Source: Ruminococcus flavefaciens (lineage in GTDB: Bacteria; Bacteroidota; Bacteroidia; Bacteroidales; P3). From it: a DNA stretch of 32,738 bases. Below are positions 1 through 32,738 of this stretch, one piece after another (position 1 is the stretch's first letter; every line of letters starts with the position of its first letter). Below the pieces are notes generated by a model. The model made no database searches and was not told the origin of the DNA. It saw nothing but the letters and a program-made list of their open reading frames with translations. Where the stretch lies: contig JAMPAI010000018.1 of assembly GCA_023667315.1 (NCBI GenBank), positions 1-32,738 on the forward strand. Reading direction: 5' to 3'. A program made the translations under genes and the position numbers.

Positions 1-352
1 CTGGATTCTTTAGTATAAATCTCAAAAGCTTGAGGTATTTACGTGCCTCGGGAACCATGGTGATATAACCGAATTCAGATCGCCCACTAATAGGCTCTCC
101 GAACAAGCACACCAAATTTACCCACAGAGACCGCATCTCTGTGAGATCAGCCTCTGGGTCACCATCATAGTCCAGAACTCCAATAGGAAGAAACACAGCC
201 CTATAGTTGCTGCTGGACTCGATGTAATGAATGAAATAGTCCACAGCCGCAACAAAACGATCGCGACAATCACTCGTCTTTATTGCGTTGGAAACGACAC
301 TCGTCAGGGATGTTGTAGTTGGGGTTTTGCCAGTAGAGAGGTTTGTATCCAT
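1..352 (-). CDS. Hypothetical protein, 3' end beyond window
   Basis: Reading frame that runs off the left edge; 117 codons are visible without a stop. It starts at ATG 352, with AAGGAGG 10 nt upstream and the stop of the preceding gene only 2 nt away, so it is probably translationally coupled to it. The first 30 residues are Thr/Ser-rich and low complexity; after that the sequence looks globular (VDYFIHYIES, FLPIGVLDYDGDPEADL). I recognise no family. A competing ATG 10 nt further upstream, in another frame, gives only a 30-residue peptide ending at 270, so the long open frame is preferred. Function unknown. Confidence 0.6.
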   Translation of the reverse strand, partial: MDTNLSTGKTPTTTSLTSVVSNAIKTSDCRDRFVAAVDYFIHYIESSSNYRAVFLPIGVLDYDGDPEADLTEMRSLWVNLVCLFGEPISGRSEFGYITMVPEARKYLKLLRFILKNP

Positions 353-354
353 CG

Positions 355-558
355 TCAGTCATCCTCCTTATCGGAAATTTCACTGTCGTCATGGTTAACC
401 GAAAGTTTGCACACACCATTTTCGTTAAGGTGTATGCAGTTACAGCAATAAATGTGATAACGAACCATATTTCTTCTGGCAATCTCATCTTCAGCCAGAT
501 CTTGAAAATGAAAATATCCTGTATTACATGCCGATGACATATCGCGTTTATCTAACAT
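355..558 (-). CDS. Small Cys-rich protein, possible zinc binder
   Basis: 67 residues. The start ATG 558 has a GAAGGAG ribosome site overlapping the end of the upstream gene. Mid-protein there is a Cys/His cluster (YCCNCIHLNENGVCKL, a CxxC-H-x5-C-like pattern) that could hold one zinc ion. The C-terminus is acidic (SEISDKEDD), as in several other proteins of this phage. It is the third of four closely spaced minus-strand genes (1425 down to 1), suggesting one transcript. No function can be assigned; a small DNA- or protein-binding accessory factor is a guess only. Confidence 0.6.
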   Translation of the reverse strand: MLDKRDMSSACNTGYFHFQDLAEDEIARRNMVRYHIYCCNCIHLNENGVCKLSVNHDDSEISDKEDD

Positions 559-563
559 AATCG

Positions 564-788
564 CTACTCCTTCTCAGTACGCTTTTTGATCTCCTTTTTC
601 ACGTACCGTTTAAAACCGTCCTGCACATTCTCGTGCGCTTCTTTGATGAACTTCTCAGCAGACTTCTCCATTCCTTTCGGAACAACAACGCTGATGCTTA
701 CGATAACTTTTGCATCAGGGATAGCAGACGTTGCCAGCTCATCAGGGAGTGTCTGATACGTTGTCTTGCTTCGATTGATCTTTGGCAT
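564..788 (-). CDS. Small basic hypothetical protein
   Basis: 74 residues. A longer frame exists, but the ATG at 788 is chosen because GGAGGT lies 7 nt upstream of it; the longer version has no ribosome site and lies inside the upstream gene. The product starts MPKINRSK, has a hydrophobic beta-like stretch (AKVIVSISVVVPKGM) and ends in a long charged helix (KRYVKKEIKKRTEKE). Its first 47 nt overlap the 3' end of the upstream gene in another frame, and its end carries the ribosome site of the next gene. No known family recognised. Confidence 0.65.
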   Translation of the reverse strand: MPKINRSKTTYQTLPDELATSAIPDAKVIVSISVVVPKGMEKSAEKFIKEAHENVQDGFKRYVKKEIKKRTEKE

Positions 789-1425
789 TGATGTTACCTC
801 CATGTGAATTAACATATTCACCGATACTTTTTGTAATATCGGTGAGGCGCTGTACCATTTCAACAACAGCTGGATCAGCACCATCATGAATTGGTTTTTC
901 GATATATCGGTAATATGGAACCGTACATTCGGTAATTCGTTGCATAACATCGCGTATATTCGTACACGGTACAACGAGAAGTCTCATATGGTGCAGTTTT
1001 GCTTCCCGATCCGATTCACGAGCAATGATGAGAGTGGAGCCGGCTCTTAGTTGAAGTGTTTTTGGATTTGCGTTGAGCTCGTGAATCGGATGGAATTGGA
1101 GATATATGCAGTTGTTATAGAAGTTTTGTGCGCTACCAGTGTATCCATTTGGGACTGGGTCGCTTACATCTTTCCAATCCAACTTGCAATCTTCTGGTAT
1201 ATCATCCATCGTGATGCGAAGCGTTGAAAAGAAATGCGGCGACCCATCATATTCAAGTATGCAGATGTTATCGATATTGAAAAACTGGTTAATGGAACCG
1301 CTGTCATGGATATCAAAGACGATATTATCATCCAGTAAATATTTTGGTATAATATCAAAGATACCCTTGCACTGTAGTGTATGACTGCTTGCTCTTCGCA
1401 TGATCTTAGATCGCAGTGTTACCAT
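742..1425 (-). CDS. Hypothetical protein, first gene of a four-gene run
   Basis: 227 residues. ATG 1425 is preceded by GAGGTGAT at a good distance. The N-terminus is basic (MVTLRSKIMRRASS), followed by a mixed alpha/beta sequence without a motif I recognise; residues near the C-terminus (VVEMVQRLTDITKSIGEYV) look helical and the tail is polar (NAKDQSKQDNVSDTP). The gene follows the hairpin terminator at 1461-1493 that closes the upstream unit, so it either heads its own transcript, with no clear copy of the phage promoter element found in front of it, or depends on readthrough. It overlaps the next gene by 47 nt. Confidence 0.65.
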   Translation of the reverse strand: MVTLRSKIMRRASSHTLQCKGIFDIIPKYLLDDNIVFDIHDSGSINQFFNIDNICILEYDGSPHFFSTLRITMDDIPEDCKLDWKDVSDPVPNGYTGSAQNFYNNCIYLQFHPIHELNANPKTLQLRAGSTLIIARESDREAKLHHMRLLVVPCTNIRDVMQRITECTVPYYRYIEKPIHDGADPAVVEMVQRLTDITKSIGEYVNSHGGNINAKDQSKQDNVSDTP

Positions 1426-1450
1426 AAAATAATCACCTCATATATCCATT

Positions 1451-1493
1451 GAATAGAAAAGTGGGTGTGGTCTTATCTATCGACCACACCCAC
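1451..1493 (-). terminator. Intrinsic terminator after the 1503-2324 gene
   Basis: Perfect 12-bp stem GTGGGTGTGGTC / GACCACACCCAC (1461-1472 with 1482-1493) and a 9-nt loop. Read on the minus strand it is followed by TTTTCTATTC, a U-rich tail, so it terminates the minus-strand unit that ends at 1503. Confidence 0.85.
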
Positions 1494-1502
1494 CCCACCA
1501 TC

Positions 1503-2324
1503 TTAGGAATACTTGTCGAATCCGGCGCTGGCTTTCTTTTTCTGCTTCTTGCTGGCAGCCTTGGCCTTATCGCGTACCTTTTTCTCGAGCTTGCTCTGGT
1601 TATGTGCAGCATTGGCACTGCGTTCCCGAATCATCTGCAGATACGGAATCGCATCCATGGGATCATATCCGCTCTCCTCGTCACCCTCATCGATTGCAGA
1701 TCCGGTGATCGTAACGATGACGGGAATTTCCTTCATGCCGGCCGTGGTAATGATGCTCTTAGCCGCGCTCTTGCTGCTCTTTCCGATTGTCTTGCAGGAA
1801 ACATCGAACTCAGGATCGAGCAGTCCCAGGTTATGGCTTGCAGCAGCAGTCAATGCCAGATTGCAGTTCAGGACCAGTGCGTTGGTCTCCTCAAACTTGT
1901 TGGTGTCCTTGAACTGGATCGACGGCCGGCCAAGCTCATCCTTTTCGATGATACGGTATTTAGGCGCAACAATCTTCTCGTATGTCACAACATCCTCGAG
2001 TTCGCCAACGAACATGAAATTCTTGAATGCGTTCAGTTCGGCGATGGGATGAATCGTGCGGGTCTTGCTGGTGGTCGAAGATTTAACACGAGCAGCCAGC
2101 CGGGCATCAAAATACACCCGCAAATGCAGCGCCCGTGTTGTCTGGTCATAGGTCAGGGTGTTGATGTGCAGATACCCCAACTCGGCCAGAGTGAATTTGC
2201 CGATCGTTTTCACGATCTGGTGCATCAGGTTACTCACCTGAGCGGCGAAAGTAGCCCCCTCAATACCGGGGCCATACTCATACTGTTGAACGAGTGTTCC
2301 GCCTTTGCTTACAGTTCTGTCCAT
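1503..2324 (-). CDS. Hypothetical protein with Lys-rich tail
   Basis: 273 residues; ATG 2324 has AAGGAGG upstream. The body is a soluble alpha/beta sequence with long beta-like runs (ALHLRVYFDARLAAR, IPVIVTITGSAIDEG). The last 35 residues form a strongly basic helix (KLEKKVRDKAKAASKKQKKKASAG). The codon and amino-acid pattern is that of a well-expressed protein, and the gene is closed by a very strong terminator, so a structural or nucleic-acid-associated role is possible, but no family is recognised. It lies 23 nt downstream of the MazG-like gene and is probably co-transcribed with it from the promoter element near 2900. Confidence 0.7.
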   Translation of the reverse strand: MDRTVSKGGTLVQQYEYGPGIEGATFAAQVSNLMHQIVKTIGKFTLAELGYLHINTLTYDQTTRALHLRVYFDARLAARVKSSTTSKTRTIHPIAELNAFKNFMFVGELEDVVTYEKIVAPKYRIIEKDELGRPSIQFKDTNKFEETNALVLNCNLALTAAASHNLGLLDPEFDVSCKTIGKSSKSAAKSIITTAGMKEIPVIVTITGSAIDEGDEESGYDPMDAIPYLQMIRERSANAAHNQSKLEKKVRDKAKAASKKQKKKASAGFDKYS

Positions 2325-2347
2325 AATCTTGTATCCTCCTTGTTTAT

Positions 2348-2872
2348 TTAATCATACAGATCCTCTGCAATTGCATCGCGCATAGGGTTGTTGTGGTCCA
2401 TCTGCTGATCGAGCCAGCACTGCATATAGAGACCGAGTTGCGGATAACAGTTGGGCCGCGTTCGTTTTTGCGCATTTGCCAGTGCCCTGTTGACCTGCTT
2501 GACCAACTTATTCTTTTTCAGGTTCTCAAAGAAGCTGTATTTGGCCATGAACGTAGATCCGGCCATCTTCTTTTTGACAGCCTCCATTGCGAGCTCGACA
2601 TCGATCATTTCAGTGATCATGTCAGCCTTCGCATCTTCCTCAGACATCCCACAAGGGAACGTCTTATTCTTAACCCGCTCATACTTGCTGATGGCAGCGG
2701 CGAGTTCAGAAGCTTCTTCTCCGAGTCGGGAGATCCATCCCTCGATGGAGATGGAGTCAACTGCGGTTTGATACCGCTCTTCCAAGTCGACAGTTGTATC
2801 CTCGGCCACACGGGCCTTGGGCTGTTTCTTTCCAGCCGTAAATCTGGGTAACTTGTTTTTCTTGTTACGCAT
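2348..2872 (-). CDS. MazG-like nucleotide pyrophosphohydrolase
   Basis: 174 residues from ATG 2872, chosen over an ATG 15 nt upstream because GTGGAGGT sits 7 nt before it. Residues about 35-100 carry the all-alpha NTP pyrophosphohydrolase signature: W46, then LGEEASELAAAISKYERV (E52, E53, E56: the EExxE metal site) and ITEMIDVELAMEAVKK (E88, D91: the ExxD site). This family hydrolyses NTPs or alarmones to the monophosphate and pyrophosphate; phage versions are thought to act on the nucleotide pool or on (p)ppGpp. The basic first 20 residues (MRNKKNKLPR...) lie outside the enzyme domain. A promoter element lies at 2895-2902. The fold is well supported; the substrate cannot be told. Confidence 0.75.
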   Translation of the reverse strand: MRNKKNKLPRFTAGKKQPKARVAEDTTVDLEERYQTAVDSISIEGWISRLGEEASELAAAISKYERVKNKTFPCGMSEEDAKADMITEMIDVELAMEAVKKKMAGSTFMAKYSFFENLKKNKLVKQVNRALANAQKRTRPNCYPQLGLYMQCWLDQQMDHNNPMRDAIAEDLYD

Positions 2873-2894
2873 AATGTGTACCTCCACGTTTTGT

Positions 2895-2902
2895 CTTATA
2901 GT
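2895..2902 (-). promoter_or_regulatory. Phage promoter element ACTATAAG
   Basis: Minus-strand ACTATAAG, 22 nt before the start codon of the MazG-like gene. It matches the A-Y-T-A-T-A element found before other transcription units here. Confidence 0.5.
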
Positions 2903-2917
2903 GTTGAAGGTTTAGTA

Positions 2918-3451
2918 TTAATGAAACATCCAATAAGGAAATACTCCTCCGGGGAATGGATCATATCTGAATTCATCTTTTGGAAATGTTTCATCAATCT
3001 TACTACTTCTACCTTCAGGATTATAATATGTACACGGATTGTTTATCATTACATCAATAGTAACAATGTTCGTAAGTTCGCGATTCCCACTGTTAGAATC
3101 TGTTATTCCGCGAATAACAAAGACCAACATCCTCGAATCGGTAGCATACAAACGGCGTAAAAGTTGTCCAGCAGAATTATTTTCGTTCCAATAGAACGTC
3201 ATCTCGAGTTCACTTGGTTGTACATTTGTATTCAGCTTAAGCTCCGTAATGGTAAACACAGCCCGGTCAAGATGTATTGTCATTACATCGTCAAGGGTTG
3301 TAAATTTAAAAGCATCATCTCTGTATTCACCGAATAACATACCACGTTGTAGTTCAGTTTGTAGTACCTTGTTTGACTGAATACATTCGAAAACTTTTTC
3401 AGCACTGAACATCCATGGAATATCGACTTTGGTCACAATGAGTTCTGGCAT
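2918..3451 (-). CDS. Hypothetical protein
   Basis: 177 residues from ATG 3451 (MPELIVTKVD), preceded by AAAGGATGG at a suitable distance; a longer frame starting at 3469 lacks a ribosome site. Mostly beta-like sequence (VFTITELKLNTNV, SELEMTFYWNEN, RMLVFVIRGITDS, TNIVTIDVMI) with an aromatic C-terminus (DPFPGGVFPYWMFH). No motif recognised. It lies between the terminator of the large multi-enzyme gene and the promoter of the MazG-like gene, so it may form a short unit of its own. Confidence 0.65.
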   Translation of the reverse strand: MPELIVTKVDIPWMFSAEKVFECIQSNKVLQTELQRGMLFGEYRDDAFKFTTLDDVMTIHLDRAVFTITELKLNTNVQPSELEMTFYWNENNSAGQLLRRLYATDSRMLVFVIRGITDSNSGNRELTNIVTIDVMINNPCTYYNPEGRSSKIDETFPKDEFRYDPFPGGVFPYWMFH

Positions 3452-3499
3452 AATAAACCATCCTTTCACTCTACTAAATCATTGTTGCTTGCCTACTCA

Positions 3500-3540
3500 C
3501 AAAGAAAGAGTGTACCCGGACCCAATGTAGGTCCGGGTAC
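3500..3540 (-). terminator. Intrinsic terminator after the multi-enzyme gene
   Basis: 11-bp perfect stem GTACCCGGACC / GGTCCGGGTAC (3512-3522 with 3530-3540), 7-nt loop, followed on the minus strand by ACTCTTTCTTTG. Confidence 0.8.
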
Positions 3541-3550
3541 ATTTAAACTC

Positions 3551-6500
3551 TTAAGTGAGAGCAGTAATCATAGTCTTACCGATAGCAGTAATGACTTTCT
3601 GAGGGATCGTGAGGTTCTTTCCGTATTTGCTGGAATCATAACCAGATTGGAAATTCCATCTCGGATCCCTAGTGGTAACGTACTTGAGATGCTGTTGGAA
3701 TGCGTTGAGCATCACAGACCGGAGGTCAAGCATATCCTTACGGACTTCACGTGCATTGGACTTCAAGTTCTTCACATCAGGCCGCAAGTAATATCGATTG
3801 ATCAGCTCGACCATATAATGGATCTTATATAACTCTTCCTTCACACCTTCAACATTTCCAGCATTTTCACATGCTTTGATTGTTTTCAGAGAGCTACGGA
3901 AGTGTGTATCCAGCTGATCGAACTCACGTCTTGTCACCACAATGTTGCCATCTTTATCAAACCGAAGTTTGAACGATTGCAGGTATGTGATGAAATCATT
4001 GACAGCAGCCTCATCCATCATGGTAAGTTGATAATTCAGAACTTGATGTGCCCACGGATTATCGAGGGCAACATCGAGAACACCCTCATCGAGCTTCTTT
4101 GCACGGAGAATCATCTTGACCTTTTTATCAACTGTTTTCGGGTTATAGTTAGCGGCCAATCCACTGTCGACAAACTGTGCAAATCCAGCAGACTTAAAAT
4201 CTTCAGGACGATACAGCGACGGTTGATCGATCAGCTTCTTATCCGGCGATCCGGCATTCAAGATGTCAGCAACAAAGCGCGAACAGAACCAGGTATTCTC
4301 CGGATTATCGGGGATCTTGAAGAAGTTCTTAATCAACCCGAGGTAATCGAACCGGAACTTGGTTTCGTTCTTAATGAAATACTCCAGCCGCTTCTGCATA
4401 CGCTTAACGGCACCCTTCGTACTCGGGACAACATACACCGCATAGGGAATCTTGTTCTTGGTATAGAATTCGCTCTTGATATTCTCAAGTTTGAATCCAC
4501 CAATCAAAGCCTCGATTTTGTTCTCCAGATCTTTTCCTGCGAATGAGTACATTTTGGTCAGACTGGAATCAAAGCTTATCGATGCATGCGTGAATTCGGA
4601 GTGTGTCAGTCCACGAATCGCTGCCGATATGGGGGAGTTCCCGTTGATCAGCACAACGAAGACGGGACTCGGTGTCTTCTCATCCGAAGAGGATTCATCA
4701 ATACGATCGAAGAACTGTACCCGATCAAGCATCTCAAATCGATAGGTATGAGAGCTTTCATCGAGCGATGCATTCTCATAGTCCCGATGATTGTTAAACA
4801 TGCGAACTCGATCACCACGCTGCGCATCATGCTCGGTGAAGATGTCATCAATATATGCAGCATCAGAACCATCGACGGCATCAGCTTCCTCATTCTTTAC
4901 GCCAGGGAGATGAGACTTTACCTTCTTGATGATTCGATTCCGCTTCTGCGTACGACGGCCTTTTGCCAGCGCTTTGTTACGAGCTTCGCGTTTTCGTTCA
5001 AGTTCTTTTTCTTTCTCGAGTTTTGCCTTCTCGGCCTCTTTGCGCTTACGCTCTTTTTCATCAGCCTCTTCAGCTTCATGGGTATCGCCGACTGCCTGTA
5101 GTCCGTACTTCTTGGCTATGTCGGCCTTCTGTTCACGATCAACCGGATGGGTATCAGCTACAGCTTCGCTAACAGGTTCTTCAACGAGTTTCCCGTTGTG
5201 TTTGGGTTTTGTCCTCATAACGAGCATCGTTACACGGAAATCCTCAAAATAGCCGTCCTTCTTGAATCCAAACCGTTCATACATTTTCAGTGCAGGCACG
5301 TTATCACTTTCTACACAGAGCTCCGTAGGGTTGTACATCCGCATGAGATACCGCATGATAGCGTTCCCATACTTCTTCCCACGATAGCGAGGATAAACCT
5401 CAATATTGTACAGATACGGCTCTTTGGTGTCTATTCCGCTGACAGAAGCTTCGCCGATTTTAACGTGCTTATCATTGAAGAACTTGATGTCAACAGCTTT
5501 CTTAGACTTCCAATCATTCGGATTCTCGCTCTCGGTCACACGAGCAGTGATCTTCGGCCAATAAACTTCAGGAGAGTCAGCACTGAATGCTTCAATCCCC
5601 ATGAGATCGATATACGCACCGACAAAATCTTCAGCCTCGGCGTTGATCCTCGTGATATATGCGAACTTTTTGAACTCAGGGTCTTTCTTGATTGCATCAC
5701 AAAGATGCTTCACCAGGTCCCAATACGATGCTATCTGATTGACTGTTGCGTTGTCGGTATTGAGATCGGCCAGTGTGAACATGATCTGGTTATCGTTACC
5801 ATGATCAAGCCTTGGTTTAAGCTTTGGGGGTTCACCGGCATTGGGATTTTCTTTCTTCCATTTTGCTCGAATGGTGTCGAAGTACTTGTCTTTCTTATTG
5901 AACTCACGACAATACTTATTAAACATCCGAATCATGAAGTCCTGAGCATCCTCATATGCCATTTCGTGAATGATCTTAGGATCAGGAACATCCAGAGTTT
6001 TCTCGAACTTATACTGATCATTACCAGGAGGAGTTATATCTCGGAAACCATTCCTCAAAGCAAGATTGCGACTTGCAACATTGTCAAGATCGCACCTCCA
6101 AAGAAGGGTTTTAATGCCAATGGTCGGACACTCTTTGGAAGCTTGATTGATCAGATAGTCGGTAAGACCGTGTCCCCGTCCGTTTGGTGTAGCAGCGATA
6201 ACGACAATACCCACATCAGGATTATCATCAAATGCATACACCTCAATGAATGCTGCACCACCGTTGCGTCTGCGCTCTTTAGTAATGGCCCGATACACAA
6301 CATTTGGTGAGTCTTTAAACTGATCATCATGGTAGAAATAGTGATGCTCTTCCTTTGGAATTGCATCGACGATTCGTTTTATCTCAGCGAACGTCGCATG
6401 AAGCAGTTTGGTCTTTTGTATTTTTCCAGTGGTTTCGTTTACGATATACTCAACCCCACCACATTTATCGGTCATACTCGACCATGCAAATTCATACTCC

Positions 6501-8335
6501 CAGTCATATAGTGTGGCAGTATGTTCATTATTTTTGCCATAGGTATACTTATAGCCCTTACCTTTGGCAGGACCACTGACTTCAATTTTTGCAACTTTAT
6601 CCAACCAGATAGGCTGACATATCCAACGCTCTTCAGTAATCTCTACATCAGGCACCTGTTCTTTAGTAGGTGTAATTACCTTGAATTTTGGTTTACGATC
6701 ACCAGTCTGAACCGGTGTATAGACATATAACTTACTACCTGTCAGATCCATCGATAGTGCGCGCAATGCTTTTCCAATACTCGTACTGAAACAGATTCTT
6801 GGTGTTGTGTTATCTTCAAACCCGTTTTTCGTCATGAAATTCTCAGGGACATCAGGTTCGATAAGAAACTCGTCAAGCTCATCAGATTCAGAGACGAAAA
6901 TAAGTGGATCTATCGCTTGTCTTGCAGCTTCATCAATAGCAGCAACAGACTTCTCAGACTCTTCGCCCTTCTCAGCTTGTTCACGATACTCTTTGTCGTC
7001 CTTCAGCCAGTACTTGGTATCATCGACATCCTTGAACAAAACTTCGTCGATGATATCGGTCGATTCAACCATACTGGAAAGTTCAACCTTCTTTACACGG
7101 CCGGGCTTTTTGTACTCATGGTGCAAACATTTTCCGCCGCCCATAACGTAATCCATGTACTCCTGACAGTGCATGCCGAACAAAGCATGGTCAAGGGCAT
7201 TATACTCCCAGGCATCATATCCCCATTTCTTGAGCAAATCTCCTTTCGGGATAGACGGATCTGGATTATCGGACATGAGTTTCAGAACAAAGTTGATGAT
7301 ATCCTCTTCGCTCTTTGCTTCATACAGACCTGCGAACTTTCGGAAAGAGCACTCGAAGTAGTAATGCTTTCCACTCCATTCGAATGTGAGAATTGTATGA
7401 GACGGACAGTCAGCTCCATTAAAGAACTGCATATAGTAGGTCTTTACGGGAACATTCGGGAAATGCTCTTTGAAGTACTGTGCCTCATAAGAGACATAAT
7501 CCCAGCATACACCAACCTTCGATTTCGCAATCTCTTCCGGAGACTGCACGACGAGATATCTATCCCAATCATCTGACGTTGTGTTACGTTTCGGATCCCA
7601 TTTCCCGTTGATGCGAAGACCATAGCGGAAATTCTTATCCATCCACGTATTAAAATTGTAGATATCACGGAGGATCCTATCTGTGGTGACTGTCTCATCG
7701 ATAGGTTCATCCTCAGGAGGACATAGTGGGAACCAATCACTGATGTCCATAATTTTTGTATACTGATCGTTTTCGAGACTGGTGTACTTCTCAAACTTCT
7801 CAGTAACATGTGCCAGCTCTTTACTGGTATACTCATGCTCTTGCACGATTGCGGACTTCAAAAGATCCTCCAGAAGAACCGGATGATCATCTTTATTCCA
7901 GTTTGCTGCATACGCATTGATGTGGTTCCAGCCCATAGTAACAAGCTTCTCGGTGTGAAGGTGTCCATGAACGTTCACTTCGTCGGCAGCAACTTTAATG
8001 GGTTTATGCGAGAAAATAATATTGTAGAGTCGAATCACTTCAGTGACTTCGTCGAACCCTACACGCAGATAAAATTCGTCATCCTGAAGGTCGTGATTGC
8101 CACGACACATCAATTTCCGACACGGAATACGCTGCACGATGGCAGCGAGCTTATCGGTATCTGTTACATCAGGATCACAGAGGTCACCCAGGAAGATGAG
8201 CAAATCATCTTCCTGGATGTCCTGAGCGAACTGATCAGACAGTTTGCCAATATTGTGTCGGGAACGGAACGGATGACGGGAATCATTATCACGACTATAC
8301 AAATGAAGATCAGTCGCAATCCAGATGTTCCCCAT
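3551..8335 (-). CDS. 1594-residue multi-enzyme protein: phosphoesterase, transglutaminase-like, 2x GNAT, papain-like amidase
   Basis: ATG 8335 follows GAGGAGG. Domains in order: (1) residues 1-150, calcineurin-type metallophosphoesterase with all motifs: DLH (9-11), GDLCD (50-54), GNHD (79-82), H110, GHLH (124-127). (2) About 225-345, transglutaminase-like fold with GVCWDY (Cys277), CPSHT (His313) and YFECSF (acid at 328). (3) About 675-780, GNAT acetyltransferase (GRGHGL, then NVASRNLALRNGF). (4) About 945-1045, a second GNAT (YRGKKYGNAI, then NVPALKMYERFGF). (5) About 1085-1140, highly charged coiled coil. (6) About 1220-1385, permuted NlpC/P60 or YiiX-type papain-like amidase (FTHASI His1250, WFCSRFVADI Cys1351). 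Residues 1400-1594 are helical and unassigned. The active-site residues look intact, so this is not decay. By analogy with polyvalent proteins of phages and conjugative elements, it may be delivered with the DNA to modify host or defence components; cleavage into parts is possible. The function of the whole is inferred. Confidence 0.8.
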   Translation of the reverse strand: MGNIWIATDLHLYSRDNDSRHPFRSRHNIGKLSDQFAQDIQEDDLLIFLGDLCDPDVTDTDKLAAIVQRIPCRKLMCRGNHDLQDDEFYLRVGFDEVTEVIRLYNIIFSHKPIKVAADEVNVHGHLHTEKLVTMGWNHINAYAANWNKDDHPVLLEDLLKSAIVQEHEYTSKELAHVTEKFEKYTSLENDQYTKIMDISDWFPLCPPEDEPIDETVTTDRILRDIYNFNTWMDKNFRYGLRINGKWDPKRNTTSDDWDRYLVVQSPEEIAKSKVGVCWDYVSYEAQYFKEHFPNVPVKTYYMQFFNGADCPSHTILTFEWSGKHYYFECSFRKFAGLYEAKSEEDIINFVLKLMSDNPDPSIPKGDLLKKWGYDAWEYNALDHALFGMHCQEYMDYVMGGGKCLHHEYKKPGRVKKVELSSMVESTDIIDEVLFKDVDDTKYWLKDDKEYREQAEKGEESEKSVAAIDEAARQAIDPLIFVSESDELDEFLIEPDVPENFMTKNGFEDNTTPRICFSTSIGKALRALSMDLTGSKLYVYTPVQTGDRKPKFKVITPTKEQVPDVEITEERWICQPIWLDKVAKIEVSGPAKGKGYKYTYGKNNEHTATLYDWEYEFAWSSMTDKCGGVEYIVNETTGKIQKTKLLHATFAEIKRIVDAIPKEEHHYFYHDDQFKDSPNVVYRAITKERRRNGGAAFIEVYAFDDNPDVGIVVIAATPNGRGHGLTDYLINQASKECPTIGIKTLLWRCDLDNVASRNLALRNGFRDITPPGNDQYKFEKTLDVPDPKIIHEMAYEDAQDFMIRMFNKYCREFNKKDKYFDTIRAKWKKENPNAGEPPKLKPRLDHGNDNQIMFTLADLNTDNATVNQIASYWDLVKHLCDAIKKDPEFKKFAYITRINAEAEDFVGAYIDLMGIEAFSADSPEVYWPKITARVTESENPNDWKSKKAVDIKFFNDKHVKIGEASVSGIDTKEPYLYNIEVYPRYRGKKYGNAIMRYLMRMYNPTELCVESDNVPALKMYERFGFKKDGYFEDFRVTMLVMRTKPKHNGKLVEEPVSEAVADTHPVDREQKADIAKKYGLQAVGDTHEAEEADEKERKRKEAEKAKLEKEKELERKREARNKALAKGRRTQKRNRIIKKVKSHLPGVKNEEADAVDGSDAAYIDDIFTEHDAQRGDRVRMFNNHRDYENASLDESSHTYRFEMLDRVQFFDRIDESSSDEKTPSPVFVVLINGNSPISAAIRGLTHSEFTHASISFDSSLTKMYSFAGKDLENKIEALIGGFKLENIKSEFYTKNKIPYAVYVVPSTKGAVKRMQKRLEYFIKNETKFRFDYLGLIKNFFKIPDNPENTWFCSRFVADILNAGSPDKKLIDQPSLYRPEDFKSAGFAQFVDSGLAANYNPKTVDKKVKMILRAKKLDEGVLDVALDNPWAHQVLNYQLTMMDEAAVNDFITYLQSFKLRFDKDGNIVVTRREFDQLDTHFRSSLKTIKACENAGNVEGVKEELYKIHYMVELINRYYLRPDVKNLKSNAREVRKDMLDLRSVMLNAFQQHLKYVTTRDPRWNFQSGYDSSKYGKNLTIPQKVITAIGKTMITALT

Positions 8336-8648
8336 TTTCCTTTTCCTCCTCTTCCCAATAGTTTACATCGAACAGATGCTTTGGACATACATGCAGTTCA
8401 CCGAGGCTATCTTTATAGAAATAGCACCCAGGAACAAGTACGATCGGGGTATAGCATCCGGTATCCCCAACCGGTACGGATACAGCGCAGGTTACTGCGT
8501 TTGTGTTTTTCGGATCAATTGCATAAATGTCATGTACATGTAAGCCGCTTAATTCTTTAACGGCTTCAATCATATCTGCACCTGTGTACAAAAATCCGTG
8601 TACAACATCATCGCAGTGCAAATGTCTAAAACTTTTGATAGCGCTCAT
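8310..8648 (-). CDS. Hypothetical protein with acidic tail
   Basis: 112 residues. ATG 8648 is the only standard start near the ribosome site, although GAAAGGAG lies rather far away (about 15 nt). Sequence: a short N-terminal alpha/beta segment, a central beta-rich stretch with Cys residues (AVTCAVSVPVGDTGCYTPIVLVPGCYF) and a strongly acidic end (WEEEEKENGEHLDCD). It looks like a small antitoxin- or adaptor-sized protein but matches no family known to me. A promoter element lies at 8675-8682. Its last 26 nt overlap the start of the multi-enzyme gene and contain that gene's ribosome site, so the two are probably co-expressed. Confidence 0.65.
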   Translation of the reverse strand: MSAIKSFRHLHCDDVVHGFLYTGADMIEAVKELSGLHVHDIYAIDPKNTNAVTCAVSVPVGDTGCYTPIVLVPGCYFYKDSLGELHVCPKHLFDVNYWEEEEKENGEHLDCD

Positions 8649-8674
8649 AATCTTGATTCGATACTCCTTTCAAG

Positions 8675-8682
8675 ACTATAGT
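8675..8682 (-). promoter_or_regulatory. Phage promoter element ACTATAGT
   Basis: Minus-strand CATACTATAGTC upstream of the 8648 start; the 8-mer core is a perfect palindrome. It probably drives the acidic-tail gene and the multi-enzyme gene. Confidence 0.5.
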
Positions 8683-8694
8683 ATGTTTGTAAAC

Positions 8695-10557
8695 TTACAG
8701 CACGGAATCGTGCGGTGTATAGTCGGGCTCCTGCTGCTTTTTCTTGTTGGGTCCAAGTTCAGCATCATCGAGAACGCTGTGATCAATTCCTTGTACATAG
8801 TCGAGACGCTTATACCAAGGATTCGTTACGCTTTGCCCAGTCTTCGCAACACTTGTGCCGTCATCAGCAACAGCCGTGTCACCCTCTAATAGCAGATGAG
8901 CCATGTGATCGACAATAGTTTTATCGGCATAGGGCGCATACGGATGGTCGACAGAGATGGCAAAGTCACAGCCGAACTCACGATACTTCTGGTTCAGCCG
9001 TTTTACGTATGTCGGCTTGTCAGCATCGGGGATCTTCCAAATCATATCCATTGCAAGTCGGATCGATGTTTTATCCACAATCGGATACTCCAACGTATCA
9101 GGCAGAAGGAATAGATCATCAGACATGCCGAGATCCTTCACAAGGTAAGCCGAACACTGTTCCTTACTGACGATCTCACCAGGCACATTAGCCTCGTTCA
9201 TGTTGATAACCATGCTGCGAACAGAAGCCATCGTATGAACCATCGAAATGATGTTTGTAGAGATTATCGACTCATCAGCAGGGTTATCAGTGCAAGACCA
9301 GAAGAGATCCCACAGATACTGCATCTGACGGTGCTGTTCTTTGCTGTCAGGTTCAGCATCAAGATACAGATCGTAGTGATACTGCACATGATGTTTCCAA
9401 TCTGCCAAGATTCCATAATGGTACGGTGTCAAGCTGACTTCCGGATCAAAGTTAGGATCCTGTACAATTTCACCCATGACACTGTACAGCCGCATACAGT
9501 AGAAGTTGTGGTACACGTCGTCGGCGAGGCTCACATGGAACCAATTGCACTCTTCATTGTAATTGGCATCACAAAGAATCTCGGCAATATTGTCACGATC
9601 GTCTTCGGTCTCAGTCGTTGCTTGGCCCAACGGTTTGTCGAAGTCCAGACATTGTGGTGCGCGGATCCCAAGAAAATGATACATCGTACCGGCAGCATTA
9701 GCACTTGCCATCCCACCACAGACACTCTGTAACCGTACTTGGAATGCCATACGATAAAGATCCGGATGGAAGTAATCAAGGAACGTGAACTCTTTCAATG
9801 CTTTAATGGATCGTGCAAAATCAAACCCATAAAATACATTGTTGTAGAAATTCCGATTCATCCGAAGATGCTCAGCAATGACATCGGCCTTTGTGCGTTT
9901 ATTCATAGGTGTCCCAAGACCTGAAAGGACAAAGCGCGGATACTCTTTCGTCTCTCGAAGCGCTTCCGGAGCGTACTCATAAAGCGCATTGCTTTTACCA
10001 ATTTTTGTCGTAACATTGAACTTCTCCATTGCTTTGAAGATATTCTTAGCGAGTGTTTCACGGTCCTTCGGGTCCTTGCAATGACCAAACATCCGAATCG
10101 CCTGTTGCACGTGCGCTTTATCATTCAACGGATACTGACGTGTACGAGGAAGTCCGAATACATCATCGGGCAAAGCATTACGCTTTTTACTCTTCAGTGC
10201 AGTTTCGTTGAAGTAATCCAAAATAGAAGACGCAAACGGATCATCTTCCGTGTCTTCAGGTGTTTCAGATTCTGTGTCGAGTGTAGAGATCTGGCTTGCG
10301 CTATGGCGCTCCAGATCAATCTGTCGATGATGTACTTTGCTGATAGGAGACCCATGGTCAGCGAAGTTAGGGTTATACCCCTCATTCTGTGGTTCCATGG
10401 TTTGCGTTTCTGTATTTTCGGCCGGTGTCACATCACCGGGTGTTTCAGCTTCACCGTGAATAAGCGGCTCATCTGCAGCGTCAACATCAATGCGTTGAAG
10501 CATCGTCTGTCTGGGTTTAATCACCGCGCATTGATGATTACTGATCATACGAGACAT
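8695..10557 (-). CDS. 620-residue protein with a duplicated DUF6582-like domain
   Basis: ATG 10557 lies 3 nt after the stop of the upstream gene, whose last codons contain GGAGGAAGGAG. Residues 1-110 are polar and disordered-looking. Two copies of one motif are visible: near residue 130 (DDVFGLPRTRQYPLNDKAHVQQAIRMF) and near residue 485 (DDLFLLPDTLEYPIVDKTSIRLAMDM), each followed by about 25 residues ending in an I/L-x5-6-F/Y helix. The pattern LP-x-T-x2-YP-x2-DK-x-V/I-x2-A resembles the small LPxxxxYP helical domain (DUF6582-type) appended to phage head-maturation and other virion proteins. The middle part (about 230-440) is rich in aromatic residues and His (YHYGILADWKHHVQYHYDLYL). A virion or assembly role is plausible but not proved. 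The C-terminal 50 residues are again polar. Confidence 0.7.
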   Translation of the reverse strand: MSRMISNHQCAVIKPRQTMLQRIDVDAADEPLIHGEAETPGDVTPAENTETQTMEPQNEGYNPNFADHGSPISKVHHRQIDLERHSASQISTLDTESETPEDTEDDPFASSILDYFNETALKSKKRNALPDDVFGLPRTRQYPLNDKAHVQQAIRMFGHCKDPKDRETLAKNIFKAMEKFNVTTKIGKSNALYEYAPEALRETKEYPRFVLSGLGTPMNKRTKADVIAEHLRMNRNFYNNVFYGFDFARSIKALKEFTFLDYFHPDLYRMAFQVRLQSVCGGMASANAAGTMYHFLGIRAPQCLDFDKPLGQATTETEDDRDNIAEILCDANYNEECNWFHVSLADDVYHNFYCMRLYSVMGEIVQDPNFDPEVSLTPYHYGILADWKHHVQYHYDLYLDAEPDSKEQHRQMQYLWDLFWSCTDNPADESIISTNIISMVHTMASVRSMVINMNEANVPGEIVSKEQCSAYLVKDLGMSDDLFLLPDTLEYPIVDKTSIRLAMDMIWKIPDADKPTYVKRLNQKYREFGCDFAISVDHPYAPYADKTIVDHMAHLLLEGDTAVADDGTSVAKTGQSVTNPWYKRLDYVQGIDHSVLDDAELGPNKKKQQEPDYTPHDSVL

Positions 10558-10560
10558 CTA

Positions 10561-11805
10561 TCAGTCATCTCCTTCCTCCGTAACGTTCATAAAGAATTGC
10601 TCGGTCATAATCCAATCGGATCGATGCTGGTTATTATTGGCATTTCCAAGCATATCATCAAACATGATGTTGTACATATCAAAGATTTCAATGATATCCC
10701 ACTGCTTGTAGGCCTCATTGCCCTCAGCCTGTGAAACGATAATTTTGAATACATTGGAAATAGCCTCTTTATTTGCAATGCACTTAAAGATACGATATCC
10801 GCCATTCTTGAAAATGATACTATTTCCATCAACACGTGTTAGTGTCTGATCGTCATACTTGGACATATACCAATATGAACCGATCTGAGAATCCGTAATG
10901 GCAACATATGCGGGAAGACTTGTACCACCAATATAGCCAATGATGATTTGGACATCATTAGGGTTGATGATTTCCATCTGCGGGGCCATATCGACATTCT
11001 CCATATCCTCTAAGCATGCAGTTTCAGTGATCACAACAAGAGCTCTGCGCTTCTTCTCATCAGGTTCCTGTTCATGAACAATCTGGTACAGAGCTTCGAG
11101 GAACGGACCGAAGTTGTTGCCGCTGATTCGGATGTAGTTGTACTTGTTCTGCGCTTTCATCACAGCATCCTTCAGCGCAACTTTATACTTCGTCTCTTCA
11201 ATGAACTTCTGATTTCCGTTCGGCTTCTTTCCACCATCTTTAATCTCAACGATCAGGTTGTAATCAGGGAGATAGAAGTCGGGGATGTACATATGATCTT
11301 CATTGTCTTTCGGATCGTGGTACGTGAATGTTTCAGGAGGACCCTGAATTGCATACGAAGGAAGCTCCAGCATTTTGTCACAGAACTGAAGAAATGCCAG
11401 TTCCAGTTTCCCCGTATAGTCGATCTGACCTCCATCCGGGAACGTATACTGACTCGTAATCTTACGGTTATGGAGCATCTTTTTCTGCCGCTCAGCATCG
11501 TGCATCAAGGTATGCTGGTCATGTCCAGTGGCATTTATCGACCGTGCTTGTGCGATTTGATGGATACGCTCACGGCATTTGGGATCGGGGGATACCTTAT
11601 AAGGCTTACCGGTGCGGTAGTTCCATTCCGTTGGAGTGTTACATCCACACATACACTTTCCGTGCAAAGATGGATGTGTCATCAGGTACAGTTCCTGGCT
11701 TGCATCCAAACCGTCAGCCTCCAAACGGTCGGCATGCATTTTCTCGATATGAGCTACGGCAAGGGATTTCTTGCTGAAATATTGCCGGCAAAACGGACAA
11801 TTCAA
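10561..11805 (-). CDS. C2H2 zinc-finger protein with PD-(D/E)XK nuclease domain
   Basis: 414 residues from TTG 11805, which has AAGGAGG 8 nt upstream; the GTG at 11814 overlaps the ribosome site and is unlikely. A classic zinc finger opens the protein (C3, C6, H19, H24), and a second Cys cluster follows (GKCMCGC, C51/C53/C55, with C77). Residues about 130-205 show the restriction-endonuclease-like core: E135 in YTGKLELAF, then IPDFYLPDYN (D176) and IVEIKDGG (E187, K189). This arrangement resembles phage and homing-type nucleases that bind DNA through small zinc modules. Residues 215-414 are alpha/beta and unassigned. Possible jobs: DNA processing during packaging or repair, or exclusion of competing DNA. 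Nuclease fold fairly sure, role unknown. Confidence 0.72.
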   Translation of the reverse strand: MNCPFCRQYFSKKSLAVAHIEKMHADRLEADGLDASQELYLMTHPSLHGKCMCGCNTPTEWNYRTGKPYKVSPDPKCRERIHQIAQARSINATGHDQHTLMHDAERQKKMLHNRKITSQYTFPDGGQIDYTGKLELAFLQFCDKMLELPSYAIQGPPETFTYHDPKDNEDHMYIPDFYLPDYNLIVEIKDGGKKPNGNQKFIEETKYKVALKDAVMKAQNKYNYIRISGNNFGPFLEALYQIVHEQEPDEKKRRALVVITETACLEDMENVDMAPQMEIINPNDVQIIIGYIGGTSLPAYVAITDSQIGSYWYMSKYDDQTLTRVDGNSIIFKNGGYRIFKCIANKEAISNVFKIIVSQAEGNEAYKQWDIIEIFDMYNIMFDDMLGNANNNQHRSDWIMTEQFFMNVTEEGDD

Positions 11806-11822
11806 GCCAAACACCTCCTTAT

Positions 11823-11828
11823 ATTATA
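11823..11828 (-). promoter_or_regulatory. Possible promoter for the zinc-finger nuclease unit
   Basis: Minus-strand CCTATATAATATAAGGAGG contains TATAAT only 4 nt from the ribosome site, so a start here would give a nearly leaderless message. It departs from the usual spacing of the other elements; weak call. Confidence 0.25.
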
Positions 11829-11873
11829 TAGGATTGTTCCAGGTACTAATCGATTTTGATTTAAAGGGACAAA

Positions 11874-11881
11874 ACTATAAT
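11874..11881 (+). promoter_or_regulatory. Phage promoter element ACTATAAT
   Basis: Plus-strand ACTATAAT in the divergent gap, 22 nt before the TTG start at 11904, with no TTGACA-like box 17 nt upstream. It opens the plus-strand assembly cluster (11904-14639). Confidence 0.55.
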
Positions 11882-11903
11882 GCCATAAGAGGGGGTGAAT
11901 TTG

Positions 11904-12311
11904 TTGAATGTTGGCAAGAAAGATCTGTCCTACCGGGTCGGATACTCCGGGAATGCAATCGTCGCCAGTGGCGGCGAAGTGATTTGTAACTCGTTCCACC
12001 GACTTCTCTATATGATTCCTGGCGAGGATGATTATAATAAGGAAATGGGACTCGACGTTACGACTCGCAGCAAAAGACCGTATTCCGAGAATGAACGTGA
12101 TACGGAATACGAAGCCATGATTGTGAAGCAGCTGTATGAGTATACGGATATCATACCACTCACTGTGGTTGCCGTGTATCAGAATCAGCTGCTGGTCATC
12201 ATGATGGACTGCATGTATGATAACAAGGAGTATCGTTTGCAAGCATCATCTGATCCAAACCGTCTGGCAACTAAGATCGAACCTAAAGTTGTAGGTTATC
12301 AGAATACTTAA
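11904..12311 (+). CDS. Hypothetical protein, first gene of assembly cluster
   Basis: 135 residues. Three in-frame candidates exist (GTG 11895, TTG 11901, TTG 11904); TTG 11904 is favoured because it lies 8 nt after GGGGG, the same spacing as other TTG starts in this genome. Soluble alpha/beta protein with a strongly hydrophobic beta pair (IIPLTVVAVYQNQLLVIMMDCMY) and a charged middle (TTRSKRPYSENERDTEYEAMIVKQLYEY). It has no family I recognise; by position directly before the baseplate-type gene it may be a baseplate or tail-assembly component. It ends 14 nt before the next start, which has its own AGGAGG. Confidence 0.65.
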   Translation: MNVGKKDLSYRVGYSGNAIVASGGEVICNSFHRLLYMIPGEDDYNKEMGLDVTTRSKRPYSENERDTEYEAMIVKQLYEYTDIIPLTVVAVYQNQLLVIMMDCMYDNKEYRLQASSDPNRLATKIEPKVVGYQNT

Positions 12312-12325
12312 GGAGGATACGAAAT

Positions 12326-13984
12326 ATGGATAGTATGTCCAATCTTACCAAGAAAAATGTTCCCGATATCGGCGTTCCCGCGATCGAGCCCACGGTGGAA
12401 GGTGCTCCTCCGGTTGTCATGACTCCCACAGCAACACCTGCGCCTACTGTGGAGCCCCCAGCTTTTGTCGAGCCGGCTTACACCACACGGGCTGAGCCTG
12501 CTCCCGCCCCTGCTGTTAGCGGTGGTATTATGACGGTTGCGGATGCGGAGAAGCTCGGTATCGACGCACAGTCCAGCAGTGCCATCGATGTTGAGCAGGA
12601 ACAGCTTGCGGCTGAGCAGCGTCGGTTTGCTGCTGGTCAGGCCATGAAGGCTCGTGAGACCACTGATATGCTCGCTGCGGCATTGGCTGACGAAGAGGCG
12701 CGTGCACAGCGCTTTGAGAATACCGAGAAGGCTGATGAGGAAACCCGTGAGAAACTTCTCGGCGCTGACCCCAAGGTTACCGATGCTGTTGTATCCAGCA
12801 CGGTTTCCTATGATGAGCGCATGAAGGACAGCAAGACCTCCACAAACCCTGAGATCGACCCCTACGAGCTTCTGCCCAGTTACACTGACGATGAGGAGCC
12901 TGAGGAAGAGGTCAAGGACCCCGAGAAAACTGCGCCCGATCCCAGCGATGATGAGTATGGCCAGTATATCCGTGAGCTTCCTACAGCTGAGTATGTTCAG
13001 TTTGAGAAGCCGGCTGTACGTACGATTCGTGAAGTGAAGGTCGACATTGTTCCTTCCGGCCGCACTGATAAGAACCATGCTCCTCTTGGCGATCAGGCCT
13101 TCTTGAATGCGATTAGCAAGTTCAAGAAGGATAACTTCGGCAAGGTGACCGTTGTTATGCCCAACTCCGGTTTCATGTGCGACATTGTCGGCACCGGCGT
13201 GGTTGATCTGCAGAACCTCTACATGAACGTCAACCAGGATATGTCCACCTATGACTATCAGCTGGAGCAGATGCGCACTATCATCCGCAACGTTGTCGGC
13301 ACGGCCCCGAAGGTGTCTGCCACCAACCTGCAGAATATGATCCACTTCCAGGACTTCCAGATGCTCGCGTTTGGCCACATCTGTGCGACGCTGCGTACTG
13401 TCGAGACTGTAACCAACTGCACGGAGTGTGGTAAGGCCTTCCGTCTCACTACTCGGCCCAATGACCTTCTCATCAACATGAACGAGTTCATCGACCGGTG
13501 GGCGCAGATCGAGAATGCTCCGAACATCGAGTCCTGCTCTCTCATGATGCGTAACCGCAGCGTTACGACCGAGATGGGTATCGAGGTAACGCTTGGTCAT
13601 CCGTCCTACGCCGATATGATTCGGTGCATCCGTGGATTCCAGGAGTACAGCAAGAGCATGACTCCGACTGATGTTCGGCGCTTCGAGTCCATGCTGCGGC
13701 TGCTCTATATGATCCGTCGGATCAAGCTGCCCAACGGCACTTATGCGAACAACATCTTCCAGATGTATCAGTGCCTGCTGCTGATGTCCGATGTTGATCT
13801 GGAGATGATCAACAAAGAGGCTACTATCCTGCGGGATGAGATTATGGTACCGAAATTCGGTATTAAGGAAGCCCGGTGCCCGCACTGTGGTAAGGTTATT
13901 CGTGACATTGCGTACGAAAGCTTGCTCGAGCTGGTTTTTTACCACACCACAATCAGCAGCTATCTGAACAATCCCGAGTCCTGA
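12326..13984 (+). CDS. T4 gp26-like baseplate/tail assembly protein (putative)
   Basis: 552 residues; ATG 12326 after AGGAGG. Residues 1-75 are Pro/Ala/Thr-rich and disordered, 75-225 charged and helical. The folded part begins near 245 (KVTVVMPNSGFMCDIVG) and contains MIHFQDFQMLAFGHICATLRTV followed by a CxxC knuckle (C365, C368) and LTTRPNDLLI, an order typical of the T4 gp26/gp51 baseplate family (beta-strand, helix, zinc knuckle, 'DL' strand). A second CxxC (C518, C521) near the end could complete one zinc site. Codon use is richer in G/C-ending codons than in the flanking genes, suggesting high expression. A T-run slip site near codon 537 could fuse it to the following frame. The family call is by eye and moderate. 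Confidence 0.6.
   Translation: MDSMSNLTKKNVPDIGVPAIEPTVEGAPPVVMTPTATPAPTVEPPAFVEPAYTTRAEPAPAPAVSGGIMTVADAEKLGIDAQSSSAIDVEQEQLAAEQRRFAAGQAMKARETTDMLAAALADEEARAQRFENTEKADEETREKLLGADPKVTDAVVSSTVSYDERMKDSKTSTNPEIDPYELLPSYTDDEEPEEEVKDPEKTAPDPSDDEYGQYIRELPTAEYVQFEKPAVRTIREVKVDIVPSGRTDKNHAPLGDQAFLNAISKFKKDNFGKVTVVMPNSGFMCDIVGTGVVDLQNLYMNVNQDMSTYDYQLEQMRTIIRNVVGTAPKVSATNLQNMIHFQDFQMLAFGHICATLRTVETVTNCTECGKAFRLTTRPNDLLINMNEFIDRWAQIENAPNIESCSLMMRNRSVTTEMGIEVTLGHPSYADMIRCIRGFQEYSKSMTPTDVRRFESMLRLLYMIRRIKLPNGTYANNIFQMYQCLLLMSDVDLEMINKEATILRDEIMVPKFGIKEARCPHCGKVIRDIAYESLLELVFYHTTISSYLNNPES
13933..13939 (+). promoter_or_regulatory. Candidate -1 frameshift site G GTT TTT
   Basis: Zero-frame codons CTG GTT TTT TAC give the heptamer GGTTTTT inside a run of six T (13935-13940). 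It resembles the GGTTTTC slip site reported for T7 gene 10. A -1 slip here enters a frame that is open for 105 codons to 14256, while the zero frame stops 14 codons later at 13982-13984. Confidence 0.45.
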
Positions 13985-14256
13985 TTGGCCAGTGGTGTAA
14001 GCACGTCCAGAAGACTCTGAAGGATTACCGTGATCTTGCGTATAATGCGCATACGATGCTTCGTGATTACTACACTTACGAAGAAATCACATGGTTCCCC
14101 CTTCGGAATCTGATGGACAAAATCGATGAGTTCAAGCCAAGACTCCAGGAGATCGCAAAACGACAAGAACAAGAGCGGCTGAAGGCTGAACTCGAAGGCA
14201 AACGTAGGCAGCAATTACAGCAGCAACAGCAAAGACGGGGGTCGAAACGATATTGA
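13939..14256 (+). CDS. Gln-rich helical C-terminal extension, probably made by frameshifting
   Basis: Frame -1 relative to the gp26-like gene. The first ATG is at 14056 and has no ribosome site; the frame is open back beyond 13933, and the region 13984-14056 encodes convincing protein (WCKHVQKTLKDYRDLAYNAH), so the coding part clearly begins before the ATG. The only candidate starts there are ATT 13984 (overlapping the upstream TGA) or CTG 13981, neither with a Shine-Dalgarno sequence. I therefore infer expression as a 105-residue extension of the upstream protein, giving about 643 residues. The C-terminus is coiled-coil-like and very Gln/Arg-rich (KRQEQERLKAELEGKRRQ, then poly-Q). The last 4 nt overlap the next gene's TTG. 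If it is translated alone, ATG 14056 gives 66 residues. Confidence 0.55.
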   Translation, partial: LPHHNQQLSEQSRVLIGQWCKHVQKTLKDYRDLAYNAHTMLRDYYTYEEITWFPLRNLMDKIDEFKPRLQEIAKRQEQERLKAELEGKRRQQLQQQQQRRGSKRY

Positions 14257-14639
14257 AAACTCATAAGTTAAAGACTACACGTCCTGAGTTTCTGCTCGAA
14301 CTGATGACTGGCGGTGATTATGGTGCATTAGACATGAGTAGCATGAGGAAAACTCTTCATGGAACGAATGCTCTGTGCTATTGTGTCTACACAGTTCTTA
14401 TGGAAGCTAATATTGACAAAGGTGACATCGAAGCCGTGAATAACGACGGTGAATCTTTGGCGATTACTTTCCGTAAGAAGTCTATTGCTGCAGAGGTGAA
14501 GGAACTCTGTAACAAGGAAGTTGTTCGTTACGGGAAACACAAGTACAAAGTAAAACTGAAAGCCCGTGACAAACATCTCATCGCTGAAGTGCAACAGCTC
14601 GAGCCTGATCCTAAGGATGACGACTCCGACGAGGAGTAA
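14253..14639 (+). CDS. Hypothetical protein with acidic tail
   Basis: 128 residues from TTG 14253, which overlaps the stop of the Gln-rich frame (TTGA) and has GACGGGGGT about 10 nt upstream, so translation is likely coupled. Basic N-terminus (MKTHKLKTTRPEF), helical middle (SSMRKTLHGTNALCYCVYTVLMEANI), a beta/alpha segment with alternating charges (RKKSIAAEVKELCNKEVVRYGKHKYKVKLKARDK) and a very acidic end (PDPKDDDSDEE). No family recognised; probably a further assembly factor. The 13-bp terminator follows 10 nt after the stop. Confidence 0.65.
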   Translation: MKTHKLKTTRPEFLLELMTGGDYGALDMSSMRKTLHGTNALCYCVYTVLMEANIDKGDIEAVNNDGESLAITFRKKSIAAEVKELCNKEVVRYGKHKYKVKLKARDKHLIAEVQQLEPDPKDDDSDEE

Positions 14640-14649
14640 AATATACAAC

Positions 14650-14694
14650 GAACACCTACCCCGCTAAAAATGGGGTAGGTGTTCATCTTTTCTG
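14650..14694 (+). terminator. Intrinsic terminator of the assembly cluster
   Basis: Perfect 13-bp stem GAACACCTACCCC / GGGGTAGGTGTTC (14650-14662 with 14672-14684), 9-nt loop, then ATCTTTTCTG on the plus strand. Confidence 0.85.
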
Positions 14695-14721
14695 TAGCGT
14701 AAAATGATTAGGGTTGACATC

Positions 14722-14729
14722 ACTATAAT
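14722..14729 (+). promoter_or_regulatory. Phage promoter element ACTATAAT before RNAP beta-prime N-half
   Basis: Plus-strand CACTATAATC, 27 nt before ATG 14757. A TTGACA (14714-14719) is only 4 nt upstream of TATAAT, too close for a sigma-70 -35 box, so this is probably not a normal host promoter. Confidence 0.55.
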
Positions 14730-14756
14730 CTAAACCATAAAGGGGTGAGATTTTTA

Positions 14757-16397
14757 ATGTTCGTAACGGAAGCCGTTGATACACGACCCAATACCAGTAA
14801 ACAAAATGGTTTATGGGTTACACTTTTGGACATGGAAAAGTTCATCCGTGTCAATAATCTGCAGGAGGTTACCAACCCTATATACATTGAGAAGAATGCA
14901 TTTACACGCGATGGTGTTCTCTCAAATGAAATCTTTGGTGTATCTCAGTATGATCGCCGGAATCGGTTTGCTTATATCGATTTGCACGGGCATTATATGT
15001 ATCCTCTTGCAGCTGTAAAACTTGCGGCGTATGATCGGCAGCTTAGTGATGTGCTTAATGCACGTGGGAGGTTTAAGCTGACAAAAGAGGGTACATTGGT
15101 TGATGATCCGGAAGGTGAAAGCGGCCCTGAGTTTTTATACAAGATTTGGGGTAAAGTCAAGGTAAAAGAGAAAACCACGGAAACAACGAAGGAAGTACAA
15201 AAGTTCTTTGAGAAGCCTCGTGATGAACTCTTCCTGACTCAGTTTCCTGTTATCCCAGCCTTTTATCGTGACATCAACATCAGCGAGAGTTCGTCTTCAA
15301 AGAGCTCTAACATCCTAAACTCGAAGTATTCCAATATCATCTCGTATACCCAGTCCTTAGCACAGTATACTGATGCATTTGGTAATATGACGCGTTTGAC
15401 ACAAGCCAGAGTACAAGCACTCTTGGTTGACATTTATCAGGAACTTATGATCCATACGGTAAAGGGTCAGCCGTCTAAATTCGGTATGCTTCGTCGTTCT
15501 TTGGCCGGTAAGAACCTTCCTTATACCGCACGTCTCGTTATCACTGCAGCGAACTTGAACAAACAATCTCTCAATCAGGTTCAAGTAAAGTTCGGGTATG
15601 CGACAATTCCTCTGCCGTACATCTGCTCTCTTTTCATGCCATTCATGATTCATGAGCTGAAGTCTTATTTTGAGGCTGAGTTCATTCAGGGCGGCAAATA
15701 TCCAGTTGTAACACCTGATGGTAAACAGGAATACACAACCTTTACTGAGAGTTTTGATGAGAACTACATCACAGGGCTGATCAATAAGTATATCAACTCT
15801 CCTTCTACGAGGTTTGATAAGATCATGACACCACCTGATGTAAACGGTGTTCGATATTATATGCGGATCAATGGTCGATTCAATAAGGACCAGACTACAT
15901 TTGATCGTGAGGCAACATATACTGACATTCTGTATATTGTTGCTCAGCGGGTGACTGCAGATAAGCATGTCTATATCACTCGTTATCCGATTGATAACCC
16001 GAACGGTCAGAGTCCGTATCGTATCATCGTTTCGACCACTAATGAAACTCAGCCCGTTACCATTGGTGATCAGGTATATGAGCACTATCCGATCATCAAA
16101 GGCGACCCAATGAATGCTTTCATGGCAACCGGTCAGATCAGCAATACGATGATCGGACCTATGGGCGCCGACTTCGATGGTGACCAGGTATCGGTGAAGG
16201 CATGTTGGACAAAAGAGAGCAATGAGGACGCAGAGCGGTATATCAACTCTAATGCCTATGTTCTCAACGTTCAGGGTAAGTCTATGCGAGATATGTCTAA
16301 GGACTTCCTGTTGACGCAGTATCTGATGACCAATGTCTCCGACACAAAGCTTCTCACAACAGATTGCAACAATGTTGCGCCGAAATATGTAATTTAA
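14757..16397 (+). CDS. RNA polymerase beta-prime subunit, N-terminal half (split)
   Basis: 546 residues from ATG 14757 (AAAGGGGTGA upstream; the in-frame GTG 14745 overlaps that site). Landmarks of the double-psi beta-barrel subunit appear in order: PIYIEKNAFTRDGVLSNEIFG (about 41-61; cf. 'DGLFCERIFGP'), RRNRFAYIDL (67-76; cf. 'RRERMGHIEL'), FPVIPAFYRD (163-172; cf. 'LPVLPPDLRP'), KFGMLRRSLAGKNLPYTARLVI (241-262; cf. '[20 protein letters not shown]'), and ADFDGDQ (471-477) holding the three Asp that bind catalytic Mg. The N-terminal zinc domain of bacterial beta-prime is missing. The protein ends about 70 residues after the catalytic motif, where phiKZ/AR9-type phage polymerases are also split. 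The remainder is encoded at 28130-30310 on the other strand. It forms the active centre of a phage RNA polymerase; the beta subunits must lie outside the window. Confidence 0.92.
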   Translation: MFVTEAVDTRPNTSKQNGLWVTLLDMEKFIRVNNLQEVTNPIYIEKNAFTRDGVLSNEIFGVSQYDRRNRFAYIDLHGHYMYPLAAVKLAAYDRQLSDVLNARGRFKLTKEGTLVDDPEGESGPEFLYKIWGKVKVKEKTTETTKEVQKFFEKPRDELFLTQFPVIPAFYRDINISESSSSKSSNILNSKYSNIISYTQSLAQYTDAFGNMTRLTQARVQALLVDIYQELMIHTVKGQPSKFGMLRRSLAGKNLPYTARLVITAANLNKQSLNQVQVKFGYATIPLPYICSLFMPFMIHELKSYFEAEFIQGGKYPVVTPDGKQEYTTFTESFDENYITGLINKYINSPSTRFDKIMTPPDVNGVRYYMRINGRFNKDQTTFDREATYTDILYIVAQRVTADKHVYITRYPIDNPNGQSPYRIIVSTTNETQPVTIGDQVYEHYPIIKGDPMNAFMATGQISNTMIGPMGADFDGDQVSVKACWTKESNEDAERYINSNAYVLNVQGKSMRDMSKDFLLTQYLMTNVSDTKLLTTDCNNVAPKYVI

Positions 16398-16435
16398 TGA
16401 AAAAAGAACAGGGGCTGTTTGGCCCCTGTTCTCAT
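16397..16435. terminator. Bidirectional hairpin terminator, copy 1 of a repeat
   Basis: 10-bp stem GAACAGGGGC / GCCCCTGTTC (16406-16415 with 16422-16431), loop of 6. On the minus strand it is followed by TTTTTT, so it strongly ends the 16450-16782 gene; on the plus strand, after the polymerase gene, there is only a weak tail. About 39 nt are nearly repeated at 17180-17220. Confidence 0.8.
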
Positions 16436-16449
16436 GAAAGCATTTGCGT

Positions 16450-16782
16450 TTAACCGCAGAACCTCTCAACCTCAGCGCGATTCCATGCCGCTTGCTCTTC
16501 GTCGACATTTACCCAGATCTCAGGGATGACCTCAAACTTAATGCCCTGAGCGATCATAGGTCCATACTTTTCGAAGTCTGCCATGATAACTTCAGTTGCT
16601 CTGGGCATCATGAATTCATTTGCAAACATCATTGCCTCAAAAGCTTTGTCCCCGCTAATCTCCTCTTTGGGAATGTACGACATGTGGATAGCAAGATTCT
16701 TACCCGGATTAGACATCACGGGCTTCCTCACAGGTTTCATGTTGCGCTTTGGTTTGAATTTCCGTTTTCTGCTTACTGGCAT
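16450..16782 (-). CDS. Small protein with very basic N-terminus
   Basis: 110 residues; ATG 16782 after GAAAGGAGCG. The first 25 residues are a Lys/Arg/Pro tail (MPVSRKRKFKPKRNMKPVRK) followed by an acidic alpha/beta body (ISGDKAFEAMMFANEFMMPRATEVIMADFEKYG). No family recognised; the basic arm suggests contact with nucleic acid or the capsid interior. It is transcribed divergently from the 16881 gene out of a shared 100-nt gap and is closed by the strong minus-strand hairpin at 16406-16431. Confidence 0.65.
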   Translation of the reverse strand: MPVSRKRKFKPKRNMKPVRKPVMSNPGKNLAIHMSYIPKEEISGDKAFEAMMFANEFMMPRATEVIMADFEKYGPMIAQGIKFEVIPEIWVNVDEEQAAWNRAEVERFCG

Positions 16783-16827
16783 TGATCTTCGCTCCTTTCA
16801 AATTTATGGTTAGTATCTAACCTTACA

Positions 16828-16835
16828 ACTATAAT
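16828..16835. promoter_or_regulatory. Promoter element usable on both strands (ACTATAAT / ATTATAGT)
   Basis: Lies between two divergent genes. The plus strand reads ACTATAAT (45 nt before ATG 16881) and the minus strand reads ATATTATAGT (45 nt before ATG 16782). Both match the phage element, and no second copy is seen, so one site may serve both directions. Confidence 0.5.
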
Positions 16836-16880
16836 ATGTATACAAGTTATAACTCCTATAAGAAAGGTGAAATGATAACA

Positions 16881-17183
16881 ATGAAAAAGATTATGCTTAG
16901 GATTTGGGCTGCCGTAGCCATTCACTGGCTGAAGAAAGATTATCGACCTGAGAAAAAGGAACTGATCTGCTGGCCGGGCTTTATTTTAAAGGCGGAGAGA
17001 AAGACCGTATTGAACACCGTTTCCTGCACGCAGGAGATCGAACGAACATTTTCTATCCACCGTCTTTATGGTCCAGATCAAATTGGACCTCAACCCGCAT
17101 GGTGGTATGAAAAATATATTGTTGATCATGATTGCAACTATAAGTTCCTTCGCTCCGGTAAATATCCGGTTAACTGGGAATGA
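16881..17183 (+). CDS. Hypothetical protein, Trp-rich
   Basis: 100 residues from ATG 16881; AAAGGTG lies 11 nt upstream. An ATG at 16872 is only 2 nt from that site and less likely. The N-terminus is a short amphipathic or hydrophobic helix (MKKIMLRIWAAVAIHWLKK) that could lie on the membrane; the rest is basic and rich in Trp and Tyr (PAWWYEKYIVDHDC). No family recognised. Monocistronic, flanked by the divergent promoter and hairpin copy 2. It is the only plus-strand gene to the right of 16.4 kb. Confidence 0.6.
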   Translation: MKKIMLRIWAAVAIHWLKKDYRPEKKELICWPGFILKAERKTVLNTVSCTQEIERTFSIHRLYGPDQIGPQPAWWYEKYIVDHDCNYKFLRSGKYPVNWE

Positions 17184-17220
17184 AAAAAGAACAGGGGCCC
17201 GAAAAGGCCCCTGTTCTCAT
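17180..17220. terminator. Bidirectional hairpin terminator, copy 2 of a repeat
   Basis: 11-bp stem GAACAGGGGCC / GGCCCCTGTTC (17189-17199 with 17206-17216), loop CGAAAA. On the minus strand it ends in TTTTTT and closes the 17239-18789 gene; on the plus strand it is followed by TCATTTTGC. Nearly identical to 16397-16435 apart from the loop. Confidence 0.85.
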
Positions 17221-17238
17221 TTTGCTGCCGCAGTAGCT

Positions 17239-18789
17239 TTATCTCTTAGGTGTATTCTTTTTACCCTTACCTTTGCGAGCCTCTGCGCGTTTGCGCTTCT
17301 CCTCAGCCTTCTTTCCGAAAGGATCGCTGAGGTCGAAGATGCCACCGTTGTATCTACCGGAACGATAACACGGTGAACCATTAATATCTTTGATAGTGCT
17401 GTCGTTATCCCCGGTCATCTCACGGATCGCCTTTACGAACATAACATCAGTGTCTCTGCACCACACACGCACTGTATTATTGCTCGGATCGCGTTTGATA
17501 AGCAGAGCAATGTTAGCGGTATCATATATCGTGGTATCATCAGCATCCTTAGCCAGCGGAATCACTCGTGAACGGGTGGGAGTGTACCGACGCTGATCGC
17601 AGATAACAGGGACCTCAGCAACGTGCCGTTTGAAGATATAGTCAACAGCAACATCCTCATACGGGAGAACGTCAGTGTTGCTGCCGGTGTACATAACGAT
17701 CGCAGGAATGTTGGGGTAGAAATTCAACCCGTTAAGCTCGGCAAATGCAGTGGACTTCTTGCTGATGCAGACCATACTTTTCATCAGAGTTTCATATGTT
17801 TTCTTGAAAGCTCCGAACGTATCCTGCAGTGCGGTCTCCAGCATGACCTCGAATTCATCCGGCACCCGGGTTTTGTACTGCTCGATGAATTCCGCCTTCT
17901 GCTTCAGTACATCCTGATCATCGTCCTCGGTTGCAGTGAAGACCTTGCGTAACTCTTTGGCAAGTTTCTTATCGGCAAAGACTTTACCACCGAGGATACG
18001 ATCGGTCATAGTGGTGATATACTCCGTGCGTTTACCATTTTCGCATGCCCAGATATAGAACAGGAAATGGATGACACTGTTCTTAATGACTGTCCACAGC
18101 GGAAGGCTGTCATACCCACCTTCAAGCAATTTAGTTTCATTGACCCAGAGTTTGCCGAAATCGGTGGTCATAGAACAGATACCGTTGTTCACGAACTTCG
18201 TAGCGGCTTTGATGGTGTTCAGGTAAGCATCAGGCGCCATATGATTGGTTGTAAATGCATCGATGAATGCAACGAGCTCTCTTGTGAGCTCGTTATAAGT
18301 GTGGTAATCGTCTACACACTCACCTCGAACAGTGATGCCATTCGGGAGAATAACAGGCCGCCGGAGCATGGTCCACTTATCACGGTCCTTATACCGCGTT
18401 CTGGAAGCTTCTACTGTGGTAGAATCAATGAATGTGGTAACGATCCGATGGTCCTCGGTGCTGAGAGATATGATGTGATCGAGGTCGATGTTCGCCATAT
18501 CCAGTACCATGATGCGGATATAGTTTACCTCGGGGTTAAAGTTCTTGTCGAGTTCAGCCGTAATGAACTCGTCGATGGCCTTATTCGTAGCATCGACAGT
18601 GTCATCAACAGCCACCACGCTGAGAGGGCCGTCATTGTAGAGGCTATTTGCAACATAGCAGAGAACGGCAGCATCATCGCCGCTCATGTTGTTTTGGGTC
18701 AGGATCAGCTTACAGGCGTTGTCATCAGCGAAGAAGTTGTACAGCGGGGCGTAGGTCTTGCGCTTCTTGAAGTCGAGTCTCTTAGCCAT
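17239..18789 (-). CDS. DHH-phosphoesterase-like protein with altered active-site motifs (putative)
   Basis: 516 residues; ATG 18789 after GGAGGA. Residues 25-215 follow the outline of the DHH phosphoesterase fold: a first strand and 'DxDG-like' turn (LILTQNNMSGDDAAVLCYVANSL, D38/D39), a second strand with Asp (IRIMVLDMAN, D97), a His before a strand (TEDHRIVTTFID, H114), where IDST (121-124) replaces the usual IDHH, then a helix expected to close the domain (YHTYNELTRELVAFIDAF). If the family call is right, key His residues are missing, implying a binding or structural rather than hydrolytic role. The C-terminal tail is Lys/Arg-rich (EEKRKRAEARKGKGKK). The family call is tentative; the gene itself is certain. 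It probably shares a transcript with the small Cys protein upstream. Confidence 0.55.
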   Translation of the reverse strand: MAKRLDFKKRKTYAPLYNFFADDNACKLILTQNNMSGDDAAVLCYVANSLYNDGPLSVVAVDDTVDATNKAIDEFITAELDKNFNPEVNYIRIMVLDMANIDLDHIISLSTEDHRIVTTFIDSTTVEASRTRYKDRDKWTMLRRPVILPNGITVRGECVDDYHTYNELTRELVAFIDAFTTNHMAPDAYLNTIKAATKFVNNGICSMTTDFGKLWVNETKLLEGGYDSLPLWTVIKNSVIHFLFYIWACENGKRTEYITTMTDRILGGKVFADKKLAKELRKVFTATEDDDQDVLKQKAEFIEQYKTRVPDEFEVMLETALQDTFGAFKKTYETLMKSMVCISKKSTAFAELNGLNFYPNIPAIVMYTGSNTDVLPYEDVAVDYIFKRHVAEVPVICDQRRYTPTRSRVIPLAKDADDTTIYDTANIALLIKRDPSNNTVRVWCRDTDVMFVKAIREMTGDNDSTIKDINGSPCYRSGRYNGGIFDLSDPFGKKAEEKRKRAEARKGKGKKNTPKR

Positions 18790-18809
18790 AGTATAATTCC
18801 TCCAAATTT

Positions 18810-19106
18810 TTATCTCACGGAGCGGTATCTCCGTGGCCGACTATGGTTTTTGCTATGTGGTGGTTCATACTTTTCATTTTCTTCTTCAGAAATCATCCCG
18901 ACCGATCTTCTGTTTGGAGATCTCTCGAAGAGTGGGCATGCTGTGATGTTCATTGTAAGAACTACCCCAGGTTTGTTCTTATCATAGACAGGCTGATAAG
19001 TTGCACCTTCGGGTACAATGAAATCTCGTGCCCATGTACATCCTCCAACTGCTTTCTCGCAGTCGAAGCAAATGTTGGTGCTAGTGATGCTTCTGAGTTC
19101 TGCCAT
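18810..19106 (-). CDS. Small conserved phage protein with CxxC...C...C motif
   Basis: 98 residues; ATG 19106 after AAAGGAGG. It contains CFDCEKAVGGCTWARDF, then a strand-rich stretch and ACPLFE, a four-Cys layout (CxxC-x5-C...C) seen in small conserved proteins of Firmicutes phages that often lie in lysogeny or replication regions. It probably binds one zinc; function unknown. The C-terminal 30 residues are basic (NHSRPRRYRSVR). A promoter element lies at 19137-19144, so this is the first gene of a unit that continues into the DHH-like gene 20 nt downstream. Confidence 0.7.
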   Translation of the reverse strand: MAELRSITSTNICFDCEKAVGGCTWARDFIVPEGATYQPVYDKNKPGVVLTMNITACPLFERSPNRRSVGMISEEENEKYEPPHSKNHSRPRRYRSVR

Positions 19107-19136
19107 ATTAGGTCTTGCCTCCTTTCTCTGTCTACA

Positions 19137-19144
19137 GTTATAAT
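19137..19144 (-). promoter_or_regulatory. Phage promoter element ATTATAAC
   Basis: Minus-strand GTACATATTATAACTGTAG, 30 nt before the 19106 start; nearly identical to the element at 25156-25163 over 14 nt. Confidence 0.55.
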
Positions 19145-19169
19145 ATGTACGTCATTTTCACTAATATAC

Positions 19170-19204
19170 AGAAGAGAACTCGGGGGCTATAATGCCCCCG
19201 AGTT
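19170..19204 (-). terminator. Intrinsic terminator after the SbcC-like gene
   Basis: 11-bp perfect stem AACTCGGGGGC / GCCCCCGAGTT (19177-19187 with 19194-19204), 6-nt loop; CTCTTCTG follows on the minus strand. Confidence 0.8.
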
Positions 19205-19209
19205 TGTGT

Positions 19210-21960
19210 TTACACATAGATCACATCTGTGCTGTTGTTAGACACCTCTCCGCCAGGGAAACAGATAACCCCGACATCATACGGCTCATAATAGTTTGGC
19301 TCTTGTGAAATGATAAATGCTTGAACGATTCCGACATATCGCATTTGTGACAACATAAACGGTATGAACTCTCGTTTATTCTTTGGATTCAACGCACTGT
19401 CCTGCTCATCTCCGGTATAGATACCGTACTTACTAACAAGCTTAGACAAAATTGCAAGGTTTATCGCTGATGCGATTGTAGACTTCTGCGCTGACGATGC
19501 AAACGAGATATCAGATCCTTCGGAACCGTTGTACACATACGGAATGACAAATTCCTTATCAGTTATCATGAACTCTTTCAAGTAAAGCTTGCCATCAAAA
19601 GTGTTCAGTAACAACTGATTCGCAATCGTGCAGATATCGTACATGTAAATGTCAATGAGTTCACGCCGAATACCCTTTCCAGGAGTTACGATCGAACGAA
19701 TGATGTTGATCACCGTGAATTCACGTTCAACCTCTAACTGATCAATTTTCAAACGACGTACTGCGTCCAAATCGAGTTTGATTTGTTCACGCTTCGGATT
19801 GCGTACACGAATGAGATCGTCAAGCTCAGCGATGATTGCCTTTTGCTCTTTAGATTTATCTGTGAGCTCTTTTATCCTGCAGATACGCTCGTTCTGCTCA
19901 CTGACTTGTTCTTGTGTTTCAATCTGTGCGGTAATCAGATCACGATACTTATCGATGCCCTCAGAGACAGCTCTCCACAGTGTCAACTTGCTCTCATAGT
20001 TCTCACGCTGACTATTGCAGATCGATATATGCATGTGATGCTCGTCCAGTTCATTTTTCAGAATCGATCTTGTACCGTTGAGTTGATCAAGCTGATGCAT
20101 TAAGATATCACGGTTTGATCCATATGCCTTGGCCAGCTCGATGGCATGATCAATCTCAGGAATTCTCTGCACAGTGATTTGCATATACAGCTCTTTTTCA
20201 GAGAGTATCGAGGCGATATCCTTAAGCTTCATAATATCGAGGTATTTGCCCCATGTACCATTCGCAATTGCCTTGTAAAGTACGTTCATGTCAGTGATTC
20301 CAAGATATCGCTTCATGAAGACTGCATTCGCTTGTATGTATTGGATTAGCTTCTGCGCATCACTGTGAATCGCAAGCCGTTTTTCTGCAGCATCGCAATC
20401 CTTCTCCATATCCATCAAGTTGATACAAGACTTCTCATACTGATCAGACAAATCCTGAATTTCTTGCAGCACATTCTCATATTTCAGAGCATTTGCGATA
20501 AACGGACAGTTATCAATTGTACAAGTCTTTGGCCGTTGTTTCAAGATTTCACTCAGCTGCTGATAGTTCCGTTTTTCCATGATCTGACGATACAGCTGAT
20601 CACGTTTTGCCGTTGCAGTTTGGATTTTAGCGTCAAGCTGAATTACGTCATCTTCGGATGTTTTTGCATACGATGACCAGTCGCTCGATCCAAAGTACAC
20701 AGTTACAATGTCACCGTATTCATCATACAGTGCATGAATCATGTGATCAATCGCAACAACAGTTCTTGAGAAGTTTACAGCCTCGTCGTAACTCATATCT
20801 TCGAACTGCTTCTGGCCGTTATACCTCAACGAAGCCAACTGATCGAGATACTCTTGTCGCGTCTGCTGAAGTTCACCAATGTCCTGCGTTTGAATACTAT
20901 ACAGAACCGATTCTGTTTCGGTGATATTCTTCTCGACTTGATGCAGTTCACGCTGAAGCTGTTCCATACGATTCTTATATCCTGTTAACGAACCTTCAGC
21001 TGATACAATCTTCTTCTCATATTTCATGATGAAAGATGGAACAGAATCAATAGCCGGGAACGAAATGCTATCAGGTTTATCCGGCTCAATCCCGAGCTTA
21101 TCATATAGCTTCATTAGCTTATGGAAGACTCTGGTGATCTCGCTATCATACGATGCCAGATTAACAACCATAGCATTGTAACGATCAATCAGAGTATCGA
21201 CATCATCGCTTGCTGTAAGTTCTTTTAACCGGCCTTCAATGCGTGCAAGCTTCTTGATATGTTCTTCTCTCTCATTCGTATATCTTTTCATCTCATCGGT
21301 TAACCGATGAAAGTCAGCTTCCAACGATTCTTCGTCACGAAGAGACACGATCTTCTGTGCAATGTTGCGTATGATATTGCGGAGATTCTTATACTTCTCA
21401 TTGAGAATATCGTACGCAACCTCATATCGACGGACATTCGGAACCATAGTGTCAACAGAAGACTTACGCTCGGAATCTGTCATATTGACAATACTCGCAA
21501 TTTCTGTAGAGTATGTGGCAAATGACAAAAAGTCCTTATTGATTCCAAAGTATGTATACAGCAGCTGCATATAAGATGCAACATTCCCATTTGGGTTTAA
21601 CTCAACAGGATCACATCCAGGCTTTTCAATCTTGAGGTAGCATTTGCTGTTGTGTCCGTTATCTTTCTTGGGTGTATAGATGCAATGCGATGTGAAGATA
21701 GTTCCATCTTCTCCGGTATATTCACGAATCAGGGATCCTTCTTTACCCTTAATAACAAATTTTGTTCTTCCATCAGTTGGATACGGCCACGGATGTACGA
21801 GACTTAAAAACGTGCTCTTGCCGGAACCGTTATCACCACAAATAACAATGATCTCTTTTTCAGAGAGATCATGAAGATCAAGTTCAAATGTCTTACGACC
21901 CAATCCTGAGAAAAATCCAGTAAGATTTGTAGCTTTAAATTTGGTGAGCTTATACAACAT
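19210..21960 (-). CDS. SbcC/Rad50-like recombination ATPase (T4 gp46 type)
   Basis: 916 residues from ATG 21960 (CAGGGGG 5 nt upstream; the GTG at 21966 overlaps that site). N-terminal ABC-ATPase half with Walker A GDNGSGKST (42-50), then two long coiled-coil arms (about 180-470 and 490-720) meeting at a Cys pair in RPKTCTIDNCPF (C480, C485), a variant of the zinc hook, and a C-terminal ATPase half with a signature-like SSAQKSTIA and Walker B-like GIYTGDEQDSAL (acidic pair about 851-852). Such proteins work with an Mre11/gp47 nuclease in end resection and recombination-dependent replication. No such partner is adjacent; the phosphoesterase at 3551-8335 is embedded in another protein. The signature motif departs from the usual LSGGE/Q. 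Confidence 0.85.
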   Translation of the reverse strand: MLYKLTKFKATNLTGFFSGLGRKTFELDLHDLSEKEIIVICGDNGSGKSTFLSLVHPWPYPTDGRTKFVIKGKEGSLIREYTGEDGTIFTSHCIYTPKKDNGHNSKCYLKIEKPGCDPVELNPNGNVASYMQLLYTYFGINKDFLSFATYSTEIASIVNMTDSERKSSVDTMVPNVRRYEVAYDILNEKYKNLRNIIRNIAQKIVSLRDEESLEADFHRLTDEMKRYTNEREEHIKKLARIEGRLKELTASDDVDTLIDRYNAMVVNLASYDSEITRVFHKLMKLYDKLGIEPDKPDSISFPAIDSVPSFIMKYEKKIVSAEGSLTGYKNRMEQLQRELHQVEKNITETESVLYSIQTQDIGELQQTRQEYLDQLASLRYNGQKQFEDMSYDEAVNFSRTVVAIDHMIHALYDEYGDIVTVYFGSSDWSSYAKTSEDDVIQLDAKIQTATAKRDQLYRQIMEKRNYQQLSEILKQRPKTCTIDNCPFIANALKYENVLQEIQDLSDQYEKSCINLMDMEKDCDAAEKRLAIHSDAQKLIQYIQANAVFMKRYLGITDMNVLYKAIANGTWGKYLDIMKLKDIASILSEKELYMQITVQRIPEIDHAIELAKAYGSNRDILMHQLDQLNGTRSILKNELDEHHMHISICNSQRENYESKLTLWRAVSEGIDKYRDLITAQIETQEQVSEQNERICRIKELTDKSKEQKAIIAELDDLIRVRNPKREQIKLDLDAVRRLKIDQLEVEREFTVINIIRSIVTPGKGIRRELIDIYMYDICTIANQLLLNTFDGKLYLKEFMITDKEFVIPYVYNGSEGSDISFASSAQKSTIASAINLAILSKLVSKYGIYTGDEQDSALNPKNKREFIPFMLSQMRYVGIVQAFIISQEPNYYEPYDVGVICFPGGEVSNNSTDVIYV

Positions 21961-21995
21961 TAACACCCCCTGGTATTAAAGTGTTCAGCGATAGA

Positions 21996-22030
21996 CCAAA
22001 AAGAACGTGCCTGGGTTTTACCCCAGGCAC
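21996..22030 (-). terminator. Intrinsic terminator
   Basis: 9-bp stem GTGCCTGGG / CCCAGGCAC (22007-22015 with 22022-22030), 6-nt loop, followed on the minus strand by GTTCTTTTTGG. It closes the unit ending with the membrane gene at 22053. Confidence 0.85.
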
Positions 22031-22052
22031 AATTCTTCGCTGATGATATAGA

Positions 22053-22997
22053 TCAGATGCGCTTCTTACCCATAATGACTTCAACGCCAGTACGGGCCTC
22101 GCAATCGGTCAGTTCCACATGGGGTATCTCTGTCCGAGGGGCTTGAGCATCTTCTTCAGGCCCTTTGCCCTCTTCCCCTTGTACGACGGTATCAGTCTCT
22201 GCGGGAATGCCGTCTTCATCGACTTTCTCTTCCGGATTGGGCTCAGCGGATTCTCCTCCGTTAACAGGATCTTGCTTCGGTTCCACATGCGTATCAGCCT
22301 CCTTTGCAGCGGCATCGTATTCGGCGACGACCCTCTCTGCCTCGTGACAGATATCCTTCAGGTTTTGGAGAGATTCAAATAGGTTTGTACGAAGGTCTCC
22401 ACCAGAACCTTTATACGTCTCTGCCACCAGCAGATCAAGATCAGTATGCTGAATCGCATAAAGCAGTGCTTTATAAGTCTTCTTGTACGACTCAGCAGCC
22501 TCATCGATGTCTTCGTTCATGTTAATGATATCGGCAATCATGCGAATAAAGTTCTTACCGACATCAGGGTCCATGATATAGTAACCCTTCACAGCTTCGG
22601 CAAGCTTAACGAGTTGTTCCGTCTGTGCATTCTTGGGAAGCTGTGTAAGAGAATTCATCATCCAGGTATAGAAGTTATCGTTATATACATTTTCATACCC
22701 AGTAAGTCCCATTAAGAAATGGATGTTACGGAGCATAGACAGCTTCCACTCAATCACATTCTTATCAGTTGCATGGCAAAGATCAAAGAGAACGTCTCCA
22801 AAGAGCTTTGCAACTGCTTTATCACGTTTCTGCCATGCAACATTAAGATCGATCAATGCATTAGCATTCTCGATCACATCACCGGACATTTCAGCAGCCT
22901 GACGCGCAAGCTTGGAAAGCTTGCGGTTATTCCAGGCCAGCACAGCAAGTACGATAACGTACACGATCAACAGGATAGCCATCATAGTATTACTCAT
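22053..22997 (-). CDS. Membrane-anchored helical protein with acidic tail
   Basis: 314 residues from ATG 22997, which overlaps the upstream stop (ATGAGTAA) and has GGAGG 9 nt before it; a longer frame exists but lies inside the neighbour. One N-terminal transmembrane segment (MAILLIVYVIVLAVLAW, about 6-22), then a long helical domain (Arg/Lys-rich at first, so probably cytoplasmic), and from about 240 a polar, acidic, Pro-rich tail. No family recognised. It may hold phage machinery at the host membrane. Last gene of the run that begins at 25134. Confidence 0.7.
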   Translation of the reverse strand: MSNTMMAILLIVYVIVLAVLAWNNRKLSKLARQAAEMSGDVIENANALIDLNVAWQKRDKAVAKLFGDVLFDLCHATDKNVIEWKLSMLRNIHFLMGLTGYENVYNDNFYTWMMNSLTQLPKNAQTEQLVKLAEAVKGYYIMDPDVGKNFIRMIADIINMNEDIDEAAESYKKTYKALLYAIQHTDLDLLVAETYKGSGGDLRTNLFESLQNLKDICHEAERVVAEYDAAAKEADTHVEPKQDPVNGGESAEPNPEEKVDEDGIPAETDTVVQGEEGKGPEEDAQAPRTEIPHVELTDCEARTGVEVIMGKKRI

Positions 22998-23943
22998 CAT
23001 CAGTATCCTCCACATCATCATCGAATTTTCCATCGATTTCTCCGCCATCTTCGTCATCGACGGCTGCTTTCTTAGACTTGCGCTTTGTTGGACGGTCTTC
23101 CTCACGTGCAGTTGCAGCAATTGCATCAGCAACCATGTCGCTGATATCAATCAAATTCTCCTGCTCTATCTTAAAGGGAATACCATCCGGATAGATCACC
23201 AACATCTTACCTTTCGGAATATCCATCGGATGCATTGCTCCTGGGACATCACGCAGCACATAGGCAGGTTCCAACTGCCACACATCTGAGAACTGCAAGG
23301 CCTTTGTTGGCGAAAGCGCTCTATTCAAACGGAATCCGCGTCTGGTGTTGTTTACGATATTGGCACCTTCAACACCTTTCTTTTTATCAACGGCCAAAGA
23401 CCGAAGACGCTGTGCATACGGGTCGAAGGGAGCCTTCTTCAAACGAATCCCCTGTTTTATCAGCATATTCAGAGCATCATCATCGATATGCATCGGTGGT
23501 GTATAGACACCAGTGCCAATGTCAGATTGAAACATCGACATATCGGTGAACTGGTCAACCTGAAATTCATGATTCAAGGTTGCCGCAATGATGTCCTTTT
23601 CTTTTGCGGGGGAATACTCTTCTACTTCTTTCTTACTTCTCGGAAGTACAAGTATCTCCCGATACCGGTCATGGCCCAGTTTCTTGAACCAAATACCGAT
23701 CTTTGCCGTTTGATGACAGAAGTCTTCATCTGTCATTCCACGGAACGGTAACAGCCAATCGGTGATTAGTTTCGTATCACCAATAGCCGTCTCTTTGTGA
23801 TAGTGATATGCCACACCTTTTCGGAATGCAGCAGGGCCGAGTTCATCGAGACTATCCCACGGATAGTCTTCGATTCGGTACGGCGTTCCGTTGAGATAAG
23901 CCATACGCGACTTAAGCCTATCTCGTCCTGTTCCTTTGCTCAT
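22990..23943 (-). CDS. Hypothetical protein with acidic C-terminus
   Basis: 317 residues from ATG 23943 (AAAGGGAGTG upstream). The longer frame back to 24021 overlaps the upstream gene and lacks a ribosome site. The basic start (MSKGTGRDRLKSR) is followed by an alpha/beta body with PWDSLDELGPAAFRKGVAYHYHKE and a second part (PKGKMLVIYPDGIPFKIEQENLIDI); the end combines a Lys-rich patch (RPTKRKSKK) with a long acidic tail (DDEDGGEIDGKFDDDVEDTDDE). No family recognised. Overlaps the next gene by 8 nt. Confidence 0.65.
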   Translation of the reverse strand: MSKGTGRDRLKSRMAYLNGTPYRIEDYPWDSLDELGPAAFRKGVAYHYHKETAIGDTKLITDWLLPFRGMTDEDFCHQTAKIGIWFKKLGHDRYREILVLPRSKKEVEEYSPAKEKDIIAATLNHEFQVDQFTDMSMFQSDIGTGVYTPPMHIDDDALNMLIKQGIRLKKAPFDPYAQRLRSLAVDKKKGVEGANIVNNTRRGFRLNRALSPTKALQFSDVWQLEPAYVLRDVPGAMHPMDIPKGKMLVIYPDGIPFKIEQENLIDISDMVADAIAATAREEDRPTKRKSKKAAVDDEDGGEIDGKFDDDVEDTDDE

Positions 23944-23959
23944 GCGGTTTTCACTCCCT

Positions 23960-24679
23960 TTAGAACATATTTGTCTGTGCGTTCTCCCATTGCATCGGGG
24001 CATGTTTGTCAGGCAGCCCAAATGATGACAGTGGGATTTTGGTACCTTGGTCTAACTTTGTCAATAGCTTTTCGATTCGGCCAACTGACATTAACACTGT
24101 ATCGATCTTTGAGTTCATCGATTCCAGTTCATCAACCACACCCGCCAGTAGCGAGTATGTATTGACATCAAAATGATCCATAATCTCTACCATTCCAAGC
24201 ACTTCATTATGACTCATTACACCCATCGCATTACCATCGATACTGAACAAGATACCTTTCATCTGTTTTCCAGTACGATCATATGCAATATCAGGACTGA
24301 GGGTTAAGCTATTGCGAAATAGCGAGATCTTTCGTGCTTGTGCATCTGCGATCTTTCGATCTACATACATGGTTCCACCATCAGAGTAGTACAACTTATC
24401 CGTCGACAAACTGTGATATGCATGCGACAGCGTTGACGTAAACCGGTAGAATAGATTGACGGGGATCCATGCATCCATTTGAGTCTTACCTCGTCCACGC
24501 AAGACGAGTGCTACGGTAGGGCTGAAGATCAATGACTGATTTCCAATCCTCGACTTATATCGAACAATCAGGGGTTCATCTCCTCCCGTGTTGCCATCCT
24601 TTGTTCTGGTTGCACGAGATTGAATGTTCAATATCGCTTCGATCTCAGCCCCTGCGAATAACGTTGAGATCAGTTTCAT
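23960..24679 (-). CDS. Hypothetical protein, possible nucleic-acid binder
   Basis: 239 residues; ATG 24679 overlaps the upstream stop (TAATG) and is preceded by AGGGGAATC. The first 160 residues look beta-rich (EPLIVRYKSRIGNQSLIFSPTVALVLRG; NSLTLSPDIAYDRTGKQMKGILFSID), and residues 170-215 form a coiled coil (SLLAGVVDELESMNSKIDTVLMSVGRIEKLLTKL). The beta-rich part loosely resembles small ssDNA/RNA-binding folds in phages, but no diagnostic motif is present. Part of a chain of coupled genes. Confidence 0.6.
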   Translation of the reverse strand: MKLISTLFAGAEIEAILNIQSRATRTKDGNTGGDEPLIVRYKSRIGNQSLIFSPTVALVLRGRGKTQMDAWIPVNLFYRFTSTLSHAYHSLSTDKLYYSDGGTMYVDRKIADAQARKISLFRNSLTLSPDIAYDRTGKQMKGILFSIDGNAMGVMSHNEVLGMVEIMDHFDVNTYSLLAGVVDELESMNSKIDTVLMSVGRIEKLLTKLDQGTKIPLSSFGLPDKHAPMQWENAQTNMF

Positions 24680-24852
24680 TACGATTCCCCTGTCGGTGTC
24701 TGAATATAGACGTTCCCTTCAAAATCGACCATGACGAAGGGTCTGGTGCTGTTATTCACTATCACCTTCGCTGCCGGATTCATCACCTTCAGTATTTTCA
24801 TCAGATCCTTCACCGTCGGATTCGGTGGCAGCTGCTTCGCTTCCAACAGCAT
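24679..24852 (-). CDS. Small protein with TVKDL-x7-NP motif
   Basis: 57 residues from ATG 24852, 9 nt after GAGG (the ATG at 24861 touches that site). It overlaps the 3' part of the upstream gene by about 100 nt in another frame, yet the sequence PTVKDLMKILKVMNPAAKVIV...FVMVDFEGNVYI fits the short phage/bacterial family 'tvkeLie.Lq.l.Pda.Vlv', which supports a real gene. Function of the family is unknown to me. Its stop overlaps the following ATG. Confidence 0.55.
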   Translation of the reverse strand: MLLEAKQLPPNPTVKDLMKILKVMNPAAKVIVNNSTRPFVMVDFEGNVYIQTPTGES

Positions 24853-25039
24853 TAGCGTCATCCTCGACTTTCTTTTTATTTTTCACCAGGATGTCCGGGG
24901 TATAGAAGTTTGCCAGATCCTCTTGGACCTTAGCGATGCTGGCCGTGATGTTGAACCGTCTCCAGATTGCCACCAATAGGGCAACGGAAAGTGCAGCTCC
25001 AACAACACCAACCATGATGTTTAATTCCATGTCTGTCAT
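24752..25039 (-). CDS. Single-pass membrane protein with acidic tail
   Basis: 95 residues; ATG 25039 after AGGAGGAACAG, overlapping the upstream stop (TAATG). One transmembrane helix near the N-terminus (IMVGVVGAALSVALLVAIW, about 8-26), then WRRF as positive-inside signal, a helical segment, and a long Glu/Asp/Ser/Gly tail. The layout (short outside, acidic cytoplasmic tail) resembles that of the 22053-22997 product. No family recognised. Confidence 0.65.
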   Translation of the reverse strand: MTDMELNIMVGVVGAALSVALLVAIWRRFNITASIAKVQEDLANFYTPDILVKNKKKVEDDANAVGSEAAATESDGEGSDENTEGDESGSEGDSE

Positions 25040-25134
25040 TATCTGTTCCTCCTGTCTGAATTATTGATAAACATAACAGTCCCGAATAGCCAGATACACA
25101 ATGCGACTTTACGCAAGGTATCCCAATCGGTCAT
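25039..25134 (-). CDS. 31-residue membrane peptide
   Basis: Starts at ATG 25134, 9 nt after AAAGGAGAT; ends by overlapping the next gene (TAATG). The product MTDWDTLRKVALCIWLFGTVMFI... has one transmembrane segment and a short basic tail (NNSDRRNR). A longer frame exists to 25236 but runs through the promoter element and lacks a ribosome site. As the first gene after the element at 25156-25163, it heads the chain 25134 to 22053. Phage peptides of this type often act on host membrane proteins, but nothing specific can be said. Confidence 0.55.
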   Translation of the reverse strand: MTDWDTLRKVALCIWLFGTVMFINNSDRRNR

Positions 25135-25155
25135 AAATATCATCTCCTTTCTACA

Positions 25156-25163
25156 GGTATAAT
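25156..25163 (-). promoter_or_regulatory. Phage promoter element ATTATACC
   Basis: Minus-strand GTACATATTATACCTGTAG, 21 nt before ATG 25134, at the head of a six-gene chain. Confidence 0.55.
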
Positions 25164-25171
25164 ATGTACTC

Positions 25172-26713
25172 TCATGTGACAACCATGATCTTACCCGTCT
25201 TTGACTTTTTGAGCAGGAATGGCTTACGTTTCTCATACTGCTTTATGGTTTTCTTGTAAGACATATTGACAAGCTCAATATACCAAACGTCTGTACCATC
25301 CTTCAACGCACGTGCACGTCCGGGGAGCTGAGAAGCAGCAATATTATTTGCATACGTTGTGATGTTGATAACAAACTGAATTCCAGGAACATCAGCACCT
25401 GTACCGAACGACATAGTTGTCGCACAGATAACAGTTCCCTCTTTTCCTTTCTTTTTCTCAGCAGGTTTCATTGTTCCGTAGTACCGTGATGTTTTGCCCG
25501 GGAAGAACTCTTCAGCAATAGCTTGCATACATGCAGTACCATCGATAGTCTCGCTAAGTATGAGAATCTTATTCCCATCCTTTAGGAGTCCTTTAGACCA
25601 TTTAAGCATACCTTTCAGACTATTAAGAAAGTCCTCAGATTGGTATTGCGGTGCTGAGAGTAACACAGATTCATATGCTTTTGAGTTCAACCAACCTTTT
25701 CTCTGGTTGACCATCTGCTTAATCTGTTTTGGGTCAGGCACAAACCGATATGTTTTCACCATGATGTTGATATGCTTCTCTTCCTGTACTTTGAACTTAG
25801 CGCCAAAATGTGGAATGTTCCAGAAACAGGACTTGAAGATCCAGTTCTCTTTGCTAGCGGCACGACCGGGGGTAGCAGACATATAGAGGTTCATATGGAA
25901 GTTCGAAAGTGCTTCAATCATGGAAATGAGTTTCATCTCTTTATGAATCTCGTCCACAATTTTCAAATACACATTCATTGAGCGAAGCAACTCAATCGTT
26001 TCCAAATCGCCATATCGTTTATTGAACGATGAAATCGTATCTGCCAGCATGATGAAGATTTTCTTATGCTTATATTTGCCATCCATGATCTTCTTACAAG
26101 TACCACTGCCCTGTACGACAAGAATCTCGTCTTCAGTGATAGACGTGAAGTCCATGTAAGAGGCCTTCCACTGTTCTACCAGTATTGTGAGTGGAACAAT
26201 AACAAGAGTTCTGGCAGAAAAGAAACAGGATGCAGCTGCACCCAAGTATGTCTTACCAGAACCTGTATCCGCATCAATGAGCTGTTGAGTATATCGAGCG
26301 TTGCGTTTGTATTCGCCCTGACTACACATGAAGGTAATACCAACACGTTGTAGGTCATCTTTTGGTGGAGCAAGCAGTTTTATATCAACTTTATCAGCCG
26401 GATATGCATCGTTTTCAACCTTAATCTGGTATCCCTTAAAATACTTGGCGAGTAGTTCCGGATTGAATGCACGGTTAACTCTGAACTCACGCAATTCGGG
26501 AACATAATATCCACCTTTAAGTTCATATTTCCAACGAACTTCATCGTATACAGATAAGGCTTTCTCGAACTCTCTATTATCACCCATCCGATAGCCGGTA
26601 ATCGCTATGTGTCCGTGTCTAAAAATGATGCAGTGATCGTTTGTTCGTTGAAGTAATGCTTTCGTCGTATATTTCGTAGGATTGAGCTGATAGAACTCAG
26701 TCATCTCAGGCAA
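25172..26713 (-). CDS. UvsW-like superfamily 2 DNA helicase
   Basis: 513 residues from TTG 26713 (8 nt after GGAGA); ATG 26722 touches the ribosome site. An N-terminal wedge-like domain of about 120 residues is followed by helicase motifs: Walker A DADTGSGKT (about 147-155), DEIH box (254-257), SATPGR (279-284) and motif VI QLPGRARAL (near 470). The size and order match T4 UvsW and related phage helicases, which unwind branched DNA (D-loops, Holliday junctions, reversed forks) and move replication from origin- to recombination-dependent mode. This fits the nearby SbcC-like ATPase. No promoter copy of the usual strength precedes it, but TCTATATAGG occurs just upstream of the ribosome site. Basic C-terminal tail. 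Confidence 0.85.
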   Translation of the reverse strand: MPEMTEFYQLNPTKYTTKALLQRTNDHCIIFRHGHIAITGYRMGDNREFEKALSVYDEVRWKYELKGGYYVPELREFRVNRAFNPELLAKYFKGYQIKVENDAYPADKVDIKLLAPPKDDLQRVGITFMCSQGEYKRNARYTQQLIDADTGSGKTYLGAAASCFFSARTLVIVPLTILVEQWKASYMDFTSITEDEILVVQGSGTCKKIMDGKYKHKKIFIMLADTISSFNKRYGDLETIELLRSMNVYLKIVDEIHKEMKLISMIEALSNFHMNLYMSATPGRAASKENWIFKSCFWNIPHFGAKFKVQEEKHINIMVKTYRFVPDPKQIKQMVNQRKGWLNSKAYESVLLSAPQYQSEDFLNSLKGMLKWSKGLLKDGNKILILSETIDGTACMQAIAEEFFPGKTSRYYGTMKPAEKKKGKEGTVICATTMSFGTGADVPGIQFVINITTYANNIAASQLPGRARALKDGTDVWYIELVNMSYKKTIKQYEKRKPFLLKKSKTGKIMVVT

Positions 26714-26752
26714 CAAAATCATCTCCTTCCTATATAGATTTTGTCGAGCTAA

Positions 26753-26782
26753 TCAAAAAAGATTGGGCCCGTTAAGGCCCAA
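26753..26782 (-). terminator. Intrinsic terminator overlapping the stop of the DUF1653-like gene
   Basis: 7-bp stem TTGGGCC / GGCCCAA (26763-26769 with 26776-26782), loop of 6 containing the stop codon TAA of the upstream gene; followed by ATCTTTTTTGATT on the minus strand. Confidence 0.8.
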
Positions 26783-27107
26783 CCTCTTCAGCAGTAATGG
26801 TTATCGCACCATTTACTGCTTGTTCTTGTTCCTGCCAACTCATATCGCCGGTAATTTGTTCAAACATATATTTTTGCTTTGCAAATGGGAACTTATTTTT
26901 ATCCACTTCTTGGATAAAGGAATCGAACGGCCATTTATAAATCTTATGGTCTTTAACGTGTTCATATCGCACCATCAGTACGTCATCAACAGTTACAAAT
27001 CCGAGAACTTTATAAACATTCCCAGAATGATGTCTGTATAACTCACCGATGTATATGGGGCGTCCAGCCTGTAAATAGTTAAAGGCTGGAATATCCAACG
27101 GTTTCAC
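26772..27107 (-). CDS. DUF1653-like small protein
   Basis: 111 residues from GTG 27107, which overlaps the stop of a tiny upstream frame (GTGA). The core IGELYRHHSGNVYKVLGFVTVDD...LMVRYEHVKDHKIYKWPFDSFIQEV follows the DUF1653 pattern (a 'YxHxxG-x2-Y-x-V-x2' strand pair, a 'vvY' strand and 'w.rp...F' end). The family is widespread in bacteria and phages; its function is unknown. No Shine-Dalgarno sequence is visible before the GTG, which supports coupled translation. The stop codon lies in the loop of the terminator hairpin. Confidence 0.7.
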   Translation of the reverse strand: MKPLDIPAFNYLQAGRPIYIGELYRHHSGNVYKVLGFVTVDDVLMVRYEHVKDHKIYKWPFDSFIQEVDKNKFPFAKQKYMFEQITGDMSWQEQEQAVNGAITITAEEVGP

Positions 27108-27178
27108 ATCGTGTATGGTGACACATTCTGGTGCCCCGGTATTGATACGTCATAATTTTTCTCGATACACTCCATCAT
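27104..27178 (-). CDS. Possible 24-residue leader frame
   Basis: ATGATG at 27178, 8 nt after the preceding gene's stop, encodes MMECIEKNYDVSIPGHQNVSPYTM and ends in a GTGA overlap with the DUF1653-like gene. The ribosome site is weak (GATGGGATC). It may only serve to carry ribosomes to the GTG start, or may be a short coupled peptide. Low confidence. Confidence 0.3.
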   Translation of the reverse strand: MMECIEKNYDVSIPGHQNVSPYTM

Positions 27179-27185
27179 GATCCCA

Positions 27186-27491
27186 TCAACTTTCCACAAA
27201 ATCAATCAGTGTAACAACACCGCCATCGAGAACCCAATCATCCTCATCATTGAGAAACATCGGAACATCCAAAGGTTCCTTAGTCAGTAAAGTCCCGAGG
27301 AAATCAACAGCGATGGAGTTAGCGATCTCAGCGGGAATCCCATCACTGCCACCATCGCGGACTTCATACATATAAATACCGTCAGGTACGGAATCTCTGT
27401 CGATACGATCCTCAGTAAAGATTCCGGGAACGCACATGACAGTAACGGCCATATAATCGACACCCTTGGCGTCATAGTATGTTTTAGACAT
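27186..27491 (-). CDS. LPD28-like domain protein
   Basis: 101 residues; ATG 27491 after AAGAGGAGG. The sequence PDGIYMYEVRDGGSDGIPAEIANSIAVDFLGTLLTKEPLD matches the outline of the LPD28 type domain ('lyxYdlR.sdd....p.tie..V.vNh.Gtiit.epld'), one of the large polyvalent protein-associated domains of phages and conjugative elements, here as a stand-alone gene. Family members also occur next to anti-restriction-type domains; the molecular function is not known. It starts a unit directly behind the hairpin at 27519-27547 and the promoter element at 27511-27518. Confidence 0.65.
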   Translation of the reverse strand: MSKTYYDAKGVDYMAVTVMCVPGIFTEDRIDRDSVPDGIYMYEVRDGGSDGIPAEIANSIAVDFLGTLLTKEPLDVPMFLNDEDDWVLDGGVVTLIDFVES

Positions 27492-27510
27492 AAATTGTTC
27501 CTCCTCTTAA

Positions 27511-27518
27511 AGTATAAT
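27511..27518 (-). promoter_or_regulatory. Phage promoter element ATTATACT
   Basis: Minus-strand CCATTATACTTTAAG, touching the terminator hairpin of the upstream gene and 19 nt before ATG 27491. Confidence 0.45.
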
Positions 27519-27547
27519 GGGCCCGAGGACATTCCGTCCCCGGACCC
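27519..27547 (-). terminator. G-U-rich hairpin terminator abutting a promoter
   Basis: 12-bp stem (27519-27530 with 27536-27547), 5-nt loop. In the minus-strand RNA all 12 positions pair, two of them as G-U; in the plus-strand RNA these would be A-C mismatches, so the hairpin is built for the minus strand. No U-tract follows. Confidence 0.65.
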
Positions 27548-27562
27548 ACTGATGATCTCAGT

Positions 27563-28093
27563 TTACTTCTTGGCGTTTGTCCACCGGGCCGTCTGCTTGT
27601 AGTCGGGACCCTTATCGGTCATCGTGTAGACCTGAACAGCAGCCGCCTCATTAGGAGACACGTACGCAGTGAGGTAATATGCCGGCATATTGGTACGGAC
27701 GTCGATCACCACGATCGCCGTGGACATCCGGCGCATCTTGGTGTCATCGTCGCGGTCCATACGGGCAGTACGCTCAACCTGGTACGCCATGAGATATTCT
27801 GCGTCATCACATCCGGTGATACCGGCCGGCCACCGACCTCCCAGAGTGAACAGACTGTCCAGAGAAGCCTTGCGATCTTCCGGGTCATGGGCCAGGAAGT
27901 TCTCGATCTGATCAGCAATCGTACTGCAGAGCAGAGTGGCAGCCGCGGGCGGATCGATGCGCTCACGCTTCTTCTCACCCTTCGGGCCTCCGTCTTTCTT
28001 CTTCGGCTTGTCGGACTGTTTGCTGGTGCTGACATCGGGCAGATTATCGTGAGATACTGTGTCCCTCAGATTCTTGTTTTTCTTCTTAGCCAT
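27563..28093 (-). CDS. Hypothetical protein with Lys-rich N-terminus
   Basis: 176 residues; ATG 28093 after AAAGGATG. Residues 1-50 are a basic, disordered arm (MAKKKNKNLRDTV...KPKKKDGGPKGEKKRERI). The remainder is a compact alpha/beta domain (TLLCSTIADQIENFLAH; MSTAIVVIDVRTNMPAYYLTAYV; AAAVQVYTMTDKG). Codon use is rich in G/C-ending codons, as in the gp26-like gene, suggesting strong expression. No family recognised; a virion or DNA-associated protein is plausible. It follows the beta-prime C-half by 36 nt and may share its transcript. Confidence 0.65.
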   Translation of the reverse strand: MAKKKNKNLRDTVSHDNLPDVSTSKQSDKPKKKDGGPKGEKKRERIDPPAAATLLCSTIADQIENFLAHDPEDRKASLDSLFTLGGRWPAGITGCDDAEYLMAYQVERTARMDRDDDTKMRRMSTAIVVIDVRTNMPAYYLTAYVSPNEAAAVQVYTMTDKGPDYKQTARWTNAKK

Positions 28094-28129
28094 GGTGATG
28101 CATCCTTTCTACATTAAGATTTTATTTAT

Positions 28130-30310
28130 TCAGTCATGAGCCTTATCCCCGCGCTCCAGGATAAACCAATCGTAGCCAGATGTGCCCGTCTTGCTATAGG
28201 TGTCATATGCCCCAGCAATTTGAGCACCAGCTTCACGATACAGTATACTGGTAAGCGCAGAAGGTCCACGCCGAATCGACTTGTTAACCGAGTTGAACAC
28301 ATACTCCGGATGCGGATCATTCCAGTCAACCGGACTTCCATCGGGACGTGTGATCATCTGGGAAACCAACATCTCCGTCTGATAGTCGGGGATGTAAATA
28401 CCACCTTTTACAAAGAGCGGAATCAAGGTATCCAGACAGTCATCATACCCATCGAACGAATTGACCTCATCGCAGTTGAACATGATTTTATCCAGCGTAA
28501 GCAGCGGGCTTGCCAGCTCATGGTTCTTGTAAGAGAACTCAAATAGAACCTGCGTAACAATCTCACCACAATCACAGAGGTCACGGAACGGGATTTGGAT
28601 GACATCTTTTGCATCCTTATAGTGCAATGCCGGGAGGAAATGTTCGCTGTTAAACTCCGGACTCAGATAGAGCAGCGCTCCGTTCTTCTCAGCAATAGTA
28701 ACACGGGAATCGTCCCGATCGTCATACACTACGATTTCACGGAACGATCTATCAAAGTGCCTGGACTCACCATCCTGACGCTTATCCATAGTGCTTGGAT
28801 AGAATTCCAGATAGAGATGTGCGAAGTTACTCTCACCCTCCATGGATTCATCAACCATGTCACTATTCAGCAAGATCTGACCATTGCCAAGTTCGAAATA
28901 CTGGTAGAAGATATCCTCGAACTCAACACGAACAGTATCCGTCTGCAACGCATGTTTGGCCGACAACAGTTTCTGTTCAATCTCATCGGCAGATTCAGCG
29001 GCTGCAATCTTACCGATGTGGATGTCACAGTTCAAAGCAGCCATGAGTTTTCCATAACACGCACTACAGATATATCCTTCGTGGCGGCGTGGATGCGTAC
29101 ATGTGATGGGCGTCTTCATATAGATGGTCTTGCCGATAAGGTCTGTATCTCTCGGATCTAAGATCCAGAACTCATCAGATTTTGGATCCAACGTGTAAAC
29201 ACGACCATCCAGATTTTCAAGATCTCGTGCACGGCCAATATACCGTTTTCGGAAATGGCGACTGTTACACTCATAGTTGATGTCAACGTGAGAAACGTTC
29301 GACATCATCATCATGAGCGCACGTTCCAACGTACCAGCATCGGAGACGTTCAGCTTCGTAATCTCAGCCTTTCGTCCACCATGCGCATCAACAGCAAAGG
29401 CACGCAGATCCTTAATGCCCATGATGATGTTTGTCGGATACGTGTACGGGATCGTATTACCGGACAAGTCCGGCTTGTGACAGATGTGCACAGCATACTC
29501 ACGGAACTGCGTCGGGTTAAACAGCTTGTTTCTTGCATAGACCGAAATGGGGAGATCGATCTGATCGCTGATAAAACTCAACAGTTTCTGCGTGCGTTCC
29601 ATCGTCATCTTTTCGAGATCAGTCGGACTGATCCCTTCGGGGATGTCGAATGTGCAGGTGATCGACTCATATGCATCTTTACTCCGTTTCATGAGCTCGA
29701 TGAAGTCGTTATTGGAGATACTCAGGCCGATGCGATCACCAGCCTGAGCCACCCACATATTCATAAGGTATTTGCTCAGCGCAAGACACTCACAAATCTT
29801 ACGCATATTTGCCAGAGGTCGAGCATCATGGATATACTTATTCATCTGCTCAACCCAACCATCGGATGTCCACCGAGAGGGGATCCACGGCTTCCAAGTC
29901 CGAAGGTCGCAGCCAACTTCGATCGGCAGTACCAGCATAGTATAATTCATCAGGAACTTGAATAACGGAAGCTCGAACGGTTCTTTCTGGCCTTCGTGAA
30001 CTGTGAACTTGATTGTCTGTCCAAGCGTGAACAGTCCAAACTCCTGATTACCATAATACTGCCTGTAGGTCTCGATGATATCGAGGGCGTTGAACTCGAA
30101 GTCTGCCATGTTGTGATCTTCCACATGGACGATCTGGTCTAACTTGTGTTCTTGGAATTCCATATCCTCAAAGCATTCAGGCGAGAAGAGGAATATGGGA
30201 TGCTTGCGGTCCTTTTGACGGGACTTTACAGTGCGATAGTTTTCGAGATGCATACCTCGATAACTCGCGGGGTCTAATATTTTCCGTTTCTGTTTCTTAT
30301 CTTTGCCCAT
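28130..30310 (-). CDS. RNA polymerase beta-prime subunit, C-terminal half (split)
   Basis: 726 residues; ATG 30310 after AAGGAGG. From about 265: NPTQFREYAVHICHKPDLSG and IIMGIKDLRAFAVDAHGGRKAE (294-315) align with the conserved bacterial block '...[38 protein letters not shown]' around the bridge helix, and SDAGTLERAL continues it. The second zinc site is complete: C348, C404, C415 and C418 (EGYICSACYGKL, cf. 'GVCAKCYGRDLA'). IGKIAAAESADEIEQ...HALQTDT (432-459) matches the block '[25 protein letters not shown]'. The start is basic (MGKDKKQKRK). With the 14757-16397 product it rebuilds one beta-prime subunit. The promoter element lies at 30343-30350. Confidence 0.92.
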   Translation of the reverse strand: MGKDKKQKRKILDPASYRGMHLENYRTVKSRQKDRKHPIFLFSPECFEDMEFQEHKLDQIVHVEDHNMADFEFNALDIIETYRQYYGNQEFGLFTLGQTIKFTVHEGQKEPFELPLFKFLMNYTMLVLPIEVGCDLRTWKPWIPSRWTSDGWVEQMNKYIHDARPLANMRKICECLALSKYLMNMWVAQAGDRIGLSISNNDFIELMKRSKDAYESITCTFDIPEGISPTDLEKMTMERTQKLLSFISDQIDLPISVYARNKLFNPTQFREYAVHICHKPDLSGNTIPYTYPTNIIMGIKDLRAFAVDAHGGRKAEITKLNVSDAGTLERALMMMMSNVSHVDINYECNSRHFRKRYIGRARDLENLDGRVYTLDPKSDEFWILDPRDTDLIGKTIYMKTPITCTHPRRHEGYICSACYGKLMAALNCDIHIGKIAAAESADEIEQKLLSAKHALQTDTVRVEFEDIFYQYFELGNGQILLNSDMVDESMEGESNFAHLYLEFYPSTMDKRQDGESRHFDRSFREIVVYDDRDDSRVTIAEKNGALLYLSPEFNSEHFLPALHYKDAKDVIQIPFRDLCDCGEIVTQVLFEFSYKNHELASPLLTLDKIMFNCDEVNSFDGYDDCLDTLIPLFVKGGIYIPDYQTEMLVSQMITRPDGSPVDWNDPHPEYVFNSVNKSIRRGPSALTSILYREAGAQIAGAYDTYSKTGTSGYDWFILERGDKAHD

Positions 30311-30342
30311 ATGATCTTGATACCTCCTTAGTTCGTATCCCT

Positions 30343-30350
30343 GTTATAGT
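30343..30350 (-). promoter_or_regulatory. Phage promoter element ACTATAAC
   Basis: Minus-strand CATATACTATAACAGG, 32 nt before the start of the beta-prime C-half. Confidence 0.5.
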
Positions 30351-30360
30351 ATATGCTTAG

Positions 30361-32193
30361 TTACAGGCTACAAAGGAAGCGCATGACTTCGTCCACGACA
30401 CACACTTCAACCGGTTTCATCAGCTGACCACAGCATTCCGGATAATCGTAATCAACTACGACGATCGGACACGCTACAATGGTTTTCACCTCATTCAGCA
30501 TCTTATCTTTATTCAGAACGCCTTCCGTGTACTCAAACTCTTTCGACCAGTCATCATACAGCGGATGCGATGCAACGAGACGCTCAACCTTACGCCGGTT
30601 ATATTTCTTACCGGCGGCGGCATCAACTTTACTGCTGATGAAGAACGGCAGGTAGTTATAGTTCTTCGCTTCAAAGTCACGTTTCATGATCATGATCACC
30701 TTGATGATATCAGGCATCTCCATTGTTGTCGGGTCTTCGGTATTTTCGACCAGACTGGAACAGTAGAGGTTGATCAGATACAGTTGCGTATCATTCAGAG
30801 GTTGGGGGATATTATCACGATAATATGCATACTCCTCACGGAGTTCACGTGTTGCCGCAATGTCTTTCTTTTTCTTGGACTCCATACGCTTAAAGTCCAA
30901 TCCAACCTTTGCGCCGTACCGATACAACATGTCACGGACAGTTACATGTGAACGTATACGGTCACGCTGATTGTGGAATGTCTTATCCTGTTGATATCGG
31001 TCAAACCGAGAAATAGTTTCATTCACCGAATCCGATGCTTCCATAGGCATTTCGGTAAAGTCAAACTTGTCCGGCTGAATCAACGTGTTGTGAATTGCCT
31101 TGTCCATGCAAACGTGAATGAACACGATTGCAGATTTACAGAAGATTGCTTTCTGAGAGATGTCTGTCACGAAGTCTCTCATCAGTTCGTTCGTGTAGGA
31201 TGTAGGCGTCGTACCCAACCGACGACGCCGATCCCACATACCAGCCTCCTGATTGGTGGTCTTGGTAATCCTCGTCGTCGAGGTATGATACAATTTGTTA
31301 TACAAACATATGTCGTACACGTCATCGAAGATGGGAATGAAGGATGTGAACACGTAGTAATACAAATCCTTATCCGTCATGTGTGCTTCTTCGAGAAGAC
31401 GCTGCCGGGTGTTGTAGTAATGCGACACCAGAGGTATCACAAACTTATGAAGACAACTCACACCCATAATTGCCTTCAAATGCTCAATCGTAAGCTGGAT
31501 AGATTCATCATATGCACGGTCAGCTTTCTTCACCAGATTGTTATCGGTGTTGTGCTCAACCATGCGTACCAGCTTCTCGATCATGGTGTCTGTCGTGAAT
31601 GAGGCATACACCATTTCAATGAATGCTGCTGGGTCAAGATCAATCTCATCATTCATGATTTGGAACATGATATAGAAGTATTCCCGCATCAGCTCATCAT
31701 CATCATCAAAGTACTCGATGAAGTAGTTGATATAGCGAAGCGGATTCGCAATGTTGTTGATGAAAGAGATCTTATTCATCGTTGCAAACGAAAGACGTTC
31801 AATAACAGGGTTTACACCGCGTTCATCGAGGTTATCACCATACCCCTGAAGCATGCGGCCAAATTCAAACTGGACACGCTTCGTCGTATAGGTGCCACCG
31901 TCGTCACGGATTACCTGTTCCATGTGGACATACTTACCAACATGGGCGTCTTTGTACCACTCCTCTACAACATCGGGGGGTGGATTTCGGATGTCTTTTT
32001 CGCGGATGCCATCATCCACGCGTGGAATTACTCTTGTTCTGAGACGTTCTTCCAATATAGCTGAGCTCAGAACGAAAGGACTATCTATCTCCTCCTTCTT
32101 ATAGTCAGCGGGAGCACTCACATCTCCAGGTTGGGGAGAACCCAGAAGGTCCAGTGCTAACGCATTGTTTTTTGCTTTCTTTTTCTTGCCCAT
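30361..32193 (-). CDS. Hypothetical 610-residue protein beside RNAP beta-prime C-half
   Basis: ATG 32193 after GGGGAGTG. Basic N-terminal arm (MGKKKKAKNNALALDLLG), then a mostly helical, aromatic-rich protein (INNIANPLRYINYFIEYFDDDDELMREYFYIMFQ; DKDLYYYVFTSFIPIFDDVYDICLYNKLYH) and a Cys cluster near the end (YPECCGQLMKPVEVCVV). No family recognised. It lies 50 nt upstream of the polymerase subunit gene and has its own promoter element at 32227-32234. phiKZ/AR9-type polymerases carry a phage-specific fifth subunit of 450-550 residues for promoter recognition; position and size make this a candidate, but no sequence motif supports it. A structural protein is equally possible. Confidence 0.65.
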   Translation of the reverse strand: MGKKKKAKNNALALDLLGSPQPGDVSAPADYKKEEIDSPFVLSSAILEERLRTRVIPRVDDGIREKDIRNPPPDVVEEWYKDAHVGKYVHMEQVIRDDGGTYTTKRVQFEFGRMLQGYGDNLDERGVNPVIERLSFATMNKISFINNIANPLRYINYFIEYFDDDDELMREYFYIMFQIMNDEIDLDPAAFIEMVYASFTTDTMIEKLVRMVEHNTDNNLVKKADRAYDESIQLTIEHLKAIMGVSCLHKFVIPLVSHYYNTRQRLLEEAHMTDKDLYYYVFTSFIPIFDDVYDICLYNKLYHTSTTRITKTTNQEAGMWDRRRRLGTTPTSYTNELMRDFVTDISQKAIFCKSAIVFIHVCMDKAIHNTLIQPDKFDFTEMPMEASDSVNETISRFDRYQQDKTFHNQRDRIRSHVTVRDMLYRYGAKVGLDFKRMESKKKKDIAATRELREEYAYYRDNIPQPLNDTQLYLINLYCSSLVENTEDPTTMEMPDIIKVIMIMKRDFEAKNYNYLPFFISSKVDAAAGKKYNRRKVERLVASHPLYDDWSKEFEYTEGVLNKDKMLNEVKTIVACPIVVVDYDYPECCGQLMKPVEVCVVDEVMRFLCSL

Positions 32194-32226
32194 GAGTTTT
32201 TCACTCCCCTTTCATATTTGCTCACA

Positions 32227-32234
32227 TCTATAGT
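32227..32234 (-). promoter_or_regulatory. Phage promoter element ACTATAGA
   Basis: Minus-strand CTATATACTATAGATG, 33 nt before the 32193 start. Confidence 0.5.
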
Positions 32235-32249
32235 ATATAGACATGAAAA

Positions 32250-32738
32250 TCACTTGCTTTCTGTTACACGGCGGGTAGTCTTCGGTGCTGTTGCACCCTT
32301 CGGGGATTTAACAGTTACACGTGTTGGGGACTTTGCTCGCATCGGTCTCATCATACCGCTCTTATTTCGCTTATTGAGCTGACGCTCTTTTTCCTCAAAC
32401 GTAGCTGCCGTTTTACGAGCAGTTTTTGCTTTCGCTTCTTTCTGTCGATTCTCTAATCTCTTCCGCTCATTCATCAGCTGATCAAAGAATGCGACATTGT
32501 CAAACACTTGTCGAGTTGTGCGGAACCGATGGTTATTCATTACCGATGCAAAGGGAACATCATCCATGAGGTAAAATACTGCGAAATATATCGACTTGTC
32601 GAACAACGGAAGACCCATCGGATTTCGCGTAGTCGGAGCATCATGAACAGGATCACGACCAAGCTTATTCTCGAGGCCAGGAATGAGCATGCGATCACGA
32701 GGAAGTTTTCCCTTCAACATGTCGATCATCATACCCTT
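32250..32738 (-). CDS. Hypothetical protein with basic C-terminus, 5' end beyond window
   Basis: The frame is open through the right edge; the ATGs near 32732 have no clear ribosome site, so the true start probably lies outside. The visible 162 codons encode a short folded part (MGLPLFDKSIYFAVFYLMDDVPFASVMNNHRF), a charged helix (FFDQLMNERKRLENRQKEAKAKTARK) and a strongly basic Lys/Arg/Thr/Pro tail (SPTRVTVKSPKGATAPKTTRR), typical of proteins touching nucleic acid. No family recognised. Confidence 0.6.
   Translation of the reverse strand, partial: KGMMIDMLKGKLPRDRMLIPGLENKLGRDPVHDAPTTRNPMGLPLFDKSIYFAVFYLMDDVPFASVMNNHRFRTTRQVFDNVAFFDQLMNERKRLENRQKEAKAKTARKTAATFEEKERQLNKRNKSGMMRPMRAKSPTRVTVKSPKGATAPKTTRRVTESK

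Follow-up and report, generated by a model that had tools for sequence, protein, structure and literature searches.

The window, i.e. the whole stretch of 32,738 bp analysed here, is the entire contig C9 of a 2.93-Mb bin of 88 contigs. Because C9 encodes RNA polymerase beta-type subunits (phrog_2986, E 2.5e-67; phrog_3015, E 1.6e-36), an SbcC-like protein and a DNA helicase, we consider it to be part of a jumbo phage. The same bin contains a second phage contig, C66 (125 kb), which is collinear with C9 and provides matches for 15 of the 30 C9 ORFs in our ORF set. The capsid protein encoded on C66 (phrog_20655, E 3e-23) has distant kin in AR9/PBS1 and in Staphylococcus jumbo phages (17 records), and the C9 phage itself appears to be distantly akin to AR9/PBS1.

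The gene under study, P0001, is a 1594-aa ORF with an ATG start which occupies exactly positions 3551-8335 on the minus strand, with AGGAGG located 9 nt upstream of the start codon, in a contig region that also holds replication and transcription genes. The original prediction of a single 1594-residue reading frame is borne out, and the gene has five distinct long relatives, described below. Since these single-ORF relatives occur in five other phages, P0001 is not an artefact of assembly; a chimeric contig was rejected on the same ground and on the finding that one relative (P0004) is identical in four separate contigs. Features of the locus are collected in Table 1.

Table 1. Genes, modules and candidate cleavage sites at the P0001 locus (window coordinates; residues are those of P0001)
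Feature	Position	Strand	Evidence
Polyprotein gene P0001, 1594 aa	3551..8335	-	ORF, translation, relatives, ribosome site
Conserved upstream partner, 620 aa, DUF6582-like	8695..10557	-	PF20223 2e-4 (sub-threshold); synteny
Upstream Zn-finger endonuclease, 417 aa, conserved	10561..11814	-	phrog_15137 4e-35; AR9 orthologue
Metallophosphoesterase (MPE), residues 1-165	7841..8335	-	Pfam Metallophos, phrog_547, putative metal ligands invariant
Transglutaminase-like (TG), residues about 215-430	7046..7693	-	DUF553; Transglut_core in P0004; alignment A10
Phage domain, unknown fold, residues about 483-610	6506..6889	-	phrog_5043, phrog_10766
GNAT 1, residues about 640-785	5981..6418	-	Acetyltransf_3, Acetyltransf_1, NF040503
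Conserved core domain, residues 787-930	5546..5977	-	61-67% identity in P0002 and P0003
GNAT 2 (RimI-like), residues about 940-1045	5201..5518	-	Pfam, TIGR01575
Lys/Glu/Arg-rich helix, residues 1087-1140	4916..5077	-	Sequence and structure model
Permuted NlpC/P60 (YiiX-type) papain-like, residues 1220-1400	4136..4678	-	phrog_1128, Foldseek, H1250/C1351
Helical C-terminal domain (CTD), residues 1417-1594	3554..4087	-	Alignment A9; common family C-terminus
Candidate site IDE/T, MPE/TG border	7691..7702	-	Same-type sites at residues 206-207 in P0002-P0005
Candidate site IDE/A	6926..6937	-	Motif scan
Candidate site VSE/S	6884..6895	-	Motif scan
Candidate site VSE/A, before Lys-rich helix	5162..5173	-	Aligned with LEES, INED, INEA, INED
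Candidate site LDE/S, before papain-like domain	4754..4765	-	Near LKES, LAES, IQES, VNET in relatives
Candidate site IDE/S, before papain-like domain	4691..4702	-	A9 rows: IDES, LNEA, INES, INES, INES, IDES
Candidate site LDE/G, papain/CTD border	4082..4093	-	Near VQES, LSES, FNET, VTES in relatives

The five enzyme modules that had been predicted for this chain (MPE, TG-like, two GNATs and papain-like) are all supported by Pfam or PHROG matches, some of them sub-threshold, and Foldseek hits on a model of moderate quality suggest a permuted NlpC/P60 fold for the papain-like module. The predicted inventory was incomplete, as it missed the domain around residues 483-610, the core domain and the CTD. 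The Pfam Metallophos match covers residues 3-164 (E 7e-9), and D9, H11, D51, N80, H81, H110, H125 and H127 of the MPE are kept in five of five aligned relatives. The TG call is based on a DUF553 transglutaminase-like match at residues 223-286 (E 0.0023) and on Transglut_core in the relative P0004 (E 6e-4), both below their cut-offs. The observation that active-site residues look intact holds for the MPE, for the papain-type H1250 and C1351 (invariant in 6/6 aligned proteins) and for the TG His (4/4 proteins with the domain, by eye), but the TG Cys is present in only three of these four and is lost in P0005. We take these conserved residues to be the active-site residues of their modules.

The acetyltransferase modules are matched by Acetyltransf_1 over two stretches (E 5e-16, the best being 959-1024). 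In addition, GNAT 1 is matched by Acetyltransf_3 at 682-765 (E 4e-5, just under its cut-off) and by NF040503 at 715-767 (sub-threshold), and GNAT 2 by TIGR01575 rimI (E 4e-10, below cut-off). The region around 483-610 gives phrog_5043 (E 0.0017) and phrog_10766 (E 0.0085), and the same motif is seen by eye in the more distant relative L074. The papain-like module matches phrog_1128 at residues 1209-1379 (E 2e-10). Its putative catalytic Cys lies near the C-terminal end, after the His (H1250 then C1351), which is the arrangement described for the permuted YiiX/YaeF-like members of NlpC/P60 (PMC3142127). The best Foldseek hits are 2if6 (YiiX; probability 1.00 but E 0.01) and 3kw0 (probability 0.82-0.92), with E values of 0.01-0.28 on a moderate model, and no match reached E 0.001. 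Sequence searches of the papain-like domain and the CTD against solved structures gave nothing useful. The model of the C-terminal half of P0001 has a mean pLDDT of 57. That of residues 1-800 (mean pLDDT 34) was unusable, and therefore the linkers of the N-terminal half are not defined by structure. Of the low-complexity linkers that had been predicted, the segment 1087-1140 is the only one that is clearly of this kind.

Including P0001, six distinct long multi-enzyme proteins are known here: P0001 to P0005 (P0002 of C66, 1364 aa; P0003, 2029 aa; P0004, 1087 aa; P0005, 1672 aa) and L074 (2033 aa), and the contigs of the relatives reach 231, 260 and 288 kb. The MPE is found at the start and the CTD at the end of all six, the latter weakly in L074 (HMM E 0.0045). 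On the evidence of these alignments the family has constant ends and a variable middle. At the place of the TG module, P0002 carries a P-loop kinase-like module (sub-threshold), and its first GNAT is related to GNAT 2. Two modules are added in P0003, one of the P-loop type and one resembling Gln_amidase/Tox-PL (PF15644, E 2e-4, sub-threshold), and L074 has an additional SNF2 helicase (E 6e-18). The core domain finds no match in P0004 or P0005, the GNATs find none in P0004, and no HMM match to the papain-like domain was obtained in L074 at E 0.01.

In more distant phages the parts of this protein are distributed differently. In L057, L061 and L066 the papain-like domain is fused to a Zn-finger endonuclease of the type encoded near P0001 in the window, the 417-aa endonuclease being homologous to the N-termini of these papain-bearing ORFs (phmmer E 2e-36 to 5e-50). 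In L065 and L067 the papain-like domain precedes kinase-like modules. The CTD HMM matches L057, L061, L065 and L067; in L057 and L061 the CTD ends a separate protein. The one in L061 (653 aa) begins with the domain of the 620-aa neighbour of P0001 (E 3e-18), which is also homologous to a 641-aa ORF of L034 (E 1e-133). Because distant phages split or re-fuse the papain-like, CTD, endonuclease and 620-aa-neighbour domains, it appears that neighbouring genes trade modules. The original prediction had named homologues encoded as separate genes as a sign of artefact; such homologues are seen in the distant phages only, while the fusion is kept in the six long proteins.

Relatives were found by alignment-based scans of viral contigs. 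One such scan was followed for the best 80 of 153 matches, and among its new MPE loci L074-L078 were read as ORFs, as were L057-L067 among the distant papain-bearing loci. Scans with P0001 alone found no relatives, and neither did a two-sequence alignment against genome contigs. Whole-protein tblastn matched 59 phage records, the best 40 of these 59 all in the MPE part only, and the papain-like domain of P0005 had no match in the phage records. Six of 297 host genomes matched, apart from G000 itself over the GNAT domain only.

The linkers of the long proteins are marked by sites of the prohead-protease type, which are enriched about four- to five-fold. In P0001-P0005, [LIVM]xES occurs 32 times against 6.6 expected, a count reached by none of 2000 shuffles, and [LIVM]xE[SA] 46 times against 13.0, while five control motifs are at chance. 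The other C66 ORFs contain [LIVM]xES 34 times against 34.0 expected. Calculated per Glu, the frequency is 39/662 in the six polyproteins vs 34/2279 in the C66 background, and D, K, Q or N centres in place of Glu are not raised. P0001 alone has 11 sites against 4.1 expected (reached by 4 of 2000 shuffles), with 5 ES sites against 1.4, and L074 has 7 ES sites against 2.0. We also ranked 212 ORFs by enrichment, all 100 aa or longer and taken from C66, C9 and the regions flanking L021, L034, L035 and L074 (ORF sets made greedily, so that some false frames are included). Ranks 1-5 were taken by the five other polyproteins and rank 6 by the L034 orthologue of the 620-aa neighbour. P0001 itself is at rank 8, with an uncorrected Poisson p of 0.013 that would lose significance if corrected for the 212 ORFs. 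Among distant papain-bearing ORFs, the ES count is reached by at least 38 of 500 shuffles in nine of eleven, with clear enrichment only in L059 and L062; the MPE-only relatives L075-L078 have no ES site (4/4). Short N-terminal LxE leaders show a weak excess in C66 ORFs (8/121 vs 4.4 expected).

A candidate for the enzyme that would recognize these sites is encoded near the capsid gene of C66. It matches PF03420 (S77, the T4 gp21 family) at a sub-threshold E of 7e-4 and orthologues are encoded by the P0004 (58% identity), P0005 (52%) and L074 (48%) phages, and a distant one by the L036 phage (27%). The C-terminal tails of the four close copies all carry TM[QS]E[SA] and LL[TSD]ES, which are not found in the distant copy. 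In the capsid proteins of three relatives' phages, I[VC]NES is found around residue 28 and [ML][NS]ES around residue 102, just before the conserved part, so that these sites fall within the N-terminal 105 residues. T4 gp21 cuts after L/I-X-E (PMC9026906), and gp245 of SPN3US cuts after A-X-E with Ser preferred next (PMC10052503); C-terminal self-cleavage has been reported for gp245. Because protease tails and capsid proteins share the motif, and given the specificity of these two enzymes, the linker sites of the family look like substrates of an S77-like protease. PMC4870245 and PMC10638138 yielded no information on such sites. Neither the protease nor the capsid gene of the C9 phage was found, C9 being a 32.7-kb fragment and the bin containing only the C66 copies, and no protease was found in the 30.6-kb record of P0003. 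The gene adjacent to P0001 at 2918-3469 was considered as a prohead protease and rejected. Convincing His/Ser motifs were not seen by eye, despite matches to phrog_3014 (3e-4) and S80 (0.0025), the phage records gave no relatives beyond one at E 3, and the better S77-like candidate adjoins the C66 capsid gene.

Motif sites recur at matching module borders of the family at several borders. The first [LIVM]xE[SAT] site of P0001 is at residue 212; the protein begins directly with the MPE fold and thus has no short leader at its N-terminus that could target it to the capsid and be cut off. In the modelled C-terminal half, where 323 of 809 residues are below pLDDT 50, the six [LIVM]xE[SA] sites have 10-residue-block mean pLDDT values of 50, 65, 34, 28, 30 and 34. 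Such low values in the model are consistent with linkers but not decisive, and a conservation-flank test of this half did not separate the sites from other positions (0.12-0.61 for site flanks against a mean of 0.36 for all positions). A few matches fall within folded parts, namely IGEA 960 of P0001 in a GNAT strand, LDES 724 of L074 in an apparent helicase DExH box (by eye) and IGES 40 of L074 in the MPE, and these are therefore likely due to chance.

Taken as a whole, we think it probable that the P0001 family represents a head-packaged polyvalent effector precursor of a jumbo phage that is processed by the prohead protease. The precursor would be drawn into the prohead, most likely via the conserved CTD and/or the basic helix, the CTD being the most constant candidate for head targeting among the aligned proteins. 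The S77-like (T4-type) protease would then cut the linkers after [L/I/V/M]-x-E, in most cases with Ser or Ala as the next residue, coincident with capsid maturation by the same enzyme. The freed enzymes would enter the host together with the DNA and there modify proteins or signals. In this view packaging and shared functions reside in the constant ends, and the middle would serve as an exchangeable cargo bay. Late expression, packaging, cleavage, injection, the targets and the role of the CTD are all points that we infer. Ejection proteins that are packaged, and some of them processed, have been reported from giant phages (PMC5694885). Points against this reading are that most head proteins of SPN3US remain uncleaved (PMC5694885, PMC10052503), that no protease was found in the C9 fragment, that the P0002 gene is remote from the C66 capsid gene, and that clear enrichment is seen in only two of the eleven more distant papain-bearing ORFs and no site in the four MPE-only relatives.

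It is also conceivable, though unlikely, that the protein is packaged and injected as one unprocessed chain, as reported for the N4 virion RNA polymerase, and that the Glu-Ser sites reflect incidental linker composition. Some polyvalent proteins travel at full length (Iyer 2017, PMC5512222), and charged and polar residues abound in the linkers. However, shuffles of the whole-protein composition and the D, K, Q and N controls fail to reproduce the enrichment, and the same motif is present near the N-terminus of capsid proteins and in the protease tail. Quite improbable is a multi-enzyme complex that never enters the virion and acts in the infected cell where it is made. In line with such a complex, some 60 kb separate the P0002 gene from the capsid gene on C66, replication and transcription genes are found in the same contig region, and early promoters are annotated in AR9 downstream of the orthologous endonuclease. 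The motif enrichment speaks against it, as does the papain-bearing P0006, which shares a 20.6-kb locus with a capsid gene.

Release by the embedded papain-like (or transglutaminase-like) domain itself is very improbable, even though embedded peptidases have been proposed to release such modules (Iyer 2017, PMC5512222) and H1250 and C1351 are invariant. L074 keeps the enrichment in a protein with no detectable papain-like domain, which therefore argues against self-cleavage, and the motif is common to capsid proteins. Moreover, the nearest folds are of the YiiX type, which are not known as Glu-specific endopeptidases. Jumbo-phage NlpC/P60 proteins are sometimes associated with the tail (PMC7824862), but we give hardly any credence to a tail-associated cell-wall enzyme in which NlpC/P60 and the linkers matter and the remaining domains are passengers. 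The papain-like domain appears to be of the permuted YiiX type and is undetected in L074. Acetyltransferases, kinases and helicases need cofactors found in the cytoplasm, so that the acetyltransferases, kinase-like modules and helicase of the family would be out of place in such an enzyme.

The head-packaged and processed precursor, which we favour, agrees in part with the original choice between a polyvalent protein and a processed polyprotein, supported here by exchangeable modules between constant ends and by enriched sites with flat controls. By its sequence P0001 resembles the polyvalent proteins, as a single chain encoded by a mobile element combines several different domains, and the family appears to contain conflict-type domains, namely two GNATs and, sub-threshold in relatives, kinase-like and deamidase-like modules. 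The predicted role as a delivered host-takeover agent is plausible. More tentatively, the clade might possess a polyprotein delivery system in which one gene, by virtue of a C-terminal packaging domain and prohead-protease sites, acts as a cassette with exchangeable cargo. The injected enzymes would be esterase, cross-linker, kinase, deamidase, acetyltransferase and helicase. Such a system would be a DNA-phage counterpart of RNA-virus polyproteins, with capsid maturation and effector arming tied to one protease. If true, capsid maturation would be coupled to the release of injected effectors, and the sequence rule ([LIVM]xE/S at linkers plus the CTD) could be used to find packaged cargo in uncultured jumbo phages. 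Genome mining would then point to counter-defence enzymes, and modular protein loading of giant capsids would be suggested.

In agreement with the original statement that no described protein with this domain order is known, searches of open-access literature brought up no equivalent of P0001, nor a multi-enzyme precursor with swappable cargo that a prohead protease encoded elsewhere cuts at numerous positions within the chain. The polyvalent proteins in the account of Iyer 2017 (PMC5512222) resemble P0001 in having many unrelated enzyme domains per chain, including RimI-like GNATs, in their predicted co-delivery with DNA and in module shuffling. The words calcineurin, transglutaminase and papain-like are absent from the main text of that paper. 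P0001 differs in that no zincin MPTase or ArdC-N domain, the most frequent though not obligatory hub domains of polyvalent proteins, is found among its Pfam matches listed (10 families, E 1). A further difference is that a prohead protease encoded apart from the chain, and not a peptidase within it, is predicted to do the processing, and the family has constant ends with a common CTD.

Alt and the internal proteins of T4 are packaged in the head and processed by gp21 after L/I-X-E, Alt being an injected host-modifying enzyme (PMC9026906). These injected proteins are separate genes with terminal propeptides, although gp22 and other core proteins yield several fragments on cleavage. In P0001, several enzymes are combined in a precursor that has its sites internally and lacks a short leader at the N-terminus. 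The inner-body and ejection proteins of phiKZ and SPN3US belong, as does P0001, to jumbo phages, and their protease cuts after x-x-E, with Ser preferred next in SPN3US. They lose propeptides, and the passages on them describe no multi-enzyme precursor; the motif is S-X-E at the phiKZ sites quoted there and A-X-E in SPN3US, as compared with L/I/V-X-E in the P0001 family. The Dar proteins of P1 (DarA/DarB/DdrB) are described, also in Iyer 2017 (PMC5512222), as head-located antirestriction proteins, some of them proteolytically processed, but DarB is targeted by its N-terminus, unlike the role proposed here for the CTD. AR9/PBS1 has a capsid protein homologous to that of C66 (24%, E 1e-13) and an orthologous Zn-finger endonuclease. 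AR9 differs in that its record has no phrog_1128 papain-like match and in that the genes downstream of the endonuclease are unnamed. Its annotated prohead protease lies upstream of the capsid gene on the opposite strand, as in C66, and its capsid protein contains LKES, LSEA and LQES within the first 90 residues (by eye). The P0001 family is best read as working like a polyvalent protein joined to a T4-type processing of internal proteins.

The family of 620-aa neighbours of the polyprotein also carries [LIVM]xES sites, the candidate site type of a T4-type prohead protease, and ranks 6 and 10 of 212 ORFs ordered by enrichment of this motif, in two phages. This family may represent a further substrate of the protease. 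Phage prohead peptidases are matched weakly by the product of the 183-aa gene (3e-4 for phrog_3014, 0.0025 for S80), and inspection by eye did not reveal clear catalytic residues. It could be a decayed paralogue.

Coordinates of the features in the window and in other viral contigs
Feature	Location	Strand	Remark
183-aa gene	window 2918-3469	-	directly downstream of polyprotein gene
620-aa neighbour family	window 8695-10557	-	
	L034 215-2140		
	L021 5139-7025		
Polyprotein P0005	L034 6218-11233		
Polyprotein of L074	9001-15102		2033 aa
Endonuclease/papain-like fusion ORFs	L057 7924-9573		phmmer
	L061 7735-9987		phmmer
	L066 8083-9540		phmmer
Gene group	C66 117783-120226 (= L013 7784-10227)		Cys-rich 272-aa ORF, then small ORF, then 433-aa protein
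Genes between protease and capsid protein	C66 36103-38110		relatives in L038, L041, L042

Modules of the polyprotein are altered among its relatives. By eye, the transglutaminase-like module of P0005 (residues ~215-345) has lost the catalytic Cys and retains the His and Glu. An SNF2 helicase sits inside the polyprotein of L074. In distant jumbo phages (L057, L061, L066), the papain-like domain is fused to a Zn-finger endonuclease.

The window contig, which is a fragment, and the second phage contig, C66, belong to related yet distinct jumbo phages binned in one MAG, with 53% identity across polyprotein residues 785-1593. The 433-aa protein of C66 displays a radical-SAM-like CxxxCxxC motif (by eye), and its gene group is possibly a peptide-modification pair within a jumbo phage. 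Genes between the protease and the capsid protein of C66 each start with a short leader whose last residues are [ML]xEA. Across the whole C66 contig the excess of leaders is weak (8/121 ORFs vs 4.4). These leaders, and those of the relatives, resemble the capsid-targeting leaders of T4.
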